Assembly: GCA_020692355.1 (NCBI GenBank)
Contig: JAIMKP010000002.1
Coordinates: forward strand, 1-64,000
Source of the DNA: Desulfosporosinus sp.
Lineage (GTDB): Bacteria > Bacillota > Desulfitobacteriia > Desulfitobacteriales > Desulfitobacteriaceae
DNA: 64,000 bases
Direction of reading: 5' to 3'
Shown: in pieces, positions 1 through 64,000 of the stretch
Position numbering within the stretch: the first letter of the stretch is position 1
Layout of the letters: every line of letters begins with the position of its first letter
Notes under the pieces: generated by a model
Database searches by the model: none
What the model was told of the DNA's origin: nothing
The model's input: the letters and a program-made list of their open reading frames with translations, nothing else
Translations under genes and position numbers: made by a program

Positions 1-64
1 TATCAAAGGTCTGCTTGATACATACGACAATATTCATGAGATTCTCCTCCTTGATCCAATCGTG

Positions 65-234
65 AGACTCCCACTTCTACAAGTGGGAGTGGTACCTCGT
101 ACTTTGCTTCGGTGACGATAGTCTCCAGTGGAGAGTATCGCCGAGCCGCCTTTCCCAATAGAAACACTTAGCGGCGACGGAGGTAGACTCCCCCACCGAA
201 GTCTCGATGTTCAGCTTTAGCTGAACGAGTTCAC
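65..234 (-). repeat. Structured 170-bp repeat, copy A (mobile RNA-like element)
   Basis: Read on the minus strand this starts GTGAACTCG and ends in a strong terminal hairpin (ACTCCCACTT / AAGTGGGAGT) followed by CT. It contains at least three more stem-loops: GTTCAGC/GCTGAAC, AGACT/AGTCT, and GATA-CTCTCCA/TGGAGAC-TATC. The first ~130 nt differ from copy B (43120-43290, opposite strand) at a single position. About 17 nt before the terminal hairpin are diverged. No ORF of note lies in it. It begins 3 bp past the stop codon of the acyl-CoA dehydrogenase. The architecture (non-coding, highly folded, hairpin end, several copies) resembles HEARO/omega-RNA elements or IS200/IS605 ends; that assignment is inference. 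Confidence 0.8.
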
Positions 235-237
235 TCA

Positions 238-1380
238 CTAGTCTTTGAGAATATGGTTGCTGATGACGATGCGCTGCACCTCACTCGTACCTTCATAGAT
301 CTCCGTGATCTTGGCATCACGCATCATGCGTTCAACTGGGTACTCCCGGGTATAACCATAGCCGCCATGTATCTGTACCGCTTGTGTGGTCACCCACATA
401 GCGGTTTCCGAAGCATGGAGCTTGGCCATCGCGGAAGCTTTGGATACGGATTTATGAGCTGAGGCCAGATAAGCGGATTGGTAGACGAGGAGGCGGGCCG
501 CTTCGATCTGGGTCGCCATATCAGCCAGCTTGAACTGATTGATTTGGAACTGGGCAATGGCTTTACCAAACTGAACCCGCTCTTTGGCGTATTTCAGGGC
601 TTGTTCATAGGCCCCTTGGGCAATGCCCAAGGCCTGGGCTGCAATACCGATGCGTCCGTAGTCGAGCGTGACCATCGCAATTTTAAACCCTTCTCCTTCT
701 TCGCCCAGGCGATTTTCCACAGGCACCCGGACATTGTCAAAAACGAGTTCGTAAGTGGCCGAAGCCCGAATTCCCATCTTCTTCTCTTTTTTCCCGAAGG
801 TAAAGCCCTGCATCCCCTTTTCCAAAATAAAAGCGGCGATGCCCTTGTTGCCTTTGCTTTTATCCATCTGGGCTGTAACGACATAGATATCGGCTTCATA
901 CCCATTCGTAATAAAGACTTTGGTACCATTGATGACATAAACATCCCCATCCCGTACTGCCGTCGTCCGGGTTCCTGATGCATCCGAGCCGGCCATCGGC
1001 TCGGTGAGACCAAAGGCCCCAAGTTTTTCGCCGGTCGCGAGGGGAGTCAAGTATTTCAGTTTCTGTGCTTCGGTCCCAAATTTATAGATCGGGTTAGCGC
1101 AAAGACTGGAGTGGGCCGAAACCGTCACACCCACAGAAGCATCCACTCGGGAAAGCTCCTCGACCGCGATGGCATAAGAGATATAATCTGCGCCAACTCC
1201 GCCATATTCTTCCGGAAAGGTGATCCCTGCCAGCCCCAACTCAGCTAGCTTGTTCCAAATCTCCCTGGGAAACTCTTCTTTTTCATCCCGTTCTTCCACC
1301 CCTGGGCCACATTCTTTCTCGGCAAAATCCCGCACCATTTTCCGCATCATCAGATGGTCTTCGTTCAATTCAAACATCAT
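238..1380 (-). CDS. Acyl-CoA dehydrogenase (butyryl-CoA dehydrogenase-like)
   Basis: A full-length (380 aa) FAD acyl-CoA dehydrogenase, which oxidises an acyl-CoA to the trans-2-enoyl-CoA, or runs in reverse with an ETF partner in fermenters. Visible are the N-terminal helical domain, the FAD-contacting segment [11 protein letters not shown] (~122-132) and the C-terminal YEGTSE motif with the expected catalytic Glu363. The ATG is preceded by an AAGGGGAAAG ribosome binding site. It lies 54 bp downstream of a crotonase on the same strand, so the two probably perform consecutive beta-oxidation/butyrate steps. No ETF is adjacent, but FixAB lies at 49-51 kb. Chain-length preference cannot be read from sequence; a short-chain role is inferred. 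Confidence 0.92.
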
Positions 1381-1434
1381 ATCTCTTTCCCCTTTCCGAA
1401 CTTTGCGTGTCTATCAGCAAGGACTAACGAAACC

Positions 1435-2217
1435 TTAGAAACCGTTAAATTCGGCTTTGCGCTTTTCCAGAAAAGCATTACACCCTTCTTTTTGGTCTTG
1501 TGTGCTGAAAGTTTGCGCAAAAACCTCAGCCTCATAGGCCTGGCCACTCGTAATGTCTAAACTCCGCCCTTTGTGAATCGCGCTCTTGGTAAGTTGAACT
1601 GCGACCGGCCCCCGTGAAGCAATCCGGCGAGCCAAGGCCAAGGCCTCTTCCATCAGCTTTTCCGCAGGATAGACCCGGTTCACGAGGCCGATGCGGTAGG
1701 CTTCCTCAGCATCCAGCATGTCCCCTGTAAAGAGAATCTCACTGGCCCGTCCGCTCCCTACCAAGCGCGGAAGGCGCTGCGTCCCCCCAAAACCGGCTAG
1801 GATCCCCAGGGTGACTTCCGGTTGGCCAAATTTAGCCTTTTCACTCGCCAAACGAATATCACAAGCCATGGCAATTTCCGTCCCGCCCCCTAAGGCAAAG
1901 CCGTTGACCGCCGCGATGACAGGCTGGGGCAGATTCTCCAGCTTCAACATCACTGCTTGCCCTAATTGGCTAAAACGCCGGGCCTCCAACGGGGTAAAAT
2001 CGCGCATCTGGCTGATATCCGCCCCAGCCACAAAGGCTTTATCCCCGGCCCCCGTCATGATGACGACACGCAGAGCCGGATCATGAACAATGTCATCCAA
2101 AGCTTGGGACAAATCCTCCAGTGTTGAGCTATTCAAGGCATTTAAAGCCTTCGGACGGTTGAGCGTTAAGATCGCGATACTCCCCTGGCGTTCCAGCAAA
2201 ACATTGTCATATCCCAT
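1435..2217 (-). CDS. Enoyl-CoA hydratase/crotonase
   Basis: A crotonase-fold protein of 260 aa that hydrates trans-2-enoyl-CoA (crotonyl-CoA) to the 3-hydroxyacyl-CoA. The oxyanion-hole segments are AFVAGADI (~61-68) and NGFALGGGTE. Both catalytic acids of true hydratases are present, Glu114 (GGGTE) and Glu134 (QPEV), 20 residues apart as in rat crotonase. The reading frame opens 17 codons upstream, but the start at 2217 has a GGGGG ribosome binding site 7 nt away and begins MGYDNVLLE as homologues do. It precedes the acyl-CoA dehydrogenase in the same orientation, forming a two-gene fatty-acid/butyrate unit. Confidence 0.9.
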   Translation of the reverse strand: MGYDNVLLERQGSIAILTLNRPKALNALNSSTLEDLSQALDDIVHDPALRVVIMTGAGDKAFVAGADISQMRDFTPLEARRFSQLGQAVMLKLENLPQPVIAAVNGFALGGGTEIAMACDIRLASEKAKFGQPEVTLGILAGFGGTQRLPRLVGSGRASEILFTGDMLDAEEAYRIGLVNRVYPAEKLMEEALALARRIASRGPVAVQLTKSAIHKGRSLDITSGQAYEAEVFAQTFSTQDQKEGCNAFLEKRKAEFNGF

Positions 2218-2295
2218 TTTCCTACCCCCTTGTAAAAATAAGCTGAACAATTCAGGTGATTCCTTCACGGTACCGAGGAGGATTCTGCCTAATCA

Positions 2296-2329
2296 GATAA
2301 TTTCGACTCAAAGATAATTTCGACTCAAA
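2296..2329. repeat. Perfect 17-bp tandem duplication
   Basis: The unit GATAATTTCGACTCAAA occurs twice head to tail (2296-2312 and 2313-2329), between the crotonase start and the Lgt-like remnant. It lies about 80-110 bp upstream of the crotonase start codon, so it could be a duplicated regulatory half-site or a slippage product. No function can be assigned. Confidence 0.85.
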
Positions 2330-2362
2330 TAGGAAAAATCCTTCTTTCCAGAATATTGTCAT

Positions 2363-2731
2363 TCATCGGTGTTTCACCCACATTATTGCCGCCACTCCGA
2401 GGAAGAAAATCCCCCAGGCATACTGAGTGAAAGCTTCGGCACTAACCCTAAGATGGCGCCCCAAACCGTAAAAGCTCCATGCCATAAGGTCAGGACTTCC
2501 CGCCAGCGCCCGAAAAAAAGCGGTAAATTGCTAAGAACATAGCCGAGCCTGCCGCCGAGAACTGTCCCAAGCACATAGTAGGTCAAGGCCCGCTCCCAGT
2601 CCGCTGTCGTTATTCCCAGCTTTTTGGCCCTATGCTGACCTCAACTGATAAGTTAGCCAAAAGGCCGCTAAAAAGATCACCTGGCTGTAATGCAGGGCGA
2701 AACCGCCGTACCGAAAAAGAATAGGATTCAT
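2363..2731 (-). pseudogene. Lgt-like (prolipoprotein diacylglyceryl transferase family) remnant
   Basis: Three minus-strand frames must be joined to recover a protein. Frame one runs from ATG at 2731 and reads MNPILFRYGGFALHYSQV, ending in a TAG. A shifted frame continues RAKKLGITTADWERAL and GGRLGYVLSNLP, typical of the Lgt N-terminal half. A further shift gives the C-terminal transmembrane piece QYAWGIFFLGVAAIMWVKHR and a TGA at 2363. Intact Lgt is about 250-290 aa; here only ~120 codons remain, so the middle, including the catalytic core, is deleted. A ribosome binding site-like GAGGGA precedes the ATG. It lies just downstream of a thioredoxin-like lipoprotein gene and was probably once its operon partner. 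Two frameshifts plus a deletion make function unlikely. Confidence 0.75.
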
Positions 2732-2743
2732 GAAACGCTCCCT

Positions 2744-3289
2744 CTACTTCGTGGTTTGACTGAGATCAGTGAACCACTGTCTCAGCTGCGCGTAGGTCAA
2801 AGGCCCAGTCTGCACATAGCGGATCCTCCCCAAGGCATCGATCGCATAGGAGGTCGGAATCCCTGTTGCCATGTATTGACCCGCAATTTGTCCTTTTAAA
2901 TCAAAACCGACAGGGAAAGTATAACCTTTTTGATTTAAAAAACTGCCAACAGCCATCGGACTCTCCTTGATATTGATCCCGATGATCTGCACCGGGAAAT
3001 TATCCTTATAAGCCTTTTCAATATCAGGCATCTCTAAATTACACGGCGGACACCAAGTAGCCCAAAAATTGAGAAATACCGGTTTTCCCCGCAGTTCGGA
3101 TAACGTAATCGTTTTCCCATCAAGCATACTGATACTAAAATCCGGGGCCACATTGCCAATTTTCAAACCCACCACTGGGCCTTCTTTGGGTGATGTACCT
3201 TCTGGCGTGGTCGTGCCACAACCTACAGTCAAAAACAACAAGAACCCCAAGAGGAGAAGTCCTTGTACCCAGCGCCCATTTCTCATCAT
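2744..3289 (-). CDS. TlpA/ResA-like thiol-disulfide oxidoreductase lipoprotein
   Basis: An extracytoplasmic thioredoxin-fold protein of 181 aa. It has a signal peptide with a hydrophobic core at ~10-20 and a lipobox LTVGC (acylated Cys24), followed by the AhpC/TSA-type domain. The redox motif is WCPPC (Cys80/Cys83) and the cis-Pro segment is GIPTSYAID. Proteins of this family reduce haem-binding or envelope cysteines in cytochrome c maturation or similar pathways. Two adjacent ATGs could serve as start; GGTGGAG lies immediately upstream. The partner membrane protein downstream is a degenerate Lgt-like gene. The client protein cannot be told from context. Confidence 0.88.
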   Translation of the reverse strand: MMRNGRWVQGLLLLGFLLFLTVGCGTTTPEGTSPKEGPVVGLKIGNVAPDFSISMLDGKTITLSELRGKPVFLNFWATWCPPCNLEMPDIEKAYKDNFPVQIIGINIKESPMAVGSFLNQKGYTFPVGFDLKGQIAGQYMATGIPTSYAIDALGRIRYVQTGPLTYAQLRQWFTDLSQTTK

Positions 3290-3402
3290 TCTCCACCTGC
3301 TCTTTCACAAACTCCCCCAAAATCTAAGACTGAGGTTAAGCCGATTTTAGCAACTTTTTTCCCCAAGGGCAAGTTCTCCGGAGGTCAGTTCGTTTCAGTC
3401 AA

Positions 3403-3432
3403 GTGAACGCCCACTTGCAGAAGTGGGCGTCT
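3403..3432 (+). repeat. Minimal deletion derivative of the 170-bp repeat (copy C)
   Basis: This reads GTGAAC followed directly by the hairpin GCCCACTT-GCAG-AAGTGGGC and ends GTCT. Copies A and B share the first six bases at their left end and the same kind of hairpin plus GTCT at their right end, so this looks like the two ends joined after loss of ~140 bp. Its last base is the final base of the cobD stop codon on the minus strand, so the element abuts or completes the 3' end of cobD. The hairpin may also act as the transcript end of the cobalamin operon, although no U-tract follows. Confidence 0.6.
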
Positions 3433-4529
3433 CAGACGTGGATGGCCTTGAAGACTTGAATGAGCCTGGCCATACTCCCCTGATCCTTGATGGCCACCCG
3501 AATAAACTCGCCTTCCAGTCCCTCAAAGGAGGAACAGTCCCGTACCAGAATGCCGCGTCTGCCCAAACGCTCCGTCAATTGTTGAGCGTTCCCTTCCTTG
3601 AGTTCGATGAGGGCAAAATTAGCCTGCGTGGGTTTCAACTGCAAGCTTCTCAAGTCGGCCCCTGTGAAGCGCTCATAGAAAAAGGCCCGGCTTTCTTGCA
3701 GTTTTTCCCTCACCCAACCCGGAAAATCTCTATCCTCCAAGGCCTCCAGGCCGGCTTCCTGAGCCAAAACATTGACAGACCAGGGGTCGCGGGCTGTTTT
3801 CAGAGCACGAATCAGGCTCGGCTGAGCGAAGACTGTCCCCAGCCTTAACCCGGGCAGGCTATAAAATTTGGTCAAGGAATAGAGCACGATCAAATTCGGA
3901 AATTCCTGCAAATATTCCCGTGCCGACCAACGCAAGGCATCCAGCGTAAAATCATAAAATGATTCATCAAAAATAACCAGACAGCCCGAACGTTCGGCCG
4001 CCCTCATGATTGAGACAAACCCCTCTGGCGGCAAAAGGCTTCCTGTAGGGTTGTGGGGTGAGCAAAGAAACAACAGATCGATTCCATTCAGGATGCCGAG
4101 CCAAGTCTGTTCAACCTGTCTGGCTCTTTCGGGTAGGCGGCAGTCAGGAAGCGCCTGCCAGCCCTCGGCCCCAAGCGGCCAGTAGGATATGTTAGCGTGC
4201 ACAGCAGCGGCAGCCCGCGCATATTCACTAAAAGCAGGCACGGGAATAAGCACCTTCTCTGGTCGCAAGGCTTGCAGCAGGGTATAGATAAGTTCGCCCG
4301 CTCCGTTTCCGGCCAGAATCATGTCATAAGGAATCCCGCTCAATTGGCTTAATTTTAAGCGCAAGGCTTTGCTTTCCGGATCCGGATAGTGCACGATTTG
4401 AGACAGTGCCTCTTGCAGCCGCTGGAACACCCCTACCGGAGGCCCAAACGGGTTGATGTTAGCTGACAAGTCAATAAACTCATCCACATGATAATGCTCT
4501 TTAGCCCAGCGCAAGTTACCTCCATGCAT
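3432..4529 (-). CDS. cobD: Threonine-phosphate decarboxylase CobD
   Basis: A PLP fold-type I enzyme of 365 aa, related to histidinol-phosphate aminotransferase. CobD decarboxylates L-threonine O-3-phosphate to (R)-1-aminopropan-2-ol phosphate, the linker between corrin ring and nucleotide loop. Visible are SANINPFGPP at the N-terminus (typical of CobD), PHNPTG (Asn160), FDES (Asp188) and the Schiff-base lysine in SLTKFYSLPGLRLG (Lys221). It overlaps the upstream threonine kinase gene, which makes its substrate, by 14 nt. The ribosome binding site GGGGAGG lies within that gene. It is the last gene of the cobalamin cluster. Confidence 0.92.
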   Translation of the reverse strand: MHGGNLRWAKEHYHVDEFIDLSANINPFGPPVGVFQRLQEALSQIVHYPDPESKALRLKLSQLSGIPYDMILAGNGAGELIYTLLQALRPEKVLIPVPAFSEYARAAAAVHANISYWPLGAEGWQALPDCRLPERARQVEQTWLGILNGIDLLFLCSPHNPTGSLLPPEGFVSIMRAAERSGCLVIFDESFYDFTLDALRWSAREYLQEFPNLIVLYSLTKFYSLPGLRLGTVFAQPSLIRALKTARDPWSVNVLAQEAGLEALEDRDFPGWVREKLQESRAFFYERFTGADLRSLQLKPTQANFALIELKEGNAQQLTERLGRRGILVRDCSSFEGLEGEFIRVAIKDQGSMARLIQVFKAIHV

Positions 4530-5424
4530 GTTCTTTTCCTCCCCGTTGATCCCAGGAACCAGAGTCCACCCCCCCGTCCCGTGCCCTAAAAATAGCGCTG
4601 TCGTTCGGGGAAAAGCGTTCTCTCACCTCGCTAAGCAGAGAATCCAGGTTTTCTGTTGCCGGAAAGATCCCAGCCAAGAGCGTCCCGCTGTGCGCTGTGA
4701 TCAAGCCGAGTCCTCCGTTTACCTGAACCCAAGCAGCGAATGTCTCAAAGTAGGGCTTCGGATTTATGGTTTGATTACAGCGAGCACTCATGCTGCTTCC
4801 TGCCGCCAGCTTCTCCAGATCACGCTTGGCGATGCCTTCTTTAACCAAAGCCAGAGCCAAAGCAATTTCCGGCTCAAAGCGCCGATAATGCCCGGCAAGA
4901 TCCTGGCGGGCATTAAAAGCCAGCGTATCGACAGCCCCTCCCCAGTCCAGGGCCAAAAACTGAGCCGGAACTGCGGGTCCCAGGCTTTCATAGCCCCCGC
5001 CCTGCACATGATTGAGCAGCGTAATCCCGGGAAACATCACACTATCGCTCGGTTCAATCGTCAAGGCTAGGTTTGCCAGCATCTCCGCCGTTGGCGTGTG
5101 TCCCAGAGCCCTGAGGAAGGCGGCCGCACTCGCTACAATATCTGCTGTCGAACTCGCCATCCCTTTCCCCGCAGGCAGACTCTCCAGGAAACGCACGCGT
5201 CCGCCCCCTTTGAACCCGTACTCTTGCCGAAGCAGGGAAAGCGCCTGTCGAGCTTTTTCTTTTTCGAAGGGGATCTTCCACTGAGAGGCGTCTAAATCCA
5301 GTTCCAGGAAAACCTCTGCAAAACGCTCAATCGGGCTGTCAACCAAAAAAGGCACTCCGGCCCGAGCCCCTTGAACCCATTCCCCGCATGTTCCCGGACA
5401 GCGGGCCCACCCGATTCCCAGCAT
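4516..5424 (-). CDS. L-threonine kinase, GHMP family (PduX-like)
   Basis: A GHMP kinase of 302 aa that phosphorylates L-threonine to feed CobD. The N-terminal RCPGTCGE motif is characteristic of PduX-type threonine kinases, and the GHMP phosphate loop PAGKGMASST lies at ~84-93. I chose the ATG at 5424 because AAGGGGGAG lies 10 nt upstream; the frame opens 13 codons earlier at a GTG with a poorly spaced site. It sits between cbiA and cobD, overlapping cobD by 14 nt. This supports the linker-synthesis role over other GHMP activities. Confidence 0.88.
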   Translation of the reverse strand: MLGIGWARCPGTCGEWVQGARAGVPFLVDSPIERFAEVFLELDLDASQWKIPFEKEKARQALSLLRQEYGFKGGGRVRFLESLPAGKGMASSTADIVASAAAFLRALGHTPTAEMLANLALTIEPSDSVMFPGITLLNHVQGGGYESLGPAVPAQFLALDWGGAVDTLAFNARQDLAGHYRRFEPEIALALALVKEGIAKRDLEKLAAGSSMSARCNQTINPKPYFETFAAWVQVNGGLGLITAHSGTLLAGIFPATENLDSLLSEVRERFSPNDSAIFRARDGGVDSGSWDQRGGKEHAWR

Positions 5425-5492
5425 TGTGAACTCGCTCCCCCTTCTTACTTGATCCACGTGCACTCACTCCGTGCTTAGCGGTATTTCGCACT

Positions 5493-6887
5493 TCACTCCC
5501 CTTGAAGGAAACCCAGCCAATGATCGACAAGTTCCGGCTGCCCCGTAAAATGCAGGTGCAGATAAGATGCAGCAATGTTATCTTCCGCATAGCCATCTGA
5601 GTGCAAAGACTCTGCACCTTTGTGCAGGTGAAACAACGGACGATGCGCACGGCTAAATTCCGCCTTGGAGTAGTGAAACTCATGACCATGCACTACAGAG
5701 CCTTGAGAGCCGAGAAAACCATCCTCAGCCAAAAGCCCTTTGCGGTAGCCCATCCCCTGCAAGGAGACCGTCATTTGCGAGGACATGGGAATGAGCCCGG
5801 CCAGGGAATAAGTCTGTCCTTCGAAATCCTTGATTTGCTCCCCTAGATACATAAAACCGCCACACTCTGCATAAATCGGTTTTTTCGCCTGCGCAAAGAC
5901 CCGAAGGGAAGCCAGGAATTCTTGGTTCTCGCTCAGCTCTCGGAGAAAAAGCTCCGGAAAGCCGCCGCCGATAAATAAGGCATCCAGTCTGGCCGGCAGG
6001 GTCGAATCATGGAGTGGGCTAAAGGGTACAAGTTCAAACCCTTTGTACTTAAGGGTATCCAGGGCATCCTGATAATAAAAAAGGAAAGCCTCATCCTGGG
6101 CAATTCCCAGGCGCACCATCCTTGTTCCCGCAAAACCCCGAGATTGGCTTCCCGATGCGAGAAACGTCTCACGCCAGCCGCCCCGCTCGACAGGGGCTTC
6201 GGTCATGATGCGTTCGATCCCGGACAAATCCAGGTGTTCTTTTAAAAAGTCGGCCAGCTCGGCAAGATACCCCTGGCGCAGTGCTTGTTCGTCTACGGGA
6301 ACAAGTCCCAAATGACGCTCGGGCAGACGAAAACGGTCTTCCCGAGGGAGACAGCCAAGAACGGGAAGGTCTAAGGGTGCAATGGCATCCCGCAGCATCT
6401 GCTCCTGGGCCGAGGATCTCACCCTGTTAAAGATAACCCCGCTCAGCTGAAGTTCCGGGTCATAATGCTGAAAGCCATACACCAAAGCGGCTGCACTTTG
6501 GGCTTGGGAAGCCGCGTCTACCACTAAAAGCACGGGCGCTTGAACCCGTTTAGCGATGTCAGCCGTACTGCCGAAACCCCTTGTACCGCGCATCCCATCA
6601 AAAAGACCCATCACTCCTTCAATGACAGCCCAATACCCCTGGGCACTCTGCCAAAAGAGCCTGGAAAGCTCATCCCCCAAGAGCCAGCTGTCCAGGTTAC
6701 GCGAAGGGCGGCCTGTCGCTAACCGATGATAACTGGGATCAATATAGTCTGGACCAACTTTATATCCCTGAATCGGATGACGCTGTGCCAAAAGCGCCAT
6801 CAAACCTGAGGACAACGTGGTTTTACCCACACCGCTATGGGTTCCTGCGATCACAATACGGGGAACAGCCATACATTCACATCCCAT
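5493..6887 (-). CDS. cbiA: Cobyrinate a,c-diamide synthase CbiA
   Basis: An ATP- and glutamine-dependent amidase that amidates the a and c side chains of cobyrinate. The 464 aa match the family length. The N-terminal dethiobiotin-synthetase-like P-loop is GTHSGVGKTT (~15-24), and the C-terminal class I glutamine amidotransferase domain carries its nucleophile in AECGGFMYLG (~340-350). The start is uncertain: ATG at 6887 or ATG at 6872 (MAVPRIVIAG), the latter matching usual family N-termini. Either start overlaps the 3' end of cbiB (stop at 6851). Confidence 0.93.
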   Translation of the reverse strand: MGCECMAVPRIVIAGTHSGVGKTTLSSGLMALLAQRHPIQGYKVGPDYIDPSYHRLATGRPSRNLDSWLLGDELSRLFWQSAQGYWAVIEGVMGLFDGMRGTRGFGSTADIAKRVQAPVLLVVDAASQAQSAAALVYGFQHYDPELQLSGVIFNRVRSSAQEQMLRDAIAPLDLPVLGCLPREDRFRLPERHLGLVPVDEQALRQGYLAELADFLKEHLDLSGIERIMTEAPVERGGWRETFLASGSQSRGFAGTRMVRLGIAQDEAFLFYYQDALDTLKYKGFELVPFSPLHDSTLPARLDALFIGGGFPELFLRELSENQEFLASLRVFAQAKKPIYAECGGFMYLGEQIKDFEGQTYSLAGLIPMSSQMTVSLQGMGYRKGLLAEDGFLGSQGSVVHGHEFHYSKAEFSRAHRPLFHLHKGAESLHSDGYAEDNIAASYLHLHFTGQPELVDHWLGFLQGE

Positions 6888-7849
6888 CCCTGAGGAGTAT
6901 TTAGTCCAAAAGCAGAAACCAAAAAGATAATGCCCACAAAGCAGAGCAAGGCAAGCCAGCTAGCCAAACGGACGAGGGACAGGGAATCTCGAATATGCTT
7001 CGCAGCCAGAGGGTTGACAGGATCCCCCAAGGTCGCGCGCAAGGTCGGCTTCCCTTCATAGACATTCATCCCGCCTAGCTGCACACCGAATAGTCCCGCG
7101 ACAATACTCTCAGGATTTCCACCATTGGGGCTGGGATGGAAGCGCGCATCCCGCCGCCACATCCGCAGCGCGCGTCTAACCTCCAGACGCTTCCAGCTTC
7201 CCGCTACCAGTAACAACGGTAATGACAAACGGGCCGGCAGATAATTGGCCCAATCGTCGGCTCGCGCCGAAAACCAGCCAAAATCCAGATAACGCGCATT
7301 GCGATACCCTACCATGGAATCCAGGGTACTTACCGCCTTAAACGCCCAGGCAAGCGGGGCCCCTCCGAGAGCCGCATAGAAGAGAGGGGAAAGAATGCCA
7401 TCGACAAAATTCTCCGCCAAAGTCTCCACTGTACCGCGCGCTATCTCCCCTTCGTTCAACGTTCCAGTATCCCGGCTGACAAACCCAGCCAAGGCCGAGC
7501 GCGCTTTGTCCAGTTCTCCTGCTTCCAAAGGCTTAAGTACCGCTTTTCCCGCATCCAAGAGGGACTTCCCAGCTAAAGCCGCAGCAATCAACAGGGTTTC
7601 GAGCCCAAAACGTACATAAGGGTAAGTCTCCAAGGACTTCAGGATCGTCCAGGGCAAGGCATAGCTCCCCCCGATCAGAAAAAGTCCCATCAAGACTCCC
7701 TTAGCCTTCCGTTGCTGCGGGCTTCCCTGGTTTAGTTTTTTCTCCATGAAGGAAATCGTTTTACCCAAAAGCACGACCGGATGCGGCAGGCTCCGGGGAT
7801 CCCCCACGACTTGGTCGAGGAGAAAGCCGGTTAGGAGCGGGCTAATCAT
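6851..7849 (-). CDS. cbiB: Adenosylcobinamide-phosphate synthase CbiB
   Basis: An integral membrane protein of 332 aa that attaches aminopropanol (phosphate) to adenosylcobyric acid. Hallmarks are the N-terminal LLDQVVGDPRSLPHPV segment, several hydrophobic helices, and the conserved stretches YRNARYLDFGWFSARADD and HPSPNGGNPES. Its start overlaps the end of the cbiC-cbiP fusion by 4 nt, and its end overlaps cbiA, so it is translationally coupled on both sides. Its substrate is the product of CobD and the threonine kinase encoded just downstream. Confidence 0.93.
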   Translation of the reverse strand: MISPLLTGFLLDQVVGDPRSLPHPVVLLGKTISFMEKKLNQGSPQQRKAKGVLMGLFLIGGSYALPWTILKSLETYPYVRFGLETLLIAAALAGKSLLDAGKAVLKPLEAGELDKARSALAGFVSRDTGTLNEGEIARGTVETLAENFVDGILSPLFYAALGGAPLAWAFKAVSTLDSMVGYRNARYLDFGWFSARADDWANYLPARLSLPLLLVAGSWKRLEVRRALRMWRRDARFHPSPNGGNPESIVAGLFGVQLGGMNVYEGKPTLRATLGDPVNPLAAKHIRDSLSLVRLASWLALLCFVGIIFLVSAFGLNTPQGWDVNVWLFPVL

Positions 7850-10050
7850 GATTTCAACCCCATAAAACCGCGAATGGCCTTAACATCAACATTCTGGCGC
7901 ACCCATTCAGCCAGTTGATTGAGCGCCTGCTCGCGAATTGCCGTCTGCGAAGCGCCCTCAGATACTGGGCGCTCTTGCCCACGCCGTTCCCATAGCGATT
8001 CCAGAAGGGTTTGGCGCAAAACATCATTGTCAAAAATCCCGTGCAGATAGGTTCCCCAAGCAGAACCATGATATAAGCCATCCGCATACTGAACGCCCTG
8101 GGCGTTTAATTCGAACAAAAAGTTATGTCCAGGCTCCGGGGTGGAACGCCCCATGTGAATCTCATACCCTGATACCTTTTCCCCTTGGCATTTTTCCAAA
8201 TACATACCTTGCGCGAGAATCCGGCCTTCGCTTTGCACGGTATGCTTTTCCGGATCAAGCTCCGTCACCATGGGGAGAATCCCGAGCCCAGGAAGGCTTT
8301 CTAAATCTGATTCCGTATGCAACGGGTCGCGCACCAGCTGCCCGAGCATTTGATAGCCGCCGCAAATCCCGACCAGCGGGGTATCTCGCTCCCAAAGCGT
8401 ATGTATCTTCTCCGCAAGCCCGCTTGTCTGGAGAAATAGGAGATCCGCCAAGGTGTTTTTGCTTCCGGGCAAAATGACCAAATCTGGTTCTCCCAGGGCT
8501 TTCGCCGAATCAACGTACCTTATCTCCGCATCCGGTTCATCCCGCAGCGCATCGAAATCCGTGAAATTCGAGATATAGGGTAAACGAATGACGGCAATAT
8601 CCAGTTTCGAACCAACCCCCAGCTCGCGCTCTCCAGGCTCTCCAGGCTCTTTAGTATCACTGGTTTGGCCCGGTCCTTTCACCCAGCCCTCCAAGGCGAC
8701 AGAATCCTCCTCTGGAATCGCGAACTCGGTAAAATAAGGCACCACCCCGACGACGGGAATCCCAGTTTTCTCCCTGAGGAAGTCCAACGCCGGCTGCAAA
8801 AGTTTGATCTCCCCGCGGAACTTGTTGAGGATAATTCCCTTAACCAAGGCACGCTCTTCGGAATCTAAGAGTTCCAACGTTCCGACAACCGAGGCCAAGG
8901 CCCCGCCGCGATCAATATCGGCAATCAGGATCACAGGAGCCTGAATCGCTTTAGCCACTCGCATGTTAACAATGTCATTGTCCTTCAGATTGACTTCGGC
9001 TGGGCTCCCCGCACCCTCAATCACCAAAACCTCATTTTCTGCCAAAAGCGCAGCCAACGATTGTTGAACCAGAGGCCAGGCAAGCCGTTGATATTCCCCG
9101 TGATAACGGAGTGCCGTAAGGGTTCCTTGCGCTTTCCCCAACAGAATAACTTGTGAACTCGCCTGGCCCGTCGGTTTTAGGAGCACCGGGTTCATGCGTA
9201 CATCCGGTTCACGTCCGGCAGCCTGCGCCTGCACAACCTGAGCCCGGCCCATTTCGCCACCCTCGTTGGTGACAAAAGAATTCAGTGCCATATTTTGCGC
9301 TTTAAAAGGGGCCGTCCGCAACCCCTCTTGGTAGAAAATCCGGCAAAATGCCGCCGCCAGCACACTCTTCCCCACACTGGATGACGTGCCCTGAAACATC
9401 AAGGCGGCTGCGCGTGGGTTTGTCTTCCCCGAAGCCAGGCGTAAAAGCGCATTGACTGCAGCCGCTGCCAGAGGGCTTCCCCCGCGTGTTCCGCGAATGG
9501 TGATGGAGGGAATCCCCTGGGAAGCCCATAGTTCCTCTTTGCTTTCTGCGGCTCCGACAAACCCCACCGGCATGCCGATAATCAGGGCCGGTCGGGAAGC
9601 GGGATCTTCAGCAAGGCGCAGGACTTCGAGCAGGGCCGTGGGGGCATTGCCAATCGCAATGATCGCACCTGCCAACTCCCGGGCATGCAGACGCAAAGCC
9701 GTCATGGTCCGGGTAAGCCCCCAGGACTTGGCCTTCTCCGGCACTTCTGGGTCGTTTAGGAAACAAGCTACGTTTCCCCCCATTAAACTCAGGATCTTCT
9801 TGGAGACGCCCGAGCGCACCATCTCCACATCCGTAATCACGGCTGCCCCTCGCCGCAAAGCCGCCACTCCGGCCTGAATGGCCTCTGGATGGATCAGGAT
9901 AGATTCCTCCAATCCTAAATCCCCACTGGTATGAATGAGCCGTTCCACCACAGGCAGTTCTTGCTCAACCCAAGCGTGCTTCAATTGACTCCGGATGAAA
10001 TGCATGCTCTCCTGTTCAATGTGTTCCGGGTCCGTCAAAAACCCCTTCAT
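7846..10050 (-). CDS. CbiC-CbiP fusion: cobalt-precorrin-8 methylmutase / cobyric acid synthase
   Basis: One 734-aa frame encodes two enzymes normally made separately. Residues ~1-208 are CbiC/CobH (methyl shift from C11 to C12), with LIHTSGD carrying the expected catalytic His40 and the IIAIGNAPTAL segment. Residues ~215-734 are CbiP/CobQ (amidation of side chains b, d, e and g), with P-loop GTSSSVGKS (221-229), the amidotransferase nucleophile in GICGGYQMLG (~570), and the C-terminal YLHGIFDND His. No stop or frameshift separates the halves. A short Ala/Gly-rich linker (~192-213) joins them. It starts 4 nt inside the cbiX end and overlaps cbiB by 4 nt. No separate cbiC or cbiP occurs in the window. 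Confidence 0.93.
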   Translation of the reverse strand: MKGFLTDPEHIEQESMHFIRSQLKHAWVEQELPVVERLIHTSGDLGLEESILIHPEAIQAGVAALRRGAAVITDVEMVRSGVSKKILSLMGGNVACFLNDPEVPEKAKSWGLTRTMTALRLHARELAGAIIAIGNAPTALLEVLRLAEDPASRPALIIGMPVGFVGAAESKEELWASQGIPSITIRGTRGGSPLAAAAVNALLRLASGKTNPRAAALMFQGTSSSVGKSVLAAAFCRIFYQEGLRTAPFKAQNMALNSFVTNEGGEMGRAQVVQAQAAGREPDVRMNPVLLKPTGQASSQVILLGKAQGTLTALRYHGEYQRLAWPLVQQSLAALLAENEVLVIEGAGSPAEVNLKDNDIVNMRVAKAIQAPVILIADIDRGGALASVVGTLELLDSEERALVKGIILNKFRGEIKLLQPALDFLREKTGIPVVGVVPYFTEFAIPEEDSVALEGWVKGPGQTSDTKEPGEPGERELGVGSKLDIAVIRLPYISNFTDFDALRDEPDAEIRYVDSAKALGEPDLVILPGSKNTLADLLFLQTSGLAEKIHTLWERDTPLVGICGGYQMLGQLVRDPLHTESDLESLPGLGILPMVTELDPEKHTVQSEGRILAQGMYLEKCQGEKVSGYEIHMGRSTPEPGHNFLFELNAQGVQYADGLYHGSAWGTYLHGIFDNDVLRQTLLESLWERRGQERPVSEGASQTAIREQALNQLAEWVRQNVDVKAIRGFMGLKS

Positions 10051-10415
10051 GCCCCCATAGCCTCCTTAATGCGTACACTCGCTAAGGAGGCGATTTGATC
10101 ATCTGCCCCCAATGCCTGGCTAAAGATGATCTCTAGCTCCGGAAACTCCGCACGCACTAGGGCGGCCTCCTCATGAATATCGACCGTAACGTGCATCCCT
10201 TCGAAGAGAAAAAGCGGCATGACGATGACCCGCTTGGCCCCTTTGAGCGCTTGCGCCCGAATCGCCTGCGGCAAGCTCGGTTCACTATGGGCCATAAAAG
10301 CGGGGGTAACGCTGCGCCCTAAGAGTGCTTCTACTTTTTCCGCCACTTCAACCAGGCCTTGATTGGCCTCAGCTCGACGGCTGCCATGCCCTAAGAGAAT
10401 GATTTCGGTGTCCAC
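10047..10415 (-). CDS. cbiX: Sirohydrochlorin cobaltochelatase, short form CbiX
   Basis: Inserts cobalt into sirohydrochlorin. At 122 aa this is the small, single-domain form thought to work as a homodimer. Metal-binding histidines are in LGHGSRR (His10) and EGMHV (His75). Translation begins at a GTG with GGAGGAAAG upstream and overlaps the cbiJ 3' end by 25 nt. It lies mid-operon among the corrin-ring genes although it acts at the pathway entry point. Sirohaem ferrochelatase activity is a possible alternative, but the setting favours cobalt. Confidence 0.9.
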   Translation of the reverse strand: MDTEIILLGHGSRRAEANQGLVEVAEKVEALLGRSVTPAFMAHSEPSLPQAIRAQALKGAKRVIVMPLFLFEGMHVTVDIHEEAALVRAEFPELEIIFSQALGADDQIASLASVRIKEAMGA

Positions 10416-11179
10416 AATCTTTCCTCCATCCTTTGAATAAATTCAGTACGATTTAGCTCAGGTTCGTTGCCGTCGGGCCGAGCAAGCAGAATCAGCGGGG
10501 TGCCCAACTGCTTACAAGCGTTTATTTTTTCAGGCGTCCCTCCTTCAACCCCGCTGTCTTTGGCCACCATCACGTCGATCCGAAGCTGTTTCAGGACAGC
10601 CTCATTCCACTCCTGAGAAAAGGGACCCTGGGCGGCAATGATCTGCCACGGTTTAAGGCCTAGAGCCTCACACGAAATTAATACCTGGGACGTGGGGAGA
10701 ACTCTTACATAAAGCGTTTTGCCCTGTAACCCGGTCTGGTTAAGCCACTCCGGTAGGTTCTTGCTACCCGTGGTCAGAAAAATCCGTTCTCCAAACCCTG
10801 CCGCCAATTCCGCTGCCTCCGGAATCTCTGCAGCCCAGAAAACGCCGTCCTCCCCGTCCGCGCCTGATGGTCGCACCCAGCGAAAGTAAGGAAGCCTGCA
10901 AGCTGCACTGGCACGTTTTGCGGTCTCACGCAGGCGGCTGGCATACGGATGTGAAGCATCAACCAAGGCGTCAAAGCGGCCACGATTCAAGGTTTCTGCC
11001 AGTTCATCCACCGCGAACGCACCGTGGCGAACCGTTAGAGTCTGCCCGAGTTTAGACTGCCCTGCTAATTCCGCTCCATAGGCCGTGAGGGCGGAGAGAA
11101 GCACGTCATGTCCCCTCAGCACCAGTTCCTCCGCCAGTAAGCGTCCATCGGAGGTACCTGCCAGAACCAGGAATTTCAT
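10391..11179 (-). CDS. cbiJ: Cobalt-precorrin-6A reductase CbiJ
   Basis: An NAD(P)H-dependent reductase of the corrin macrocycle (262 aa, family length ~245-265). The N-terminal nucleotide-binding signature LAGTSDGRLLAEEL and the central DASHPYA motif are typical of CbiJ/CobK, as is LTTGSKNLPEW. It overlaps cbiH by 4 nt and cbiX by 25 nt. Confidence 0.92.
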   Translation of the reverse strand: MKFLVLAGTSDGRLLAEELVLRGHDVLLSALTAYGAELAGQSKLGQTLTVRHGAFAVDELAETLNRGRFDALVDASHPYASRLRETAKRASAACRLPYFRWVRPSGADGEDGVFWAAEIPEAAELAAGFGERIFLTTGSKNLPEWLNQTGLQGKTLYVRVLPTSQVLISCEALGLKPWQIIAAQGPFSQEWNEAVLKQLRIDVMVAKDSGVEGGTPEKINACKQLGTPLILLARPDGNEPELNRTEFIQRMEERLWTPKSFS

Positions 11180-11901
11180 ACACCATACCCTCGTGGCGTA
11201 ACCAGGTAGGGACCGATCACGCGCGTATGTGAATTGCCAATAATGACCGTAGTCAACATGTCAATCTCTGCTTTGGTGAATTCCGCCAGCGTGGTTACCC
11301 GCACACTGGACTCATGCCCACGCAACGCTTCGCGCACGATCCCCACCGGGGTTTGGGGGCTGCGGTATTCCAAAAGAATCTGACGCACGATCTCAATGTG
11401 TTCCGTGCGGCCAGTGCTCTTGGGATTATAGATGGCAAGGACAAAATCCCCTTCTGCGGCTAAACGGACACGTTTGAGAATCGTCTCCCAGGGGGTAAGC
11501 AAATCACTTAAACTGATAACGGCAAAATCATGCATGAGCGGGGCCCCAAGCAGGGAAGCCGCCGCATTGGCCGCTGTCACCCCGGGAATGACCTCCAGAG
11601 GTATGTCCAAGCGCCCCGCTTCTGCCAAGCATTCAATTAGAATCCCGGCCATGCCGTAAACCCCGGCATCCCCGCTGCTGACCAAGGCGACCTTATGCCC
11701 TGCACTTGCGAGCCGGACCACTGCGCGGCAGCGTTCCACTTCCTGACGCATCCCAGTCGCAGTAATCGTTTGGCTGGTGAGGAAGGGGCGAATCAAATTA
11801 ATATAGGTCTTGTATCCTGCGACCGTATCCACTTCGGCCCAAACCTCACGGGCTCGCTCTGTCATATGTTGGGGATCACCGGGTCCGATACCGACAACCA
11901 T
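11176..11901 (-). CDS. cbiH: Cobalt-precorrin-3 C17-methyltransferase CbiH
   Basis: A SAM-dependent tetrapyrrole methylase that carries out C17 methylation and ring contraction. The MVVGIGPGDPQHMT start, the SSGDAGVYGMAG motif and VIPGVTAANAAA are family hallmarks. The frame extends 33 codons further upstream with no similarity to the family. ATG at 11901 has AGGGAAAGG as ribosome binding site and gives the expected ~241 aa. With this start the gene overlaps the cbiG 3' end by 40 nt. Confidence 0.92.
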   Translation of the reverse strand: MVVGIGPGDPQHMTERAREVWAEVDTVAGYKTYINLIRPFLTSQTITATGMRQEVERCRAVVRLASAGHKVALVSSGDAGVYGMAGILIECLAEAGRLDIPLEVIPGVTAANAAASLLGAPLMHDFAVISLSDLLTPWETILKRVRLAAEGDFVLAIYNPKSTGRTEHIEIVRQILLEYRSPQTPVGIVREALRGHESSVRVTTLAEFTKAEIDMLTTVIIGNSHTRVIGPYLVTPRGYGV

Positions 11902-12992
11902 GACCTTTCCCTGCTGATCGCGACCGTAATCCCTTTCATTTTGGTTTTGGGCAGAATCAAGCTGCCGTTCTCCGTTCCGAGCAAGCTCGCCGCTTCGCAT
12001 ACCCCGTCAACTCCTATCTTTTCTTGCACAAACTCTGAAGGCGTTATCCCCGTTTCCTCATTCTTGGTTTGAATCTCAGAAGCCTTAAACGTGATAAACG
12101 GAATCCCCAAGCGGGCAGCCGCTTCGATGAGTCCCTGTTCTCCGGCTTTGAGATCAATACTGTAGATTCCCTTGAGCGCCGAGTATGAAGCTCCTACCTG
12201 AGTCATTGCTGCTGCAATGGCCTCCAGTACCTCGTCCGAACACACACCGCGGCGGCAGCCCACTCCGATGCTCAAAATCCGGGGAATCAAATAGAGTGCC
12301 GCTGAGGGAAACGTCGGAAAAGCGCTGATGATGATATCTGCTTGGAATTTTGGTACCTCTTGATAATGCGGGTCACAACATAAGGGATGTGTAGCGGGCA
12401 GCTCCTGCTCTGAAAAGTAGCGCAGGTGACCGCAGTCTAACAGCTTCCGGTTGACACCTGGCAAATGTTCCAGAGGCTCTACCTTCCAGTTAAAACGCCG
12501 GGCATATTCATCCGGGGCGGTGAAGCCCTGAACATCAGTCGCGGTTGTGATGACTGCGGTAGAGCCAGCGCGCGCAGCCAGATAGTTGGCCCAGGCGTTG
12601 GCCCCGCCCAAATGCCCGGAGAGGAGAGAAATGAGAAAACGCCCGGCTTCATCCCCGACGAGCACGGCTGGATCCCGCTCTTTTCCCTGCAGCAGAGAAC
12701 CCATCTCCCGAACCACAATCCCAGTTGCCATGATAAAAATGAGCAGGCGATGGCTCAGCCATAATTCAGGCAAAAGTTCCCGCAAACGCCGAAAGCTTCG
12801 CGCTTCCATGGATCTGAAACCATGCGTTGGCTCCTGCTCGGACGCCGGCTGGGTCAGCATACATCCGTTCGCTGGTATCTGTTTATGGCAGTGTTCATGT
12901 GCATAAATTTCTACTTCACCGGGCAAGAACTCAGCCAAGACCAAGGCCCGCTCCAGCCCCCGATCCGTCAAGGCGATGATGGCTGCCATCAA
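11862..12992 (-). CDS. cbiG: Cobalt-precorrin-5A hydrolase CbiG
   Basis: Opens the delta-lactone of cobalt-precorrin-5A, releasing acetaldehyde. The 376 aa show the N-terminal region with FIMATGIVVREMG, the central LLSGHLGGANAWA segment, and the C-terminal CbiG domain with GVGCRRG and the ITFKASEI stretch. All are typical of the family. It overlaps cbiF by 4 nt upstream and cbiH by 40 nt downstream. This gene marks the oxygen-independent corrin route. Confidence 0.93.
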   Translation of the reverse strand: MMAAIIALTDRGLERALVLAEFLPGEVEIYAHEHCHKQIPANGCMLTQPASEQEPTHGFRSMEARSFRRLRELLPELWLSHRLLIFIMATGIVVREMGSLLQGKERDPAVLVGDEAGRFLISLLSGHLGGANAWANYLAARAGSTAVITTATDVQGFTAPDEYARRFNWKVEPLEHLPGVNRKLLDCGHLRYFSEQELPATHPLCCDPHYQEVPKFQADIIISAFPTFPSAALYLIPRILSIGVGCRRGVCSDEVLEAIAAAMTQVGASYSALKGIYSIDLKAGEQGLIEAAARLGIPFITFKASEIQTKNEETGITPSEFVQEKIGVDGVCEAASLLGTENGSLILPKTKMKGITVAISRERSWLSVSDPVIPNI

Positions 12993-13750
12993 GAATCTCT
13001 CCCCCGACGATAGGCATGGGTAAAATCCGGATCATAAAGTTTGGAGCGAGCATAGGCTTTCCCCAGAAAATCGCCCACAAGGATCTGCGCGGTTTTCTGC
13101 ACTCCGGCTTCCCGCACCTTTTGCTCAATATCTTCTAAGGTCCCCCGGACAACCGCTTCTTCCGGCCAGCTTGCCTTATAGACGACGGCAACTGGGGTTG
13201 AGATCGGATAACCCTCTTTGAGTTCCTCCACAACCTTGCCAATGTCCTGAACACTGAGAAAAAGCGCCAGGCTAGCCTGGTGTTTGGCCAGAGAGGCCAA
13301 TCGTTCCCCCTCAGGCACGGAGGTTCGCCCAGCAAGGCGTGTGAGGATCAACGTCTGAGAAACCCCAGGCAGGGTGAACTCGCGTTGGACAGCTGCTGCC
13401 GCAGCAAACACAGAGGAGACGCCCGGAATGACTGCATACGCAATCCCGAGTTCGTCCAAAGCATCCATCTGTTCTTGGATCGCACCGTAAACCGAGGGAT
13501 CCCCCGTATGCAGGCGAACGATCGATTCCCCTTGGTCCACCCCAGTTTTCATCAAACGGATGACTTCTTCCAGGGTTAAACCGGCGCTGTCATGCAGCAA
13601 AACCTCTGAGCGGCAATGGCTTAATAATTCAGGATTGACCAAAGAACCGGCATAGATCACGCGATCCGCGTGCATGAGGGCCTTTTGCCCTTTGACTGTT
13701 ATAAGTTCCGGATCCCCCGGCCCTGCCCCCACAAAAATGACCTCTCCCAT
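12989..13750 (-). CDS. cbiF: Cobalt-precorrin-4 C11-methyltransferase CbiF
   Basis: A SAM-dependent methylase of 253 aa. The N-terminal VGAGPGDPELITVKG, the RLHTGDPSVYGAIQEQ motif and VIPGVSSVFAAAA identify a CbiF/CobM-type enzyme. It begins where cbiL ends, sharing the last base of the cbiL stop codon, and overlaps cbiG by 4 nt, consistent with coupled translation. Confidence 0.93.
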   Translation of the reverse strand: MGEVIFVGAGPGDPELITVKGQKALMHADRVIYAGSLVNPELLSHCRSEVLLHDSAGLTLEEVIRLMKTGVDQGESIVRLHTGDPSVYGAIQEQMDALDELGIAYAVIPGVSSVFAAAAAVQREFTLPGVSQTLILTRLAGRTSVPEGERLASLAKHQASLALFLSVQDIGKVVEELKEGYPISTPVAVVYKASWPEEAVVRGTLEDIEQKVREAGVQKTAQILVGDFLGKAYARSKLYDPDFTHAYRRGRDS

Positions 13751-14466
13751 TAATTTTCCTCCTCTGCTCTGCCGACCGCCCCTTTGACGATGAGAAGGCT
13801 AAGGTAATCTATTTTCCCATCCGGCCGCTGCGCTTCAGGATTCCACTCGATCCTTTCGGTGTCATGCCCGACTCTGGACAGCAACACAGCTGCGCGATCC
13901 TTATCTTTAAGCCTTGCTAAGATCTCCGGCAAGCGCCGGGATACTTTCATGAGAACGAGATTGGGAAACCCTAGATAATCCTCGATCCCTTCGCCACTGG
14001 GAAGAATCAGTAAAGGTTCATCCCCTTCTGCCAGCGGCAGATTCACACGGGCAGCGGCTGCAGCAAGGGCCATGATTCCAGGAACCGTCTCAATTCGTTC
14101 CTCTGGAATTTTTCCTTTCAGCTTGTCCAGGAGATAAGTATAGGTGCTGTATAAGGACGGATCTCCCAAGGTGATGAAAGCCACCGTCTGCCCATCTGCC
14201 AAGAGCCGACGGATCCTCTCCGCTCCACTTTCCCAGGCCTGCTCCAAGACCTCGCGTTCCGATGTCATCGGAAGTTCGATCTCGATTTGCCCCACATCAG
14301 GGCGGCAGTGCCCTTTCGCGATCTCCCAGGCCACGCTTTCCCGTTCCAGCTTGGATTTAGGTATGGCGATAACATCTGTCTTCCTGAGCACTTCCACGGC
14401 TTTCAGCGTCAAGAGCTGTGGATCCCCAGGACCGACCCCCACTCCGTAAAACCTCCCCCAAGTCAT
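13750..14466 (-). CDS. cbiL: Cobalt-precorrin-2 C20-methyltransferase CbiL
   Basis: Methylates C20 of cobalt-factor II/precorrin-2 using SAM. The 238 aa carry the N-terminal GVGVGPGDPQLLTLKAVEVL, the central FITLGDPSLYSTYTYL and VPGIMALAAAAA, typical for CbiL/CobI. It overlaps the cbiET 3' end by 4 nt. Confidence 0.93.
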   Translation of the reverse strand: MTWGRFYGVGVGPGDPQLLTLKAVEVLRKTDVIAIPKSKLERESVAWEIAKGHCRPDVGQIEIELPMTSEREVLEQAWESGAERIRRLLADGQTVAFITLGDPSLYSTYTYLLDKLKGKIPEERIETVPGIMALAAAAARVNLPLAEGDEPLLILPSGEGIEDYLGFPNLVLMKVSRRLPEILARLKDKDRAAVLLSRVGHDTERIEWNPEAQRPDGKIDYLSLLIVKGAVGRAEEEN

Positions 14467-15683
14467 CCAACTTCCCCTCCTTTACGGGCCGATATGATGA
14501 AAACCTGATTTAAGGACTGCGCCATATGGAAATCTTGGATTTTAGGCCAACGAATCGCCTGAATCGAAACCGTGTCGATATCCTGATAACTCATCTGGGA
14601 CAGAGCCTCTAAACCCTTGACAACACTTTCCAAGGTCACAGCCGTCATGACGAGCCTGCCTCCGCTCACCAGAGGAACCTTCTCAATGATCTCCCGCAGA
14701 CGTCCCCGGCTGCCGCCAATGATGCAAACATCGACCGGAGGGACTTTAGCAAACTCTTCGGGAGCCGTACCCGTTATGAGTTGCAGGTTACTCACGGCAA
14801 ACTTCCTCTGGTTGGCCCGGATGAGTTCCTGGGCATCCCCGTCGCTCTCGATAGCATACACCATACCCTCGCCAGCTAAGGCTGCTGCTTCAATACTGAT
14901 GCTTCCCGTCCCCGCTCCCACGTCCAGGACATGATCCGTTAGCGTAATCTGAGCTTTGGCCAACACTTGCACCCGGATTTCTGCCTTCGTCATCGGAACT
15001 TCCCCTCGAATAAATTCCCGATCGGGGATCCCGATGCGCATCGCGTTATTCTGCCAAGGATTATGCGGATAGGTTGGATAAATAATCAGGATTGCCTGTT
15101 CTAGTTTCTGCGGGTAACGCGCTAATTGTTCAGCATCCAAAGTCTCCCAAACCTCGTCCGGATAACACAGGGAATTTCCCAGAGAAATGCGCGGATTGAT
15201 CCCGCGTTCCAGTAAGAGCTGAGCAACTTTTTGCGGGGTATTCACCCCGCCCGTTAGCACAGCCGTAGGCTTCAAGAGCGTTCGTGGCAGACTCGCCAAA
15301 TCCCGTCCATGTACGCTCACAAATGCAGCATCCTGCCAGGGAATCCCCGCCCGCGCGAAAACAAATTGTACTGAACTAAGCCCAGGATGCACGGAAATCT
15401 TCTCTTCCGAAAACTCCCGCCGCAAGGCCGAGAGCAGACTAAAAAAACCCGGATCCCCGGACACCAGAACCCCCACTACTAGATTCTCTTCCAAAAGGCT
15501 CCCGATCCGTTGCAAACTTTGGACAATATCTCCGGAAAGATAGAAAATTCCTTGTTTGCGCTCCGGAAAGAGCTGCATTGCGCGCGAACTGCCCACCACG
15601 GCATCGCACTGCGCCACAATCTCATGAGTCGCCTGCGGTATCCATTCTGACCGACCGGGACCGATCCCAATGACATGTATCAT
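14463..15683 (-). CDS. cbiET: CbiE-CbiT fusion: cobalt-precorrin-7 C5-methyltransferase / precorrin-8 C15-methyltransferase (decarboxylating)
   Basis: A CobL-type bifunctional enzyme of 406 aa. Residues ~1-205 are the tetrapyrrole methylase CbiE (IHVIGIGPGRSEW, VLVSGDPGFFSLL). Residues ~215-400 are CbiT, a class I SAM methyltransferase with motif LDVGAGTGSISIEAA, which decarboxylates and methylates C15. The GGAGGAAGG ribosome binding site sits 3-4 nt before the ATG. It is the first gene behind the B12 riboswitch and its terminator, so it should be the most directly repressed gene of the cluster. Confidence 0.93.
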   Translation of the reverse strand: MIHVIGIGPGRSEWIPQATHEIVAQCDAVVGSSRAMQLFPERKQGIFYLSGDIVQSLQRIGSLLEENLVVGVLVSGDPGFFSLLSALRREFSEEKISVHPGLSSVQFVFARAGIPWQDAAFVSVHGRDLASLPRTLLKPTAVLTGGVNTPQKVAQLLLERGINPRISLGNSLCYPDEVWETLDAEQLARYPQKLEQAILIIYPTYPHNPWQNNAMRIGIPDREFIRGEVPMTKAEIRVQVLAKAQITLTDHVLDVGAGTGSISIEAAALAGEGMVYAIESDGDAQELIRANQRKFAVSNLQLITGTAPEEFAKVPPVDVCIIGGSRGRLREIIEKVPLVSGGRLVMTAVTLESVVKGLEALSQMSYQDIDTVSIQAIRWPKIQDFHMAQSLNQVFIISARKGGEVG

Positions 15684-15694
15684 GCCTTCCTCCT

Positions 15695-15723
15695 AAAACA
15701 AAAATTCGAGCCTAGCGCTCGAA
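15695..15723 (-). terminator. Intrinsic terminator of the B12 riboswitch expression platform
   Basis: On the minus strand, TTCGAGC-GCTAG-GCTCGAA forms a 7-bp stem with a 5-nt loop followed by TTTTTGTTTT, only ~12 nt before the cbiET start. It lies ~60 nt 3' of the aptamer, as expected for a terminator-type expression platform that stops transcription when adenosylcobalamin is bound. A candidate competing strand (CCTACGAGCG) lies between aptamer and terminator. Confidence 0.85.
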
Positions 15724-15781
15724 AATGGTTTGTCTAAACATGCAAACACATCTCCTATCGCTCGTAGGTCAGTGAACATTT

Positions 15782-15929
15782 CAAGGTAGGTCTCCTGGCT
15801 TCAAATCATCATCCTCCCCCCTTCCCGGCTGAGGCCAGTGGGTTCGTGAGAGGACTCCTTGTTTCACAGTGGCGGGACCGCGCCGGAATCACACCGGCTT
15901 CCCAATTATCCTCAATGCGAGGGCCTTGA
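15782..15929 (-). promoter_or_regulatory. Cobalamin (B12) riboswitch aptamer
   Basis: Read on the minus strand it contains the conserved GGGAAGCCGGTG, the GATTCCGGCGCGGTCCCGCCACTGT block and the closing CCAGGAGACCTACCTTG. The outer CAAGG/CCTTG ends can pair as P1. These are the defining B12-box features, and the order is correct. It sits after the cbiD stop and before cbiET, so it controls the thirteen-enzyme run beginning at cbiET rather than standing at the head of cbiD. Confidence 0.96.
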
Positions 15930-16045
15930 AAACGTATTCAGTTTTACTTATCGTATTCGACACTAGACCTAAGATTCCTGCTCCCAATCCCGACAGCTCG
16001 TTACTTTTGCTATCACCTTACCCTCTCGGCCCATGCAAGTTTCCA

Positions 16046-17167
16046 TCAGCAAGGCCAGTCCCAGCCGGCTGCCTGAAACAGTTTAACAGCCTCCTGATCC
16101 CAGCCAATAAATGTTCCGTCTAAACGTGTAAAGATGGTACCAATCCTTAACTTCTCCTGCACATACTGGCCGGCGCGATAGCTGGCTTGGGTAGCTAAGG
16201 CATCCAATATCCCCTTTTGCCCTCGTTCGAGCAAGGATCCAGCGGCTCCTTCGACCGTCGGCCAAGCCGACAGATCTTGCAAATCCTCACGCGGAAGTCC
16301 GAACAAGGCAGCATGAGCCACCAAAATCTCCATCCGTGCATCTGCGACCCGGTTATGGGTATGAAAAATCCCCCCGGCAACCTTAATGAGCTTTCCAATG
16401 TGCCCGAGCAGGACCACGCTCTCAAAACTCCGATATGCCGCTTCTTCGAGAAGAAAGCCGACAAAGTTACTCATCTGCACCACGGCCTCAGCCGCTACCC
16501 CCAGCCTTCCTGTAGCCGTCCGAAAGCCATAGTTGCCAGGAGTCAGGATGATCTGGCGGTGGCCGTAAGCCTTTGCCTGGTCCAATTCCGGCAGGATGGA
16601 AGCCTTAAAAGCCTCTTCGGACATCGGTCTAACAATTCCGGTTGTCCCTAAAATCGAAAGCCCACCCAAGATTCCTAAGCGCGGGTTTAAGGTGCGCTTA
16701 GCAACTTCTTCTCCTTGGGGGATTTCGATTTCTACTTCCAGTTCTTCTTCTGGGAAAACCTCGCGCACGGCCTTTGTGATCATTTGCCTGGGAATCGGAT
16801 TGATCGCACTCTCGCCGACGGGGATGGCGAGCCCGTTCTTGGTTACCCTGCCCACTCCCCGCCCGCCTCGAATCTGCACCTCTCCGCTGGCAGAAAGGAT
16901 TCTGACCGTGGCGATGACATCCAAACCGTGTGTCACATCCGGATCATCTCCGCCATCCTTGACGATGCAGACCCGAACTCCAAAATCCCCAGGTTCTACC
17001 CACTTTAAGGGTAGATTCAAGCGCCCCCCTTGAGGCAAAGGAATCTCCACCTGTGTCCGATCAGGCTTTCCATTCAAGCGTTCACAGGCAGCCTTAGCTG
17101 CCCCTGCGGCACAGCTTCCGGTAGTATACCCGTTTCTCCAGGCATGATGATCGTTCTTTTCTGTCAT
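16046..17167 (-). CDS. cbiD: Cobalt-precorrin-5B C1-methyltransferase CbiD
   Basis: Methylates C1 of the corrin ring in the anaerobic pathway. The 373 aa begin with the hallmark GYTTGSCAAGAAKAACE (~14-30), followed by the glycine-rich VRGGRGVGRVTKNGLA-like region and GTTGIVRPMSEEAF, typical of CbiD. Unlike the other cbi genes it lies upstream of the riboswitch, 360 bp from cbiET. No clear terminator was seen between the two, so cbiD may be transcribed from its own promoter and read into the riboswitch. Confidence 0.93.
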   Translation of the reverse strand: MTEKNDHHAWRNGYTTGSCAAGAAKAACERLNGKPDRTQVEIPLPQGGRLNLPLKWVEPGDFGVRVCIVKDGGDDPDVTHGLDVIATVRILSASGEVQIRGGRGVGRVTKNGLAIPVGESAINPIPRQMITKAVREVFPEEELEVEIEIPQGEEVAKRTLNPRLGILGGLSILGTTGIVRPMSEEAFKASILPELDQAKAYGHRQIILTPGNYGFRTATGRLGVAAEAVVQMSNFVGFLLEEAAYRSFESVVLLGHIGKLIKVAGGIFHTHNRVADARMEILVAHAALFGLPREDLQDLSAWPTVEGAAGSLLERGQKGILDALATQASYRAGQYVQEKLRIGTIFTRLDGTFIGWDQEAVKLFQAAGWDWPC

Positions 17168-17295
17168 CTACGATACCCCATTCGTTTAAAAATCATGCCA
17201 CATTTACACAGCAGCGCCGAATGCCCGCACAACCATGATATTCTCTTTTTTAGCCCAGAAATCCTCCTCAGAAATATACAATTTGTCGCACAGAG

Positions 17296-17323
17296 AAGAA
17301 CCCTAGCCAAAGCCAGGGTTCTT
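17296..17323. terminator. Hairpin between doxX-like gene and cbiD
   Basis: AAGAACCCT and AGGGTTCTT pair perfectly across a 10-nt centre (with an extra GCC/GGC possible inside). It lies downstream of the DoxX gene and upstream of cbiD, a natural place for the sigma-54 transcript to end. No U-tract follows on either strand, so intrinsic termination is only moderately supported. A regulatory hairpin in the cbiD leader is possible. The rest of 17168-17377 shows nothing else recognisable. Confidence 0.45.
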
Positions 17324-17377
17324 GTCGATCAAACCTTCCTAAATCCCATGTCTTTTGTCCGGGTTCAAATACCGAGT

Positions 17378-17920
17378 TTACATGTCTACTGGGAACCCTC
17401 GCTGGACAAAACTGTTGGTCAAACGGGGAAATTTAGCAATCAGTTTCTTCATGAAGAAGCGGTCGACACCGAGTTCATACGAAGCGGCTCCCCAAGCCAA
17501 GATAAACATGAAGGCTAAGACGTATTCTGCATTAGAAGAGAGTGTTCCGCTTAACAAGAAACTCATGTTCATAACCATGCCAAAAAAAGCAGCCAAGGTT
17601 GTAAAGCATCCGAGGATAAGACCTAAACCGACTAAGACTTCACCTGTTTTAACCAGAACAGCGAAAACTCCAGAACTAGGTAACAAGATGTTTTGAATAA
17701 TCCAGGCCCACCAGTCTGAGACACTCGGATGCGCAGCTGCTTTGGGGCCGCCGGATTTCATCAGGGCATCCGCCGTTTGAGCCAAACCACGGTTCAAGGT
17801 TCCGGCAACCGACGCTCCGTTGAAGCCAGTGCTCCACTTTTCTACGCCGGCCATAAGGAACTCATACCCGAAATAGAGACGGAGAAGCAGGGCAATGATA
17901 GCTTTAATTGGGTGTTTCAT
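17378..17920 (-). CDS. DoxX-family membrane protein
   Basis: A small membrane protein of 180 aa with about four transmembrane helices (~5-22, ~80-105, ~112-130, ~135-155) and the family's LLLRLYFGYEFLMAGVEKW opening and LVKTGEVLVGLGLILG segment. DoxX/DoxD relatives include a subunit of thiosulfate:quinone oxidoreductase and uncharacterised membrane proteins in thiol or redox stress; the function here is open. A strong AAGGAGG ribosome binding site precedes the ATG. It is the only gene behind a near-perfect sigma-54 promoter (18018-18033), divergent from a sigma-54 activator. It is therefore very likely the activator's target. Confidence 0.85.
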   Translation of the reverse strand: MKHPIKAIIALLLRLYFGYEFLMAGVEKWSTGFNGASVAGTLNRGLAQTADALMKSGGPKAAAHPSVSDWWAWIIQNILLPSSGVFAVLVKTGEVLVGLGLILGCFTTLAAFFGMVMNMSFLLSGTLSSNAEYVLAFMFILAWGAASYELGVDRFFMKKLIAKFPRLTNSFVQRGFPVDM

Positions 17921-18017
17921 AAAAATAAGACCTCCTTAAAATTTTGAGCGACAGGCTTACTACAGGGATGAATGCATGGGATTCAGTTTTCCTATCGCTT
18001 TGCTAGTATTATCTTAA

Positions 18018-18033
18018 AGCAATTTGCGTGCCA
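18018..18033 (-). promoter_or_regulatory. Sigma-54 (-24/-12) promoter of the DoxX gene
   Basis: The minus strand reads TGGCACGCAAATTGCT. This matches the RpoN consensus TGGCAC-N5-TTGCW with the correct 10 nt between the invariant GG and GC. It lies ~100 bp upstream of the DoxX start codon, facing that gene. The divergent gene encodes an enhancer-binding activator with a GAFTG loop, which such a promoter requires. Confidence 0.92.
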
Positions 18034-18111
18034 ACGTTGGATTAATTATGTAAGACCGCTACACATCGGAGTTTCTCGTGAATATGAACACTTGCGCTAT
18101 CTCATCCTTGT

Positions 18112-18247
18112 GTTAACATTAACATTCACATAGTTAACAGTGTTAACAGGTAAAATTTTTTTCAAGATCGGCAAGGCTTGCAGGAAAGCGGATAAATTTG
18201 GCGTATTTCTTCATATTAGCCGTGTTAACTCCTGGTTTCCGGTTAAC
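18112..18247. promoter_or_regulatory. Five TGTTAACA-type palindromes, likely activator binding sites
   Basis: GTTAAC occurs at 18112, 18133, 18142, 18224 and 18242, mostly within the longer palindrome TGTTAACA. Three form a cluster about 80-130 bp upstream of the sigma-54 promoter, a classic enhancer position. Two, arranged as an inverted pair (GTGTTAAC and GTTAACAC), lie 34-57 bp before the regulator's own GTG start, which suggests autoregulation. The Fis-type HTH of the adjacent activator is the obvious candidate binder; this is inferred. Confidence 0.75.
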
Positions 18248-18280
18248 ACTGAATATGAGGGCTAAGGATGAGGAGGCATC

Positions 18281-20524
18281 GTGGACGATCTATTTCAAGA
18301 ACTCCCTTATGCAGTGATAAAACTAAATCAAAAGAGTGAGATCATCGATCAAAATCAAGCCGCCCAGGCATATTTGCCTTATTTAGGCAGCACTTGGCTA
18401 AAGTCCTGCCTTAAACCGGAATCGCCTGAACCGCTCTTGCCAGGTTCAAACGCCATGGCCGGGGATGAGTGCCGCTATTGGGTAGGTTCGGAGAACCGCG
18501 TGTTTTTTGCCCAAGTTTTTAATGTGGCAGAGCATACCGATCGTCTGGTGCTGATCGGAGAAGAGCCGGATTTTCATACCCTTTTGCCCTCATCTTTAGA
18601 ACGTCTTTTTGAAGACTTTCCTTCCAAACCGGATAACGTCGCCGAGCGGATCGTTACGCTCATTCAGACTGCCTTGACTTTTGAGCGCTTTGATCTCTTG
18701 CGGGTGGATCCCAGTCAGCGCAAGTACGTCTATGCCTATTCTATTGGCATGGACGTCACCGGAGTCGTCCACACCGCCTATCGAACGATTCGAGAGACCG
18801 GCTTAGGTTGGTTGCTGCAACAGCAGCTCCCCCATCTGGTTGCGGATTTCAGCCCCGAGCATTTCTCTTTTCTCGAGGACCCGCAACTCTATGCCTCAGG
18901 CTTTCGCTCACTTCTCCGGGTGCCCATCGTCTTTGACTACAGCATTGTCGGAGCAATTCTGCTGGCCAGCGTAAACCCCAGTCATTTTCAGGTGGAGCAT
19001 GCCTGGCTCATTGATCGGATCGCCAGGCATGTCGCCCATTTCTTCTTTCACGCTGGAACCCTACTCCAGCGTGAATATCAAACTTTAGCCAATGCTACGC
19101 TCCTGCAGACTGTTTTAGCAGACATTCCCTCGGAAAAAGTTGAAGAATTTCTTCTCCTTTACTGTATCCAGCTTCGCCACATTTCCCAGGCCGAACGGGT
19201 CGGCATCTCCCTCCTCGATCAAACAAAGGGGTTACGCTGCTGTATCGTCGAAGCCGGCAAAGAGTTAGCAGGGATGACAGAATGGGGGCCGATTAAAAAC
19301 TCAGGAGTGCAGGAGATGCTCAATTTCAAAAGTATCGTAGCCTTTAACCTCGCCGATCCCCGTTATGAAAATATCGAAGAGGAACTCATAGGATCTGGCT
19401 TCACCGCCATTCTTTATGCTCCCATTGAAAACGAACAAGGGGAAATCATCGCCTTGTTGACCGCTGTCACATCTGACGAACGCGCCCTATCCCAGGCTTT
19501 AGCCGGGCTGTTCAAAGCCGCCTCGGAACAACTCGGGCTCATCCTCTCCAGAGCCCCACTACGGATCGAAGGCACCTCGACCAGGCGCAACCTCACCGCA
19601 TCCCAGATCCCCAATGGGTTTCAGCATATCATCGGCTCTTCTAATGCCATGAGGAAAACCATCCGCCAAGCTTCGGTCGCAGCCAAATATGATTTCCCCA
19701 TTCTGATTACCGGAGATACCGGAACCGGGAAAGAACTGTTTGCTAAAGCCATTCATGAATCCAGCTCAGTCGCAGCCGGTCCCTTCATCGTTGTCAACTC
19801 GGCAGCGATCCCCTCCAACCTCTTAGAATCCGAGCTATTTGGGTATCAGGAAGGAGCTTTTACCGGCGGTCTGCGCGGTGGTAAGAAAGGGAAGATCCTA
19901 CTAGCCCATCATGGTACGCTCTTTTTGGATGAGATCGGGGAACTATCCTCCGAGCTTCAAGCAAAACTCTTGCGTGTCTTGCAAGAGAAAGAGGTTGAGC
20001 CGCTCGGATCAACAAAGCCGTTCCGAGTAGAAGTACGCATTATCTCAGCTACCCACCGTAACCTGCAGCACATGGTGAAGGCTGGGGAATTTCGCCTAGA
20101 CTTGTTTTACCGTCTCAATGGAATTGAAATCAAACTTCCTCCCCTGCGCGAGAGGGAGAAGGATGTATTGGAACTTACCGAACATATTCTGGAATACCTC
20201 GCCAAATCCCACGGCACTCCCCTCAAGCGTTTGTCTGCCGAAGCGCAGGAGATGTTTTTGCATTATGCTTGGCCTGGGAATGTCCGGCAACTGCAAAACA
20301 TGATCAATCGGCTTTTCGTCTTTGTGGAGGGCCAGCTGATTACGACCAAGGATCTGCCTCCTGAACTAGTTATCCCTGAACTCTCCACAGATAAAGAGAA
20401 CGAGAAAGATAAACTTGAGAGGCTCTTAAAAGAATTCAATGGTAATAAAACTGCAATGGCCTTTCATTTAGGAATTACCCGAACAGGCCTCTGGAAAAAA
20501 CTCAAGCGGCTGGGAATCCAGTAA
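18281..20524 (+). CDS. Sigma-54-dependent transcriptional activator (PAS-like/GAF/AAA+/Fis)
   Basis: An enhancer-binding protein of 747 aa. The order is a PAS-like N-terminus (~1-75), two GAF-like sensory regions (~105-255 and ~270-425), an AAA+ domain (~448-680) and a Fis-type HTH (~705-747). The AAA+ domain has Walker A GDTGTGKE (~477), the sigma-54 contact loop GAFTGG (~524) and Walker B LFLDEIGE (~546). All residues needed for ATP-driven sigma-54 activation are present. The GTG start is supported by GATGAGGAGG. It lacks a receiver domain, so it should be switched by a small ligand or redox signal in the GAF domains rather than by phosphorylation. It is divergent from a DoxX gene with a consensus -24/-12 promoter. 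Confidence 0.93.
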   Translation: MDDLFQELPYAVIKLNQKSEIIDQNQAAQAYLPYLGSTWLKSCLKPESPEPLLPGSNAMAGDECRYWVGSENRVFFAQVFNVAEHTDRLVLIGEEPDFHTLLPSSLERLFEDFPSKPDNVAERIVTLIQTALTFERFDLLRVDPSQRKYVYAYSIGMDVTGVVHTAYRTIRETGLGWLLQQQLPHLVADFSPEHFSFLEDPQLYASGFRSLLRVPIVFDYSIVGAILLASVNPSHFQVEHAWLIDRIARHVAHFFFHAGTLLQREYQTLANATLLQTVLADIPSEKVEEFLLLYCIQLRHISQAERVGISLLDQTKGLRCCIVEAGKELAGMTEWGPIKNSGVQEMLNFKSIVAFNLADPRYENIEEELIGSGFTAILYAPIENEQGEIIALLTAVTSDERALSQALAGLFKAASEQLGLILSRAPLRIEGTSTRRNLTASQIPNGFQHIIGSSNAMRKTIRQASVAAKYDFPILITGDTGTGKELFAKAIHESSSVAAGPFIVVNSAAIPSNLLESELFGYQEGAFTGGLRGGKKGKILLAHHGTLFLDEIGELSSELQAKLLRVLQEKEVEPLGSTKPFRVEVRIISATHRNLQHMVKAGEFRLDLFYRLNGIEIKLPPLREREKDVLELTEHILEYLAKSHGTPLKRLSAEAQEMFLHYAWPGNVRQLQNMINRLFVFVEGQLITTKDLPPELVIPELSTDKENEKDKLERLLKEFNGNKTAMAFHLGITRTGLWKKLKRLGIQ

Positions 20525-20531
20525 ATAAAAT

Positions 20532-20567
20532 AAGCATGAACGCCGATCATTGATCGGGTTCATGCTT
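20532..20567. terminator. Bidirectional hairpin after the sigma-54 activator
   Basis: AAGCATGAAC ... GTTCATGCTT pair as a long stem, with an inner CCGAT/ATCGG extension and a small loop. It lies 8 bp after the activator stop and 14 bp from the convergent small gene, so it can serve both. A long U-tract is absent. Confidence 0.6.
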
Positions 20568-20580
20568 GCGCTCGGTCTAT

Positions 20581-20706
20581 TCACTTGTGGTTCACCTCAT
20601 GGGCTGCCTGGATATTGCGTTCCTTTTGGGTATCAAACTCGGAATAGTGAGGATCGCGTAGCGTAACCGGAGATTTCGGACGGGAAACCTTTTTCCGTGC
20701 TCCCAT
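20581..20706 (-). CDS. 41-aa basic small protein, unknown function
   Basis: A short, strongly charged protein starting MGARKKVSRPKSP and ending AAHEVNHK. It has no Cys, no membrane segment and no recognisable domain. The start at 20706 is chosen because AAGGAAGG sits 8 nt upstream; the frame is open for another 22 codons without a ribosome binding site. It lies between the sigma-54 activator (convergent) and the NifX-like gene, in the same orientation as the latter. I do not recognise it. The clear ribosome binding site is the main reason to call it a gene. Confidence 0.55.
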   Translation of the reverse strand: MGARKKVSRPKSPVTLRDPHYSEFDTQKERNIQAAHEVNHK

Positions 20707-20799
20707 GATCGGCCTTCCTTTCTGGCTGGAATCTACACCTAGTTTTTCCCGACGCCGCAGCGCTATACGCATTCAGACGTTTAGTTTTCTTAAACTATT

Positions 20800-21174
20800 T
20801 CAATGCTGGTGATGGTGTTCATGACCCTCATCATGATGTTCGCACACCCCATCCGTGGTAACCAAGCTACCGTCAGCATAAGCCGAAGCGACTTCACGCA
20901 CAGAGCCGCTGGCTCCGCGCAGGACTTCTAAACCTGAAGCTTCCAACCCCTCAATGGCGCCACCGCCAATACCGCCGGCAATCACGGTCTCAACCCCCTT
21001 AGACTTGAGGAGTTGGGCAATCCCAGCATGTTGGTGCTCAAAACCAGTGGCATCCAACACTTCCACTCCTACCACTTTGCCAGCCACGATCTCAAAGATC
21101 GTAAAGGCCTGGCTCCGGCCAAAATGGGCATTTACCATCGGACCGGCACTTGGAATAGCAATCTTCTTGTTCAT
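20800..21174 (-). CDS. Dinitrogenase iron-molybdenum cofactor (NifX/NifB-C) family protein, His-rich tail
   Basis: A small NifX-fold protein of 124 aa, the group of FeS/FeMo-cofactor carriers and MTH1175-like proteins also found outside nitrogen fixers. Typical features are IAIPSAGPMVNAHFGRSQAF at the start and AGGIGGGAIEGLEASG in the middle. The C-terminus is unusually metal-binding, with about seven His and a Cys in the last 14 residues (CEHHDEGHEHHHQH). The ATG at 21174 has AAAGGAG upstream; a TTG two codons earlier is possible. It follows the CGGC-domain gene by ~20 bp and probably shares its operator. No nif genes are seen, so a metal or FeS trafficking role is more likely than nitrogenase assembly. 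Confidence 0.85.
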   Translation of the reverse strand: MNKKIAIPSAGPMVNAHFGRSQAFTIFEIVAGKVVGVEVLDATGFEHQHAGIAQLLKSKGVETVIAGGIGGGAIEGLEASGLEVLRGASGSVREVASAYADGSLVTTDGVCEHHDEGHEHHHQH

Positions 21175-21194
21175 TGACAAAACACTCCTTTACA

Positions 21195-21701
21195 CTATCT
21201 TTGTCCACCAAAATGCTCATAATGTGTTCCCGTCACGATCTCCAGTTTGCCCCCATACTTGTTAACCATTTGAGTCGCTAAATGGTTGGGGCATTCCCCT
21301 TCCAGCGTACCTGCACACAAAGCACAGGCGACATCATGCGCTTGGGCCTCTGCAACTGGGTTGTCTGTAGAAAAAAAGCAGCGCACCGCACTTTCAACTT
21401 GTTCCAGAGGTTTATCCCCCAAATCGGGAGGAAAGAACTCATGACGAATCAGGCAGCTCGAAAGAAACAACGTCTCCATCCCATGCTGGACCATATGGTC
21501 CACGATGACGCTCGCTTTTTCCGCCTCTTTGTTGCCAGCGCAGCCACCGCAAGTGGATACCCCGATAAGCTGCAGCTCCTCACCCACCTTTTGGGCATGA
21601 GAGGCAAAGGCATCGGTTTTGCTAAAATAGGAATGAAGGCAATCAGCCATCGGACAGATAGTTTCTAACTTCTGACATCTTAGTATTCCGATCTTTCTCA
21701 A
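21195..21701 (-). CDS. CGGC-domain cysteine-rich protein
   Basis: A 168-aa protein with the defining CGGC motif (STCGGCAGN) plus ILRCQ, ICPMADC, LSSCLIRHEF and ALCAGT cysteines, giving a redox- or metal-binding character. CGGC proteins are found in anaerobes; their biochemical role is not established. The best start is a TTG at 21701 (then RKIGILRCQ), because ATGGAGGG, which opens the longer frame at 21716, is itself the Shine-Dalgarno. A CsoR/CstR-type operator lies at 21724-21740, directly in front. It is followed by the NifX-like gene, probably in one operon, suggesting metal or persulfide stress control. Confidence 0.82.
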   Translation of the reverse strand: MRKIGILRCQKLETICPMADCLHSYFSKTDAFASHAQKVGEELQLIGVSTCGGCAGNKEAEKASVIVDHMVQHGMETLFLSSCLIRHEFFPPDLGDKPLEQVESAVRCFFSTDNPVAEAQAHDVACALCAGTLEGECPNHLATQMVNKYGGKLEIVTGTHYEHFGGQR

Positions 21702-21723
21702 GATAAATCCCTCCATAGGTTAT

Positions 21724-21740
21724 ATACCCCTAGGGGGTGT
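21724..21740. promoter_or_regulatory. CsoR/CstR-type operator before the CGGC gene
   Basis: ATACCCCTAGGGGGTGT is a 17-bp near-perfect palindrome (ATACCC-N5-GGGTGT). It has the same form as known CsoR-family operators such as the B. subtilis copper site (ATACCC-N5-GGGTAT). It lies 23-39 bp upstream of the TTG start and almost repeats the site before trxB (52189-52205). The regulator gene is not in the window. Copper, nickel/cobalt or persulfide sensing cannot be distinguished from the site alone. Confidence 0.7.
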
Positions 21741-21869
21741 CTGCAGCCTTATGATACCGCTCGCGGAGATAGGTTGTCAACAAAATTTGTCTCTTTCTTT
21801 TGCCTCTTGCTTATTGAATGATAAAATGTCTATCAGATACAATCTGTAACATGGGAGGTTATATTTCTA

Positions 21870-22751
21870 ATGTGGAATTCCCCCGCCGAACTATCACAGA
21901 CTTTGAGCCAACAAGGGTATTTATTAGGCCCTGATGCGGCAACTACCCTCTTCTTGGCTCTGGCCTTAGAAAAACCTTGTCTCCTGGAAGGCCCCGCCGG
22001 TGTCGGTAAAACCCAACTAGCCCTATCGTTAGCCGAGGTCACTGGCCGCCATCTGATCCGGCTTCAGTGCTATGAGGGACTGGACACGACCAAAGCCCTC
22101 TATGACTGGGATTATGCTAAACAACTTCTACGCTTGCAATTGGCAAAAGGCACCAGTTGGAATGAAGTTAAAACCGATCTTTTCTCATCCGAATTCTTGT
22201 TGGCCCGTCCCTTACTGCAGGCACTCCTTTCACCCGATCCAGCGTTACTCTTAATCGACGAGCTGGACAAGAGCGACGAAGAATTTGAAAGTTTTCTCCT
22301 TGAACTGTTAGCGGAATTTCAGGTGACCATTCCCGAACTTGGAACACTAAAGGCTAAGACCAAACCGCTCGTGATCTTGACGAGCAACAATAGCCGGGAT
22401 TTTAGCGATGCCCTGCGCCGCCGTTGTGTCCAACTTCAGCTGACCTATCCCTCTTTGGAACAAGAAACGGCCATTTTGCGGCGGAAGTGTCCAGAAATCG
22501 CCGACCGGCTTAATCAAGATGTCGCAGAGTTTGTGGCCAAGGTGCGCAAACTGCCGTTGCGCAAACTCCCCAGTGTCTCGGAAAGCCTTGATTTTGCCCG
22601 CGCCCTCCATGCCTTGAGGGAAGATTCCCTCGATCTGGAGCGCCTGGTGGGAACGTTAGGCATTTTATTAAAATATCCTCAAGACCTCATCAAACTTGAA
22701 GAAAGGCTTCGCCAGTGGCAAGCTGAGAACCAGAAAAGCCAGGGGAGGTAA
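21870..22751 (+). CDS. MoxR-type AAA+ ATPase (CoxD-like)
   Basis: An AAA+ chaperone-like ATPase of 293 aa, with Walker A GPAGVGKTQ (~49-57), Walker B LLLIDELDKSDEEFESF (~128-144), a sensor-1 LTSNNSRD and the arginine-rich DALRRRCVQL segment. MoxR proteins pair with von Willebrand A (VWA) proteins to mature or insert metals into partner enzymes; CoxD does this for Mo-Cu CO dehydrogenase. A VWA/CoxE gene follows after 6 bp, so they form the usual pair. The enzyme they serve is not adjacent. A molybdopterin-binding protein is encoded convergently just beyond, hinting at a molybdenum hydroxylase. Confidence 0.88.
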   Translation: MWNSPAELSQTLSQQGYLLGPDAATTLFLALALEKPCLLEGPAGVGKTQLALSLAEVTGRHLIRLQCYEGLDTTKALYDWDYAKQLLRLQLAKGTSWNEVKTDLFSSEFLLARPLLQALLSPDPALLLIDELDKSDEEFESFLLELLAEFQVTIPELGTLKAKTKPLVILTSNNSRDFSDALRRRCVQLQLTYPSLEQETAILRRKCPEIADRLNQDVAEFVAKVRKLPLRKLPSVSESLDFARALHALREDSLDLERLVGTLGILLKYPQDLIKLEERLRQWQAENQKSQGR

Positions 22752-22757
22752 AAACAC

Positions 22758-24083
22758 ATGGTTCACATCCTGCAACTCATTACCGCCCTGCGCCAAGCAC
22801 TACCCCTCTCCACTCAGGATGTTATTGAGACCATGGACGCACGTGTTCGCTTTCCCTTCCTCCCCGAGAAGGATGTCTTACGCACACTTCTCATCCACCG
22901 GCCAGAGGATGTTCCGACCTTTGACTTTATCTGGGACCTACTGTTCGGCGACTTGCAATCCCTATCAAGCCCTGTCACACCTGCACACCAGGATGAGGGC
23001 AATTCGAGCCCCGGCGGCCTCGGCTTCGGTCGTGGGACAGGTGGCATCAGCCTGGACCTGGGCGCATCCGCAGCCGTGCAATCCAGTCTGGCGTTGCGAG
23101 CGCTTGCCTTACTTGAAGCCCTGGCCCCCTTACAGAACGAAGAAGAGACCCTTAAACAACTCTTGGGAGAGCTAGGGCTCTACGCTTGGCTCAACTCTCA
23201 AGCGTTGTCTTACCAACGCGGGGAAATCTCGAGTGATGCCTGGGACACCGCCCAGGAAGAATTTCTCGCCTTGCAGTTCGCTCTCAGTCAGGTGATACAA
23301 GCCTGGCAAATCAAGCGGGAGAATTCTTGGGATCACCTTGTGCAACAACACTGGCGTTATCGACCCTTACTCAACTTATCTCCTGCAGAAAAACGCCTCG
23401 TTCAGGCTGCTATCCGTCAGTGGGGGCGGACTTTAGCCGTGCATCCGGGATCACGCTTTAGGCCCAGCTCTCGGGGGACGCTCGACATCTCAGCTAGCCT
23501 CCGGCAGGCCGCACGCCGGGACGGTTTTATCTTTCAACCCGCCCGGAAAACCCGGATCACCAAGGTACCTGAACTCGTCGTGCTTTGCGATGTTTCTAAC
23601 TCTGTCGCTCCTTATGTAGAGTTCCTGCTTTATCTCGTTTTAAAACTGCGCAGCCACTTCCGTCGCATCCGGCTATTTCTCTTTATCGACACACTCTTCG
23701 AAATCCAGAACCTTCCCTTTGATCCTGATCTCAGCGAAGTGGACAAGATGATTGAAACCTGGGCACATAAAGGAAGTTCAGGCTTTTCCGATTATGGCCG
23801 GGTCTTTCGCGAGTTTGCTGACACGGTGTTGCCCGGCGTCAGTGCACGCTCGACCTTGCTCATCCTTGGGGATGGCAAAAACAATTATCGCCCACCCCAA
23901 ACCGAATACTTGGCAGCCATTCAAGAGAAAGTCCGCCGGGTGATTTGGCTGAATCCGCTGGAAGCGGACGAATGGAGAGAACGAGATAATGTTTTGGCGC
24001 TTTATCGGGAACACTGTACTCAAGTCTTTCGCTGCCGGACGCTCGACGATCTTCAGATCATCGCCCGAAAACTGCTGCGCTAG
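22758..24083 (+). CDS. VWA-domain protein, CoxE-like
   Basis: Partner of the preceding MoxR ATPase (441 aa). The C-terminal half is a von Willebrand A domain, with MIDAS motif DVSNS (~276-280) and the RSTLLILGDGKNNY segment. The N-terminal half is helical with a glycine-rich stretch (GGLGFGRGTGG). CoxE-type proteins act with CoxD in metal-centre assembly of molybdenum hydroxylases. The start is 6 bp from the MoxR stop, so the two are surely cotranscribed. Confidence 0.87.
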   Translation: MVHILQLITALRQALPLSTQDVIETMDARVRFPFLPEKDVLRTLLIHRPEDVPTFDFIWDLLFGDLQSLSSPVTPAHQDEGNSSPGGLGFGRGTGGISLDLGASAAVQSSLALRALALLEALAPLQNEEETLKQLLGELGLYAWLNSQALSYQRGEISSDAWDTAQEEFLALQFALSQVIQAWQIKRENSWDHLVQQHWRYRPLLNLSPAEKRLVQAAIRQWGRTLAVHPGSRFRPSSRGTLDISASLRQAARRDGFIFQPARKTRITKVPELVVLCDVSNSVAPYVEFLLYLVLKLRSHFRRIRLFLFIDTLFEIQNLPFDPDLSEVDKMIETWAHKGSSGFSDYGRVFREFADTVLPGVSARSTLLILGDGKNNYRPPQTEYLAAIQEKVRRVIWLNPLEADEWRERDNVLALYREHCTQVFRCRTLDDLQIIARKLLR

Positions 24084-24093
24084 TGACAGATGG

Positions 24094-25116
24094 TCATTTC
24101 CCGAACGGGCAATGCGGATAGGTGCAGACCGGGCATTCGAGGCAAAGGCCGCCGTGCCCCAGCTTGGCGATGTCCCGTTTCGTTAAGCGTTCACCAGCCA
24201 AAACCCGAGGGGCAATCAAATCAAACACGGTGGTCTTAGAATACATCACACATCCAGGTAGGCCCATGACCGGAATCCCATCCAGGTAAGCGAGGAGGAA
24301 CATCGCCCCCGGCAAAACCGGGGAACCATAGGTCACGACTTCAGCCCCCATCCCCTTAATCGCGCTCGGTGTCACATCATCGGGATCCACCGACATTCCC
24401 CCAGTGACCAGAACCATTTCTGCCCCCCGGGCGAGATGCTGCCGAATCCGCTCCTGGATCATTGGAATATCATCATCGGCAAAACTCTGTCCGATCACCT
24501 CTGAACCCCAGCCCTCAACTTTTGCCTGCAAAACAGGGCCAAACTTATCCTGTATCCGGCCGTGATAGACTTCGCTCCCAGTCGTCACCACCCCCACTTT
24601 CCAAGGCTTCAAGGGGCGGACTTGGAGAATCGGTTCAGCAAAGGTTCTGGCTGTGCGTTCAGCTTCTAATAGGATCGATTCTTCCACCATCAGTGGTACC
24701 ACGCGGGTGCCCGCCACTTTATCCCCAGCCTGAACTGGGCGGTGGCTATGCAAGGTGGCCAACACAATGTATTCCAGCGAATTCAGGGCCAGTATCCCTT
24801 CTTCTGTGGCATAGAGCAACCCAGGATATGCGGCTGTCAAGTTGACCTTCCCTTCATGGGGTTGACTGAGTAAGAGACCTGGGCCGGCAACAGCCATCGC
24901 TAAACGTTCAGCCGCCTCATTTTCGTGAATCAGTCCTGCGTTTTGATCCCAGACATAGATATGCTCTTTCCCCATGCTGAGAAGAACCGGAATGTCCTCT
25001 TTCCGTACGATATGCCCTTTGTGGAAGCGAACACCTTTTTTCTTACCGGGAATAATCTGAGTCATGTCATGGATCAATACACACCCTACGGCATCCTCTA
25101 CCCGAATCTTTTCCAT
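24094..25116 (-). CDS. MoeA-like molybdopterin-binding protein with C-terminal Cys cluster
   Basis: A 340-aa protein with a MoeA/CinA-type molybdopterin-binding domain in its second half (VGVVTTGSEVYHGRI, LVTGGMSVDPDDVTPSAIK, MGLPGCVMY). It lacks the full MoeA four-domain layout. The N-terminal part (VEDAVGCVLIHDMTQI) is typical of the variant found next to molybdenum enzymes in Firmicutes. The tail CLECPVCTYPHCPFGK holds four Cys and one His, a likely metal or FeS site. It is convergent with the MoxR/CoxE pair, whose stop is 10 bp away. Mo-cofactor handling for a hydroxylase or for the molybdoenzyme at 27-29 kb is likely. Confidence 0.85.
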   Translation of the reverse strand: MEKIRVEDAVGCVLIHDMTQIIPGKKKGVRFHKGHIVRKEDIPVLLSMGKEHIYVWDQNAGLIHENEAAERLAMAVAGPGLLLSQPHEGKVNLTAAYPGLLYATEEGILALNSLEYIVLATLHSHRPVQAGDKVAGTRVVPLMVEESILLEAERTARTFAEPILQVRPLKPWKVGVVTTGSEVYHGRIQDKFGPVLQAKVEGWGSEVIGQSFADDDIPMIQERIRQHLARGAEMVLVTGGMSVDPDDVTPSAIKGMGAEVVTYGSPVLPGAMFLLAYLDGIPVMGLPGCVMYSKTTVFDLIAPRVLAGERLTKRDIAKLGHGGLCLECPVCTYPHCPFGK

Positions 25117-25247
25117 CCTAAAATCCTCCTTTTCTCATAACGGAAGGCATGCTCATTTCTAAGCAGACCCCGGTTTCAGAAATCTGAAACGGCCGCTGGG
25201 CCATGGGCCGAAGCCTTTAGACTCCAGGGCTCGGTAGGTAAAAAGTA

Positions 25248-25276
25248 GCAAGAGGGAAAACCAGTTTCCCTCTTGC
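25248..25276. terminator. Hairpin between NrfD operon and MoeA-like gene
   Basis: GCAAGAGGGAAA and TTTCCCTCTTGC form a perfect 12-bp stem with a 5-nt loop. It lies ~75 bp downstream of the NrfD gene on the minus strand, and upstream of the MoeA-like gene. Only a weak U-tract is seen. It likely ends the molybdoenzyme operon transcript. Between the hairpin and the NrfD stop there is a short direct-repeat tract (variants of CTGACCT, 25310-25348). Confidence 0.6.
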
Positions 25277-25353
25277 ATGTTACCTTATTCGCCTCATGAG
25301 ATCAAGTCCTGACCTATCATCCGACTTCCGACCTCTGACCTCTGACTTCTTAA

Positions 25354-26241
25354 TCAGTACGGCCAGGGATAGGTCTCAATTCCATTTAAAATCACACAGT
25401 TCCGGACGGCAAATCCACCTAAGAAGAGCGTCACAGCCAAAGCTGGGAATTCCCAGCCTGAGGCAGCTCCTCCAAAAAGAAGATAGGCGCTCAAAACCAG
25501 CGGGAAAAGCACACCGAGAAGCGGATAGAGGAGGACAAAGCGGAAGGTTTTCAACATCCGATGCATCCCTTCCTTCGCCTCAACCGGGCCGTTGTGCGTA
25601 TGCTCTAAATAGGCAAAGGAAATTCCGAAAGTCAACAGGGAAAGGGCGAAAATTCCGCCCGTAAACGCTGTGAAAACCAAGCCACTTACGGGGAAGAGGC
25701 TCCCGATAAAAGCGAGCCCCAATTCGAAACTCGTGACCAAGTAAAGAAGCGGCAAGGCAGGAGTATGCCACAGGGGAATGGATTCCGGACCCGCCAATAA
25801 GCCCCCGGAAATGATCGGGAATAAGAATCCGGCGATCGCACCAATCGCCCCGAAGAAGAGTTGAAACGGTGCTAAGGCTTGACCAATCCCACCGATAATA
25901 GGTAGGTTCGGGTATTCAGGCAGCACATAGAGAATCGCCCCGATATAATTTAAGACGATGAGGATAACGTCCCAAGAGATCCCGGACTTTGTAAAGTTAT
26001 TTAAGGAATAAACCGCATTCAGCGGACGTTCCAGGTCGAAAAATACGAGAAACATACCGGCTATAGCGAAGAGAACAAGCCCACTGATCACGCTCAGGCC
26101 AATCATCGACTGGGTCGCAGCAAAAAAATGGAAGATGAAGGCCAATGCGATCAGTGCTCCGCCAAAACCGCCAAAAAACAAATATACGGACACAGGCCAT
26201 TCATAGGCCTCTTGGTGTTCCAAATGCATAGGCTTTGCCAT
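25354..26241 (-). CDS. NrfD/PsrC-type membrane subunit of molybdoenzyme complex
   Basis: A polytopic (about eight-helix) quinone-interacting subunit of 295 aa, starting with LEHQEAYEWPVSVYLFFGGF, typical of NrfD proteins. It anchors the FeS and catalytic subunits encoded immediately upstream and exchanges electrons with menaquinone. It is third in the order molybdopterin subunit - FeS subunit - NrfD, with 12 bp between this gene and the FeS gene. The helices are followed by no extra domain. Confidence 0.9.
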   Translation of the reverse strand: MAKPMHLEHQEAYEWPVSVYLFFGGFGGALIALAFIFHFFAATQSMIGLSVISGLVLFAIAGMFLVFFDLERPLNAVYSLNNFTKSGISWDVILIVLNYIGAILYVLPEYPNLPIIGGIGQALAPFQLFFGAIGAIAGFLFPIISGGLLAGPESIPLWHTPALPLLYLVTSFELGLAFIGSLFPVSGLVFTAFTGGIFALSLLTFGISFAYLEHTHNGPVEAKEGMHRMLKTFRFVLLYPLLGVLFPLVLSAYLLFGGAASGWEFPALAVTLFLGGFAVRNCVILNGIETYPWPY

Positions 26242-26253
26242 TTCAATCCCTCC

Positions 26254-26850
26254 TTAGTAGATGTAATAGACGCGCGGATTCGTGCCCAAGTCGGGGCGCA
26301 ACGGTTTCGCCAGTCCGCTGGAAACAGCCTTGGCAACAGCACTCGCCGGATCGTCCAAGTCTCCAACCATGCGGGATAGCGTCGGGCAGGTGGAAACACA
26401 GGCCGGTTCCATACCGAGGGCGATCCGATCCTGACAGAAGGTACATTTATCAATGTGCACTTTAGTGTGTTGAGCTGCCTCCCCATAAACCTCTTTCGCC
26501 TGGCGTACGTCGTTCTTGTCATAGACATAACGGGCTCCATAGGGACAGGCTGCCATACATGCCTTACATCCTAAGCAGGTATCATAATTGACCAAGACAA
26601 ACCCATCATCGTTCTTAAACGTGGCTTTTGAAGGACAGACCGTCATACAAGCCGGTTCTTCGCAATGCATACAAATCGTGGGGACAAAGTAGCGGCCTGT
26701 GTTGGGATACTGGCCTGTCTGAATGTCCAATACCTTAGTCCGCCACTTGTCAGACCAATAGGGTGTTTGATTCTCTAACGCACACGCTGCCGAACAGGCT
26801 TGACAGCCGACGCAGGAGCGCAAATCAATGACCATGCCATAGCGCGCCAT
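26254..26850 (-). CDS. Four-cluster [4Fe-4S] ferredoxin subunit (DmsB/PsrB/PhsB type)
   Basis: The electron-transfer subunit of 198 aa between the molybdopterin subunit and NrfD. Four Cys clusters are visible: CVGCQACSAAC, CMHCEEPACMTVC, CLGCKACMAAC and CTFCQDRI...CVSTC. This is the normal complement of the DMSO-reductase-family beta subunit. No signal peptide is present. It lies 13 bp after the catalytic subunit and 12 bp before NrfD. Confidence 0.92.
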   Translation of the reverse strand: MARYGMVIDLRSCVGCQACSAACALENQTPYWSDKWRTKVLDIQTGQYPNTGRYFVPTICMHCEEPACMTVCPSKATFKNDDGFVLVNYDTCLGCKACMAACPYGARYVYDKNDVRQAKEVYGEAAQHTKVHIDKCTFCQDRIALGMEPACVSTCPTLSRMVGDLDDPASAVAKAVSSGLAKPLRPDLGTNPRVYYIY

Positions 26851-26863
26851 CTTTCTTCCTCCC

Positions 26864-29533
26864 TTACTTCGTCACACGAACGGTAAATTCTTGCGAACGG
26901 AATGCACTCACGATCGGCTCAACTTGATACGGAACGATCTTGTTCAAAGCGGTGCCTACACCTGCACTGAACTTAAGCAGCGGATTCTCCGTTCCGAAGG
27001 AAGAGGACATGAAGACCGTGTCCGGACGAACCATTTCCGTAACAAATGCCTTGATTTCAGCCTTTTGCCCGCTTTGGCAATTTTCCAAGGTGACAACGTC
27101 CCCTGTCTTAATGTTCAAGAGGTTAGCCCGCTGCGGGTTGATCCACAAGCCCATGAACTCGTCTTCTTTATTTTTGGAAAGTGCCATCAGGATCGGGTTA
27201 TTGGAGTTCGTGGAAGCATAAGAAACTGTGGGCACTTTGCCATAGGTGAAAAAGAACTCGTTGGGTTTCTTTTCTTGGTTAACCTGCGGCGGAAAATAAA
27301 CGAGACCCGGATCCCAATTCACACGATAACCCTGTTGCTGTACGAAACCAGCCAAGAGGAGGGAATAAATTTCAATTCGTCCAGACGGCGTCGGCACAGG
27401 CAGATGGCGGCAGATGGCAGCGTGTTCCAGAAGCTTCTCCTTGGGTTCAACCACCACGACGCCTTCTTTACGCAGCCGCACTTCCAGCTTTTCGGGAGTG
27501 GTCTTCAAATTATTCGCATGATGTTTAAAGGAAACATTACGCATCGCTTTCGTGAAGCTTTGCTCTCCTTTCGTCGCTTTGCCAACCTCTGCTTTAATAT
27601 CATTCAAGTCATAACCTGTAAACGCCGAAATCGTCTCCATAAATTTGTCCAGGGCACCAAAACCTATCACAAACTCAAAGAGAATGTCGGCCGTTCCCTT
27701 GGTCTGAGGATGGGGATCGACCGCGCTGAAGCGAGTCGTAATGGCCAAGTCGGTCGATGGACCCGCTCCATAAATGAACGGCTCTTCTCGCTCGATATAG
27801 TTTTGGTTCGGGAGAATGACGTCCGCATAAGCGGCCGTATCCGAGGGAACAATATCAATGGCCACAATCAGAGCCATATTGGGATGGGTTAGAAGTTTCT
27901 TCCAACGAGATTCCGGATAGAAGTGGCGAACAGGGTTCGCCGCATTCATTATCAACGCTTTAATCCGATAGGGTTCGCCATTAAACATGAGTTTGCCTTC
28001 GACGGCTTCGTCCAAGCCATAATCGGAGAACGCTGGGAAGATAATACCAGGTTTCCCTTCGGCCTTGTCTGACATGGATTTGGCCATTGCAAAGGAAGGA
28101 TGCCCGTGGGACCACTCCCTGGGGTCAAAGAATTTACCGGCAGCCGTAAGCGGGAACTGCAGCCCGGGTAAGCTCAAAAGCGGAACTTGCTCCCCCTTTT
28201 GCATTGCTTGCAGGAAATGCATCAGTTTTTCCCGGTACTCACCGGACATCATCCAGCCGCCCGGAACGTCGAATCCGCCAACCAGAGCTTGAACAATGGA
28301 TTGCAAGCGGCGGGTATTTAAGATGTTTTCATAGCGGGCCCCATGCCAGCCTGGATCAACTAATGCCGGGCGGGTTTGTCCGAATTCAACCGCGATCCGT
28401 TCAATCGTAGCTGCAGGAATACTGGTTTCCTGTTCTGCCCAAGCCGGGGTGAATTTGGCAGACTGCTCCACCATGTATTGGAAAATCGTCTTTACTTTTT
28501 GTCCGTTAAACTCAAAGTCCTTCGGCACTTCAAGAGAAGGTACGATGTTCTTGCCATCCACGTCGACCGCATTAGTATTGCTGTAGCCAGGAAGTTTGCG
28601 TACTTCGCCGCTGATTTGATCGCGAACCCAAAACGCGGTCGGGAACCCCTGCTCATTCGTCTCCATCATCGGCACCACCATGCCTTGATGTTCCATAGCC
28701 AGGAACGGCATGTTGGAGTGCTTGATCAGGAAATCTTTCTCATAGAGCCCCTTACGCAGCATGACATGAATCATCGCCAAGAAGAAAGCGGAGTCCGTAC
28801 CGGGTTTAATAGCGAGCCACTCATCGGCTTTAGCCGCCATTTCTGAGAGGCGCGGATCGAGGACGATAACTTTTGCTCCCCGCTTTTTGGCCTCAGCAAA
28901 ACGTACCAAGCGGCTGGTGGATGCAGCAGCAACACCAGAGTTAGTCATAGAGAAAATAATATACTGGGCGTTTTCAAAATCTGCAAGAACTTCATCATGG
29001 AAGTTAAAGTTCCCTGTAACCATATCGTTCCCAAAGTGGCCTGCGGCGACACACTGCTGCATCGGAGAGGCTACAATGTTCGGGATCCCTGTTGAAAACA
29101 CAAATGATAAGGCCAAAGGCATATAGAAAACACAAGATGTCCAGCCGCCAACCATGCTCATTTCCCAAGGTTGGACTTGATTCTCCTGTAACTTTTGCAT
29201 CACATAGCCGTAGGCTTCCTCCCATGAAGCAGGGCGGAAATTCCATTCCCCTCTCTTCGAGCCGGGAACCCGAATGAGCGGAGTGGTTAACCGTTGGGCA
29301 TCATACGTTTGGCGCAATCCCGCCTGTCCGCGTGCACAGGTTTTACCCCTATTTAATGGGCTGTTGGGGTTTCCTTCAATTTTAACGGCTGTCTTTTTCC
29401 CATTGACGGTTTTAACCCCAACGCGTACGTTGCAGACCGTAGAACAGAAATTACAAATGCTTGGTACCCACTCCACATCCCGTGAAGATGTAGATTGTCT
29501 GGCTGCAACGTTGCGTTCTTTTTGAGAACTCAT
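26864..29533 (-). CDS. Molybdopterin oxidoreductase, DMSO reductase family, Cys-ligated, no Tat signal
   Basis: Catalytic subunit of a CISM complex (889 aa). The N-terminal FeS motif is CNFCSTVC (~27-34) with the fourth Cys in GKTCARG. The molybdenum ligand region reads SPMQQCVAAG, so the ligand is probably Cys, as in PsrA/PhsA polysulfide and thiosulfate reductases. The C-terminal pterin-binding domain has ILMALSKNK-like and INPQRANLLNIKTGD segments. Unlike most relatives there is no twin-arginine leader: the first 25 residues are polar. The site is therefore predicted cytoplasmic. Thiosulfate, polysulfide, tetrathionate or arsenate are all possible substrates. Divergent from it is a Crp/Fnr gene, a likely regulator. 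Confidence 0.9.
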   Translation of the reverse strand: MSSQKERNVAARQSTSSRDVEWVPSICNFCSTVCNVRVGVKTVNGKKTAVKIEGNPNSPLNRGKTCARGQAGLRQTYDAQRLTTPLIRVPGSKRGEWNFRPASWEEAYGYVMQKLQENQVQPWEMSMVGGWTSCVFYMPLALSFVFSTGIPNIVASPMQQCVAAGHFGNDMVTGNFNFHDEVLADFENAQYIIFSMTNSGVAAASTSRLVRFAEAKKRGAKVIVLDPRLSEMAAKADEWLAIKPGTDSAFFLAMIHVMLRKGLYEKDFLIKHSNMPFLAMEHQGMVVPMMETNEQGFPTAFWVRDQISGEVRKLPGYSNTNAVDVDGKNIVPSLEVPKDFEFNGQKVKTIFQYMVEQSAKFTPAWAEQETSIPAATIERIAVEFGQTRPALVDPGWHGARYENILNTRRLQSIVQALVGGFDVPGGWMMSGEYREKLMHFLQAMQKGEQVPLLSLPGLQFPLTAAGKFFDPREWSHGHPSFAMAKSMSDKAEGKPGIIFPAFSDYGLDEAVEGKLMFNGEPYRIKALIMNAANPVRHFYPESRWKKLLTHPNMALIVAIDIVPSDTAAYADVILPNQNYIEREEPFIYGAGPSTDLAITTRFSAVDPHPQTKGTADILFEFVIGFGALDKFMETISAFTGYDLNDIKAEVGKATKGEQSFTKAMRNVSFKHHANNLKTTPEKLEVRLRKEGVVVVEPKEKLLEHAAICRHLPVPTPSGRIEIYSLLLAGFVQQQGYRVNWDPGLVYFPPQVNQEKKPNEFFFTYGKVPTVSYASTNSNNPILMALSKNKEDEFMGLWINPQRANLLNIKTGDVVTLENCQSGQKAEIKAFVTEMVRPDTVFMSSSFGTENPLLKFSAGVGTALNKIVPYQVEPIVSAFRSQEFTVRVTK

Positions 29534-29919
29534 TACCCTTTACCCCCTTTGTACACATTTTCTCTTTATCAAAGTGAGCATATAGGTTTTTTATTAATTA
29601 CGCCACCGACAAATAGAGGCATTTTTTTGGGTTCTGCTTTTATATTCTTGGTGTTATGAAAGTACATGTCCGTTTTCGCAGTTTTACCCCTATACCATGG
29701 GAAGGTATAGATATATTTTATTTGTCAATCCTGCAATCTGATGTGCATTCTGCGATACGGCTCTACCTTTACCCGGTATCTTTTCTTCCGCAACGTAATC
29801 CTCTCTGCAACTCCCTTGATCACGGCCAGCCGTACTTCCAACACGGGCCTTGCAGGAATTTTGTCTCTTCAGAGCGAAATGACTTTGAAACAATATTATT
29901 TTGGCTGGGGGGGTCGAGC
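29534..29919. other. Divergent intergenic region between molybdoenzyme and Crp/Fnr genes
   Basis: These 386 bp lie between the ATG of the molybdopterin subunit and the preferred GTG of the Crp/Fnr gene. The frame of the regulator stays open through most of it, but that upstream translation resembles no Crp N-terminus and has no good ribosome binding site. An AT-rich stretch near 29575-29650 is a likely promoter zone. One clear inverted repeat (29690-29710) is listed separately. No small RNA or further gene is evident. Confidence 0.6.
29690..29710. promoter_or_regulatory. Inverted repeat CTATACC-N7-GGTATAG
   Basis: Perfect 7-bp arms separated by 7 nt in the divergent promoter region. Size and spacing fit a dimeric regulator site. 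The adjacent Crp/Fnr protein is a candidate, although the arms do not match the standard Fnr (TTGAT) or Crp (TGTGA) half-sites. Confidence 0.5.
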
Positions 29920-30633
29920 GTGACCAAAGATGAAGAAATTCGCCAAGTCTTGACAACCATACCGGGCTGGAAGCAACTCCCGCAGGAATTCTTCGATTTC
30001 TGCCTGACCCGAAGTCGTTGGCGCCACTACGCAGCCAAACAGTACCTCTACTTTTCCGGAGATGATCCGACAAGCTTATTCATTCTATTAAACGGAAGGA
30101 TTCAACTCATCCTTACCGGGGAATTCAATGAGAAAATCTTGCGCGTCCTGCGCCCACCCACTTTGTTCCCGGAGGTCGCCCTCGATGGGAAACCGTATCC
30201 CCATGCCGCATTGGCTCTCGAAGCAACGGATGTCTTAAGCCTCGATCGTGAAGCTTTGCGGCAATACCTCGGGGCTCATCCTGCCCTTCTCTGGCCCTTT
30301 ATGCAAGCGCTGGCCACCGACCTTCGGCGCAGCTACCGCCAAATCAAAAACCTTTCCCTTGGAGACGCGCGGCTTCGCCTGGGTGCAAAGCTCTTCGCTC
30401 TGGCCCATGCCCATGGCATACCCGCCAAAAACGGTTTTCTCATAGGCATCCCCCTTTCAGCCACGGAATTGGCAGGGATGTGCAGCCTAGCGCGAGAATC
30501 CGTCAGCCGTATCCTCGGAGAGTTACGCCAAGCAGACCTTATCGATATGGAAAAGAAAAATATCACTGTCCGGAATGTTGAAGGTCTGCGCCGCTGGATT
30601 CACGAGCGGGAAAGCCTCAAAGGTTCCCTCTAA
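29920..30633 (+). CDS. Crp/Fnr-family transcriptional regulator
   Basis: A 237-aa regulator with an N-terminal cyclic-nucleotide-binding-like beta roll (~35-120, LFILLNGRIQLILTGE) and a C-terminal winged helix with recognition region LAGMCSLARESVSRILGELRQ. No N-terminal Cys cluster of the Fnr FeS type is seen. A GTG at 29920 behind a GGGGGGG run is the most likely start and gives the usual family length; the 88 extra in-frame codons upstream look spurious. It is divergent from the molybdoenzyme operon, so it probably senses electron-acceptor or redox state for that operon, as CprK-type regulators do in related genera. The ligand is unknown. Confidence 0.87.
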   Translation: MTKDEEIRQVLTTIPGWKQLPQEFFDFCLTRSRWRHYAAKQYLYFSGDDPTSLFILLNGRIQLILTGEFNEKILRVLRPPTLFPEVALDGKPYPHAALALEATDVLSLDREALRQYLGAHPALLWPFMQALATDLRRSYRQIKNLSLGDARLRLGAKLFALAHAHGIPAKNGFLIGIPLSATELAGMCSLARESVSRILGELRQADLIDMEKKNITVRNVEGLRRWIHERESLKGSL

Positions 30634-31244
30634 TCCCGCTCCTCTGTCCTCTCTGCAGGGTGCATGCGTTTAAGAAAGAAGCTCAATCGTTCCCCCGGAA
30701 GGCTTTCCTGAAAATACCTCGTGATGGCTGAGAGCGCCCAAGCTTCTGCTTCCTGATCCTCTGTAGCAGTTCCTGAAACATCAGCAAACCTCGGGTGGCG
30801 GCCAACCCTTCCGCCTTGCAACAAGCGCCAACCCGTTTTTCCCGGGCTTAACGCACCGGTTGGGCAAACGCGAAGGCAGTCCCCGCATTGAAGGCAGCGG
30901 AGTGCATCGATGAGAATCTCTTTTCCGTCCCAAGCGAGTGCTTCTTCCAAACAAGCGGCAACACAGCCTTGACAGCCGTTGCACAGCCCTTTATCCCATC
31001 CGGGCTCAACGAAACCGATCATCCCCAAGTCTTTGATTTGCGGTCGGGAACAGCCGTTGGGGCAGCCTGCCACAGTGATTTTGGGCAAGTGGTGATACTG
31101 AACCACACCGAATTTCCGCTTGAGCGCGTTTCCTATCCCTAACTGGCTCAAACCAGATTCAAGCCTCTTGACCAGCGAAGACCAATTTCTGGCCGCTTTT
31201 GGACAATTCGGGCGGCAATGTTCCAAAACATACTCCTCATGCAT
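30630..31244 (-). CDS. Small sulfite-reductase-like FeS protein with two [4Fe-4S] ferredoxin clusters
   Basis: A 204-aa protein related to the FeS/sirohaem half of anaerobic sulfite reductase (AsrC-like). It contains Cys10-x3-Cys14 and the typical CPNGCSRP (Cys61, Cys65), followed by two ferredoxin motifs (Cys88/91/94/98 and Cys117/120/123/127). The first cysteine pair is x3-spaced instead of the usual x5, so sirohaem-[4Fe-4S] binding is doubtful. It overlaps the 3' end of the convergent Crp/Fnr gene by 4 nt and is divergent from a LysR gene, its probable regulator. An electron-transfer or redox-sensing role in sulfur metabolism is inferred. Confidence 0.78.
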   Translation of the reverse strand: MHEEYVLEHCRPNCPKAARNWSSLVKRLESGLSQLGIGNALKRKFGVVQYHHLPKITVAGCPNGCSRPQIKDLGMIGFVEPGWDKGLCNGCQGCVAACLEEALAWDGKEILIDALRCLQCGDCLRVCPTGALSPGKTGWRLLQGGRVGRHPRFADVSGTATEDQEAEAWALSAITRYFQESLPGERLSFFLKRMHPAERTEERD

Positions 31245-31345
31245 TGAAATTCCTCCGTTCAGGTCAAACTACTATTAGTTTAACCGTTCGGCCCTATGGA
31301 GGATGTGGTCTATGTCACAGTTTATTAGATAAAGGGGATATGAGG

Positions 31346-32305
31346 ATGAATCTGCATCAACTGCGTGTTTTCTATTATGTCGCTGGGTGTCTTAGCTTTT
31401 CCAGAGCGAGTGAAGAACTCGGCATCAGCCAACCTGCAGTTTCCGTACAAGTCCGCAAATTGGAAGAAGAGATCGGGGCCGAATTAATTGAACAACTCGG
31501 CAAGAAGCTGTATCTTACTGAACCTGGCCAACGGTTGCAAGGCTATGCCGAAAGGATCTTTACGGCCGAACGCGAAGCTGAAAACATGCTTGGTGATTAC
31601 CGAGGGCTTAATACCGGAGAATTGATCATTGCCACCTCTTCAACCTTGGGAACCTATTATGTTCCCCCTCTCCTGGCCAAATTCCGTCAGCAATTCCCTA
31701 ACCTCGAAGTAACCCTAAAGATGGGGAATACTGAGTGGGCCGAAGAACAGCTTTTAAAAAATACGGTGGACTTGGCACTGGTTGAAGGCGATCTCGCCCA
31801 TGCTTCAGAATTAAGCATCATGCCTTTTTTAAATGATCAACTTGTGGTTTTCGCCTCGCCACAACATCCTTTTGTGGGCAAAGCAATCACTGCCGCTCAA
31901 TTGTCCTCAGAACCTTTTGTCTTGCGCGAACCCGGCTCCAACACCCGTAAGATATTCCGTTCCATTATGACAGAACGCGAAATTCCGATCCAAATCTTAA
32001 TGGAACTTGAAAGCCCTGAAGCGATTAAACGCCTCGTCTCCTCCGGTCTCGGACTTGGAGTCCTTTCCAAACTCACCTTGGAATGGGAAGTTGCCTGCGA
32101 AAGACTTGCCCCTCTAGATGTCATCGATCTAAACATTAAGCGTCATTTTTCCATTGTCCTACACAAGGACAAGAAGCCAAACCGCGCCAGCCAAGCCTTT
32201 ATCGACTTTGTCTGCCGCTACGCTTCCCAGCACAGTGATTTTCTTTCCGATTGTGAATGTGCGCGCCGTCACGGCCTTTCCGGGCTAAAAACTAAACATG
32301 AATAA
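31346..32305 (+). CDS. LysR-family transcriptional regulator
   Basis: A 319-aa regulator (CysB/CbbR/CysL branch by appearance). Its N-terminal winged HTH is MNLHQLRVFYYVAGCLSFSR ... LGISQPAVSVQVRKLEEEIG, followed by the two-lobed substrate-binding domain (GELIIATSSTLGTYYVPPLL and onwards). Start chosen at the second of two nearby ATGs (31340/31346), where AAAGGGGAT and ATGAGG are well placed and the N-terminus matches the family. Divergent from the sulfite-reductase-like FeS gene with ~100 bp between, the classic LysR arrangement. A sulfur-related inducer is plausible but unproven. Confidence 0.9.
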   Translation: MNLHQLRVFYYVAGCLSFSRASEELGISQPAVSVQVRKLEEEIGAELIEQLGKKLYLTEPGQRLQGYAERIFTAEREAENMLGDYRGLNTGELIIATSSTLGTYYVPPLLAKFRQQFPNLEVTLKMGNTEWAEEQLLKNTVDLALVEGDLAHASELSIMPFLNDQLVVFASPQHPFVGKAITAAQLSSEPFVLREPGSNTRKIFRSIMTEREIPIQILMELESPEAIKRLVSSGLGLGVLSKLTLEWEVACERLAPLDVIDLNIKRHFSIVLHKDKKPNRASQAFIDFVCRYASQHSDFLSDCECARRHGLSGLKTKHE

Positions 32306-32636
32306 CTTCCAACTCGGCCATACGTTTTAGCAGCATGCCGGTGGAGGAAATCTTGCCAACAGCCAGCTCGTCCTCAAGAGCATACCATTCCAGGGCAGCC
32401 CTGCAGGCCAAAACCTCAACTCCTTCTTGCAAAAGCTGCTCCAAAAACTCCAATACCGGCGAACCATGAACCAAAAGCTTGACACTGTCTCCGAGGAAAA
32501 AGAGGGTACGGGGTTTTGCCTCTTGCTTTGTCAGCATCTTTAAAAAACCCCGCATCATTTTACTACCAAGGCCAGGGTCCCCCCCACCCATTTTATCCGA
32601 ATTGAAAAGGATGAGCTTATCTATAAAATTGCGCAT
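32292..32636 (-). CDS. DsrE-like sulfurtransferase-type protein (YedF C-terminal domain)
   Basis: A stand-alone DsrE/DsrF-fold protein of 114 aa. It matches the C-terminal half of YedF-like proteins linked to selenium/sulfur metabolism: LILFNSDKMGGGDPGLGSKMM, TLFFLGDSVKLL, GSPVLEFLEQLLQEGVEVLAC and LAVGKIS. The N-terminal TusA-like SirA domain of full YedF is missing. The Cys in VEVLACRAAL is the likely persulfide carrier. It overlaps the convergent LysR 3' end by 14 nt. Selenium versus sulfur handling cannot be decided. Confidence 0.82.
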   Translation of the reverse strand: MRNFIDKLILFNSDKMGGGDPGLGSKMMRGFLKMLTKQEAKPRTLFFLGDSVKLLVHGSPVLEFLEQLLQEGVEVLACRAALEWYALEDELAVGKISSTGMLLKRMAELEVIHV

Positions 32637-32685
32637 GATTATGACCTCTTTTCAGAATATTATGCTGATTGTCTGTGATTGGAAC

Positions 32686-32704
32686 GCCCCCTTGTACAGG
32701 GGGC
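32686..32704. promoter_or_regulatory. Inverted repeat GCCCCCT-N5-AGGGGGC before the CoA-transferase
   Basis: Perfect 7-bp arms with a TGTAC centre, 32-50 bp upstream of the CoA-transferase A start and in the divergent gap to the DsrE gene. It could be an operator or a leader hairpin. No U-tract follows, so it is not a standard terminator. Confidence 0.5.
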
Positions 32705-32735
32705 ATCTTGAACAAGAATAACAGGAGGTGTACGG

Positions 32736-33587
32736 ATGAAAGTAAAAACTTTAAGCGAAGCAATCGCACAAATCCCTGCTGGAAGCTCGGTCGCCTTTGG
32801 CGGGAACACCATGCACCGGGTTCCCGTGGCCGCAGTGAAGGAACTCATCGTTCAGCAAAAAACCATTCGTGTCATCAAATCTGCAGGCTCCCTGGAAGTG
32901 GATGCTTTGTGTGCGGCCGGTTTAGCCCAGGATATTACCTTTGCCTACATCGGGTACGAGAACTTCGGCCTGGCACCCTTTTTCCGACGCGCTGCCGAAC
33001 AGGGCAAGTCTATTCTTCACGAACACACTTGACCCTCATTGGTTGCAGGGCTGCGGGCCGCAGCCTACGGTTTGAGCTTTATGCCTTTATCCTTACTTGG
33101 TGGTTCCCAAATCCCAAGTGTCAATCAGTGGCAAACGATTCGCGACCCCTATACTGATACTGAATACCTCGCTATTCCTGCGATTCGGCCGGACTGGGCC
33201 ATCCTACATGTTCAGCAAGCTGACAGCTTAGGAAATGCCCGCATATACGGTTCCAAGTTTGAGGATGTGATTCTCTCGCGGGCAGCCCAGCATATCATCA
33301 TCACCTGTGAGGAGCTTCTTCCCGAATATGCTTTGACTGACGTACCTGAAGCAACCGATGTTCCCGGTTTTCTGGTAGATGCGGTGGTGTATGCTCCTCG
33401 GGGGGCTTGGCCTACCAGCTGCTACCAGCATTACTCCCTCGATGAGGAAACCATCAGAACCATCACCACAATGAAAGAGAGAGACCAATTTCTCGCATGG
33501 ATTCAGAACCTCCCAACTCCCCCGACTTCTCCGCTCTTCGATACGCCATTAGCGAAGGAGCATATGGTAAAGGAGGGAAACAGATGA
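32736..33587 (+). pseudogene. CoA-transferase subunit A, interrupted by one in-frame TGA (codon 99)
   Basis: Two in-frame pieces (32736-33032 and 33033-33587) together make a normal ~283-aa class I CoA-transferase A subunit, with VAFGGNTMHRVPVAAVKEL at the N-terminus and AAAYGLSFMPLSLLGG, LAIPAIRPDWAILHVQQAD and ITCEELLP in the rest. The only defect is TGA at 33030-33032, between EHT and PSLVAGL, with the reading frame intact on both sides. The options are a recent nonsense mutation, a sequencing error, or selenocysteine or stop-codon readthrough; a GC-rich hairpin follows at the right distance (33049-33065). AGGAGGTG precedes the ATG. The B subunit is intact and overlaps the last codon, so the operon is otherwise preserved. 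Confidence 0.75.
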
Positions 33588-34312
33588 GCCACAAACATAC
33601 ACTCGAACAAGCTTACATGACCGTCAGTATGGCCCGTCTGCTCCGGGATGGTGAAACCGTCTTCCATGGTATCGCCTCTCCCATCCCCATGCTGGCTGCC
33701 CTTTTCGCCCAGCGCACCCATGCCCCGAATCTCACCTATCTTAACATTTCCGGAAGTGTGAATCCGAGGCCAACGCATTTGCCTCACAGTACAGTCGACC
33801 CGCGCCTCTTGGAGATGACTTCGTCCCTCTTCCCCATGTCTGAGGCCTTCGATCTAGCCGCTAAGGGCCGCCTGGACAGCGTGTTTTTAAGCGGAATCCA
33901 AATTGACCGCCATGGACATATCAATATGAGCGCGGTCGGTCCGTTCGCAAAGCCGAAGGTCCGGCTACCCGGCGGAGCTGGAAGCGCCTTTCTCGCAGAA
34001 AACGCGGGCCGAGTACTGCTTTGGCGCACGAAACACGATTCCCGCAGTTTTGTCAACGAACTCTCCTTTTGTACCGCGACCCCTATAAAGGAAGTTTATG
34101 TGGTCACCCCGCTTTGCGTGTTTCACCGTGAACATTCTGACTTAGTCGTATCCTCGATCCACCCCTACAGTTCGGAATCCGAAATCCGTCAGAATACGGG
34201 CTGGGAAGTTATCTTCTCCCCAAGTGTTGAAACAACCCCTCCCTTAACCGAGGACGATTGGCGGCTGTTGACCAAACTGGATCCGGAGCAAGCAGTTGCG
34301 GTTGAATTCTAA
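33584..34312 (+). CDS. CoA-transferase subunit B
   Basis: Beta subunit (242 aa) of the same class I CoA-transferase, glutaconate/3-oxoacid type. It begins MSHKHTLEQAYMTVSMARLL and has the NISGSVNPRP, LDSVFLSGIQIDRHGHINM and LPGGAGSAF segments typical of the family. The usual catalytic Glu of the beta subunit is not obvious to me. The start at 33584 is favoured by AGGAGGG and by the ATGA overlap with the A subunit stop; the longer frame from 33497 is spurious. The substrate acid is unknown. Confidence 0.85.
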   Translation: MSHKHTLEQAYMTVSMARLLRDGETVFHGIASPIPMLAALFAQRTHAPNLTYLNISGSVNPRPTHLPHSTVDPRLLEMTSSLFPMSEAFDLAAKGRLDSVFLSGIQIDRHGHINMSAVGPFAKPKVRLPGGAGSAFLAENAGRVLLWRTKHDSRSFVNELSFCTATPIKEVYVVTPLCVFHREHSDLVVSSIHPYSSESEIRQNTGWEVIFSPSVETTPPLTEDDWRLLTKLDPEQAVAVEF

Positions 34313-34329
34313 GAAATAAGTGAAAATGC

Positions 34330-34358
34330 AAAAAAAACGGCGCATGGCCGTTTTTTTT
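34330..34358. terminator. Bidirectional intrinsic terminator
   Basis: A-tract, ACGGC-GCATG-GCCGT hairpin, then eight T. The symmetrical A/T tracts let it stop both the CoA-transferase operon (plus) and the convergent coiled-coil gene (minus). Confidence 0.9.
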
Positions 34359-34377
34359 GTTGCGATCATCAAACGAT

Positions 34378-34593
34378 CTAGTCACGCGCCTCCAATTCAG
34401 AGCGAATTTCCGCAATTGACTCCTGCAGCGCCTTGGTTTGAGCATCATATTGTTTCACCTTGCCGCCGCTAACATGCAATCCGGTTTGTTTCAGAACAAA
34501 GCTCTTTTCCTCTTCCAGTTCTTCGAGTTCATCCTCCAAGTTTTGTAACCGCCGTTCGAGAACAGCGCGATCCAGTTTTGCGAGATTCTCCAC
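34378..34593 (-). CDS. 71-aa coiled-coil protein, unknown function
   Basis: Almost entirely helical and charged, with two heptad-type stretches (LERRLQNLEDELEELEEEK and QTKALQESIAEIRSELEARD) joined by a short GLHVSGGKVK turn, suggesting an antiparallel coiled-coil hairpin. A GTG start with GAGGAGGG upstream supports translation. No membrane segment or Cys. I recognise no named family. It is monocistronic, between the CoA-transferase and an ABC ATPase gene. Confidence 0.7.
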   Translation of the reverse strand: MENLAKLDRAVLERRLQNLEDELEELEEEKSFVLKQTGLHVSGGKVKQYDAQTKALQESIAEIRSELEARD

Positions 34594-34716
34594 CCCAAAT
34601 ACCCTCCTCTATTCTTTAAGCTCTAAACTCATTATAACGAAAATTCCGGCGTAAAGGTATATTGTCTTTTCAAAGATACCCATAGCCTAAATCAATAGAT
34701 GGGGCAGATGGAGCAT

Positions 34717-35433
34717 CTACTCGTATAACTTTATAAAGACTTCTTCCAAACTTGCGCCCTGGGCGGCATGCGCTTGCCTTAGGGCTTCAATCCGGCCAAT
34801 TGCGGCAAGCTGTCCCGTTCGCAGGATGCCCACACGCTCACAGGTGCGCTCCACTTCGTCAAAGTTGTGTGAAGCGAGTAGTAGCGTCTTTCCGCGCTCT
34901 TTTTCTTCACGGATTAAGTCCACAAAAACCCGTTTCATCAAAGGATCAAATCCAGAAGTAGGTTCATCGAGAATGAGAACGGGCGCATCGAGCATCAAAG
35001 CCGCAATGAGCCCTACCTTCTGTTTCATCCCCTTCGACATCTGGCGTAGATCTTGGTTAAGATCAATATCCAAGCGCTTGGCTAAGCGTGTCCTTCGCCT
35101 GCTAAAGATCGCTTTATCCCCGTGCAGCCCGCACACCAATTGCAGAAAGTCCAGCCCTTTCATCCCTTCTAAAAAGTGGATTTCGCCGGGAAGATACCCT
35201 ACGATACGTTTAACCTTCACAGCCTCCCGCCAGCACTCCCATCCGTGAATCAATGCCCGGCCTGATTCCGGCCGAATAAAGCCCAGTAAATGGCGGATAA
35301 GTGTCGTCTTGCCAGCACCGTTTGGTCCTAATAGGGCAAAAGCCTCCCCTTCCTCTACTTGAAAAGAAAGGGAGTACAATCCCTTGTCCCCTCCATACTG
35401 TTTCGTCAGTCCCTCTACACAGATCAACGCCAT
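34717..35433 (-). CDS. ABC transporter ATP-binding protein (orphan)
   Basis: A 238-aa ABC ATPase of the ABC-2/multidrug exporter type. Walker A is GPNGAGKTT (~36-44), the signature MSKGMKQKVG (~136-145), Walker B VLILDEPTSGFDP (~154-166), and the H-loop LLASHN. No permease gene is adjacent on either side, which is unusual; the membrane partner must be elsewhere, or the protein has lost it. The direction of transport and the substrate are unknown. Confidence 0.88.
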   Translation of the reverse strand: MALICVEGLTKQYGGDKGLYSLSFQVEEGEAFALLGPNGAGKTTLIRHLLGFIRPESGRALIHGWECWREAVKVKRIVGYLPGEIHFLEGMKGLDFLQLVCGLHGDKAIFSRRRTRLAKRLDIDLNQDLRQMSKGMKQKVGLIAALMLDAPVLILDEPTSGFDPLMKRVFVDLIREEKERGKTLLLASHNFDEVERTCERVGILRTGQLAAIGRIEALRQAHAAQGASLEEVFIKLYE

Positions 35434-35508
35434 TTCCCCCCAAAGTATTCTTCTTACAGGATATGGCCTAATCCGCTATTGTTGAATATTACACTTTATA
35501 TCAACAGA

Positions 35509-35537
35509 TTGAGCTTAATAGTCAGATTTGCTATACT
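35509..35537 (+). promoter_or_regulatory. Sigma-A promoter of hicBA, flanked by an inverted repeat
   Basis: TTGAGC (35509-35514), a 17-bp spacer and TATACT (35532-35537). The 7-bp inverted repeat TATATCA (35497-35503) / TGATATA (35537-35543) brackets it and could be the autoregulatory site of the toxin-antitoxin complex. Confidence 0.65.
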
Positions 35538-35647
35538 GATATAAAAGAGGGAATATGAGTGGCTATCAAATGTAACTTGAGCAGGATATTTGCGCCGCTC
35601 TCAACTGTCAACCTGGCTGGAGTTTATACCGGATAAGGAGGATTCCA

Positions 35648-35878
35648 ATGGAACGGAAATTTAGTGTTGTCTTAAGCTGGGATGAAGAAACTCAGGTTTA
35701 CGTTGTAACAGTTCCCGCTCTGCCTGGTTGTGTTACCCAGGGTAAGAACAGGGAGGAAGCCTTAGAACGGGCAGCAGAAGCTATCCAGGTCACCTTGGAG
35801 GGATTAGCCGCCACTGGACAACCAATTCCCCATGGAGCGGGTGAAGCTTTTGTTAGTGAAGTAGTGGTTTCCGCATGA
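35648..35878 (+). CDS. hicB: HicB-family antitoxin
   Basis: A 76-aa HicB-fold antitoxin with FSVVLSWDEETQVYVVTVPALPGCVTQGKNREEAL, the classic partial RNase-H-like HicB signature. It is the short form: no C-terminal ribbon-helix-helix or HTH DNA-binding domain is present, so autoregulation would need another domain or partner. GGATAAGGAGG precedes the ATG. It overlaps the toxin start by 4 nt and lies first in the operon, the reverse of the order in the best-known hicAB loci. Confidence 0.88.
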   Translation: MERKFSVVLSWDEETQVYVVTVPALPGCVTQGKNREEALERAAEAIQVTLEGLAATGQPIPHGAGEAFVSEVVVSA

Positions 35879-36105
35879 CCCGTATGCCAAGAGTATCTGG
35901 GAAGGATGTTCTAGCCGCCTTAAAACGGGCCGGATTTATTGAAGTCCGGACAGTTGGCAGTCATCGTTATCTAAGCCACAAGGACGACCCTACGCGCTGG
36001 GCAACCGTGGCTTATCATGGCAAGGAAACATTATCTTTACAGGTCCTTTCAACGATTCTACAAACGGCTAAACTCTCCATAGACGAATTCATAGAACTGC
36101 TTTGA
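35875..36105 (+). CDS. hicA: HicA-family mRNA interferase toxin
   Basis: A 76-aa double-stranded-RNA-binding-like fold protein with the HicA core (VSGKDVLAALKRAGFIEVRTVGSHRYLSH). The catalytic His is expected in GSHRYL. HicA cleaves mRNAs when freed from HicB. It is translationally coupled to hicB (ATGA overlap). It lies ~190 bp from a tRNA-Lys 3' end, a common neighbourhood for acquired modules, though no integrase is present. Confidence 0.88.
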   Translation: MTRMPRVSGKDVLAALKRAGFIEVRTVGSHRYLSHKDDPTRWATVAYHGKETLSLQVLSTILQTAKLSIDEFIELL

Positions 36106-36298
36106 TGTTGCGCGACGCTTCTTGTTCCAAGAAAAAAATCCCTCCATCAAGGAAGGATAAGCACATAAGCCCAATATTCAAGCCATCAAAACTGGTACTT
36201 TTGGCGGCTTTTTGATGTCCTTTTTGCCGGTAGGTGTACGGTACGTGTATTTCATGCTTTTCCCGGATACCGACGATTCCTGAAAGCCTTGGTATGAC

Positions 36299-36374
36299 TG
36301 GTGCGCCACCACGGGATCGAACCGTGGACCTGCCGATTAAGAGTCGGATGCTCTACCAGCTGAGCTAGTGGCGC
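36299..36374 (-). tRNA. tRNA-Lys (anticodon CTT)
   Basis: Complete 76-nt cloverleaf with encoded CCA. The 7-bp acceptor stem is GCGCCAC/GTGGCGC, the D-arm is GCTCAGCTGGTAGAGC, the anticodon loop CTCTTAA has CTT at positions 34-36, and the T-arm contains GGTTCGATC. It decodes AAG. A sigma-A promoter lies just upstream at 36389-36416. The 190 bp on its 3' side up to hicA hold no convincing gene. Confidence 0.95.
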
Positions 36375-36388
36375 AATCAACATAAACT

Positions 36389-36416
36389 AGTTTACAACAA
36401 ATCGTCTAAAAGTCAA
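36389..36416 (-). promoter_or_regulatory. Sigma-A promoter of tRNA-Lys
   Basis: On the minus strand: TTGACT, a 16-bp spacer, TAAACT, then ~15 bp to the mature tRNA 5' end. Both boxes are close to consensus. Confidence 0.7.
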
Positions 36417-36465
36417 GGATTAATTCTCCGCCATAATCCTTGCTATAGAGCCTCGTCTTGGCGTC

Positions 36466-37479
36466 CTAAAATCTTGGGTCTTCCAGAAGTGCCAGCAACA
36501 GTTCAAGCGTTGCTTCGATATCTTCACGTTGTACAATTTCGGAAGGGGTATGGACATGGCGGGTGGGGATTGAGAGCACCCCAGCGGGAATCCCGCCTTT
36601 GGTCAACTGAATTGCCCCAGCATCTGTTGCTCCGTTTTCCAACACCTCCCACTGATAAGGAATCTCCCTCTGGACTGCCATGTTGGCCATCCACGTTTTT
36701 ACTTTAGGAGGGGTAACCATCGAGTGATCCAGGACTTTGATCGCCACTCCGCCACCCAACTTCACGGCCATCTTCAGGCCTTTAGGGGTATCCCCAGTTC
36801 GGGTTACATCGAGCACGATTCCTAAATCCGGCTCAAGGGCAAAAGCAGCAACCTTCGCACCGCGTTGCCCGACCTCTTCCTGAACACTAAAGACAAACGC
36901 AAGTTCGTGCGGGGAACGGGTTCGTTTGAGGACTTCAATGGCCACAAAGCACCCCGCCCGATCGTCCAATCCCTTGCTCATCACCCGAGAACCCAGCTCG
37001 GTATATTCCCCCACAAATGCCAAGGTGTCCCCGATCCCAACTAGCGTTTCGGCTTCCTCCCTCGAATCTGCGCCGATATCGATAAAGAGCTTGGACAGGT
37101 CTATATCAGACGGTTTCTCTAGCTTTTCCATCCCAATCGTACCCATGCGGCCATTCTTAAGCCGCACACGCCGATAGGGGAGGTCGCCAATCCGGATGCC
37201 GCCGATGGTTGTAAAACGGAGGAATCCCTGATCATCGATGTGAGTGACCATCAGCCCGATCTCATCCATATGTGAGGCTACCATAATCCGCTTGCCGCTG
37301 CTTCCCTTGCGGATGGCGATGAGATTTCCCAAGGTATCCAGCCGAACTTCATCACAATACGGGCGGACGGCCTCAACAATGACCTCCGCGACCTCCTCTT
37401 CAGAACCTGAAGGTCCAAAAGCCTGAGTCAGGTGTTTAAGCAGGGAATAATCCAACGGATTTTCCGCCAATCGATTCAT
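36466..37479 (-). CDS. M42-family aminopeptidase/endoglucanase-type peptidase (copy 1)
   Basis: A cytoplasmic dinuclear-metal aminopeptidase of 337 aa forming TET-like dodecamers in the family. Metal and catalytic motifs are ASHMDEIGLMV, GLDDRAGC and VQEEVGQRGAK (Glu-Glu pair). The C-terminal IPTRHVHTPSE carries the last metal His. A strong AAAGGAGG site precedes the ATG. It is the last gene of a run of three M42 paralogues and a PepV-type peptidase, all on the minus strand, which suggests a peptide-utilisation operon. Confidence 0.92.
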   Translation of the reverse strand: MNRLAENPLDYSLLKHLTQAFGPSGSEEEVAEVIVEAVRPYCDEVRLDTLGNLIAIRKGSSGKRIMVASHMDEIGLMVTHIDDQGFLRFTTIGGIRIGDLPYRRVRLKNGRMGTIGMEKLEKPSDIDLSKLFIDIGADSREEAETLVGIGDTLAFVGEYTELGSRVMSKGLDDRAGCFVAIEVLKRTRSPHELAFVFSVQEEVGQRGAKVAAFALEPDLGIVLDVTRTGDTPKGLKMAVKLGGGVAIKVLDHSMVTPPKVKTWMANMAVQREIPYQWEVLENGATDAGAIQLTKGGIPAGVLSIPTRHVHTPSEIVQREDIEATLELLLALLEDPRF

Positions 37480-37492
37480 GAGTGTTCCTCCT

Positions 37493-38530
37493 TTAACTTA
37501 AGCTGTGCGTTTTGGGCAAGCTTTGCGGGAGTTCACGTAAAGCGACATCGATCAAATCGATCGTCGCCCCTATATCCTTGTCTGCCACCACTGAAACGAA
37601 GGAATGAATATAGCGGCAAGGGACACTGATCGCGAGGGTGGGAATTCCGGCCTGGGACACATGAATAACCCCGGCGTCATTCCCTCCTTTGTTCCCGCGG
37701 CGAAATTGCAGCGGGATTCCCTTCGCTTTCGCCAAAGCAGCGAGTTGCCGGATCAGGGCCGGGGCATAGAGAGTGGCATTGTCCATGATGGAACAGGCTG
37801 GACCCTTGCCGATCTCGGTGACCCAGTCCTGATCCTCTACATCCAGCATGTCTCCGGATACCGTGCCCTCCAAGACAATGGCGAAATCTGGTTTAACATG
37901 GAAAGCGGCCACTTTCGCCCCTCTCAGACCCACTTCTTCTTGAACGGTAAATACCCCAACCAAGGGGAACCGGTAATTCTTCTTGAGGATCTCCGTGAGT
38001 ACTGCACACCCCACGCGATCATCCATGGCCTTCCCTTTCCAATGGGCCCTGCCGAAGGACTCGTATTCCGTATCGAAATAGGCATAATCTCCAAGCTGGA
38101 CATGCCTCAAGGCTTCTTCTTTGGACTTGGCGCCGATGTCGATATAGAGTTGATCGATTTCGAGCGCCTTTTGCCGCTCTGCCGGTTTGGTCAAATGGAT
38201 GGCTTTGGAGCCAATGACGCCATTGAGCTTTCTTTCGCCGATTTTCACGGCTTTCGCTAACAAGATGCGGGCATCCACTCCGCCGACCGCTTCAAACTTC
38301 AAGAACCCATCTGAGGTAATCTCTGTGATCATTAAAGCTACTTCATCCATATGAGCGGCCAGCATGACTTTCGGGCCTACTCCCTGGATGTTCTTCTCCG
38401 CGATCAAGTTACCCATTTTGTCAATAAAAAGTCGATCCACATAAGGCTCCAGCGTTTGCCGAAGCATATCCCGAATCGGTTTTTCCGCTCCAGAAGCACC
38501 GTTTAACTCGCTCAGAGTCTTTAAAAGCAT
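37493..38530 (-). CDS. M42-family aminopeptidase (copy 2)
   Basis: A second M42 peptidase of 345 aa, with AAHMDEVALMI, AMDDRVGC, VQEEVGLRGAK and a C-terminal VPCRYIHSF metal-binding segment. It differs clearly from the copies on either side, so this is an old duplication rather than a recent one. GGAGGAATTCCT precedes the ATG inside the 3' end of copy 3, which it overlaps by 10 nt. Confidence 0.92.
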   Translation of the reverse strand: MLLKTLSELNGASGAEKPIRDMLRQTLEPYVDRLFIDKMGNLIAEKNIQGVGPKVMLAAHMDEVALMITEITSDGFLKFEAVGGVDARILLAKAVKIGERKLNGVIGSKAIHLTKPAERQKALEIDQLYIDIGAKSKEEALRHVQLGDYAYFDTEYESFGRAHWKGKAMDDRVGCAVLTEILKKNYRFPLVGVFTVQEEVGLRGAKVAAFHVKPDFAIVLEGTVSGDMLDVEDQDWVTEIGKGPACSIMDNATLYAPALIRQLAALAKAKGIPLQFRRGNKGGNDAGVIHVSQAGIPTLAISVPCRYIHSFVSVVADKDIGATIDLIDVALRELPQSLPKTHSLS

Positions 38531-39588
38531 AGGAATTCCTCCAAGTTCTCAGGCAAACTGGCGATAAACTCAGCCAAAAGCTTACCGGAATGAACCACAT
38601 CCATGAGATCCAAGGTCTCCACGGAGGTATGCATGTAGCGCAGGGGAATCGAGAGGAGCCCGGTAGGGATACCTGCCTGGCTTACCTGCATCGCCCAGGC
38701 ATCCGTTCCCGAACGCCCGGGAATGGGGTCGAGTTGATAGGGAAGATGGGCAGCCTGAGCGCTTTCTAGGAAATGTTTATAAATGGCCGGATGGATATTG
38801 GCCCCCAAAGCGATTGCGCTCCCTTTGCCTAATTCAATGCTGACGTTGGTATCAGGGCTCGACGCATGGGTCACATCGATAGCAATCCCGATATCGGGAT
38901 GAAGCGCAAAGGCGCTGGTGGCTGCCCCCCTCAGGCCCACTTCTTCCTGAGTGGTAGCAACACAGATCACATCGTGCCTGAATCGACGTTTCGCGAGTTC
39001 CTCCAAACAAACGGCCATGACGACAACTCCTGCCCGATCATCGAATGACTTGCCCGCGAAGGTTTGATTTAAGAGTTCATAGGTATGGCGTTTAAATGTC
39101 GCGATATCTCCGATTTGGATAACCTCGCGGATTTCCTCCCCTTTCATTCCCACATCGATTCCTAGTTGATCCATGTGCAAGGCTCGTCCTGCTTCACTGG
39201 CTTTAAGCAAATGCGGTGGCATCGTTCCGATCACCCCTGGGACTTCACGCCGACCATGGATGATCACTTCTTGGGACATGAGTGTGCGTTGATCCACTCC
39301 GGCAATATCGGTAAAACGCAGGAACCCCCTGGCATCAATGTCCGTAACCACCAGACCGACCTCATCCATGTGGGCTGCAAGCATCACTTTATACGTACCT
39401 TGGCTCCCTTTCTTAAGGGCATAGACATTACCAAATCCATCGACCGATACCTCATCGGCCAGAGTGCGAAAGGTGGCAGACACCAGGGGTTCAAGCATGG
39501 ATTCATACCCTGAAACCCCGCTCCCTTCGGACAAAGCCTTTAATAAATCTTTCGCGCGTTCGCTGGGCGCGTTCGCCACGTTGATCAT
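38521..39588 (-). CDS. M42-family aminopeptidase (copy 3)
   Basis: Third M42 peptidase (355 aa), with AAHMDEVGLVV, SFDDRAGV, TQEEVGLRGA and IPLRYMHTS motifs, so the metal site is complete. Start uncertain: the ATG at 39588 directly abuts AAAGG, while a GTG three codons later (39579) has the better 9-nt spacing. Seventeen bp separate it from the PepV-type gene upstream. Confidence 0.91.
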   Translation of the reverse strand: MINVANAPSERAKDLLKALSEGSGVSGYESMLEPLVSATFRTLADEVSVDGFGNVYALKKGSQGTYKVMLAAHMDEVGLVVTDIDARGFLRFTDIAGVDQRTLMSQEVIIHGRREVPGVIGTMPPHLLKASEAGRALHMDQLGIDVGMKGEEIREVIQIGDIATFKRHTYELLNQTFAGKSFDDRAGVVVMAVCLEELAKRRFRHDVICVATTQEEVGLRGAATSAFALHPDIGIAIDVTHASSPDTNVSIELGKGSAIALGANIHPAIYKHFLESAQAAHLPYQLDPIPGRSGTDAWAMQVSQAGIPTGLLSIPLRYMHTSVETLDLMDVVHSGKLLAEFIASLPENLEEFLCF

Positions 39589-39604
39589 CCTTTCTTCGAG
39601 TTCA

Positions 39605-40981
39605 CTATGCTTGAGCCAAGTTTAGGATGGCCTGAGCATAAACCCTGGCACTGAGCAGTAAACTGTCCAGCGTGATGTATTCATCCGGACAGTGAATCAC
39701 TTCCGGCTCACCAGGAAGAACCGGCCCAAAAGCCACACCCTGAGGCATCGTCTTGGCATACGTTCCTCCGCCGATCGCGAAAGCATAAGGTTCAAGTCCG
39801 GTGACATCGGCGTAAGCCTTCAATAAGGCCTGAACCAGTTCCGAATCCTTGGGCACATAGTGGGGGGCATAATCTTGTAAAACCTGTACACTATATCCGC
39901 CCTGTGTTGCCAGAATCGTAATCGGCGCGAGGACATCCTCTCTACGAAATGTTACCGGGTAGCGAATGTCGATCACGAAACGCAGGCGTTCCGACGTCAT
40001 TTGCAGAAGGCCCAAGTTCAAGGACAGTCGTCCCGAAGGTTCGTCTTCAAAAGTAATGCCAAACCCCTCGCCAGAAAACCCTTGGCAGGGATGAGCCAAG
40101 AGCCAGTCCAGTAAGGCGTTTTCGTCCGCACTCAAGGAGAGCGAGCGCAAAAACCGCAAAGCATAAATCACGGCATTTTTCCCGTTCTGCGGCAAACTTC
40201 CGTGTGCACCCACCCCGTGAAAAACAAGTTCCAAAGGCTCCTGTTTCCTGATCTCGGCGCTCACCCCGTTGGGAAAGGCAAATTCGCGCAGCTTCCCTTT
40301 TACTGCTGTGAGCGAAATTCCTTCTAAAGTAATCTGACAAGCATCTGGAACCATATTCGCCCGTTCTCCCCCGCTAATCGCTAGGATATGACGCATAGCC
40401 GGGTAATCTTTGCTTACTGCAACATGCAGCATTCCTTTTTCCGCATGGATCACCGGAAACTCAGCATCTGGGGCAAATCCCAGCTTCGGTACCTCTTCTT
40501 TCTTGAAATAATAAGCCATATCTGCCCAACCAGACTCCTCATCGGTTCCCAGGATGAGTCGCACTTTCTTTTTCAAAGGTATCCCAGCATCTTTGATGGC
40601 TTTCATAGCAAAAAGGGCAGCCAAGGAAGGGCCTTTGTCATCCATGGCCCCGCGCCCATAAATCCTACCGTCCTTAATCATCGCGCTGTACGGTGGAACG
40701 GTCCAGCCATCCCCCTCGGGCACGACATCGAGATGCCCGAGAATCCCAAGCAATTCCCCGGAACCCATCTCAATATGCCCCGCATATCCATCTACATTCT
40801 TCACCGTGAAGCCCAGGTTCCGGCCCAAGGCAAGCACCCAATCTAGAGCTTCCCTGATCCCCTCCCCGAAAGGGGCCCCAGGTTCGGCCTGTTGGCTTTT
40901 GACACTTTTATAGCGAATGCTTTCTTGAACGGCCTTGATTAGATCTTCTTTAAGGTTTTCGAGTTCCTGATCAACACGCAT
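39605..40981 (-). CDS. M20-family dipeptidase, PepV-like
   Basis: A zinc dipeptidase of 458 aa. Typical PepV features are GILGHLDVVPEGDGWT, GRGAMDDKGP, LILGTDEESGWADM and the C-terminal YAFAIGGGTYAKTMP. It hydrolyses dipeptides, complementing the aminopeptidases encoded downstream. The ATG at 40981 has GGAGGG 8 nt upstream; the frame opens 11 codons earlier without support. It heads the four-gene peptidase run. Confidence 0.92.
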   Translation of the reverse strand: MRVDQELENLKEDLIKAVQESIRYKSVKSQQAEPGAPFGEGIREALDWVLALGRNLGFTVKNVDGYAGHIEMGSGELLGILGHLDVVPEGDGWTVPPYSAMIKDGRIYGRGAMDDKGPSLAALFAMKAIKDAGIPLKKKVRLILGTDEESGWADMAYYFKKEEVPKLGFAPDAEFPVIHAEKGMLHVAVSKDYPAMRHILAISGGERANMVPDACQITLEGISLTAVKGKLREFAFPNGVSAEIRKQEPLELVFHGVGAHGSLPQNGKNAVIYALRFLRSLSLSADENALLDWLLAHPCQGFSGEGFGITFEDEPSGRLSLNLGLLQMTSERLRFVIDIRYPVTFRREDVLAPITILATQGGYSVQVLQDYAPHYVPKDSELVQALLKAYADVTGLEPYAFAIGGGTYAKTMPQGVAFGPVLPGEPEVIHCPDEYITLDSLLLSARVYAQAILNLAQA

Positions 40982-41024
40982 ATAAAAACCCTCCACTTCT
41001 TTGCAGCTTGGCATTTTTGCGCTT

Positions 41025-43043
41025 TCACGGCGACTGACCTAACGACGCAAACTTTACATCCACAAGGGTGCCTTTGGCGACCACCTTGCCTGCCGCCGGA
41101 TTCTGACTTTGGACTAACCCCTGGCCCGTAAAATTAAAATGAAGTTCTAATTTCCCCAAAGTTTCCCCAGCCTGCCGCATCGTCATACCGATTAAATCAG
41201 GAACCACTGCCTCACCTTTTAGCGGCTGACGTTCGGGTACCACCGTTTTGGGCATTGGCCGAACCGGGGCATCACTCCTAACGGGGACAACGATGCTCTC
41301 AGTGTCTTTAGCCACCGGAATTCCATAATACTGCAGGGCTCCTTCAAGGATTGCCTTCGCCCGGGGTGCCCCCAAAACCCCGCCTTGGTGACTTTCCCCT
41401 TGAGGCGAGTCAATCACAATCAGCAAGGCGATCTTGGGGTCATCGGCCGGGGCATAAGCCGTAAAAGAAGCAATAAAGTCTGTCTTGGAATACTGTCCCG
41501 TCTTCGGATCTACTTTCTGAGAAGTTCCCGTCTTGGCGGCTACCTTTACCCCAGGAATAGCTACGGAGTGGCCCGTCCCTTCATCAACGACCTTTTCCAG
41601 AATTCCAGTCATTTCTGTCGCTGTGGCTTTGGAAATCACCTGCCGGATCGCCTCCGGTTTAGTTTGGGACACTAATTTGCCATCCAACGTCGTAACCTTA
41701 TCCACGATATAGGGCTTATAGAGTGTCCCCCCATTGGCCACGGCGGAAATGGCGGTAAGCATTTGGATTGGGGTCACCAGATTAGCCTGTCCGAAAGACA
41801 TCGTTGCCAATTCAATCTCGCGTGCTTTCTCAATGGGAACTAAAAGGCCACTCTCTTCCCCGGCGAGATCTACGCCGGTTTTCGCCCCAAACCCAAATGC
41901 CTTGAGATAAGTATAGAAGGGCTTCATACCTAGCTTCTGCCCCACCTGAGCTAAAACAACATTGGAAGATAATTCCATGCCCTGGGTAAAGGTGAGTTTG
42001 CCATGAGAATTCTGATCCGAATCCCAGTTGGTGATTCGACGAGGGCCCACTTGATAATACCCTGGATCAGCAAACTTTTCATCCGGTGATACCGCTCCTT
42101 CTTCCAGAGCCGCCGAACCTGTGATGATCTTGAACGTTGATCCCGGTTCATAAGCCATGCTAATGGCCCGATTGCGCCGTTCCTCAGGCGCTACTTTGGC
42201 ATAGTCGTTAGGGTTAAATGTGGGCCGGGAACCGAGTCCCAGGATTTTGCCGGTCTTCGGATCCATCGCTAAAATAGTGACACTCTTGGCTTTCGTCGTC
42301 TTTGCCAAATCATCAAGTTGTTGTTCAAGCAAGTACTGGATCGTTGAATCTAGGGTCAGGCTGAGGTTATTCCCCGCTTGTGCCGGATCATCCTGATGCG
42401 TTGCATCGACGATTGAACGGCTACCGGTATCTTGTTCTTCGGACGCAAACCCCGTTTGGCCAAAAAGCGTTTTATCGTAAGCCGCTTCAACTCCCTCGAC
42501 TCCATGCCCGGAGGCATTAACAATACCCAGCACGGATGCTGCCAAGGCATCCATGGGATAAACCCTTTTAGCCTCTTCCCTGAGCCCAATTCCAGGTATC
42601 TTCAACTGCATAATTTCTTCCGACTTATGTATGTCCACCTGATGTGCCAAACTAACCCAAAGCTGATCTTTGCTCAGCTTGGCTAAAATATCCGGGGCAC
42701 TCTGCTGCAAGATCCCAGCAAGCTTCAGGGATATTTCCTCTTGGGTCATCTTTGTATATTGCCCTTTAGCTATGAGTTCGTTCAGGGACTTTGGATCAGC
42801 ATAAACTTCCTTAACCGGCATGCTCTGGGCTAAAACATGTCCTTGAGCATCATAGATCGTCCCCCGATCTGGCAAGAGACTTTGATCAACGGTTCGACGC
42901 TCAATGCCTTTGGCCTCCAAGGCAGAGGCCTGAAAAACCTGAAACCAAACCAGCTTCAGTGACACTGCGGCAAAACCCACGGCCAGAACCAAATAGACGA
43001 TCCACTCCCTGGCAAAATAGCCCGGCGCCTTTTTCCTTCTCAA
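41025..43043 (-). CDS. Class B penicillin-binding protein (SpoVD/PBP2B type) with PASTA domain
   Basis: A membrane-anchored peptidoglycan transpeptidase of ~672 aa. It has a short basic N-terminus, one transmembrane helix (IVYLVLAVGFAAVSLKLVW), the PBP dimerisation domain, and a transpeptidase domain with STFK (catalytic Ser in YEPGSTFKI), SSN and KTGTS, ending in one PASTA repeat (VVPDLIGMTMRQAGETL). A TATAAT at 43077-43082 lies so close to the ATG at 43073 that this ATG would fall at the transcript start. A TTG at 43043 with GAGGAG 10 nt upstream is therefore preferred. Whether it serves division or spore cortex synthesis (SpoVD) cannot be told; the single PASTA fits SpoVD. Confidence 0.9.
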   Translation of the reverse strand: MRRKKAPGYFAREWIVYLVLAVGFAAVSLKLVWFQVFQASALEAKGIERRTVDQSLLPDRGTIYDAQGHVLAQSMPVKEVYADPKSLNELIAKGQYTKMTQEEISLKLAGILQQSAPDILAKLSKDQLWVSLAHQVDIHKSEEIMQLKIPGIGLREEAKRVYPMDALAASVLGIVNASGHGVEGVEAAYDKTLFGQTGFASEEQDTGSRSIVDATHQDDPAQAGNNLSLTLDSTIQYLLEQQLDDLAKTTKAKSVTILAMDPKTGKILGLGSRPTFNPNDYAKVAPEERRNRAISMAYEPGSTFKIITGSAALEEGAVSPDEKFADPGYYQVGPRRITNWDSDQNSHGKLTFTQGMELSSNVVLAQVGQKLGMKPFYTYLKAFGFGAKTGVDLAGEESGLLVPIEKAREIELATMSFGQANLVTPIQMLTAISAVANGGTLYKPYIVDKVTTLDGKLVSQTKPEAIRQVISKATATEMTGILEKVVDEGTGHSVAIPGVKVAAKTGTSQKVDPKTGQYSKTDFIASFTAYAPADDPKIALLIVIDSPQGESHQGGVLGAPRAKAILEGALQYYGIPVAKDTESIVVPVRSDAPVRPMPKTVVPERQPLKGEAVVPDLIGMTMRQAGETLGKLELHFNFTGQGLVQSQNPAAGKVVAKGTLVDVKFASLGQSP

Positions 43044-43076
43044 AAGAACACCAGCTCCTCTAGCAAACTCCATCTC

Positions 43077-43105
43077 ATTATAGCATCTTTTTTACCGTGT
43101 ACCCA
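43077..43105 (-). promoter_or_regulatory. Putative promoter of the PBP gene
   Basis: A perfect -10 TATAAT (43077-43082, minus strand) with only a poor -35 (TGGGTA at 43100-43105). Copy B of the 170-bp repeat begins 15 bp further upstream, so its insertion replaced whatever lay upstream of this promoter. Confidence 0.45.
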
Positions 43106-43119
43106 TAAGCTGTAGACAA

Positions 43120-43290
43120 GTGAACTCGTTCAGCTAAAGCTGAACATCGAGACTTCGGTGGGGGAGTCTACCTCCGTCGCCGCTAAGTGTTTCTATTGCG
43201 AAAGGCGGCTCGGCGATACTCTCCACTGGAGACTATCGTCACCGAAGCAGAGAACAGAATTCCCACTCCCACTTATAGAAGTGGGAGTCT
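43120..43290 (+). repeat. Structured 171-bp repeat, copy B (mobile RNA-like element)
   Basis: Same element as copy A (65-234) but on the opposite strand, 43 kb away. It opens GTGAACTCGTTCAGC, carries the same four stem-loops, is ~99% identical over the first 130 nt, then has ~17 variable bases and the terminal hairpin ACTCCCACTT-ATAG-AAGTGGGAGT plus CT. It lies in the gap between the PBP gene and a 57-aa gene. An ORF can be read through it into that gene, but this has no ribosome binding site and is accidental. Folding is far stronger than in flanking DNA, suggesting a structured RNA or transposon ends. Confidence 0.82.
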
Positions 43291-43331
43291 TAAACGCTTG
43301 GATCAAACTACATAACCAAAGGAGGATGTCT

Positions 43332-43505
43332 ATGGAAACCCAAGAATTAGCCACTAGGATTACTGTGGCCTGGCTTAATGCCTTTGCCACCATTACCAAG
43401 GAGCTCAGCCATGTCGAACAACACATCCCAACTCCGAGTGAAGTCCGCGAGTTTTTCCTAACGATGGTTCAAGCGCTAGAAAAAAGTGCAAATTCTGAGC
43501 GCTAG
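43332..43505 (+). CDS. 57-aa conserved-looking small protein, unknown function
   Basis: A compact helical protein: METQELATRITVAWLNAFAT followed by ELSHVEQHIPTPSEVREFFLTMVQALEKS. It has no membrane segment, Cys or known motif. AAAGGAGG is placed 6 nt before the ATG at 43332, good evidence for translation. It lies 42 bp after copy B of the repeat. I do not recognise the family; it could be a small regulator or an adaptor. Confidence 0.65.
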   Translation: METQELATRITVAWLNAFATITKELSHVEQHIPTPSEVREFFLTMVQALEKSANSER

Positions 43506-43516
43506 TGGCAGGGAAA

Positions 43517-43583
43517 GAGCCCATGCTTTCTTAACTATCGATGGCAATTGTGTAAAACCACCTCGCCAAGAAAGAGCATGGAC
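43517..43583. repeat. Long imperfect inverted repeat
   Basis: AGAGCCCATGCTTTCTT and AAGAAAGAGCATGGACTCT can pair over ~17 bp, with a few mismatches or bulges and a ~35-nt loop. It follows the 57-aa gene by 11 bp and could end its transcript, but there is no U-tract and the loop is long. Confidence 0.6.
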
Positions 43584-43667
43584 TCTACTTGTAGTTTCTC
43601 CTTAGGGTAGAAATCCATGCGTAATCAGTCCTCAAGATCAATTTGTATTTTATTACATAAATGGGAC

Positions 43668-44600
43668 TTAACTAGTTTTAATTTCTCCTAGCGCGGCGAT
43701 TACAGCTCCGCATACGAGCCCTCCGAGATGGGCATAGTTGTCGATCCCCGGTTGAATCATGCCAAAAACAAGGTTAACCGCAGTGACCACCAGCAGATTC
43801 ATCCCCAGCCCGGAACGCCAAAGCTGGGGATGCCGCCAACTATAGAGGATCAATGCTCCCAGCAGGCCAAAAATAGCTGCAGAGGCACCGGCTGATAGAG
43901 CAGGTGACAACAAGAAACTAGACAAGGTACCACCAACACCACTGACGAGATAGAGAACTAAGAAGCGTCCATGTCCGAATAACTCCTCCGCAAACGGCCC
44001 TAGAAACCAAAGGGCATAAAGATTAAAGGCTAAGTGCATCAGACCAATATGGATAAAATTAGCGGTTAGGAGACGCCAAACCTCTCCCTGTTGAATAAGC
44101 GAATTCACCTTCGCTCCAAAAGCAATTAACACATCGGTGTGCGTCGACCCGCCGGCGATTTCCATGAGCAGAAAAACAAGGACGTTAAGGACCAGAAATG
44201 TATAGGTGAAAATGGGGATATATCCCCTGCTTGCTTTCCGCTCCGCCAAGGACCTAACTTCCCCTTGAAGCGATCCCTCTAGCCAATGACGCATGGGCTG
44301 CGAGTTCGCTTGAGGATAGGGGAAAATCTCTCCTGTCCGCAGATCCCAAAACCAGTACTGGTGGATGCCATCAACTTGACGCAAAAGAGCTGAATCCACG
44401 CCCCCCGGACAGAAAACAAGAATATCCCCAACCCTTGCATCCTGTGGCACAACTAGGGGAGGCAGGGTTTCTCCGGGGGAAAGGGTCAAAAGGGCCATCC
44501 CCCGCTCGTTTAATGGCTCCCAAGCCCCTAACCATCCATTCGGTAGAACCTGAGTCAGCCAACCCGCTTGATTTAGAGCCGCAAGGATCCGTTCGAGCAT
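43668..44600 (-). CDS. Rhomboid-family intramembrane serine protease
   Basis: A 310-aa protein with a ~140-aa N-terminal cytoplasmic region and a six-helix rhomboid domain. The catalytic Ser is in GASAAIFGLLGA and the His in DNYAHLGGLVCGAV; the HxxxN-like IHIGLMHLAFNLYALWFLGP is also present. All catalytic elements are in place. The ATG at 44600 with AAAGGAG is preferred over an opening 25 codons upstream. Substrates are unknown. Confidence 0.9.
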   Translation of the reverse strand: MLERILAALNQAGWLTQVLPNGWLGAWEPLNERGMALLTLSPGETLPPLVVPQDARVGDILVFCPGGVDSALLRQVDGIHQYWFWDLRTGEIFPYPQANSQPMRHWLEGSLQGEVRSLAERKASRGYIPIFTYTFLVLNVLVFLLMEIAGGSTHTDVLIAFGAKVNSLIQQGEVWRLLTANFIHIGLMHLAFNLYALWFLGPFAEELFGHGRFLVLYLVSGVGGTLSSFLLSPALSAGASAAIFGLLGALILYSWRHPQLWRSGLGMNLLVVTAVNLVFGMIQPGIDNYAHLGGLVCGAVIAALGEIKTS

Positions 44601-44737
44601 AAGAACTCCTTTCCCTATGTATATTCCTATATTCCGATACCGGACAGGCGCGAAGCACTGCCCAGCATCGGACATGAGAAGCGTAGATATCAGAAGAGGA
44701 AGACATATCCAGTTAGAGAATCTCGAAAAGATGGGAA

Positions 44738-45163
44738 TTAACGAACTGGAATTAAGAGACGTTGTCCAGGATAGATCAGGTTCGGATTGCCAAGATGGTT
44801 GTAGCCAGCCACTTCTCTCCAGTCGAGGCCATAACGTTTGGCAATCTTATAGACGGTTTCACCTTTGCGTACGACGTGGACTAGCTGCCTTGGCCTAACT
44901 TCCACGTCATATTCGGCATGCCCATAATGCACCGGCGGATAGCCTGGTACTGCGTACTCTGTGCAGGTTGCACGCATGCTCTCACCTACGCCAGGTCCGG
45001 CGAATCCAGCCGCGTCCATTCCTGGCATTCCTGGCATTGCTGCCATTCCTGGCATTCCTGGCATTCCTGGCATTGCTGCCATTCCTGGCATTCCCATTTG
45101 GCCATCACCCATCGGCATTGGAGCGGAAAAAGCCTGAACCGGTTGATGTTTTCCAAAAAACAT
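44738..45163 (-). CDS. LysM-domain protein with N-terminal Met-Pro-Gly repeats
   Basis: A 141-aa protein. Residues ~23-50 are a low-complexity tract built from MPG and AAMPG units; residues ~93-141 are one LysM domain (HVVRKGETVYKIAKRYGL ... YPGQRLLIPVR), which binds peptidoglycan or spore cortex. No signal peptide is visible. In sporeformers such proteins are often spore coat or cortex-interface proteins (SafA-like use), which would explain the lack of a leader; this is inference. The AAGGAGG ribosome binding site is clear. The DNA of the repeat tract (45015-45100) is a chain of near-identical 9-bp units and may vary in length. Confidence 0.85.
   Translation of the reverse strand: MFFGKHQPVQAFSAPMPMGDGQMGMPGMAAMPGMPGMPGMAAMPGMPGMDAAGFAGPGVGESMRATCTEYAVPGYPPVHYGHAEYDVEVRPRQLVHVVRKGETVYKIAKRYGLDWREVAGYNHLGNPNLIYPGQRLLIPVR
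45015..45100. repeat. Tandem 9-bp repeat tract within the LysM gene
   Basis: Units ATTCCTGGC / ATTGCTGCC repeat about nine times without a frame change, encoding the Met-Pro-Gly/Ala tract on the minus strand. The unit is a multiple of three, so slippage would alter protein length without breaking the gene. Confidence 0.85.
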
Positions 45164-45272
45164 TTTCCATTCCTCCTTAATTTCTATAACAATGATGCTA
45201 GCGGTTTAAATCCTGTTCTGTTATAAAAATATGGAATTTATGGAGACTCGTGCGTGTACCTGGAGAAAAATC

Positions 45273-45539
45273 TCATCCTTTTTCCCCGAGCACCGCCCGT
45301 AAGAGACTGGGAATTCCGTAATGATTCTTGCCAGAGCCGTACCCCGCGCGAGACAAGGTCATACGGGGAAACCCGGATTGTTCAGCCAAGGCACGAATCC
45401 AGGCTGCCCCTGTCTCGCTCAACCCCATGGATTGCAGTTGGCGCCCGATTTCCTCTGGATCAGCACCCAAAGCAAGCAAAGAACCTAAAGCCATGTCTCC
45501 GCTGATACCCGCGAAGGCATCCCACTAGAGTACTCTCAT
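45273..45539 (-). pseudogene. larC: Degenerate larC (nickel-pincer cofactor metallochelatase) remnant
   Basis: The ATG at 45539 overlaps the larB stop (ATGA), exactly where larC should start. The translation is MRVL-stop-WDAFAGISGDMALGSL, the classic LarC N-terminus broken by a TAG at codon 5 in place of the usual Tyr. Downstream the frame carries ~40 residues of the N-terminal domain, then jumps to the motif GYGSGKNHYGIPSLLRAVLGE that normally lies ~250 residues into LarC, and stops. Around 200 internal residues and the whole C-terminal half are missing. The open part alone (from ATG at 45494) would encode 73 aa. LarC inserts nickel to complete the pincer nucleotide, so this locus alone cannot finish the cofactor. 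Confidence 0.85.
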
Positions 45540-46318
45540 GACTTTTTCTCCTTGTCGATTTGATGAACCATGCGTCGAATGATAGCGGAAGCAAGCGAAG
45601 CGGCTCCAAACCCATTGTCGATATTGACCACCCCGATTCCGGATGCACAGCTGTTGAGCATGCTCAGTAAAGCAGCCAATCCCTGAAAATGGGCACCATA
45701 GCCAACACTGGTCGGAACCGCAACGACTGGCTGCTCTATCATCCCTCCGACCACACTGGCTAATGCCCCTTCCATGCCGGCAACCACGATGATCACATCG
45801 CTTGCTTCCAGGGCCTGACGTTGATCCAACAGGCGATGCAGCCCTGCCACCCCCACATCAAACAAGGTTTCCACATCATGACCCATAAAGCGCGCGGTAA
45901 GAACTGCCTCTTGAGCTACAGGCAGATCAGCCGTTCCCGCCGTCATCACCAGGATCCTTCCCCGATACCTGGGTTCATCAGACAGTGGATGCAAAAGCAA
46001 ACAGCGGGCGAGCGCATCATAATAAGCCTCTGGGAACTCCCTTATAATCAACTCGGCCTTGTTTGGTTCAAGGCGGGTCGCCAGGACATTTTCTGCGTGG
46101 TCTCCGAGGTGTCTTAATATTTCAATGATGTGCTCCGTTGCTTTACCTTGGCAGAAAATCACTTCGGCCTGCCCTGTCCGCAAGGCCCGATGGTGATCTA
46201 ACCGGGCAAAACCCAGGTCTTCATAGGGAAGATCCTTTAAACGTTCTACGGCCTCTTCGACAGATGCTTCCCCATGATGCACTTGTTGAAGCAAGGCGCG
46301 AATATCTTCTTCCCTCAT
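45536..46318 (-). CDS. larB: LarB, pyridinium-3,5-biscarboxylic acid mononucleotide synthase
   Basis: Carboxylates and hydrolyses nicotinate adenine dinucleotide, the first step to the nickel-pincer nucleotide. The 260 aa have an N-terminal ~100-residue LarB-specific part and a C-terminal PurE/AIR-carboxylase-like domain (TAGTADLPVAQEAVLTARFMG, DVGVAGLHRLLD, VVAGMEGALASVVGG). It overlaps larE by 4 nt upstream and the larC remnant by 4 nt downstream. The frame is intact. Confidence 0.92.
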   Translation of the reverse strand: MREEDIRALLQQVHHGEASVEEAVERLKDLPYEDLGFARLDHHRALRTGQAEVIFCQGKATEHIIEILRHLGDHAENVLATRLEPNKAELIIREFPEAYYDALARCLLLHPLSDEPRYRGRILVMTAGTADLPVAQEAVLTARFMGHDVETLFDVGVAGLHRLLDQRQALEASDVIIVVAGMEGALASVVGGMIEQPVVAVPTSVGYGAHFQGLAALLSMLNSCASGIGVVNIDNGFGAASLASAIIRRMVHQIDKEKKS

Positions 46319-47133
46319 GCTTGACCCTCCGCTGGATTGAGGCTCCCGGAACGCAAACCCTCAAGATCTAAAGTGATATATCGCAACCCGAACTGGTGAA
46401 ATGCTGTGCTAACTTCTTTCTGAATCGCTAGCAAGCGCGGAAAATCCCCGAGCGGAACCTCGATTCGGGCTAAATCCTGATGGGTACGAACCCGTAGCCC
46501 CCGAAAACCCTGGGAACGTAAAAAGTCCTCGGCTTGTTCTACTTGGCGCAATCGAGCTTCGGTAATGCGCTCTCCATAGGGGATGCGGGAAGCCAGGCAA
46601 GCCATCGAGGGTTTGTTCCAGGTCGGCAAGCCACGCCGTCGCGATAATTCCCGGATCTCCTCTTTGGTCAAGCCCAACGTTTTGAGGGGGCTTCCGATTC
46701 CCAATTCGGCTAAAGCTTTACGCCCTGGTCGGTAATCCCCTTCATCTGAAGCATTCGTCCCATCCAGAACCGTCGCAACGCCTGTCGCCTGCCCATAAGC
46801 CAACAACTTTTGAAAGATCGCCGTTTTGCAAAAATAGCAGCGTTCCGGCGCATTGGCAACAAAGCCTTCCACCTGAAACATATCCATTTCCAAGACCACT
46901 AATGGAAAATGAAACACTTCCGCGAGCGCGACGGCCTCCTTCACTTCTTCCTGCGCCAGCATCGTCCCTTTGAATAAGACACCCTTCGCTTTGTCCCCTA
47001 AAGCTTCCTGCGCGATAGTCATCAAATAGGTGGAATCTACGCCTCCGGAAAACGCAATCATGACGTTATGCTGCTGCCGCAAATATTCCAGGAGTCTTTG
47101 CTCTTTCTCCTCCAGTGGTGTTCCCATTGACAT
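46315..47133 (-). CDS. larE: LarE, ATP-dependent sacrificial sulfur transferase
   Basis: Adenylates the pyridinium mononucleotide carboxylates and inserts sulfur, the second pincer-cofactor step. The 272 aa show the PP-loop IAFSGGVDSTYL (~26-37), NAPERCYFCKTAIF and KPSMACLASRIPYGERIT. Cys179 in the last motif corresponds to the sulfur-donating Cys176 known from the Lactobacillus enzyme. The start may be ATG 47133 or ATG 47127. Gene order larE-larB-larC' is on one strand. No larA (lactate racemase) is seen nearby. Confidence 0.92.
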   Translation of the reverse strand: MSMGTPLEEKEQRLLEYLRQQHNVMIAFSGGVDSTYLMTIAQEALGDKAKGVLFKGTMLAQEEVKEAVALAEVFHFPLVVLEMDMFQVEGFVANAPERCYFCKTAIFQKLLAYGQATGVATVLDGTNASDEGDYRPGRKALAELGIGSPLKTLGLTKEEIRELSRRRGLPTWNKPSMACLASRIPYGERITEARLRQVEQAEDFLRSQGFRGLRVRTHQDLARIEVPLGDFPRLLAIQKEVSTAFHQFGLRYITLDLEGLRSGSLNPAEGQA

Positions 47134-47217
47134 TCCCCGTATCCCTTTCTTTCACTCACTTACCCTCATTCTAGCGAATGCTTCGAAACCTGTCAAAGCG
47201 AGGCGCAGTTAGGCGCG

Positions 47218-47248
47218 TAAAAAGCAGGAACGGAAAATCCGCCCCTGC
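47218..47248 (-). terminator. Intrinsic terminator after fixX
   Basis: Minus strand: GCAGG-GGC-GGA-TTTT-TCC-GTT-CCTGC, a stem with one symmetrical internal loop, followed by TTTTT. It lies 46 bp downstream of the fixX stop, closing the fixABCX operon. Confidence 0.75.
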
Positions 47249-47293
47249 CCCATATTCCAAGACTCATCCTATTGGTGAGGCTTGCACGCCTAA

Positions 47294-47572
47294 TCAGCCA
47301 TTCTTCCAGGAAACTCCGAAGCCACCTCGCGGATATCCCCAGAGGATATTGCCATACGGACAACCGACCCGGCAAGTGCCGCATTCGAGGCAGCCTTCAT
47401 ACCCTACCGCAATGCGCTTCTCTTCGTCATCCCAGTCATAGACATGAGCTGGGCAAATCCGGGTGCAGGGTTTGTCCTGGCACTTCAGACAGACCGCCTG
47501 ATCCGCGATTTTAATATGGTTTAACTTATCCGTGTTAAACCGAACTAAATATAACTTATCATCTAATTTCAT
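47294..47572 (-). CDS. fixX: FixX, ferredoxin-like protein
   Basis: A small 92-aa ferredoxin with CLKCQDKPCTRICP and CLECGTCRVGCP clusters and the conserved C-terminal YGFGVSWKNG-like end (GGFGVSWKNG). It transfers electrons from FixC. The ATG at 47572 has GGAGGG upstream and overlaps the fixC stop by 4 nt; the frame opens 6 codons earlier. Last gene of fixABCX. Confidence 0.93.
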   Translation of the reverse strand: MKLDDKLYLVRFNTDKLNHIKIADQAVCLKCQDKPCTRICPAHVYDWDDEEKRIAVGYEGCLECGTCRVGCPYGNILWGYPRGGFGVSWKNG

Positions 47573-48864
47573 TTTAGAATCGCCCTCCACGCTCCGAAGA
47601 TGTCGGAGATAAGGCCACTCTTTGAGCGTTTCTCCAAGGCCATCTTCACGATTTGTTTTTGACGTTCTTTCTTCGGTGTTTCGTCAGCCGTAAAGTACTG
47701 ATGCATGGCATTCGCGGCGATTTCGGGATAAACTTTCAGGAAATGCGGGTGTGTTTCAAAGAACTGGCCAAGCCGCCGATATTTATACAAGTCTTTGACC
47801 ACGTAGCTATCGCGCAGGCGCTGTTCATAAAGGCTCATACCCTGGTCACTTAAATCGCCGGCTTGGATGCACTGTGCCGCCACTTCACCGGCAATCTTAC
47901 CAGAAGTCATGGCCAAATTGGAACCTTCACGATTGAGACCGTTAACCAGCATCGCCGTATCTCCAACGACCAACACGCCCTGACGGTGCAATTTAGGCAT
48001 GGCATTGTAGCCGCCTTCCGGAATCATGTGAGCCAAGTACTCTTTGGTTTCCCCACCTTGGATCAAGCGTTTGACATACGGCTTGGCCTTCAAAGCCTCC
48101 AACAAATCGTTGGGAGTCCACTTGGAGCGAATCAAAGGTTCGACCAAGGCCCCAGCCCCAATGGAAAGAGAGTCTTTGTTGGTGTAGATGAAGGCAGTGC
48201 CCATCATTCCTTGGGTAGAGTCGCCAAACAGTTCGATAGTGGCACCTTGTCCGGGTTCCAGGCAAAAACGGTCTTCGAGCTTCTCTGGAGGCAATTGAAT
48301 GATTTCTTTCACTGCGACAGCCACAGTATCTGGACGCATTTGAGGAGCAAGCCCTGCTTTCTTAGCGATAAACGCATTGACACCTTCTGCTAAAACTACA
48401 ACTTTAGCTCCCAGATCGCCTTCGGCCCGTCCGGTACGGACACCGATCACATTATCCCCTTTGTACAAGAGATCTTCAACAACGGTTTCCGTAATGATCA
48501 TGACACCCGCTTTTTCAGCCTGTTGGGCTAACCAGCGGTCGAATTTGACGCGCAAAACCGTATGGGCGTTATACGGGGGCTCTGCCCAGGCCGGATCGCG
48601 GTAACCCGCTAAAATCGTCTCGTCTCCGCTAAGAAAACCATAGCGCTGCTCAACTACCGGTCGCTCCAGAGGAGCTTCTTGCCAAAACTCAGGTACAACC
48701 GCTTCTGTAGCCTTAGTATAGAGGACACCACCCATGACGTTTTTAGTGCCTGGATAATCTCCCCGTTCGATAACGACTGTCTTCATGCCCGCCTTCGCAG
48801 CACTGATCGCGGCAGACAGGCCAGCCGGACCGCCGCCGACGACGATCACATCAAAGTTTTCCAT
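47569..48864 (-). CDS. fixC: FixC, electron-transfer flavoprotein:quinone oxidoreductase
   Basis: A 431-aa FAD enzyme with N-terminal Rossmann motif VVGGGPAGLSAAISAAKAG (~8-26) and a second flavin-contacting segment GVLVVGDTAMLVNGLNREGSNLAM. In FixABCX it takes one electron pair from the FixAB flavins toward quinone while the other pair goes to ferredoxin (flavin-based bifurcation, known for the diazotroph complex). It lies between etfA/fixB and fixX. Confidence 0.93.
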   Translation of the reverse strand: MENFDVIVVGGGPAGLSAAISAAKAGMKTVVIERGDYPGTKNVMGGVLYTKATEAVVPEFWQEAPLERPVVEQRYGFLSGDETILAGYRDPAWAEPPYNAHTVLRVKFDRWLAQQAEKAGVMIITETVVEDLLYKGDNVIGVRTGRAEGDLGAKVVVLAEGVNAFIAKKAGLAPQMRPDTVAVAVKEIIQLPPEKLEDRFCLEPGQGATIELFGDSTQGMMGTAFIYTNKDSLSIGAGALVEPLIRSKWTPNDLLEALKAKPYVKRLIQGGETKEYLAHMIPEGGYNAMPKLHRQGVLVVGDTAMLVNGLNREGSNLAMTSGKIAGEVAAQCIQAGDLSDQGMSLYEQRLRDSYVVKDLYKYRRLGQFFETHPHFLKVYPEIAANAMHQYFTADETPKKERQKQIVKMALEKRSKSGLISDIFGAWRAILK

Positions 48865-48876
48865 GTTTGCCCCTCC

Positions 48877-50202
48877 TTAATTCGCCACGCCGTGCTGAAG
48901 GCGCTTCTTAAACTCCGCTGTCAAAGCCGGAACGACTTGGAACAAGTCCCCGATAATCCCATAATTGGCAACCCGTAAAATTCCGGCCTCTGGATCGTTG
49001 TTGATGGCAATAATGAAGTCTGATGTCTCCATGCCAACTAAGTGTTGAATCGCACCGGAAATTCCGACTGCGATGTACACTTTCGGCCGGACCGTCACCC
49101 CTGTCTGACCAACCTGATGGTCATGAGACATCCAGCCAGCCTCGACGATGCCGCGGCTACAGGCCAGCGTAGCCCCCAGGGTATCCGCTAACTCTTCAAC
49201 TAAGGCCATATTTTTCTGGGAACCGATCCCCAAGCCCACGGAAACGATGATTTCCGCTTTATCCAGAAAAATGCTCTTCGCATCCCCGCCAATAAACTCC
49301 AACACCTTTGTCCGTACTTGGTCTTCCGTCATGCCAAGTTCTTCGCGAATGACCTCTCCCAGACGGCCCTCGACCCTGGGGGGCATAGCCATGACGCGTG
49401 GACGTACGGTTGACATTTGCGGACGGCGCGTGCGGCAGAGAATCGTCGCCATAATATTCCCGCCGAATGCCGGGCGGGTTTGCTGCAGGAGTTTCGTCTC
49501 CGGATCGATCCCGAGTACGGTACAGTCAGCCGTCAACCCGGTCTGCAAACGGGTGGCAACCGCCGGGAAAACATCACGCCCCATGGCTGTAGCCCCCATC
49601 AGGATGATCTCCGGCTGATACTTGCGCACGAGATTCGTAATCGCGTCAGCATAGGGTTCCGTCCGGAAATCTTTCAAAACCGGATCATCCATGGTGTAGA
49701 CTTTTTCAGCTCCGTAAGCAAACGCCTCTTTGATGACATGTTCGACTTCATACCCAGTGACCACACCGCAGAGTTCGCAGCCAATCGCATCCGCCAGCTT
49801 ACGCCCTTCTCCGAGAAGTTCCCAAGAAACCGGAGCAATTTTACCATGATTGTATTCAATGATGACCCAAACCCCACTCCAGACATCCCCACCGGCAACA
49901 GGAGCTGCTTTCTTCTCCGCAGTCTGGGCATAATCTGCAACTGGTTTTGGCATCGGCTCACTGGGACTGAACTCTTTATTTTCCCCACCCTCAGCTTTAC
50001 TTTCCGGAGCGGCTTTCGCTTTAGCCTTCGGATCCAGCGTCAAAGCATTAGATGGGCATACTGTAACACAACTACCGTTGTCTTTACATTTATCCGGATT
50101 AACGGTGGCGATTCCGTCCACCAGATCCAAGGCCTCGACTGGGCATTCCACGACACAGGATCCACAGCCAATGCACTTCGCTTTATCAACGATCACTGCC
50201 AT
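48877..50202 (-). CDS. fixB: FixB/EtfA, electron-transfer flavoprotein alpha subunit with N-terminal ferredoxin domain
   Basis: A 441-aa protein, ~100 aa longer than a plain EtfA because of an N-terminal ferredoxin. The first cluster is complete (Cys10/13/16/20). The second has only three cysteines (Cys39, Cys45, Cys49; CKDNGSCVTVC), so it may be a 3Fe or an Asp/Asn-ligated cluster. A charged Ala/Lys/Glu/Pro linker (~55-100) joins the EtfA core, whose FAD site includes GIGSQKNM and the ISGAIQHLVGM segment. It shares TAATG with the fixA stop. Confidence 0.93.
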   Translation of the reverse strand: MAVIVDKAKCIGCGSCVVECPVEALDLVDGIATVNPDKCKDNGSCVTVCPSNALTLDPKAKAKAAPESKAEGGENKEFSPSEPMPKPVADYAQTAEKKAAPVAGGDVWSGVWVIIEYNHGKIAPVSWELLGEGRKLADAIGCELCGVVTGYEVEHVIKEAFAYGAEKVYTMDDPVLKDFRTEPYADAITNLVRKYQPEIILMGATAMGRDVFPAVATRLQTGLTADCTVLGIDPETKLLQQTRPAFGGNIMATILCRTRRPQMSTVRPRVMAMPPRVEGRLGEVIREELGMTEDQVRTKVLEFIGGDAKSIFLDKAEIIVSVGLGIGSQKNMALVEELADTLGATLACSRGIVEAGWMSHDHQVGQTGVTVRPKVYIAVGISGAIQHLVGMETSDFIIAINNDPEAGILRVANYGIIGDLFQVVPALTAEFKKRLQHGVAN

Positions 50203-51035
50203 TAGGCTTCGCCTCCCTTCGCCAGGGGATGTTGCATGATAATGTTTTGCTGGAAGAGTTTCTCCACGAGATTAGCCACTGCCCCTTTCGGGTCATTGGT
50301 GGCATCGAGCTGTTCTCCCCCAGTACGGCCTGGCGGCGGGAAAATGCGGGACACGCTGGTTGGGGAGCCCTTGAGGCCCATGTGAGAGGAATCATAAGGA
50401 AGAGACTTGGCCTGCCAAACCTCGGGCTCGTAGGCAGCGGCCTTCATCATGTTGGGAAGCGTTGCATAACGCAGTTCATTCAGTTCCTTTTCCACCGTGA
50501 TCAAAGCCGGAAGTTGGGCTTTGGCCACTTCTCGGCCGCCTTCGGTTTTGCGCTCCACCGTAACCGAGACATCATCGATATTTCTAATCTTGATGGCATA
50601 GGTTAATTGTGGGAAGCCCAAGCGTTGGGCAATCCCAGGGCCCGTCTGGGCCGTATCACCGTCGATAGCTTCTTTACCGGTAAAGACGATATCAATCGGT
50701 TCTGATTCATGCACTTTTTGGATCGCTACCGTCAAGATATAAGCCGTCGCCAACGAATCCGATCCGGCAAAAGCGCGATCGCTAAGCAAGATCGCCCGAT
50801 CCGCTCCAAACGACATCGCCTTTTTCAGGGCTTCTTTAGCCTGCGGGGGCCCCATGCTGATAATCGTCACCTTACCTCCCACTTTTTCTTTCAGACGGAT
50901 AGCTTCTTCTAACGCGTGGGCATCATAAGGGTTGATGATCGACGGAACACCCTCGCGCATGAGCGTGTTCGTATTAGGGTCGATCCGGACTTCAGATGTG
51001 TCCGGGACTTGTTTTAGACAGACCACGAAATGCAA
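50202..51035 (-). CDS. fixA: FixA/EtfB, electron-transfer flavoprotein beta subunit
   Basis: A 277-aa EtfB with the opening HFVVCLKQVPDTSEVRIDP and the typical DGDTAQTGPGIAQRLG loop that binds the bifurcating flavin. It starts at a TTG behind GAGGAGGGATCAA, well spaced. First gene of fixABCX. The electron donor may be NADH, or acyl-CoA dehydrogenase products given the fatty-acid genes at 0-2 kb, but the FixC/FixX partners favour NADH:ferredoxin/quinone bifurcation. Confidence 0.93.
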   Translation of the reverse strand: MHFVVCLKQVPDTSEVRIDPNTNTLMREGVPSIINPYDAHALEEAIRLKEKVGGKVTIISMGPPQAKEALKKAMSFGADRAILLSDRAFAGSDSLATAYILTVAIQKVHESEPIDIVFTGKEAIDGDTAQTGPGIAQRLGFPQLTYAIKIRNIDDVSVTVERKTEGGREVAKAQLPALITVEKELNELRYATLPNMMKAAAYEPEVWQAKSLPYDSSHMGLKGSPTSVSRIFPPPGRTGGEQLDATNDPKGAVANLVEKLFQQNIIMQHPLAKGGEA

Positions 51036-51205
51036 ATTGATCCCTCCTCTATTCCTGCTTCGTGCTAATCCCTTTTACGGTACTAAGCATTTTCCACACA
51101 TGTACATGATAGTACAACCCCCTTGAAAATACAAGGAATCTTTATACTCTTTGTTGGAATATTACAAATGTCTTTTGATGTGGCCTTAAAAAGAATTGCT
51201 TTATA

Positions 51206-51243
51206 CTAAAGCCCCCTATCGCTCATGATATGGGGGCTTTAGT
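51206..51243. terminator. Hairpin terminator after trxB
   Basis: TAAAGCCCCC and GGGGGCTTTA pair as a 10-bp stem with ~14 nt between the arms. It follows the trxB stop on the minus strand by 14 bp. The region 51036-51205 upstream of fixA shows no further gene. Confidence 0.75.
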
Positions 51244-51256
51244 ATGAACTTACTAC

Positions 51257-52165
51257 TTACTCTGCCAGGTATTTCTCGACCTGAACCGCAGCCAAAGCAC
51301 CGTCCCCGACAGCGGTAGCCACTTGACGTAAAGGAGTAGTCCTGATATCCCCGGCCGCATACACCCCGGCCATATTCGTTCTCAGCAAATTATCGGTCTT
51401 AATATATCCGCGTTCATCCACATCGAGCCCTTCATGTTTAAACTGGGCATTCGGTTCTGTACCCACATAGACAAAAACCCCATCCGCCGGCAGTTCTCGG
51501 GTCGCATTCGTAACGACATTACGAATCCGCACCCCTTCAACTTTATCTTTTCCTAAAACCTCTTCGATCACTGCATCTAATTCGAAACGAATTTTCTCAT
51601 TCTGCTGTGCTCGGTCAATGGCTATCTGTGCCGCCCGGAACCCCTTGCGGCGGTGCACGATGGTAACCTCAGCCGCAAATCGGGTCAGGTACGCCCCTTC
51701 TTCCAATGCAGCATCCCCGCCACCGACCACGATCACCTTTTTATCCCGGAAGAAAGCACCATCACAGGTGGCGCAGTAGGATACCCCGCGACCACGGAAA
51801 ACATCCTCTCCAGGCACTCCCAAAGGACGCGGCTTGGAACCGGCCGCGATGATCACGGTTTTCGCTTCATAGGATTTAACGTCAGTCGTGATCTTCTTGA
51901 CCGCTCCTGAGAGATCCAACTGCTGAGCTTCTTCAAAAATAAAACCCACCCCAAAGGTCAAACACTGCTGGTGGAAAGCATTCATCAGTTCATATCCTCC
52001 CACACCTTGTGCAAAACCAGGGTAATTCTCAATTTTCTCCGTGGAAGCTGCTTGCCCACCCGGCATCCCTAATTCAATGATTGCGGTTTTCAACCCGCCA
52101 CGAGCCGCATAAATCCCTGCCGTCAATCCGGCTGGGCCACCGCCTAAAATAAGGACATCATACAT
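51257..52165 (-). CDS. trxB: Thioredoxin reductase
   Basis: An FAD/NAD(P)H-dependent disulfide reductase of 302 aa. FAD motif ILGGGPAGLTAGIYAARGG near the N-terminus, redox pair in SYCATCDGAFF, NAD(P)-binding VVVGGGDAALEE and the C-terminal AAGDIRTTPLRQVATAVGDG. The frame is open 68 codons further upstream, but ATG 52165 with GAGGTGG and the normal family N-terminus is the start. A CsoR/CstR-type operator lies 24-40 bp upstream (52189-52205), so the gene is probably induced by copper or reactive sulfur. Confidence 0.95.
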   Translation of the reverse strand: MYDVLILGGGPAGLTAGIYAARGGLKTAIIELGMPGGQAASTEKIENYPGFAQGVGGYELMNAFHQQCLTFGVGFIFEEAQQLDLSGAVKKITTDVKSYEAKTVIIAAGSKPRPLGVPGEDVFRGRGVSYCATCDGAFFRDKKVIVVGGGDAALEEGAYLTRFAAEVTIVHRRKGFRAAQIAIDRAQQNEKIRFELDAVIEEVLGKDKVEGVRIRNVVTNATRELPADGVFVYVGTEPNAQFKHEGLDVDERGYIKTDNLLRTNMAGVYAAGDIRTTPLRQVATAVGDGALAAVQVEKYLAE

Positions 52166-52188
52166 TTTAAACCACCTCGTCATTTTTA

Positions 52189-52205
52189 TACCCCTAGCGG
52201 GTATG
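52189..52205. promoter_or_regulatory. CsoR/CstR-type operator before trxB
   Basis: ATACCC-CTAGC-GGGTAT, a perfect inverted repeat in 17 bp, the same form as known CsoR-family operators. It differs from the site at 21724-21740 at two positions. It lies 24-40 bp before the trxB ATG. Confidence 0.75.
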
Positions 52206-52400
52206 ACTATACCTAGATATAGTATACCATAACGAAATAGAATACAAAAGAATTTCCCGGCCCCCGCCTTAAACTTATCTCTATTTTTACCGTTCTGGAA
52301 AATTTCATGAAGGTATTTTGCTGACTTGGGCAGAATATAGGCAATAAGATGTAGCCAAGTAACCAACATTTGGCTTCAAAACCTTAAAGGGGGTATCATT

Positions 52401-55187
52401 TTGCGTCGTTTCGGCAGTCTTTTGCTTGTCCTCATTCTGATTACCTTGGTGCTCAGCGCTACCAGCGGCTTTTACGAAGATTGGCTTTGGTTTAACGATC
52501 TAGGCTATTCCCAGCTCTTTTGGACGCCCCTCGTCAGTAAGCTCCTCATCCAAGTTGTGAATGGGACGGTGCTCTTTCTTTTCATTGCAGGCACGCTGCT
52601 TTCCATTCGCCATGCGATTGTAACCTTCATCAACGAACGCCTCAGGCAGCGTTTTCGGCTCGTCCAGGACATGAATGCCCCGGTTTTCAGCCTTAGCCAG
52701 CGACGGGTTACGGTCTGGCTGCTCATTCTTTCTGCCATCGTGAGCCTCTCCATTAGTTTTGTAGCAGGCTTTACCGGTTGGTTGGAAGTCTTGAGTTTTA
52801 TGAAACCTTCCAATTTTGGTCAAGCGGATCCCGTGTTTAATAAGGACTTGGGCTTTTACTTTTTCCAACTTCCGTTTTTGAAAACCTCTTACAACATCTT
52901 TTTTGGCCCCCTGTTCCTTTTGGCATTCTTCACAGCCGTGTTCTATATCGTGACCGGTGTCCTCAAGTTCCACTCTCTCAAGCTCTGGCAGAAGAATGCA
53001 CTTACTGTGAGCCCGGCGGCCCGGCGGCATCTGGCTTTGCTCGCTGCCATCCTTTTCGCGCTCAAAGGGTTCGGGTATTTTTTGGACACTTTCCAATTGC
53101 TCTATTCCAAACACGGACACGTTGTCGGGGCTGGATTTACCGATCTGACAGCCACGCTTCCCGCTCTGAGGATTCTCCTGATTTTCAGTGTCATCGGGGT
53201 TATCGGGGCGATTTTGACACTCATATTTAAAGAGGTACGCTTGTTAAGCTTACCCGTGCTGGGCATCTTTGTGCTCGGGATTCTCCTTTACGGAGTTTAT
53301 CCAGCCCTCGTGCAATCCTTCGTGGTCGTCCCCAATGAATTGGACAGGGAAGCCCCCTATCTAACTAATGAAATCAAAATGACGCGGTTTGGCTACGGCC
53401 TGGACAAAATCGTCGAGACTGACTACCCTGGGAATGCTCCTATTACCCCAGACACCCTCAAAAACGACCAAGCCACCTTGAACAACATCCGTCTCAACGA
53501 CACCCGGCCTATGCTCAAAACCTATACCCAAAAACAAGGCATCCGCCTTTATTACAAATTCCACGATATTGACATTGACCGTTATACCGTAAATGGGGAA
53601 TACCGTCAAGTCATGCTCGCCCCAAGGGAACTCTCAGCGAGTGATCTCGATGCCAAAGCGAAAACCTTTGTCAATACCCGCTTTAAGTATACCCATGGTT
53701 ATGGAGTAGCTGCCTCCTTTGCTAATGCGGTAACGACCGAAGGCCTTCCTGCTTTCGCCATCAAAGATGTGCCCATGGCCAGCGACTTTAAGGAATTCAA
53801 CCTAGCTGAACCCCGGATTTATTATGGGGAACTCACGCAGGACTGGGTTGCTGTGAACACCACGGTTAAAGAGTTTGATTATCCCCAAGGCAGCACCAAT
53901 GTAGAGAATCACTATTCGGGTAAAACAGGCATTCCCTTTACCCCGCTCAACAAGCTCATGCTTTCTTTGCACCATGCTACCCTGCGTTTTTACTTAGCTA
54001 ACGAGATCACGGGCCAAAGCCGCATGCTTTTGCACCGCAACATTATCGAACGGGTTCAAAAACTGGCACCCTTCTTGACCTATGACCAAGATCCGTATTT
54101 AGTACTCGACAATGGGCGCTTAAAGTGGATCATTGACGCTTACACGACCTCGAATGCCCTGCCCTATGCTTCCGCTTACGGGGAGCAAAACTTTAACTAT
54201 ATCCGCAACTCGGTAAAAGTCGTCGTGGATGCCAATGACGGGACGGTGGATTTCTATGCAGTGGATGCCTTGGACCCCGTTCTGCAGACCTATCGCAAGA
54301 TTTTCCCCGGGGTTTTCAAGGACTTAAGCCTGATCCCATCCTCTTTAATCCCGCATTTGCGCTATCCTGAAACCCTGTTCACCATCCAGAGCAACATGCT
54401 GAAAACCTTCCATATGACCAACCCTTCCGTCTTTTACAACAAAGAAGATGCCTGGGATATTGCCAAAGAACTTTTCGAAGCCAAGCCCCAAAATGTCGAC
54501 CCTTATTACACGGTCATGAAACTTCCAGGTTCCGATCGGGCCGAGTTCGTCCTCATGCTTCCTTTCACCCCGGCCTCGAGTGCGACCAATACCCGCAATA
54601 ATATGGTGGCTTGGATGGCCGCCCGGATGGATCGGGAAAACTATGGCCAGCTTCTGCTCTACAAACTGCCCAAAAACATTGAAATTGACGGTCCGCTGCA
54701 AATTGAATCCCGCATCGACCAAGATCCGGAGATCTCCAGACAGCTAACACTTTGGGATCAAAAGGGGTCGAGCGTGATTCGGGGCAACCTACTGGCTCTG
54801 CCCATTTCCGGAGGCTTCCTCTACGTAGAGCCCATCTATCTCCAGTCCGATAAAGGCGGGAGTATTCCGGAAATGAAACGGGTAATCTTGGCCTACCAAG
54901 ACCACCTGGTTATGACTGAGAACCTCGGGGCCGCCCTGGTGCAAATCTTTGGGGATACCGTTCCGCAACCGACCACCCTAGGCCAGAGCGTGACACCTCC
55001 GCCTTCCACCACCCCGACTCGGCCGCCAACCACCCCGAATCAAAGTCCCAATCTACAAGCTATCCTCGATCAAATCGGCGAATTGCGATCCATGCTTGAT
55101 AATTTGGAAACTCAGCTCAAAAGCCTGGAATCCCCCACCCTTTCCTCCACCCCTTCATCAATCTCAAGTGGATCAGGTTCACTGTAA
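52401..55187 (+). CDS. UPF0182 family large membrane protein
   Basis: A 928-aa protein with about seven transmembrane helices in the first ~320 residues (opening FGSLLLVLILITLVLSATSGF; EDWLWFNDLGYSQLFWT is a family hallmark), then a large extracytoplasmic region to ~830. The C-terminal tail has a Pro/Thr-rich stretch (~845-875) and a short coiled coil (LQAILDQIGELRSMLDNLETQ). The start is a TTG with AAAGGGGG upstream. The family is widespread and uncharacterised. Monocistronic, with its own terminator. Confidence 0.9.
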   Translation: MRRFGSLLLVLILITLVLSATSGFYEDWLWFNDLGYSQLFWTPLVSKLLIQVVNGTVLFLFIAGTLLSIRHAIVTFINERLRQRFRLVQDMNAPVFSLSQRRVTVWLLILSAIVSLSISFVAGFTGWLEVLSFMKPSNFGQADPVFNKDLGFYFFQLPFLKTSYNIFFGPLFLLAFFTAVFYIVTGVLKFHSLKLWQKNALTVSPAARRHLALLAAILFALKGFGYFLDTFQLLYSKHGHVVGAGFTDLTATLPALRILLIFSVIGVIGAILTLIFKEVRLLSLPVLGIFVLGILLYGVYPALVQSFVVVPNELDREAPYLTNEIKMTRFGYGLDKIVETDYPGNAPITPDTLKNDQATLNNIRLNDTRPMLKTYTQKQGIRLYYKFHDIDIDRYTVNGEYRQVMLAPRELSASDLDAKAKTFVNTRFKYTHGYGVAASFANAVTTEGLPAFAIKDVPMASDFKEFNLAEPRIYYGELTQDWVAVNTTVKEFDYPQGSTNVENHYSGKTGIPFTPLNKLMLSLHHATLRFYLANEITGQSRMLLHRNIIERVQKLAPFLTYDQDPYLVLDNGRLKWIIDAYTTSNALPYASAYGEQNFNYIRNSVKVVVDANDGTVDFYAVDALDPVLQTYRKIFPGVFKDLSLIPSSLIPHLRYPETLFTIQSNMLKTFHMTNPSVFYNKEDAWDIAKELFEAKPQNVDPYYTVMKLPGSDRAEFVLMLPFTPASSATNTRNNMVAWMAARMDRENYGQLLLYKLPKNIEIDGPLQIESRIDQDPEISRQLTLWDQKGSSVIRGNLLALPISGGFLYVEPIYLQSDKGGSIPEMKRVILAYQDHLVMTENLGAALVQIFGDTVPQPTTLGQSVTPPPSTTPTRPPTTPNQSPNLQAILDQIGELRSMLDNLETQLKSLESPTLSSTPSSISSGSGSL

Positions 55188-55199
55188 GTTAGGGAATTT

Positions 55200-55240
55200 A
55201 AAGGCCCTGCGCCACTTTAAAAGCGGTACAGGGCCTTTTC
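55200..55240 (+). terminator. Intrinsic terminator after UPF0182 gene
   Basis: AAAGGCCCTG ... CAGGGCCTTTT, a 10-bp stem with ~19 nt between the arms and a short T run, 13 bp after the stop codon. Confidence 0.8.
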
Positions 55241-55275
55241 CTCATTTACTTTTCCCTATGGTTTCCCCTAAAGCC

Positions 55276-56631
55276 CTATTCGAGCGGACGAAGTTCGACG
55301 TGGGTCGTTTCTCCTTGACGCGTGAGTTCAACGAGTTCCGCCCCGTCAACTGAGATATAGCTGTCATCGCCATGCAATTCGACTGTTCTATCTTTTCCAT
55401 TCGCTATAATGTTCGCTATCCTACGATTATAGAGGATAACTTGGTTCTCCGCCCCTATCTGTACCGCGTCATCCTTGAACGCTAAGGAACCCTGCCACTC
55501 CGTTTGCGTGGCCGGATTCTCTTTCTGATCGGCACTTTCTTTCAAAGTCAGCACCTTAGTCAAGATGCCGTTTTGGACTTCTCCGAGGTAAAGCACCCCT
55601 GCACGATTGCCAAGGATCTCCATATTCTGATCATTCGAGACAACTTTGCGTTTGTACCCATCAACGGCGACGATCTGTTTCTTCCCCACAGATTTCAATT
55701 CAACGTAGAGTGTCCCATAACGTTCCGAGGCCGCCGCATCCAGGATCACTTCGCCGCTACGGCTGATGGTCTCGACCTTCTTCATGACATCGATCTGCAG
55801 AAGCTGCGTAGTGTTCCCCGACTTAATCGTCAAGTACATAAGGTTCGTGAAAGTGGAAAAAAGCATTTGCGAAATTGTTCCGCCCGCCGGAAAGTTGGTC
55901 AGTGTTTGGTTAAAACGGTCGTCGGGTTTCTCTACTTGATTATCGCTTTCCGGAAATTCCAACGTATAAAGATCCGTTAACTGCGGGTTACTCTTACGTA
56001 TCTCGACCTTAGGTTGAGCCGGGACGGGTGCTGGAGTTGGAGCCGGATTTTGCTTAAGTTTTTGATCTTGATTGGGATCTTCCGTCCGAGGCAGACTGGA
56101 CGTCGGAGCTCCTATCGCTGATGAACCGGACTGGAGAGAAGATTTCCCTGAGGCCGGAGCCGAACTGCTGGCAGGAGTGGAAGCACTCGGCGGGTTCTTA
56201 GTGACTGATTCCGTTGCAGAGGAACCGCCTGACGGCTGCACGACGGTGGTGACCACAGGATTTGGGTTTTTCCGGGCAAAAAAATAGATCAAGGTGTTAC
56301 GGTCAGGCAGCCACTCATAGTTCAAGACTCCCATGTTTTTGTCGCTTCCCGCAAGAGGAGCCTTGCTGAAAACTACTTTTTTCTGCTTAAGATTATACAC
56401 TTTAAGCACGCCATGTTCCGTATAAGCCAAATAATCCTTGGCATAGGAAAGCTGGATATTCGTTAAATCCACGCCAGGAATATCCGCACTAAGCCGTTGG
56501 GTAATCGGTTTCAGGTCAGGCGGAACCATCACGGTCTTGACTTTATCATTTAAATAAGCGTAGGCACCAAACTGCATGATCAGAGATATGCTGGCCCACA
56601 CCAGAAGCGTCCGCCATATTTTTCTCTTCAA
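55276..56631 (-). CDS. Membrane-anchored extracytoplasmic protein, unknown function
   Basis: About 451 aa: a basic start (KRKIWR), one N-terminal membrane anchor (TLLVWASISLIMQFGAYAYL), a domain with repeated short beta-like stretches (YAKDYLAYTEHGVLKVYNLKQ; YEWLPDRNTLIYFFARK), a Ser/Pro/Ala-rich linker (~150-210) and a C-terminal beta-rich part. The pattern suggests a propeller-like fold, but I do not recognise the family. Start: a TTG at 56631 has AAGGAG 9 nt upstream, while the ATG at 56640 directly abuts that site; I prefer the TTG. It follows the phosphodiester-glycosidase gene closely and is probably cotranscribed. Confidence 0.75.
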   Translation of the reverse strand: MKRKIWRTLLVWASISLIMQFGAYAYLNDKVKTVMVPPDLKPITQRLSADIPGVDLTNIQLSYAKDYLAYTEHGVLKVYNLKQKKVVFSKAPLAGSDKNMGVLNYEWLPDRNTLIYFFARKNPNPVVTTVVQPSGGSSATESVTKNPPSASTPASSSAPASGKSSLQSGSSAIGAPTSSLPRTEDPNQDQKLKQNPAPTPAPVPAQPKVEIRKSNPQLTDLYTLEFPESDNQVEKPDDRFNQTLTNFPAGGTISQMLFSTFTNLMYLTIKSGNTTQLLQIDVMKKVETISRSGEVILDAAASERYGTLYVELKSVGKKQIVAVDGYKRKVVSNDQNMEILGNRAGVLYLGEVQNGILTKVLTLKESADQKENPATQTEWQGSLAFKDDAVQIGAENQVILYNRRIANIIANGKDRTVELHGDDSYISVDGAELVELTRQGETTHVELRPLE

Positions 56632-56663
56632 GTCGTTCATCTCCTTGAATTCCAACCATTGAT

Positions 56664-57632
56664 TCACTTCGGTAAGACAACAAAACCCGTCGGAATATAG
56701 CGCTCGCCAAAGATATCCCACAAACGATTGATCACTTTACCTTGATAAACCATTTCAGAGGAAGAGCCACCGTCCAAATTAGCAGCATTCAGCGCCTGAT
56801 AGTCGACAAACACATTCATAAGATCCCTAAGGGTAGCACCCCAGCTCCACGTCGGCTGACGGCCATCAATGATCACAAAAATAATCGTGCCATCCGCCTT
56901 CTGACCAATCCCTGTTCTCGGTGCCACACCCCAGCCACCATCTCCGACAACCTGCGGCACCCCATTGAGAATGAGGTTGGGTCCAAAGGTCACGGCTTCT
57001 TGAATATGCTGGCTATCAAGCCCCGAGGCGGTCACATCGCCAAGATGTAGTTTTCCTTTATCATCAATTGCGACGATATTAACTTTGTTGTCCGCCACAT
57101 TATTATGAACTAGTTTACCGTCATGCACCGTTAAGCCATCGGGGAACGCCCCGTTACCTTTACCGTTCGGATCATAAAACCCGCCTGCATTAATTCCTGC
57201 AATTGCATTCATATCCCGAACTAAATCAGTGACCCTTTCCCCGGCAAACCCTATCTGTTTGGTGACTGCCACCTTTACCCGTTTCGGATCCTTGATCAAC
57301 ATCACTTTGCCTTTAAAATTATGCCCTTGGATATCCTCAATCGTAATACCTTCTGTCGTGTCACTAAAGACTTTTCCCTTAGCCACATCCCCCTGAGCAT
57401 TAGTTCCTAAAACATCGTTCTGATGCACGATCGCATCGATCTGGGCTTGGCTCAAAAAAGCGCGCACGACTTGAGGATGGCGTGAAGTCGCCACAGCCCC
57501 CACCGCCATCACTTTCAAGGCCTGAAAAGGGCCCCAAAACAAGATGACCGGCGCTAAGATCCCTGCAAAAACCAAGTTGAACAAAATGAACGCCAACAAT
57601 TTCTTCCAACTGAATCTTAACCGTTTCTTCAC
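56664..57632 (-). CDS. Phosphodiester glycosidase (NAGPA/DUF2233) family envelope protein
   Basis: A 322-aa protein with an N-terminal signal anchor (LLAFILFNLVFAGILAPVILF) and a C-terminal NAGPA-like domain. Family marks are AIAGINAGGFYDPNGKGNG, GWGVAPRTGIGQKADGTIIFVIIDGRQ and ALNAANLDGGSSSEMVYQGK. Relatives remove N-acetylglucosamine-1-phosphodiesters or modify extracellular polysaccharide. The start is a GTG at 57632 with AGGAGGG 7 nt away; the frame runs 17 codons further without support. A sigma-A promoter (57712-57740) and a terminator-like hairpin (57667-57697) lie in its leader, suggesting attenuation. Confidence 0.87.
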   Translation of the reverse strand: MKKRLRFSWKKLLAFILFNLVFAGILAPVILFWGPFQALKVMAVGAVATSRHPQVVRAFLSQAQIDAIVHQNDVLGTNAQGDVAKGKVFSDTTEGITIEDIQGHNFKGKVMLIKDPKRVKVAVTKQIGFAGERVTDLVRDMNAIAGINAGGFYDPNGKGNGAFPDGLTVHDGKLVHNNVADNKVNIVAIDDKGKLHLGDVTASGLDSQHIQEAVTFGPNLILNGVPQVVGDGGWGVAPRTGIGQKADGTIIFVIIDGRQPTWSWGATLRDLMNVFVDYQALNAANLDGGSSSEMVYQGKVINRLWDIFGERYIPTGFVVLPK

Positions 57633-57666
57633 TAGTATCCCTCCTGTGCCAAAACCCGAGCCCCGC

Positions 57667-57697
57667 AAAAAAACAAGCCGCATCGTTCAAGTGCGGC
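57667..57697 (-). terminator. Leader terminator in front of the glycosidase gene
   Basis: Minus strand: GCCGCA-CTTGAACGA-TGCGGC followed by TTGTTTTTTTG. It lies between the promoter (57712-57740) and the GTG start (57632), inside the 5' leader, so read-through must be regulated or partial. Confidence 0.75.
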
Positions 57698-57711
57698 CAC
57701 TAACAAGCCCT

Positions 57712-57740
57712 AGTATAGCAAATCCAGACGTGTCTAGCAA
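57712..57740 (-). promoter_or_regulatory. Sigma-A promoter of the glycosidase operon
   Basis: Minus strand TTGCTA, a 17-bp spacer, TATACT. Good match in both boxes; predicted transcript start near 57705, ~8 nt before the leader hairpin. Confidence 0.7.
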
Positions 57741-57819
57741 TCTTTTGCTGCAGGCTTAATCCGATTTTAACCTAGAGAATACAACATATTCGAACGTACT
57801 ACTGTGTGAACTTACGGAC

Positions 57820-58239
57820 TTAAGATTCAGGATTCACTTCCAAACGATAGGTTAGATTCGCCGCTTTATCGATCATATTGGCGACACTACAGTATTTTTC
57901 CATAGAAAGAGCTATAGCCCGGCGCAGTTTATCTTCTGGCAGTTCCTGGCCCCAAAACCGGTAAACCACTTCAATATCAGTGAAGATCCGAGGATGCTCG
58001 ACCGCCCGCTCTCCCTGAATGGCAATCTCCAAGCGGGTATACTTCACCCGCATTTTTGCGAGGATAGACACAACATCCATACCACTGCAGCCCCCAATCG
58101 CCATTAAAACCATTTCCATCGGTGAGGCCCCCATTCCAGAACCGCCGGCAGCCAGACTGGAATCAATGTGGGTTACTGCTTTTGATTGTCCTTCACCTTG
58201 AAAATGCATGCCTTTGATGTGCTTAACCTTAACTTCCAT
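57820..58239 (-). CDS. OsmC-family peroxiredoxin-like protein
   Basis: A 139-aa OsmC/Ohr-fold protein. The two conserved cysteines are in AIGGCSGMDVVSILAKMR and in EKYCSVANMI, as expected for thiol peroxidases of this fold. The N-terminus (VKVKHIKGMHFQGEGQSK) matches the YhfA-type subgroup. Likely reduces organic hydroperoxides or persulfides; the substrate is not determined. Single gene, divergent from GAPDH. Confidence 0.9.
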   Translation of the reverse strand: MEVKVKHIKGMHFQGEGQSKAVTHIDSSLAAGGSGMGASPMEMVLMAIGGCSGMDVVSILAKMRVKYTRLEIAIQGERAVEHPRIFTDIEVVYRFWGQELPEDKLRRAIALSMEKYCSVANMIDKAANLTYRLEVNPES

Positions 58240-58334
58240 CTAAATACCTCCTATATTAAATTCATTGCCTGAAACCATGAAAAGAGTATATCACATTATC
58301 AATTTAACTCGCATAAGGTTACACAAAAAGATGA

Positions 58335-58363
58335 TTGTGCCATACTGACATTCATGCTAATAT
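58335..58363 (+). promoter_or_regulatory. Sigma-A promoter of GAPDH gene
   Basis: TTGTGC, a 17-bp spacer, TAATAT; about 50 bp before the GTG start. Confidence 0.55.
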
Positions 58364-58415
58364 AAGTTTGTGTAAAATCATCCGAACTAGAAAAAGAAAA
58401 AAGGGGTGCGGGTCA

Positions 58416-59420
58416 GTGTCTATCAAAGTTGGAATTAGCGGTTTTGGCCGCATTGGGAGAAACGTCTTCCGGGCAGCCTATGGACGCCAAGACATCGAGA
58501 TTATCGCAATCAATAACCGGACGACTGGGGAAATTTTGCCCCATTTGCTGAAATATGATTCGATCCATGGTATTTTTCCAGCCGATATACAACATACCGA
58601 AGGGGAAATCAGGGTCGACGGCAAGCCCGTGAAAGTGGTCTCACATACCGATCCGAGCCAAATTCCCTGGGGAGAACTCGGCGTCGACATCGTTATCGAA
58701 GCGAGTGGCAAATTCAACAAGGGCTCTGACTGCCAAAAACACCTAGCGAATGGGGCAAAAAAAGTCATCATTTCCGCTCCGGCGAAAGAAGAAGACGCTA
58801 CCATTGTGATGGGCGTGAATGAATCGATCTATGATCCGAAGATTCATCACATCATTTCCAACGCCTCCTGTACGACGAACTGTTTGGCTCCCGTGGCCAA
58901 AGTCCTCCATGAAAATCTGCATATTCAGCGCGGGTTAATGACAACCGTTCACTCCTATACCAATGACCAACAAATTCTTGACCAGTCCCACAAGGACTTA
59001 CGCCGTGCCCGCGCAGCAGCCATGTCCATTATCCCAACGACCACCGGGGCCGCCAAAGCAGTCGGCCTGGTGCTCCCGGATTTAAAGGGGAAACTCAATG
59101 GCTTCGCGCTGCGGGTTCCAACCCCGAATGTCTCGGTCGTGGATTTTGTCGTTGAAGTAGAAAAACGCGTATCCCGGGAAGATATCAATGCCCTACTCAA
59201 AGATGCTGCCTCAACTTATTTATTAGGGATTTTAGAGTATACCGAACTCCCTCTGGTCTCCTCTGACTTCAACGGGAGTTCTGCCTCTTCCATCATTGAC
59301 GGCTTATCCACCATGGTCATAGGCGACAACCTCTTGAAGGTTATCGCTTGGTATGATAATGAATGGGGTTATTCTTGCAGGGTTCTCGATCTGGTGGAAT
59401 ATGTGGCCAAGTCCCTTTAA
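58416..59420 (+). CDS. gap: Glyceraldehyde-3-phosphate dehydrogenase
   Basis: Type I GAPDH of 334 aa. N-terminal GISGFGRIGRNVFR, catalytic SNASCTTNCLAP (Cys152), and HSYTNDQQILDQ and NEWGYSCRVLDL near the end. GTG start with AAGGGG upstream; the frame opens 27 codons earlier without support. The cofactor-selecting region reads INNRTTGE: the Asp that normally favours NAD (IND/VND) is Asn here, so NADP or dual use is possible. Monocistronic, away from other glycolytic genes, which would fit a second, anabolic GapB-like enzyme. Confidence 0.93.
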   Translation: MSIKVGISGFGRIGRNVFRAAYGRQDIEIIAINNRTTGEILPHLLKYDSIHGIFPADIQHTEGEIRVDGKPVKVVSHTDPSQIPWGELGVDIVIEASGKFNKGSDCQKHLANGAKKVIISAPAKEEDATIVMGVNESIYDPKIHHIISNASCTTNCLAPVAKVLHENLHIQRGLMTTVHSYTNDQQILDQSHKDLRRARAAAMSIIPTTTGAAKAVGLVLPDLKGKLNGFALRVPTPNVSVVDFVVEVEKRVSREDINALLKDAASTYLLGILEYTELPLVSSDFNGSSASSIIDGLSTMVIGDNLLKVIAWYDNEWGYSCRVLDLVEYVAKSL

Positions 59421-60004
59421 TCAGGCAGCCACAATCCTTTAATGACGTCTTTGGCCAAGGCACGCAAACTCTTTCTTTGAGCCATCGCCTGGCTCCTCAA
59501 TGTAGAATAGGCTGTTTCCTCATTCCATCCCCGCAGCTCAATCAAACGCAAAACGGCTTGATAGATGAGCTTGCGGGTTTTTATTTCCTCTTCCAGGCGA
59601 CGGATTTGATCCGTATTCTCCCGTTCGCGTTGGAACCGCTGTTCCGCAAGGAAGATCGCCGCCCCAAGATCAAGTGCTCGCAAAGGATAGAAAGCCACTT
59701 GATGAGCATCTGCCCGCACAACTTGCGATAAAAGGGCACTTTCCTCCGCCTGCAGAACAACCAATGTCGGGCAGAGGTGCTGTGCCAACAATGTCTGGAG
59801 TAGTTCGGAAGAACTTAAGCCCTGTAAATGCCAGCCTATAATCATGATATCCGGCTCATGGCGGTGTAAGAGCCGCAAAGCTTCCATCCCGTTATCAGTG
59901 GTGACTAGGACCTGGAAATCCATTAACCCCAGCATGGTGCGAATTTCTTGTTGCATGTTTGACTTAATCAAGGCCAAGATCGCACGTTTCATCCCTTGCT
60001 TCAC
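59417..60004 (-). CDS. ANTAR-domain regulator with degenerate receiver domain
   Basis: A 195-aa protein: receiver-like domain (~5-120), coiled-coil linker (~120-145) and C-terminal ANTAR RNA-binding domain (~145-190, YQAVLRLIELRGWNEETAYS). The phosphoacceptor position reads IMIIGWHLQG, with Gly57 where Asp is expected, so normal phosphorylation is ruled out. ANTAR proteins prevent transcription termination by stabilising dual hairpins in target leaders. GTG start with GAAGGGAAGA. Overlaps the convergent GAPDH stop by 4 nt. No histidine kinase is nearby. Confidence 0.85.
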   Translation of the reverse strand: MKQGMKRAILALIKSNMQQEIRTMLGLMDFQVLVTTDNGMEALRLLHRHEPDIMIIGWHLQGLSSSELLQTLLAQHLCPTLVVLQAEESALLSQVVRADAHQVAFYPLRALDLGAAIFLAEQRFQRERENTDQIRRLEEEIKTRKLIYQAVLRLIELRGWNEETAYSTLRSQAMAQRKSLRALAKDVIKGLWLPD

Positions 60005-60094
60005 ACTCTTCCCTTCAAAAACCTTAGCCTTCTCTTAATTCGCAGCCTCTACCCATAAATCCTGCTTAAGCCGCCATCTACAAATCGAATTACT

Positions 60095-60733
60095 TCACTT
60101 AGCAACCGCACCCAGTTGTTTCTCTTCCTGGTTCAAATATTCCTGTTCGTTATCAGCTGTAGACCGTTTCTTGGCTTCCTTGGCATCCTCAAAGCGTAGA
60201 GGTACGATCAACACGGCGAGCGCAATTCCTCCTACGGAAAAGGCCAAATACTGCAGGCTCAAACTCATAAATACCCACGGAATCCGTTTCTCTGGGGTGC
60301 CAATCACATAGTCATAAGGCTTTACGGTCACCCAATGGGTATCCGCCCGTTCCCAGATGGGTTTACCTTCGAAATCCACGCTGTTGCTCAACCGCCGTGC
60401 AACTCCAGCAAACGGATCAAGGGAGGAGACGTAAATAAATCCTTTCTCAGTATAAATTTTATCCAATTCCACAAGTTTTCCGGTAATCGCCGTCTTAGTA
60501 TAAGTACGTTCTATGCGAAGAATATCCTCTGGCACCACATTAACCGAACCCTCGTCCGTAATCACCGTATATAAACCATGATCCACAAGTTCGATGTTTT
60601 CTATCTTCACGTCCAGCAGCCGTACTGCAGCAACGGTCAAAATCAGTAGACTTAAACTGATTAAAATGATGCCCCCGGCGATTGACTCTCGGCCTACCGT
60701 CGTTTCTTTTTTAATACTTGGTTTCTGAATCAA
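60095..60733 (-). CDS. Two-helix membrane protein, unknown function
   Basis: A 212-aa protein with a transmembrane helix at ~20-40 (GGIILISLSLLILTVAAVRLL), an extracytoplasmic beta-rich domain (~42-155) and a second helix at ~158-180 (SLQYLAFSVGGIALAVLIV), then a charged cytoplasmic tail. Both termini are probably cytoplasmic. I recognise no named family. Monocistronic; neighbours give no clue. Confidence 0.8.
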   Translation of the reverse strand: MIQKPSIKKETTVGRESIAGGIILISLSLLILTVAAVRLLDVKIENIELVDHGLYTVITDEGSVNVVPEDILRIERTYTKTAITGKLVELDKIYTEKGFIYVSSLDPFAGVARRLSNSVDFEGKPIWERADTHWVTVKPYDYVIGTPEKRIPWVFMSLSLQYLAFSVGGIALAVLIVPLRFEDAKEAKKRSTADNEQEYLNQEEKQLGAVAK

Positions 60734-60840
60734 TTTATCACACGCCCTTTTATTTTTCTACCCTTTTAGTTTAACCACATTGCCTAGTGTACTATAATCT
60801 TTCAGAAAAACAAAAGGAGCGAAATAACCCATAAACCATG

Positions 60841-60866
60841 AAAAAGGGAGGTAATAAACCTCCCTT
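60841..60866 (-). terminator. Intrinsic terminator after sdhB
   Basis: Minus strand GGGAGGT-TTATT-ACCTCCC followed by TTTTT, 26 bp past the sdhB stop. Closes the sdhCAB operon. Confidence 0.9.
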
Positions 60867-60891
60867 AGAGCTATCTTCGTGTGAACCCTGC

Positions 60892-61644
60892 CTACTTGCG
60901 TAGCCAGCGGCTCACGGCAAATTTATTGGTTTCTCTGTTTAAATCAGCTAGGCTTGTAGTCAGAGGGATCTCCTTCGGGCAAGCTTGCACACAGTTTTGG
61001 GCATTGCCACAATCCGCGATCCCGCCCTCATCCAAAAGTGCGGCCAGGCGCTCATGTTTGTTCATCTCCCCGGTGGGATGGGCGTTAAAAAGCCTCACCT
61101 GAGAGATAGCAGCAGGGCCGATAAATTTAGAGCGGGCATTGACCTGGGGACAGGCCTCCATGCAGCAGCCACACGTCATACATTTTGAGAGTTCATAAGC
61201 CCATTGGCGCTTCACTTCCGCCATCCGCGGCCCCGGACCTAAATCATAAGTTCCATCGATCGGAATCCAAGCCCGAACTTTCTTAAGGTTGTCAAACATG
61301 ATCTGCCGATCCACCATGAGATCCCGGATGAGCGGGAACTTCGTCAATGGCTCCAAGACCACCGGCTGTTGCAACTGATCGATCAAGGCCGAACAGGCCT
61401 GGCGGGCCTGTCCGTTAATATTCATCGTACAAGCCCCGCAAACCTCTTCCAGACAATTGCACTCCCAAACGACGGGGCTCGTGACCTTGCCGTCGCTCGT
61501 GACTGGATTCTTTTGAACCTCCATGAGACAGGAGATAACATTCATCTTGGGTCGATAAGGCAAACTGAATTCTTCCCAGCGGGAAGGTTTGTCTGGCCCA
61601 TCCTGGCGGCGGATCTTTAAGCGAATCGTTTTACCTTCAGCCAT
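60892..61644 (-). CDS. sdhB: Succinate dehydrogenase/fumarate reductase iron-sulfur subunit
   Basis: A 250-aa FeS subunit. N-terminal plant-type [2Fe-2S] region (CNCLEEVCGACTMNINGQARQAC), then CMTCGCCMEACPQ and CGNAQNCVQACPKEIPL for the [4Fe-4S] and [3Fe-4S] clusters. It relays electrons between the flavin and the quinone site. Last gene in the order sdhC-sdhA-sdhB, as in Bacillus; 15 bp from sdhA. In an anaerobe it may run mainly as fumarate reductase. Confidence 0.94.
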   Translation of the reverse strand: MAEGKTIRLKIRRQDGPDKPSRWEEFSLPYRPKMNVISCLMEVQKNPVTSDGKVTSPVVWECNCLEEVCGACTMNINGQARQACSALIDQLQQPVVLEPLTKFPLIRDLMVDRQIMFDNLKKVRAWIPIDGTYDLGPGPRMAEVKRQWAYELSKCMTCGCCMEACPQVNARSKFIGPAAISQVRLFNAHPTGEMNKHERLAALLDEGGIADCGNAQNCVQACPKEIPLTTSLADLNRETNKFAVSRWLRK

Positions 61645-61659
61645 TTCATTCCCTCCCCC

Positions 61660-63396
61660 TTACTTATCGACATCATACCGACGCGGGCGCGGCGGAATTA
61701 AGGATACATCCACTGGTTCATAGCTGAACCGTGGCCCTTCAGGCGACCATTCCGCGAGCGTCGTCTTCAACCAATTAGCATCATCTCGTTCCGGAAAATC
61801 AGGCTTGTAATGCGAACCCCGACTTTCATCCCGGCGCAAAGCTCCAAGCGTTATGACCCGCGCCAGCTCGAGCATGTTCCATAATTGGCGGGTGAACGGC
61901 GCAATTTGCGAACTCCAGACCACCGAATCGTTCACTCCTATATTTTGCCAGCGTTGCATCAGTTCCTGTAGCTTCTTATCTGTTTCTGCCAACTTGTCAT
62001 TATAACGCACGACTGTCACATTTTGGGTCATAATCTCGCCGAGTTCCTTATGCAGAAGATAGGGATTTTCCGTTCCCCGCATGTTGAGAATTTTGGTCCA
62101 CTTATCTTCCTGGCGTTTCTTTTCCTTTTGGAACGACGGTTCATCCACACTTGGGGTCTTAAGTTTGTTCTTACTGATGTACTCCAAAGACTTGGGTCCG
62201 GAAACCATCCCCCCATAAATCGCTGAAACTAAGGAGTTCGCACCCAAACGGTTGCCTCCATGGTACTGATACTCACATTCCCCTGCGGCAAACAGTCCGG
62301 GGATATTTGTCATTTGATCATAATCCACCCAGAGCCCGCCCATGGAATAGTGTACAGCAGGGAAAATCCGCATGGGAACCTTTTTCGGATCGTCCCCAAC
62401 GAACTTCTCATAGATTTCCAGAATTCCGCCCAGTTTTAATTCGAGTTCATCCGGATCCATATGGGAAAGATCCAGATAAACCATGTTCTCGCCATTTATC
62501 CCCAGCCCCATATCAAAAACCACCTGGTAAATCGCGCGCGTAGCGATATCGCGGGGAACTAAGTTACCATAGGCTGGAAACATCTCCTCCAGGAAATACC
62601 AAGGTTTCCCATCCTTGTAGGTCCAGATCCGTCCCCCTTCCCCGCGGGCCGATTCGGACATCAAGCGGAGTTTATCTTCTCCCGGAATTGCCGTCGGATG
62701 GATCTGAATAAACTCGCCATTGGCATAACGTACACCTTGCTGGTAGAGGGCTGAAGCTGCCGAACCCGTGTTGATCGTTGAGTTGGTGCTCTTACCAAAA
62801 ATCATCCCATTCCCACCGACCGCAATGATCACCGCATCCGCTGCAAAAGCTTGAATACTCATATCCCTGAGGTTTTGCGCGACGATTCCTTGACAACGGC
62901 CCTCATCGATAACCGCTGAGAGGAGTTCCCACTGCTCATATTTCTTGACTTTGCCCTCAACCTCATAGTGTCGGACTTGTTCGTCCAGCGCGTAGAGGAG
63001 CTGCTGTCCAGTCGTTGCTCCGGCATATGCAGTCCGATGGCGCTTCGTTCCCCCAAAACGCCGAAAATCCAATAACCCTTCCGGTGTACGGTTAAACATG
63101 ACGCCCATACGATCCATTAAGTGAATGATCCCAGGAGCGGCATCGCACATGTTCTTTGCAGGCGGTTGATTGGCTAAAAAGTCTCCACCGTATACGGTGT
63201 CATCAAAATGTTCCCAGGTGGAGTCACCTTCTCCTTTCGTGTTGACCGCCCCATTAATCCCGCCTTGGGCACAGACTGAGTGGGAACGCTTGACTGGAAC
63301 CAAGGAAAATAATTCCACAGAGGAGCCTGCTTCAGCAATCTTAATGGTAGCCATTAGCCCTGCCAGGCCGCCTCCAACCACGATAACTTTGGCCAT
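61660..63396 (-). CDS. sdhA: Succinate dehydrogenase/fumarate reductase flavoprotein subunit
   Basis: A 578-aa FAD subunit. FAD motif VVGGGLAGLMATIKIAEAG, the flavinylated His in KRSHSVCAQGGINGA, the active-site region HPTAIPGEDKLRLMSESARGEGG and the C-terminal YNDKLAE / RDESRGSHYKPDFPERDD segments. Resembles the Bacillus/epsilon-type enzyme with a one-gene membrane anchor. Catalytic residues appear complete. Confidence 0.94.
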   Translation of the reverse strand: MAKVIVVGGGLAGLMATIKIAEAGSSVELFSLVPVKRSHSVCAQGGINGAVNTKGEGDSTWEHFDDTVYGGDFLANQPPAKNMCDAAPGIIHLMDRMGVMFNRTPEGLLDFRRFGGTKRHRTAYAGATTGQQLLYALDEQVRHYEVEGKVKKYEQWELLSAVIDEGRCQGIVAQNLRDMSIQAFAADAVIIAVGGNGMIFGKSTNSTINTGSAASALYQQGVRYANGEFIQIHPTAIPGEDKLRLMSESARGEGGRIWTYKDGKPWYFLEEMFPAYGNLVPRDIATRAIYQVVFDMGLGINGENMVYLDLSHMDPDELELKLGGILEIYEKFVGDDPKKVPMRIFPAVHYSMGGLWVDYDQMTNIPGLFAAGECEYQYHGGNRLGANSLVSAIYGGMVSGPKSLEYISKNKLKTPSVDEPSFQKEKKRQEDKWTKILNMRGTENPYLLHKELGEIMTQNVTVVRYNDKLAETDKKLQELMQRWQNIGVNDSVVWSSQIAPFTRQLWNMLELARVITLGALRRDESRGSHYKPDFPERDDANWLKTTLAEWSPEGPRFSYEPVDVSLIPPRPRRYDVDK

Positions 63397-63438
63397 CTCA
63401 AATCTCCTTTCCCTTTCTTGCCTAACCTATCATAAAAC

Positions 63439-64000
63439 CTATCTCAAAAAGGCGCTTAGATCACTCAGCCCGACAACCGTAATCACGATAAACAACAAAG
63501 TGCAGACGTAAGACCAAATCTTTTGCGATTGTGGCCCGATTGTCAGCCCCCAAGTAATAGCGAAGGCCCAGAGGCCATTGGCAAAGTGGAATACTGCAAA
63601 AATGATCCCCAAGGCATAGAACACTAAGCCCCACGGATTCGTCACAAGATGCTGAAGCGCTGCAAAACTCGCTTCACCGACGCGCAGGGCCCAAACATGG
63701 GTAATCACGAACACTACGGTGTAGAGTCCGGATACTCTCTGAATGATGTAGAACCAATTGCGCGCATAGCGATACTTCAGCAGATTGCTTTGTCCGGTAT
63801 AGACCACCCAGGTGCCATAAACCGCATGGACGGCAATGGGCATGAAAATGACAATGAGTTCAATGACAAATATCCCAGGGAAATTGCGCATGGTGCCAAT
63901 GACTTTGTCATACTGAGCAGCACCTCCCTGTGCTGACAGATTGAGAAAGAGATGAAACGTTAAAAAGACGCCGATCGGCAGCAACCCTAAAAGGGAATGA
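63439..64000 (-). CDS. sdhC: Succinate dehydrogenase cytochrome b subunit (partial, 5' end beyond window)
   Basis: At least 187 residues of the five-helix dihaem cytochrome b anchor. The frame continues past the window edge (HSLLGLLPIGVFLTFHLFLN at the visible N-terminal end), so the start lies outside. Haem-ligand histidines are expected in the TFHLFLN, VHAVYGTWV, ITHVWALR and FHFANGLWAF helices, all present. Together with sdhA and sdhB this forms a Bacillus-type complex II. Confidence 0.92.
   Translation of the reverse strand, partial: HSLLGLLPIGVFLTFHLFLNLSAQGGAAQYDKVIGTMRNFPGIFVIELIVIFMPIAVHAVYGTWVVYTGQSNLLKYRYARNWFYIIQRVSGLYTVVFVITHVWALRVGEASFAALQHLVTNPWGLVFYALGIIFAVFHFANGLWAFAITWGLTIGPQSQKIWSYVCTLLFIVITVVGLSDLSAFLR

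Follow-up and report, generated by a model that had tools for sequence, protein, structure and literature searches.

The present study concerned a short, structured element with two full copies, E1 and E2 (Table 1), in the window, a stretch of 64,000 nucleotides of DNA from Desulfosporosinus sp. It is very probably a non-autonomous element of the IS200/IS605 superfamily, that is, an IS200/IS605 MITE of the kind defined as PATEs (PMC3119063, PMC7290912). Its copies have subterminal palindromes at both ends and no terminal inverted repeats, are too short for a transposase and carry none inside (137 distinct copies compared, 72–328 nt), and adjoin a fixed short target without a target-site duplication, as seen at eight of eight empty sites. 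Empty sites in a sister species show that the element is mobile. An earlier inspection of the letters alone (the sequence-only reading) had offered two identities, a stand-alone omega-RNA/HEARO or a non-autonomous IS200/IS605-type element. The second is sustained by the fixed target without duplication, the subterminal hairpins, the many copies and the sister-species empty sites, and the accompanying remark that iscB, tnpB and tnpA are missing from the window was confirmed by whole-genome searches, which found none on the window's contig. In the mechanism proposed, a Y1 (HUH) transposase given in trans would bind both hairpins on single-stranded DNA and cut at TTNAT and TTCAC, and the excised circle would then reinsert. 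What had been suspected to be a guide RNA is thereby recognized as a mobile element whose limits and target are well defined, and about 1,000 copies are available for comparison.

Table 1. Positions of the element copies, their parts and adjoining target sequence in the window.
Feature	Position	Strand	Evidence and remarks
E1	43120..43301	+	size class with one module, 182 nt; flanked by A (43119) and ATCAA (43302–43306)
Left subterminal hairpin (CTCGTTCAGCTAAAGCTGAACATCGAG region)	43126..43152	+	folding; paired changes across 49 short elements
Central stem CTTCGGTG...CACCGAAG around interior	43153..43246	+	folding; compensatory changes
Interior module, ~66 nt, terminal arm CGATACTCTCCACTGGAGACTATCG	43173..43239	+	module profile; covariation
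Right subterminal hairpin (ACTCCCACTTATAGAAGTGGGAGT region)	43264..43287	+	folding; covariation
Host DNA, right half of target, ATCAA	43302..43306	+	TTGAT on the other strand; ATNAA also in empty sites
E2	56..234	-	179 nt; between bcd and etfB; target A (235) / ATCAA (55–51)
Putative ends-only relic	3399..3440	+	GTGAAC abutting right-end-like hairpin GCCCACTTGCAGAAGTGGGC + GTCT; weak, E = 0.019

Copy number and distribution

Left ends were searched for with the pattern GTGAACTCGTTCARCTNAAGYTGAACATCG, allowing up to three mismatches. The genome that contains the window (3.36 Mb in 101 contigs) has 124 of them, and a search of this assembly sorted the copies into three size classes. Altogether, around 1,010 left ends were counted in 28 of 61 genomes, the own genome included, and the reversed control pattern had no occurrence in any of the 61. 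A looser left-end pattern was dropped because its matches were mostly due to chance. The carriers are mainly Desulfosporosinus and its kin; among the matches listed are Desulfosporosinus lacus, metallidurans, nitroreducens, fructosivorans and acididurans, as well as Acididesulfobacillus acetoxydans, Desulfotruncus arcticus, a Dethiobacter MAG and Tepidibacillus decaturensis. Collections of plasmids and phages gave no match to the element.

E1 and E2 lie in inverted orientation 42.9 kb apart and are 98% identical over 137 nt, with the divergence mostly confined to about 17 nt preceding the last hairpin, and in both respects the sequence-only reading was correct. Over 175 nt, E1 is matched without any difference by two copies on another contig (C58), making three identical copies in the genome. 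Of the three copies that had been claimed for the window, two are real and at the places given, and the third is at best a weak relic: a sensitive scan of the window found a right-end match at 3407–3442 with E = 0.019, and the GTGAAC and hairpin there may be an ends-only relic. E2 is directly upstream of the ribosome-binding site of etfB, and the gene on its other side, bcd, encodes an acyl-CoA dehydrogenase. The bcd-etfB pair is a conserved operon junction (E2 region, 51–235), and the insertion could affect translational coupling.

A diverged element at locus L120 (3360–3605; G000, contig C75) has a different but still well-paired left hairpin, TTTTGC...GCAAAA, and a hairpin variant similar to it occurs at L125 (4242–4271). 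From these variants it follows that there is at least one further subfamily.

Insertion site, boundaries and mobility

The joined flanks of own-genome copies were searched against the sister species G001. All eight orthologous empty sites read AATAAA or AATCAA between the flanks, whereas the sequence at occupied sites is A-GTGAAC...TTGG-ATMAA, M being A or C, the exception being L025, where ATGAA now follows the element. The element is therefore GTGAAC...TTGG, inserted between A and ATMAA without duplication. Among the 137 distinct copies, ATNAA follows the element in 102 and A precedes it in 133. The boundaries of E1 were drawn from the alignment of genomic copies and from its empty site in G001 (GACA-AATCCA-ACTAC), which is one base changed from the target; at the site of E2, G001 has a degenerate remnant of about 61 nt. 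Since the limits of both copies are set by empty sites, the element extends about 12 nt beyond its last hairpin, as far as TTGG^ATCAA. The spans first assigned, 65–234 and 43120–43290, were correct in location but stop short of the true limits of 56–234 and 43120–43301.

On the strand that the transposase would read, the arrangement is TTNAT^CCAA...hairpin...hairpin...GAGTTCAC, with insertion 3' of TTNAT. This resembles ISDra2, which inserts 3' of TTGAT, likewise without duplication and with hairpins at both ends (PMC2806898); ISDra2, however, encodes TnpA and TnpB, while the present element is gene-less and its target is relaxed to TTNAT. In a test of 25 own-genome copies, the left-hand gene ran in the direction of the element at 19 of 23, a skew that probably arises because the target sequence lies at TAA stop codons and not from any function. 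In G014, the elements show a replication-strand bias, with 41 of 61 oriented along the lagging strand (p = 0.005), whereas the bias is absent in G003 (25 of 60). Such a bias is expected of single-stranded DNA transposition, and the contradiction between the two genomes counts against it.

Hairpins and the modular interior

The element had been described as structured, and folding agrees: the RNA fold is far more stable than that of shuffled sequences (z = -5.0), and so is the complementary strand folded as DNA (z = -5.8). In 49 short elements of 98–121 nt, pairing reaches 96–98% in the left, central and right hairpins, compared to 91–96% with shuffled partners, and double changes occur at one, three and three pairs, respectively.

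Copy length follows 112 + 66.5 n, where n is the number of interior modules (r = 0.97), with median lengths of 113, 179, 249 and 312 nt for n = 0 to 3; the largest element, of 328 nt, has three modules. Modules are present in both orientations and some are nested in the terminal hairpin loop of another, recognizable by a partial module match followed by a full one. The terminal arm of the module is 97% paired, compared to 85% when shuffled, and has 46 double-change cells. Template switching inside palindromes, known as quasi-palindrome mutation, can yield paired changes without selection. The paired changes of the modules therefore show structure, not function. The interior would grow by gaining hairpin modules of about 66 nt, and the probable route is recombination or template switching in the palindromic arms. 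This nested ladder is the new and unusual part of the element and a natural record of the stepwise building of large structured sequences. Quantised nested growth is, to our knowledge, unusual for bacterial MITEs, and a literature search for it in such elements gave no match. An apparent element of 1.3 kb (locus L041) was rejected, as it consists of a real short element joined to a later right end, with only host genes inside.

The PATEs of Haloquadratum and a PATE-like sequence in Halanaerobium also lack an ORF and terminal inverted repeats, have near-terminal palindromes related to IS605-type ends, cause no target duplication, and occur in many copies thought to be mobile in trans (PMC3119063, PMC7290912). 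The present element differs in its ladder of nested modules, each about 66 nt, and in that no parent transposon sharing both of its ends was found. That a simple PATE would not require a conserved interior is a point against a plain PATE reading. It could be speculated that the modules are recombining or inserting units that build increasingly large, recursively branched hairpin trees, the folded form being selected as a functional RNA or single-stranded DNA ligand of, e.g., a host protein or a nuclease acting in trans, in which case this would be a self-elaborating structured mobile element and not a passive MITE; we consider this improbable.

Alternative identities and the source of the transposase

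The element shares several features with HEAROs, which would fit a stand-alone HEARO, or IscB omega-RNA gene, whose guide directly precedes GTGAAC. It is structured; in the true HEAROs of relatives a hairpin comes after an initial GTGAAC or GTCAAC; and the iscB elements of G001 have a terminal hairpin and GTCTT...TTGATAAA, resembling the right end of the element (hairpin + GTCT...GATAAA), with the same orientation of the ATAAA flank. The likeness to GTGA that had been pointed out is thus real, but it is shallow, as it reflects a shared transposon end and not guide-RNA identity. The left hairpin and interior differ, and at thresholds up to E = 5 neither the HEARO covariance model (RF02033) nor any other Rfam family matched around E1. 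The same model scores 101–155 bits just upstream of iscB at 9 of 11 loci in relatives, the same genus included, so the test has power. The own genome has no match to the RRXRR domain of iscB (PF14239), and no copy was found that encloses, or is joined to, a nuclease gene. HEARO membership was rejected on the missing RF02033 match and the lack of iscB in the genome, and this identity is scarcely credible. Slightly less remote, but still very unlikely, is a role of the opposite strand as a guide RNA that serves a resident TnpB in trans, its guide lying 3' of GAGTTCAC. The own genome has TnpB genes with an RNA ending ...GTAGTTCAC, and the TTNAT target would serve as a TAM. Beyond TTCAC, which alone is common to both, the sequence and hairpins are unlike the right ends of resident TnpB elements, and identical geometry is expected of any IS200/IS605 element. 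About as implausible as a HEARO is a conserved cis-regulatory RNA or host small-RNA gene. Its strong covarying structure and the location of both window copies just upstream of genes would fit, but its location is not conserved (the sister species is empty at nine compared sites), both orientations occur, and insertion is exactly at A^ATMAA; single copies may still have been co-opted later.

A different question is whether the elements are mobilized by a REP-associated Y1 transposase (RAYT/TnpA-REP), which would make them giant relatives of REPINs. Both are short, dispersed and palindromic, and a RAYT gene is present in many carriers: of the 28 genomes with elements, 23 have a homologue, compared to 9 of the 33 without, an association that takes no account of phylogeny. 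In the own genome, classical Y1 TnpA genes number three (C8, C31 and C90), next to a single RAYT-like gene (C75:2567–3349), and the diverged full element with the other left hairpin begins 11 nt after the stop of the latter. TnpA-REP cuts at a CT dinucleotide (PMC8266576), and on the transposase strand the end TTCAC^T has such a step, but TTNAT^CC, the other end, has not. Several copy-rich genomes, among them G024 (151 left ends) and G014 (61), are without an intact classical TnpA, a point against the IS200/IS605 reading favored here; conversely, copies are abundant in G003 and G001, where RAYT was not detected. Adjacency of element and RAYT gene was seen at 1 of 30 RAYT loci and at none of the other 29, no GTAG guide motif was noticed in an unsystematic look, and the fixed target resembles that of classical IS200/IS605 elements. 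REPINs also differ from the present element in its asymmetric ends, fixed AATNAA target, length of up to 328 nt and branched interior. Taken with this evidence, mobilization by RAYT is a possibility but a doubtful one.

The non-autonomous IS200/IS605 element favored here calls for an enzyme given in trans. No autonomous copy was found in scans around Y1, TnpB, IscB and RAYT genes and 80 loci of other species; the fetched loci included no ORF-bearing version, and no transposase-bearing element with exactly both of these ends was found. The tnpB elements of the own genome end ...AGTTCAC, and many TnpB right ends in the same genomes finish in TTCAC, the reverse complement of the element's GTGAA. 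In our reading, the ends of the element and of the iscB and tnpB elements are all of one Y1-transposase kind. Because the ends of iscB, tnpB and MITE elements are alike in the same bacteria, these would be a good system for studying how transposases are shared by RNA-guided nucleases and their parasites.

At the Rfam gathering threshold, the window contains only a tRNA and two riboswitches, a cobalamin riboswitch at 15768–15943 (-) and a molybdenum/tungsten cofactor (Moco) riboswitch at 25110–25248 (-). At three loci in G028 and G036 (L208, L210 and L216), iscB is directly followed by a Y1 tnpA reading frame. These are apparently HEARO-iscB-tnpA elements; L208 and L210 have GTGAAC at the left end, and the right end of L208 reads ...ACTT^ATAAA.
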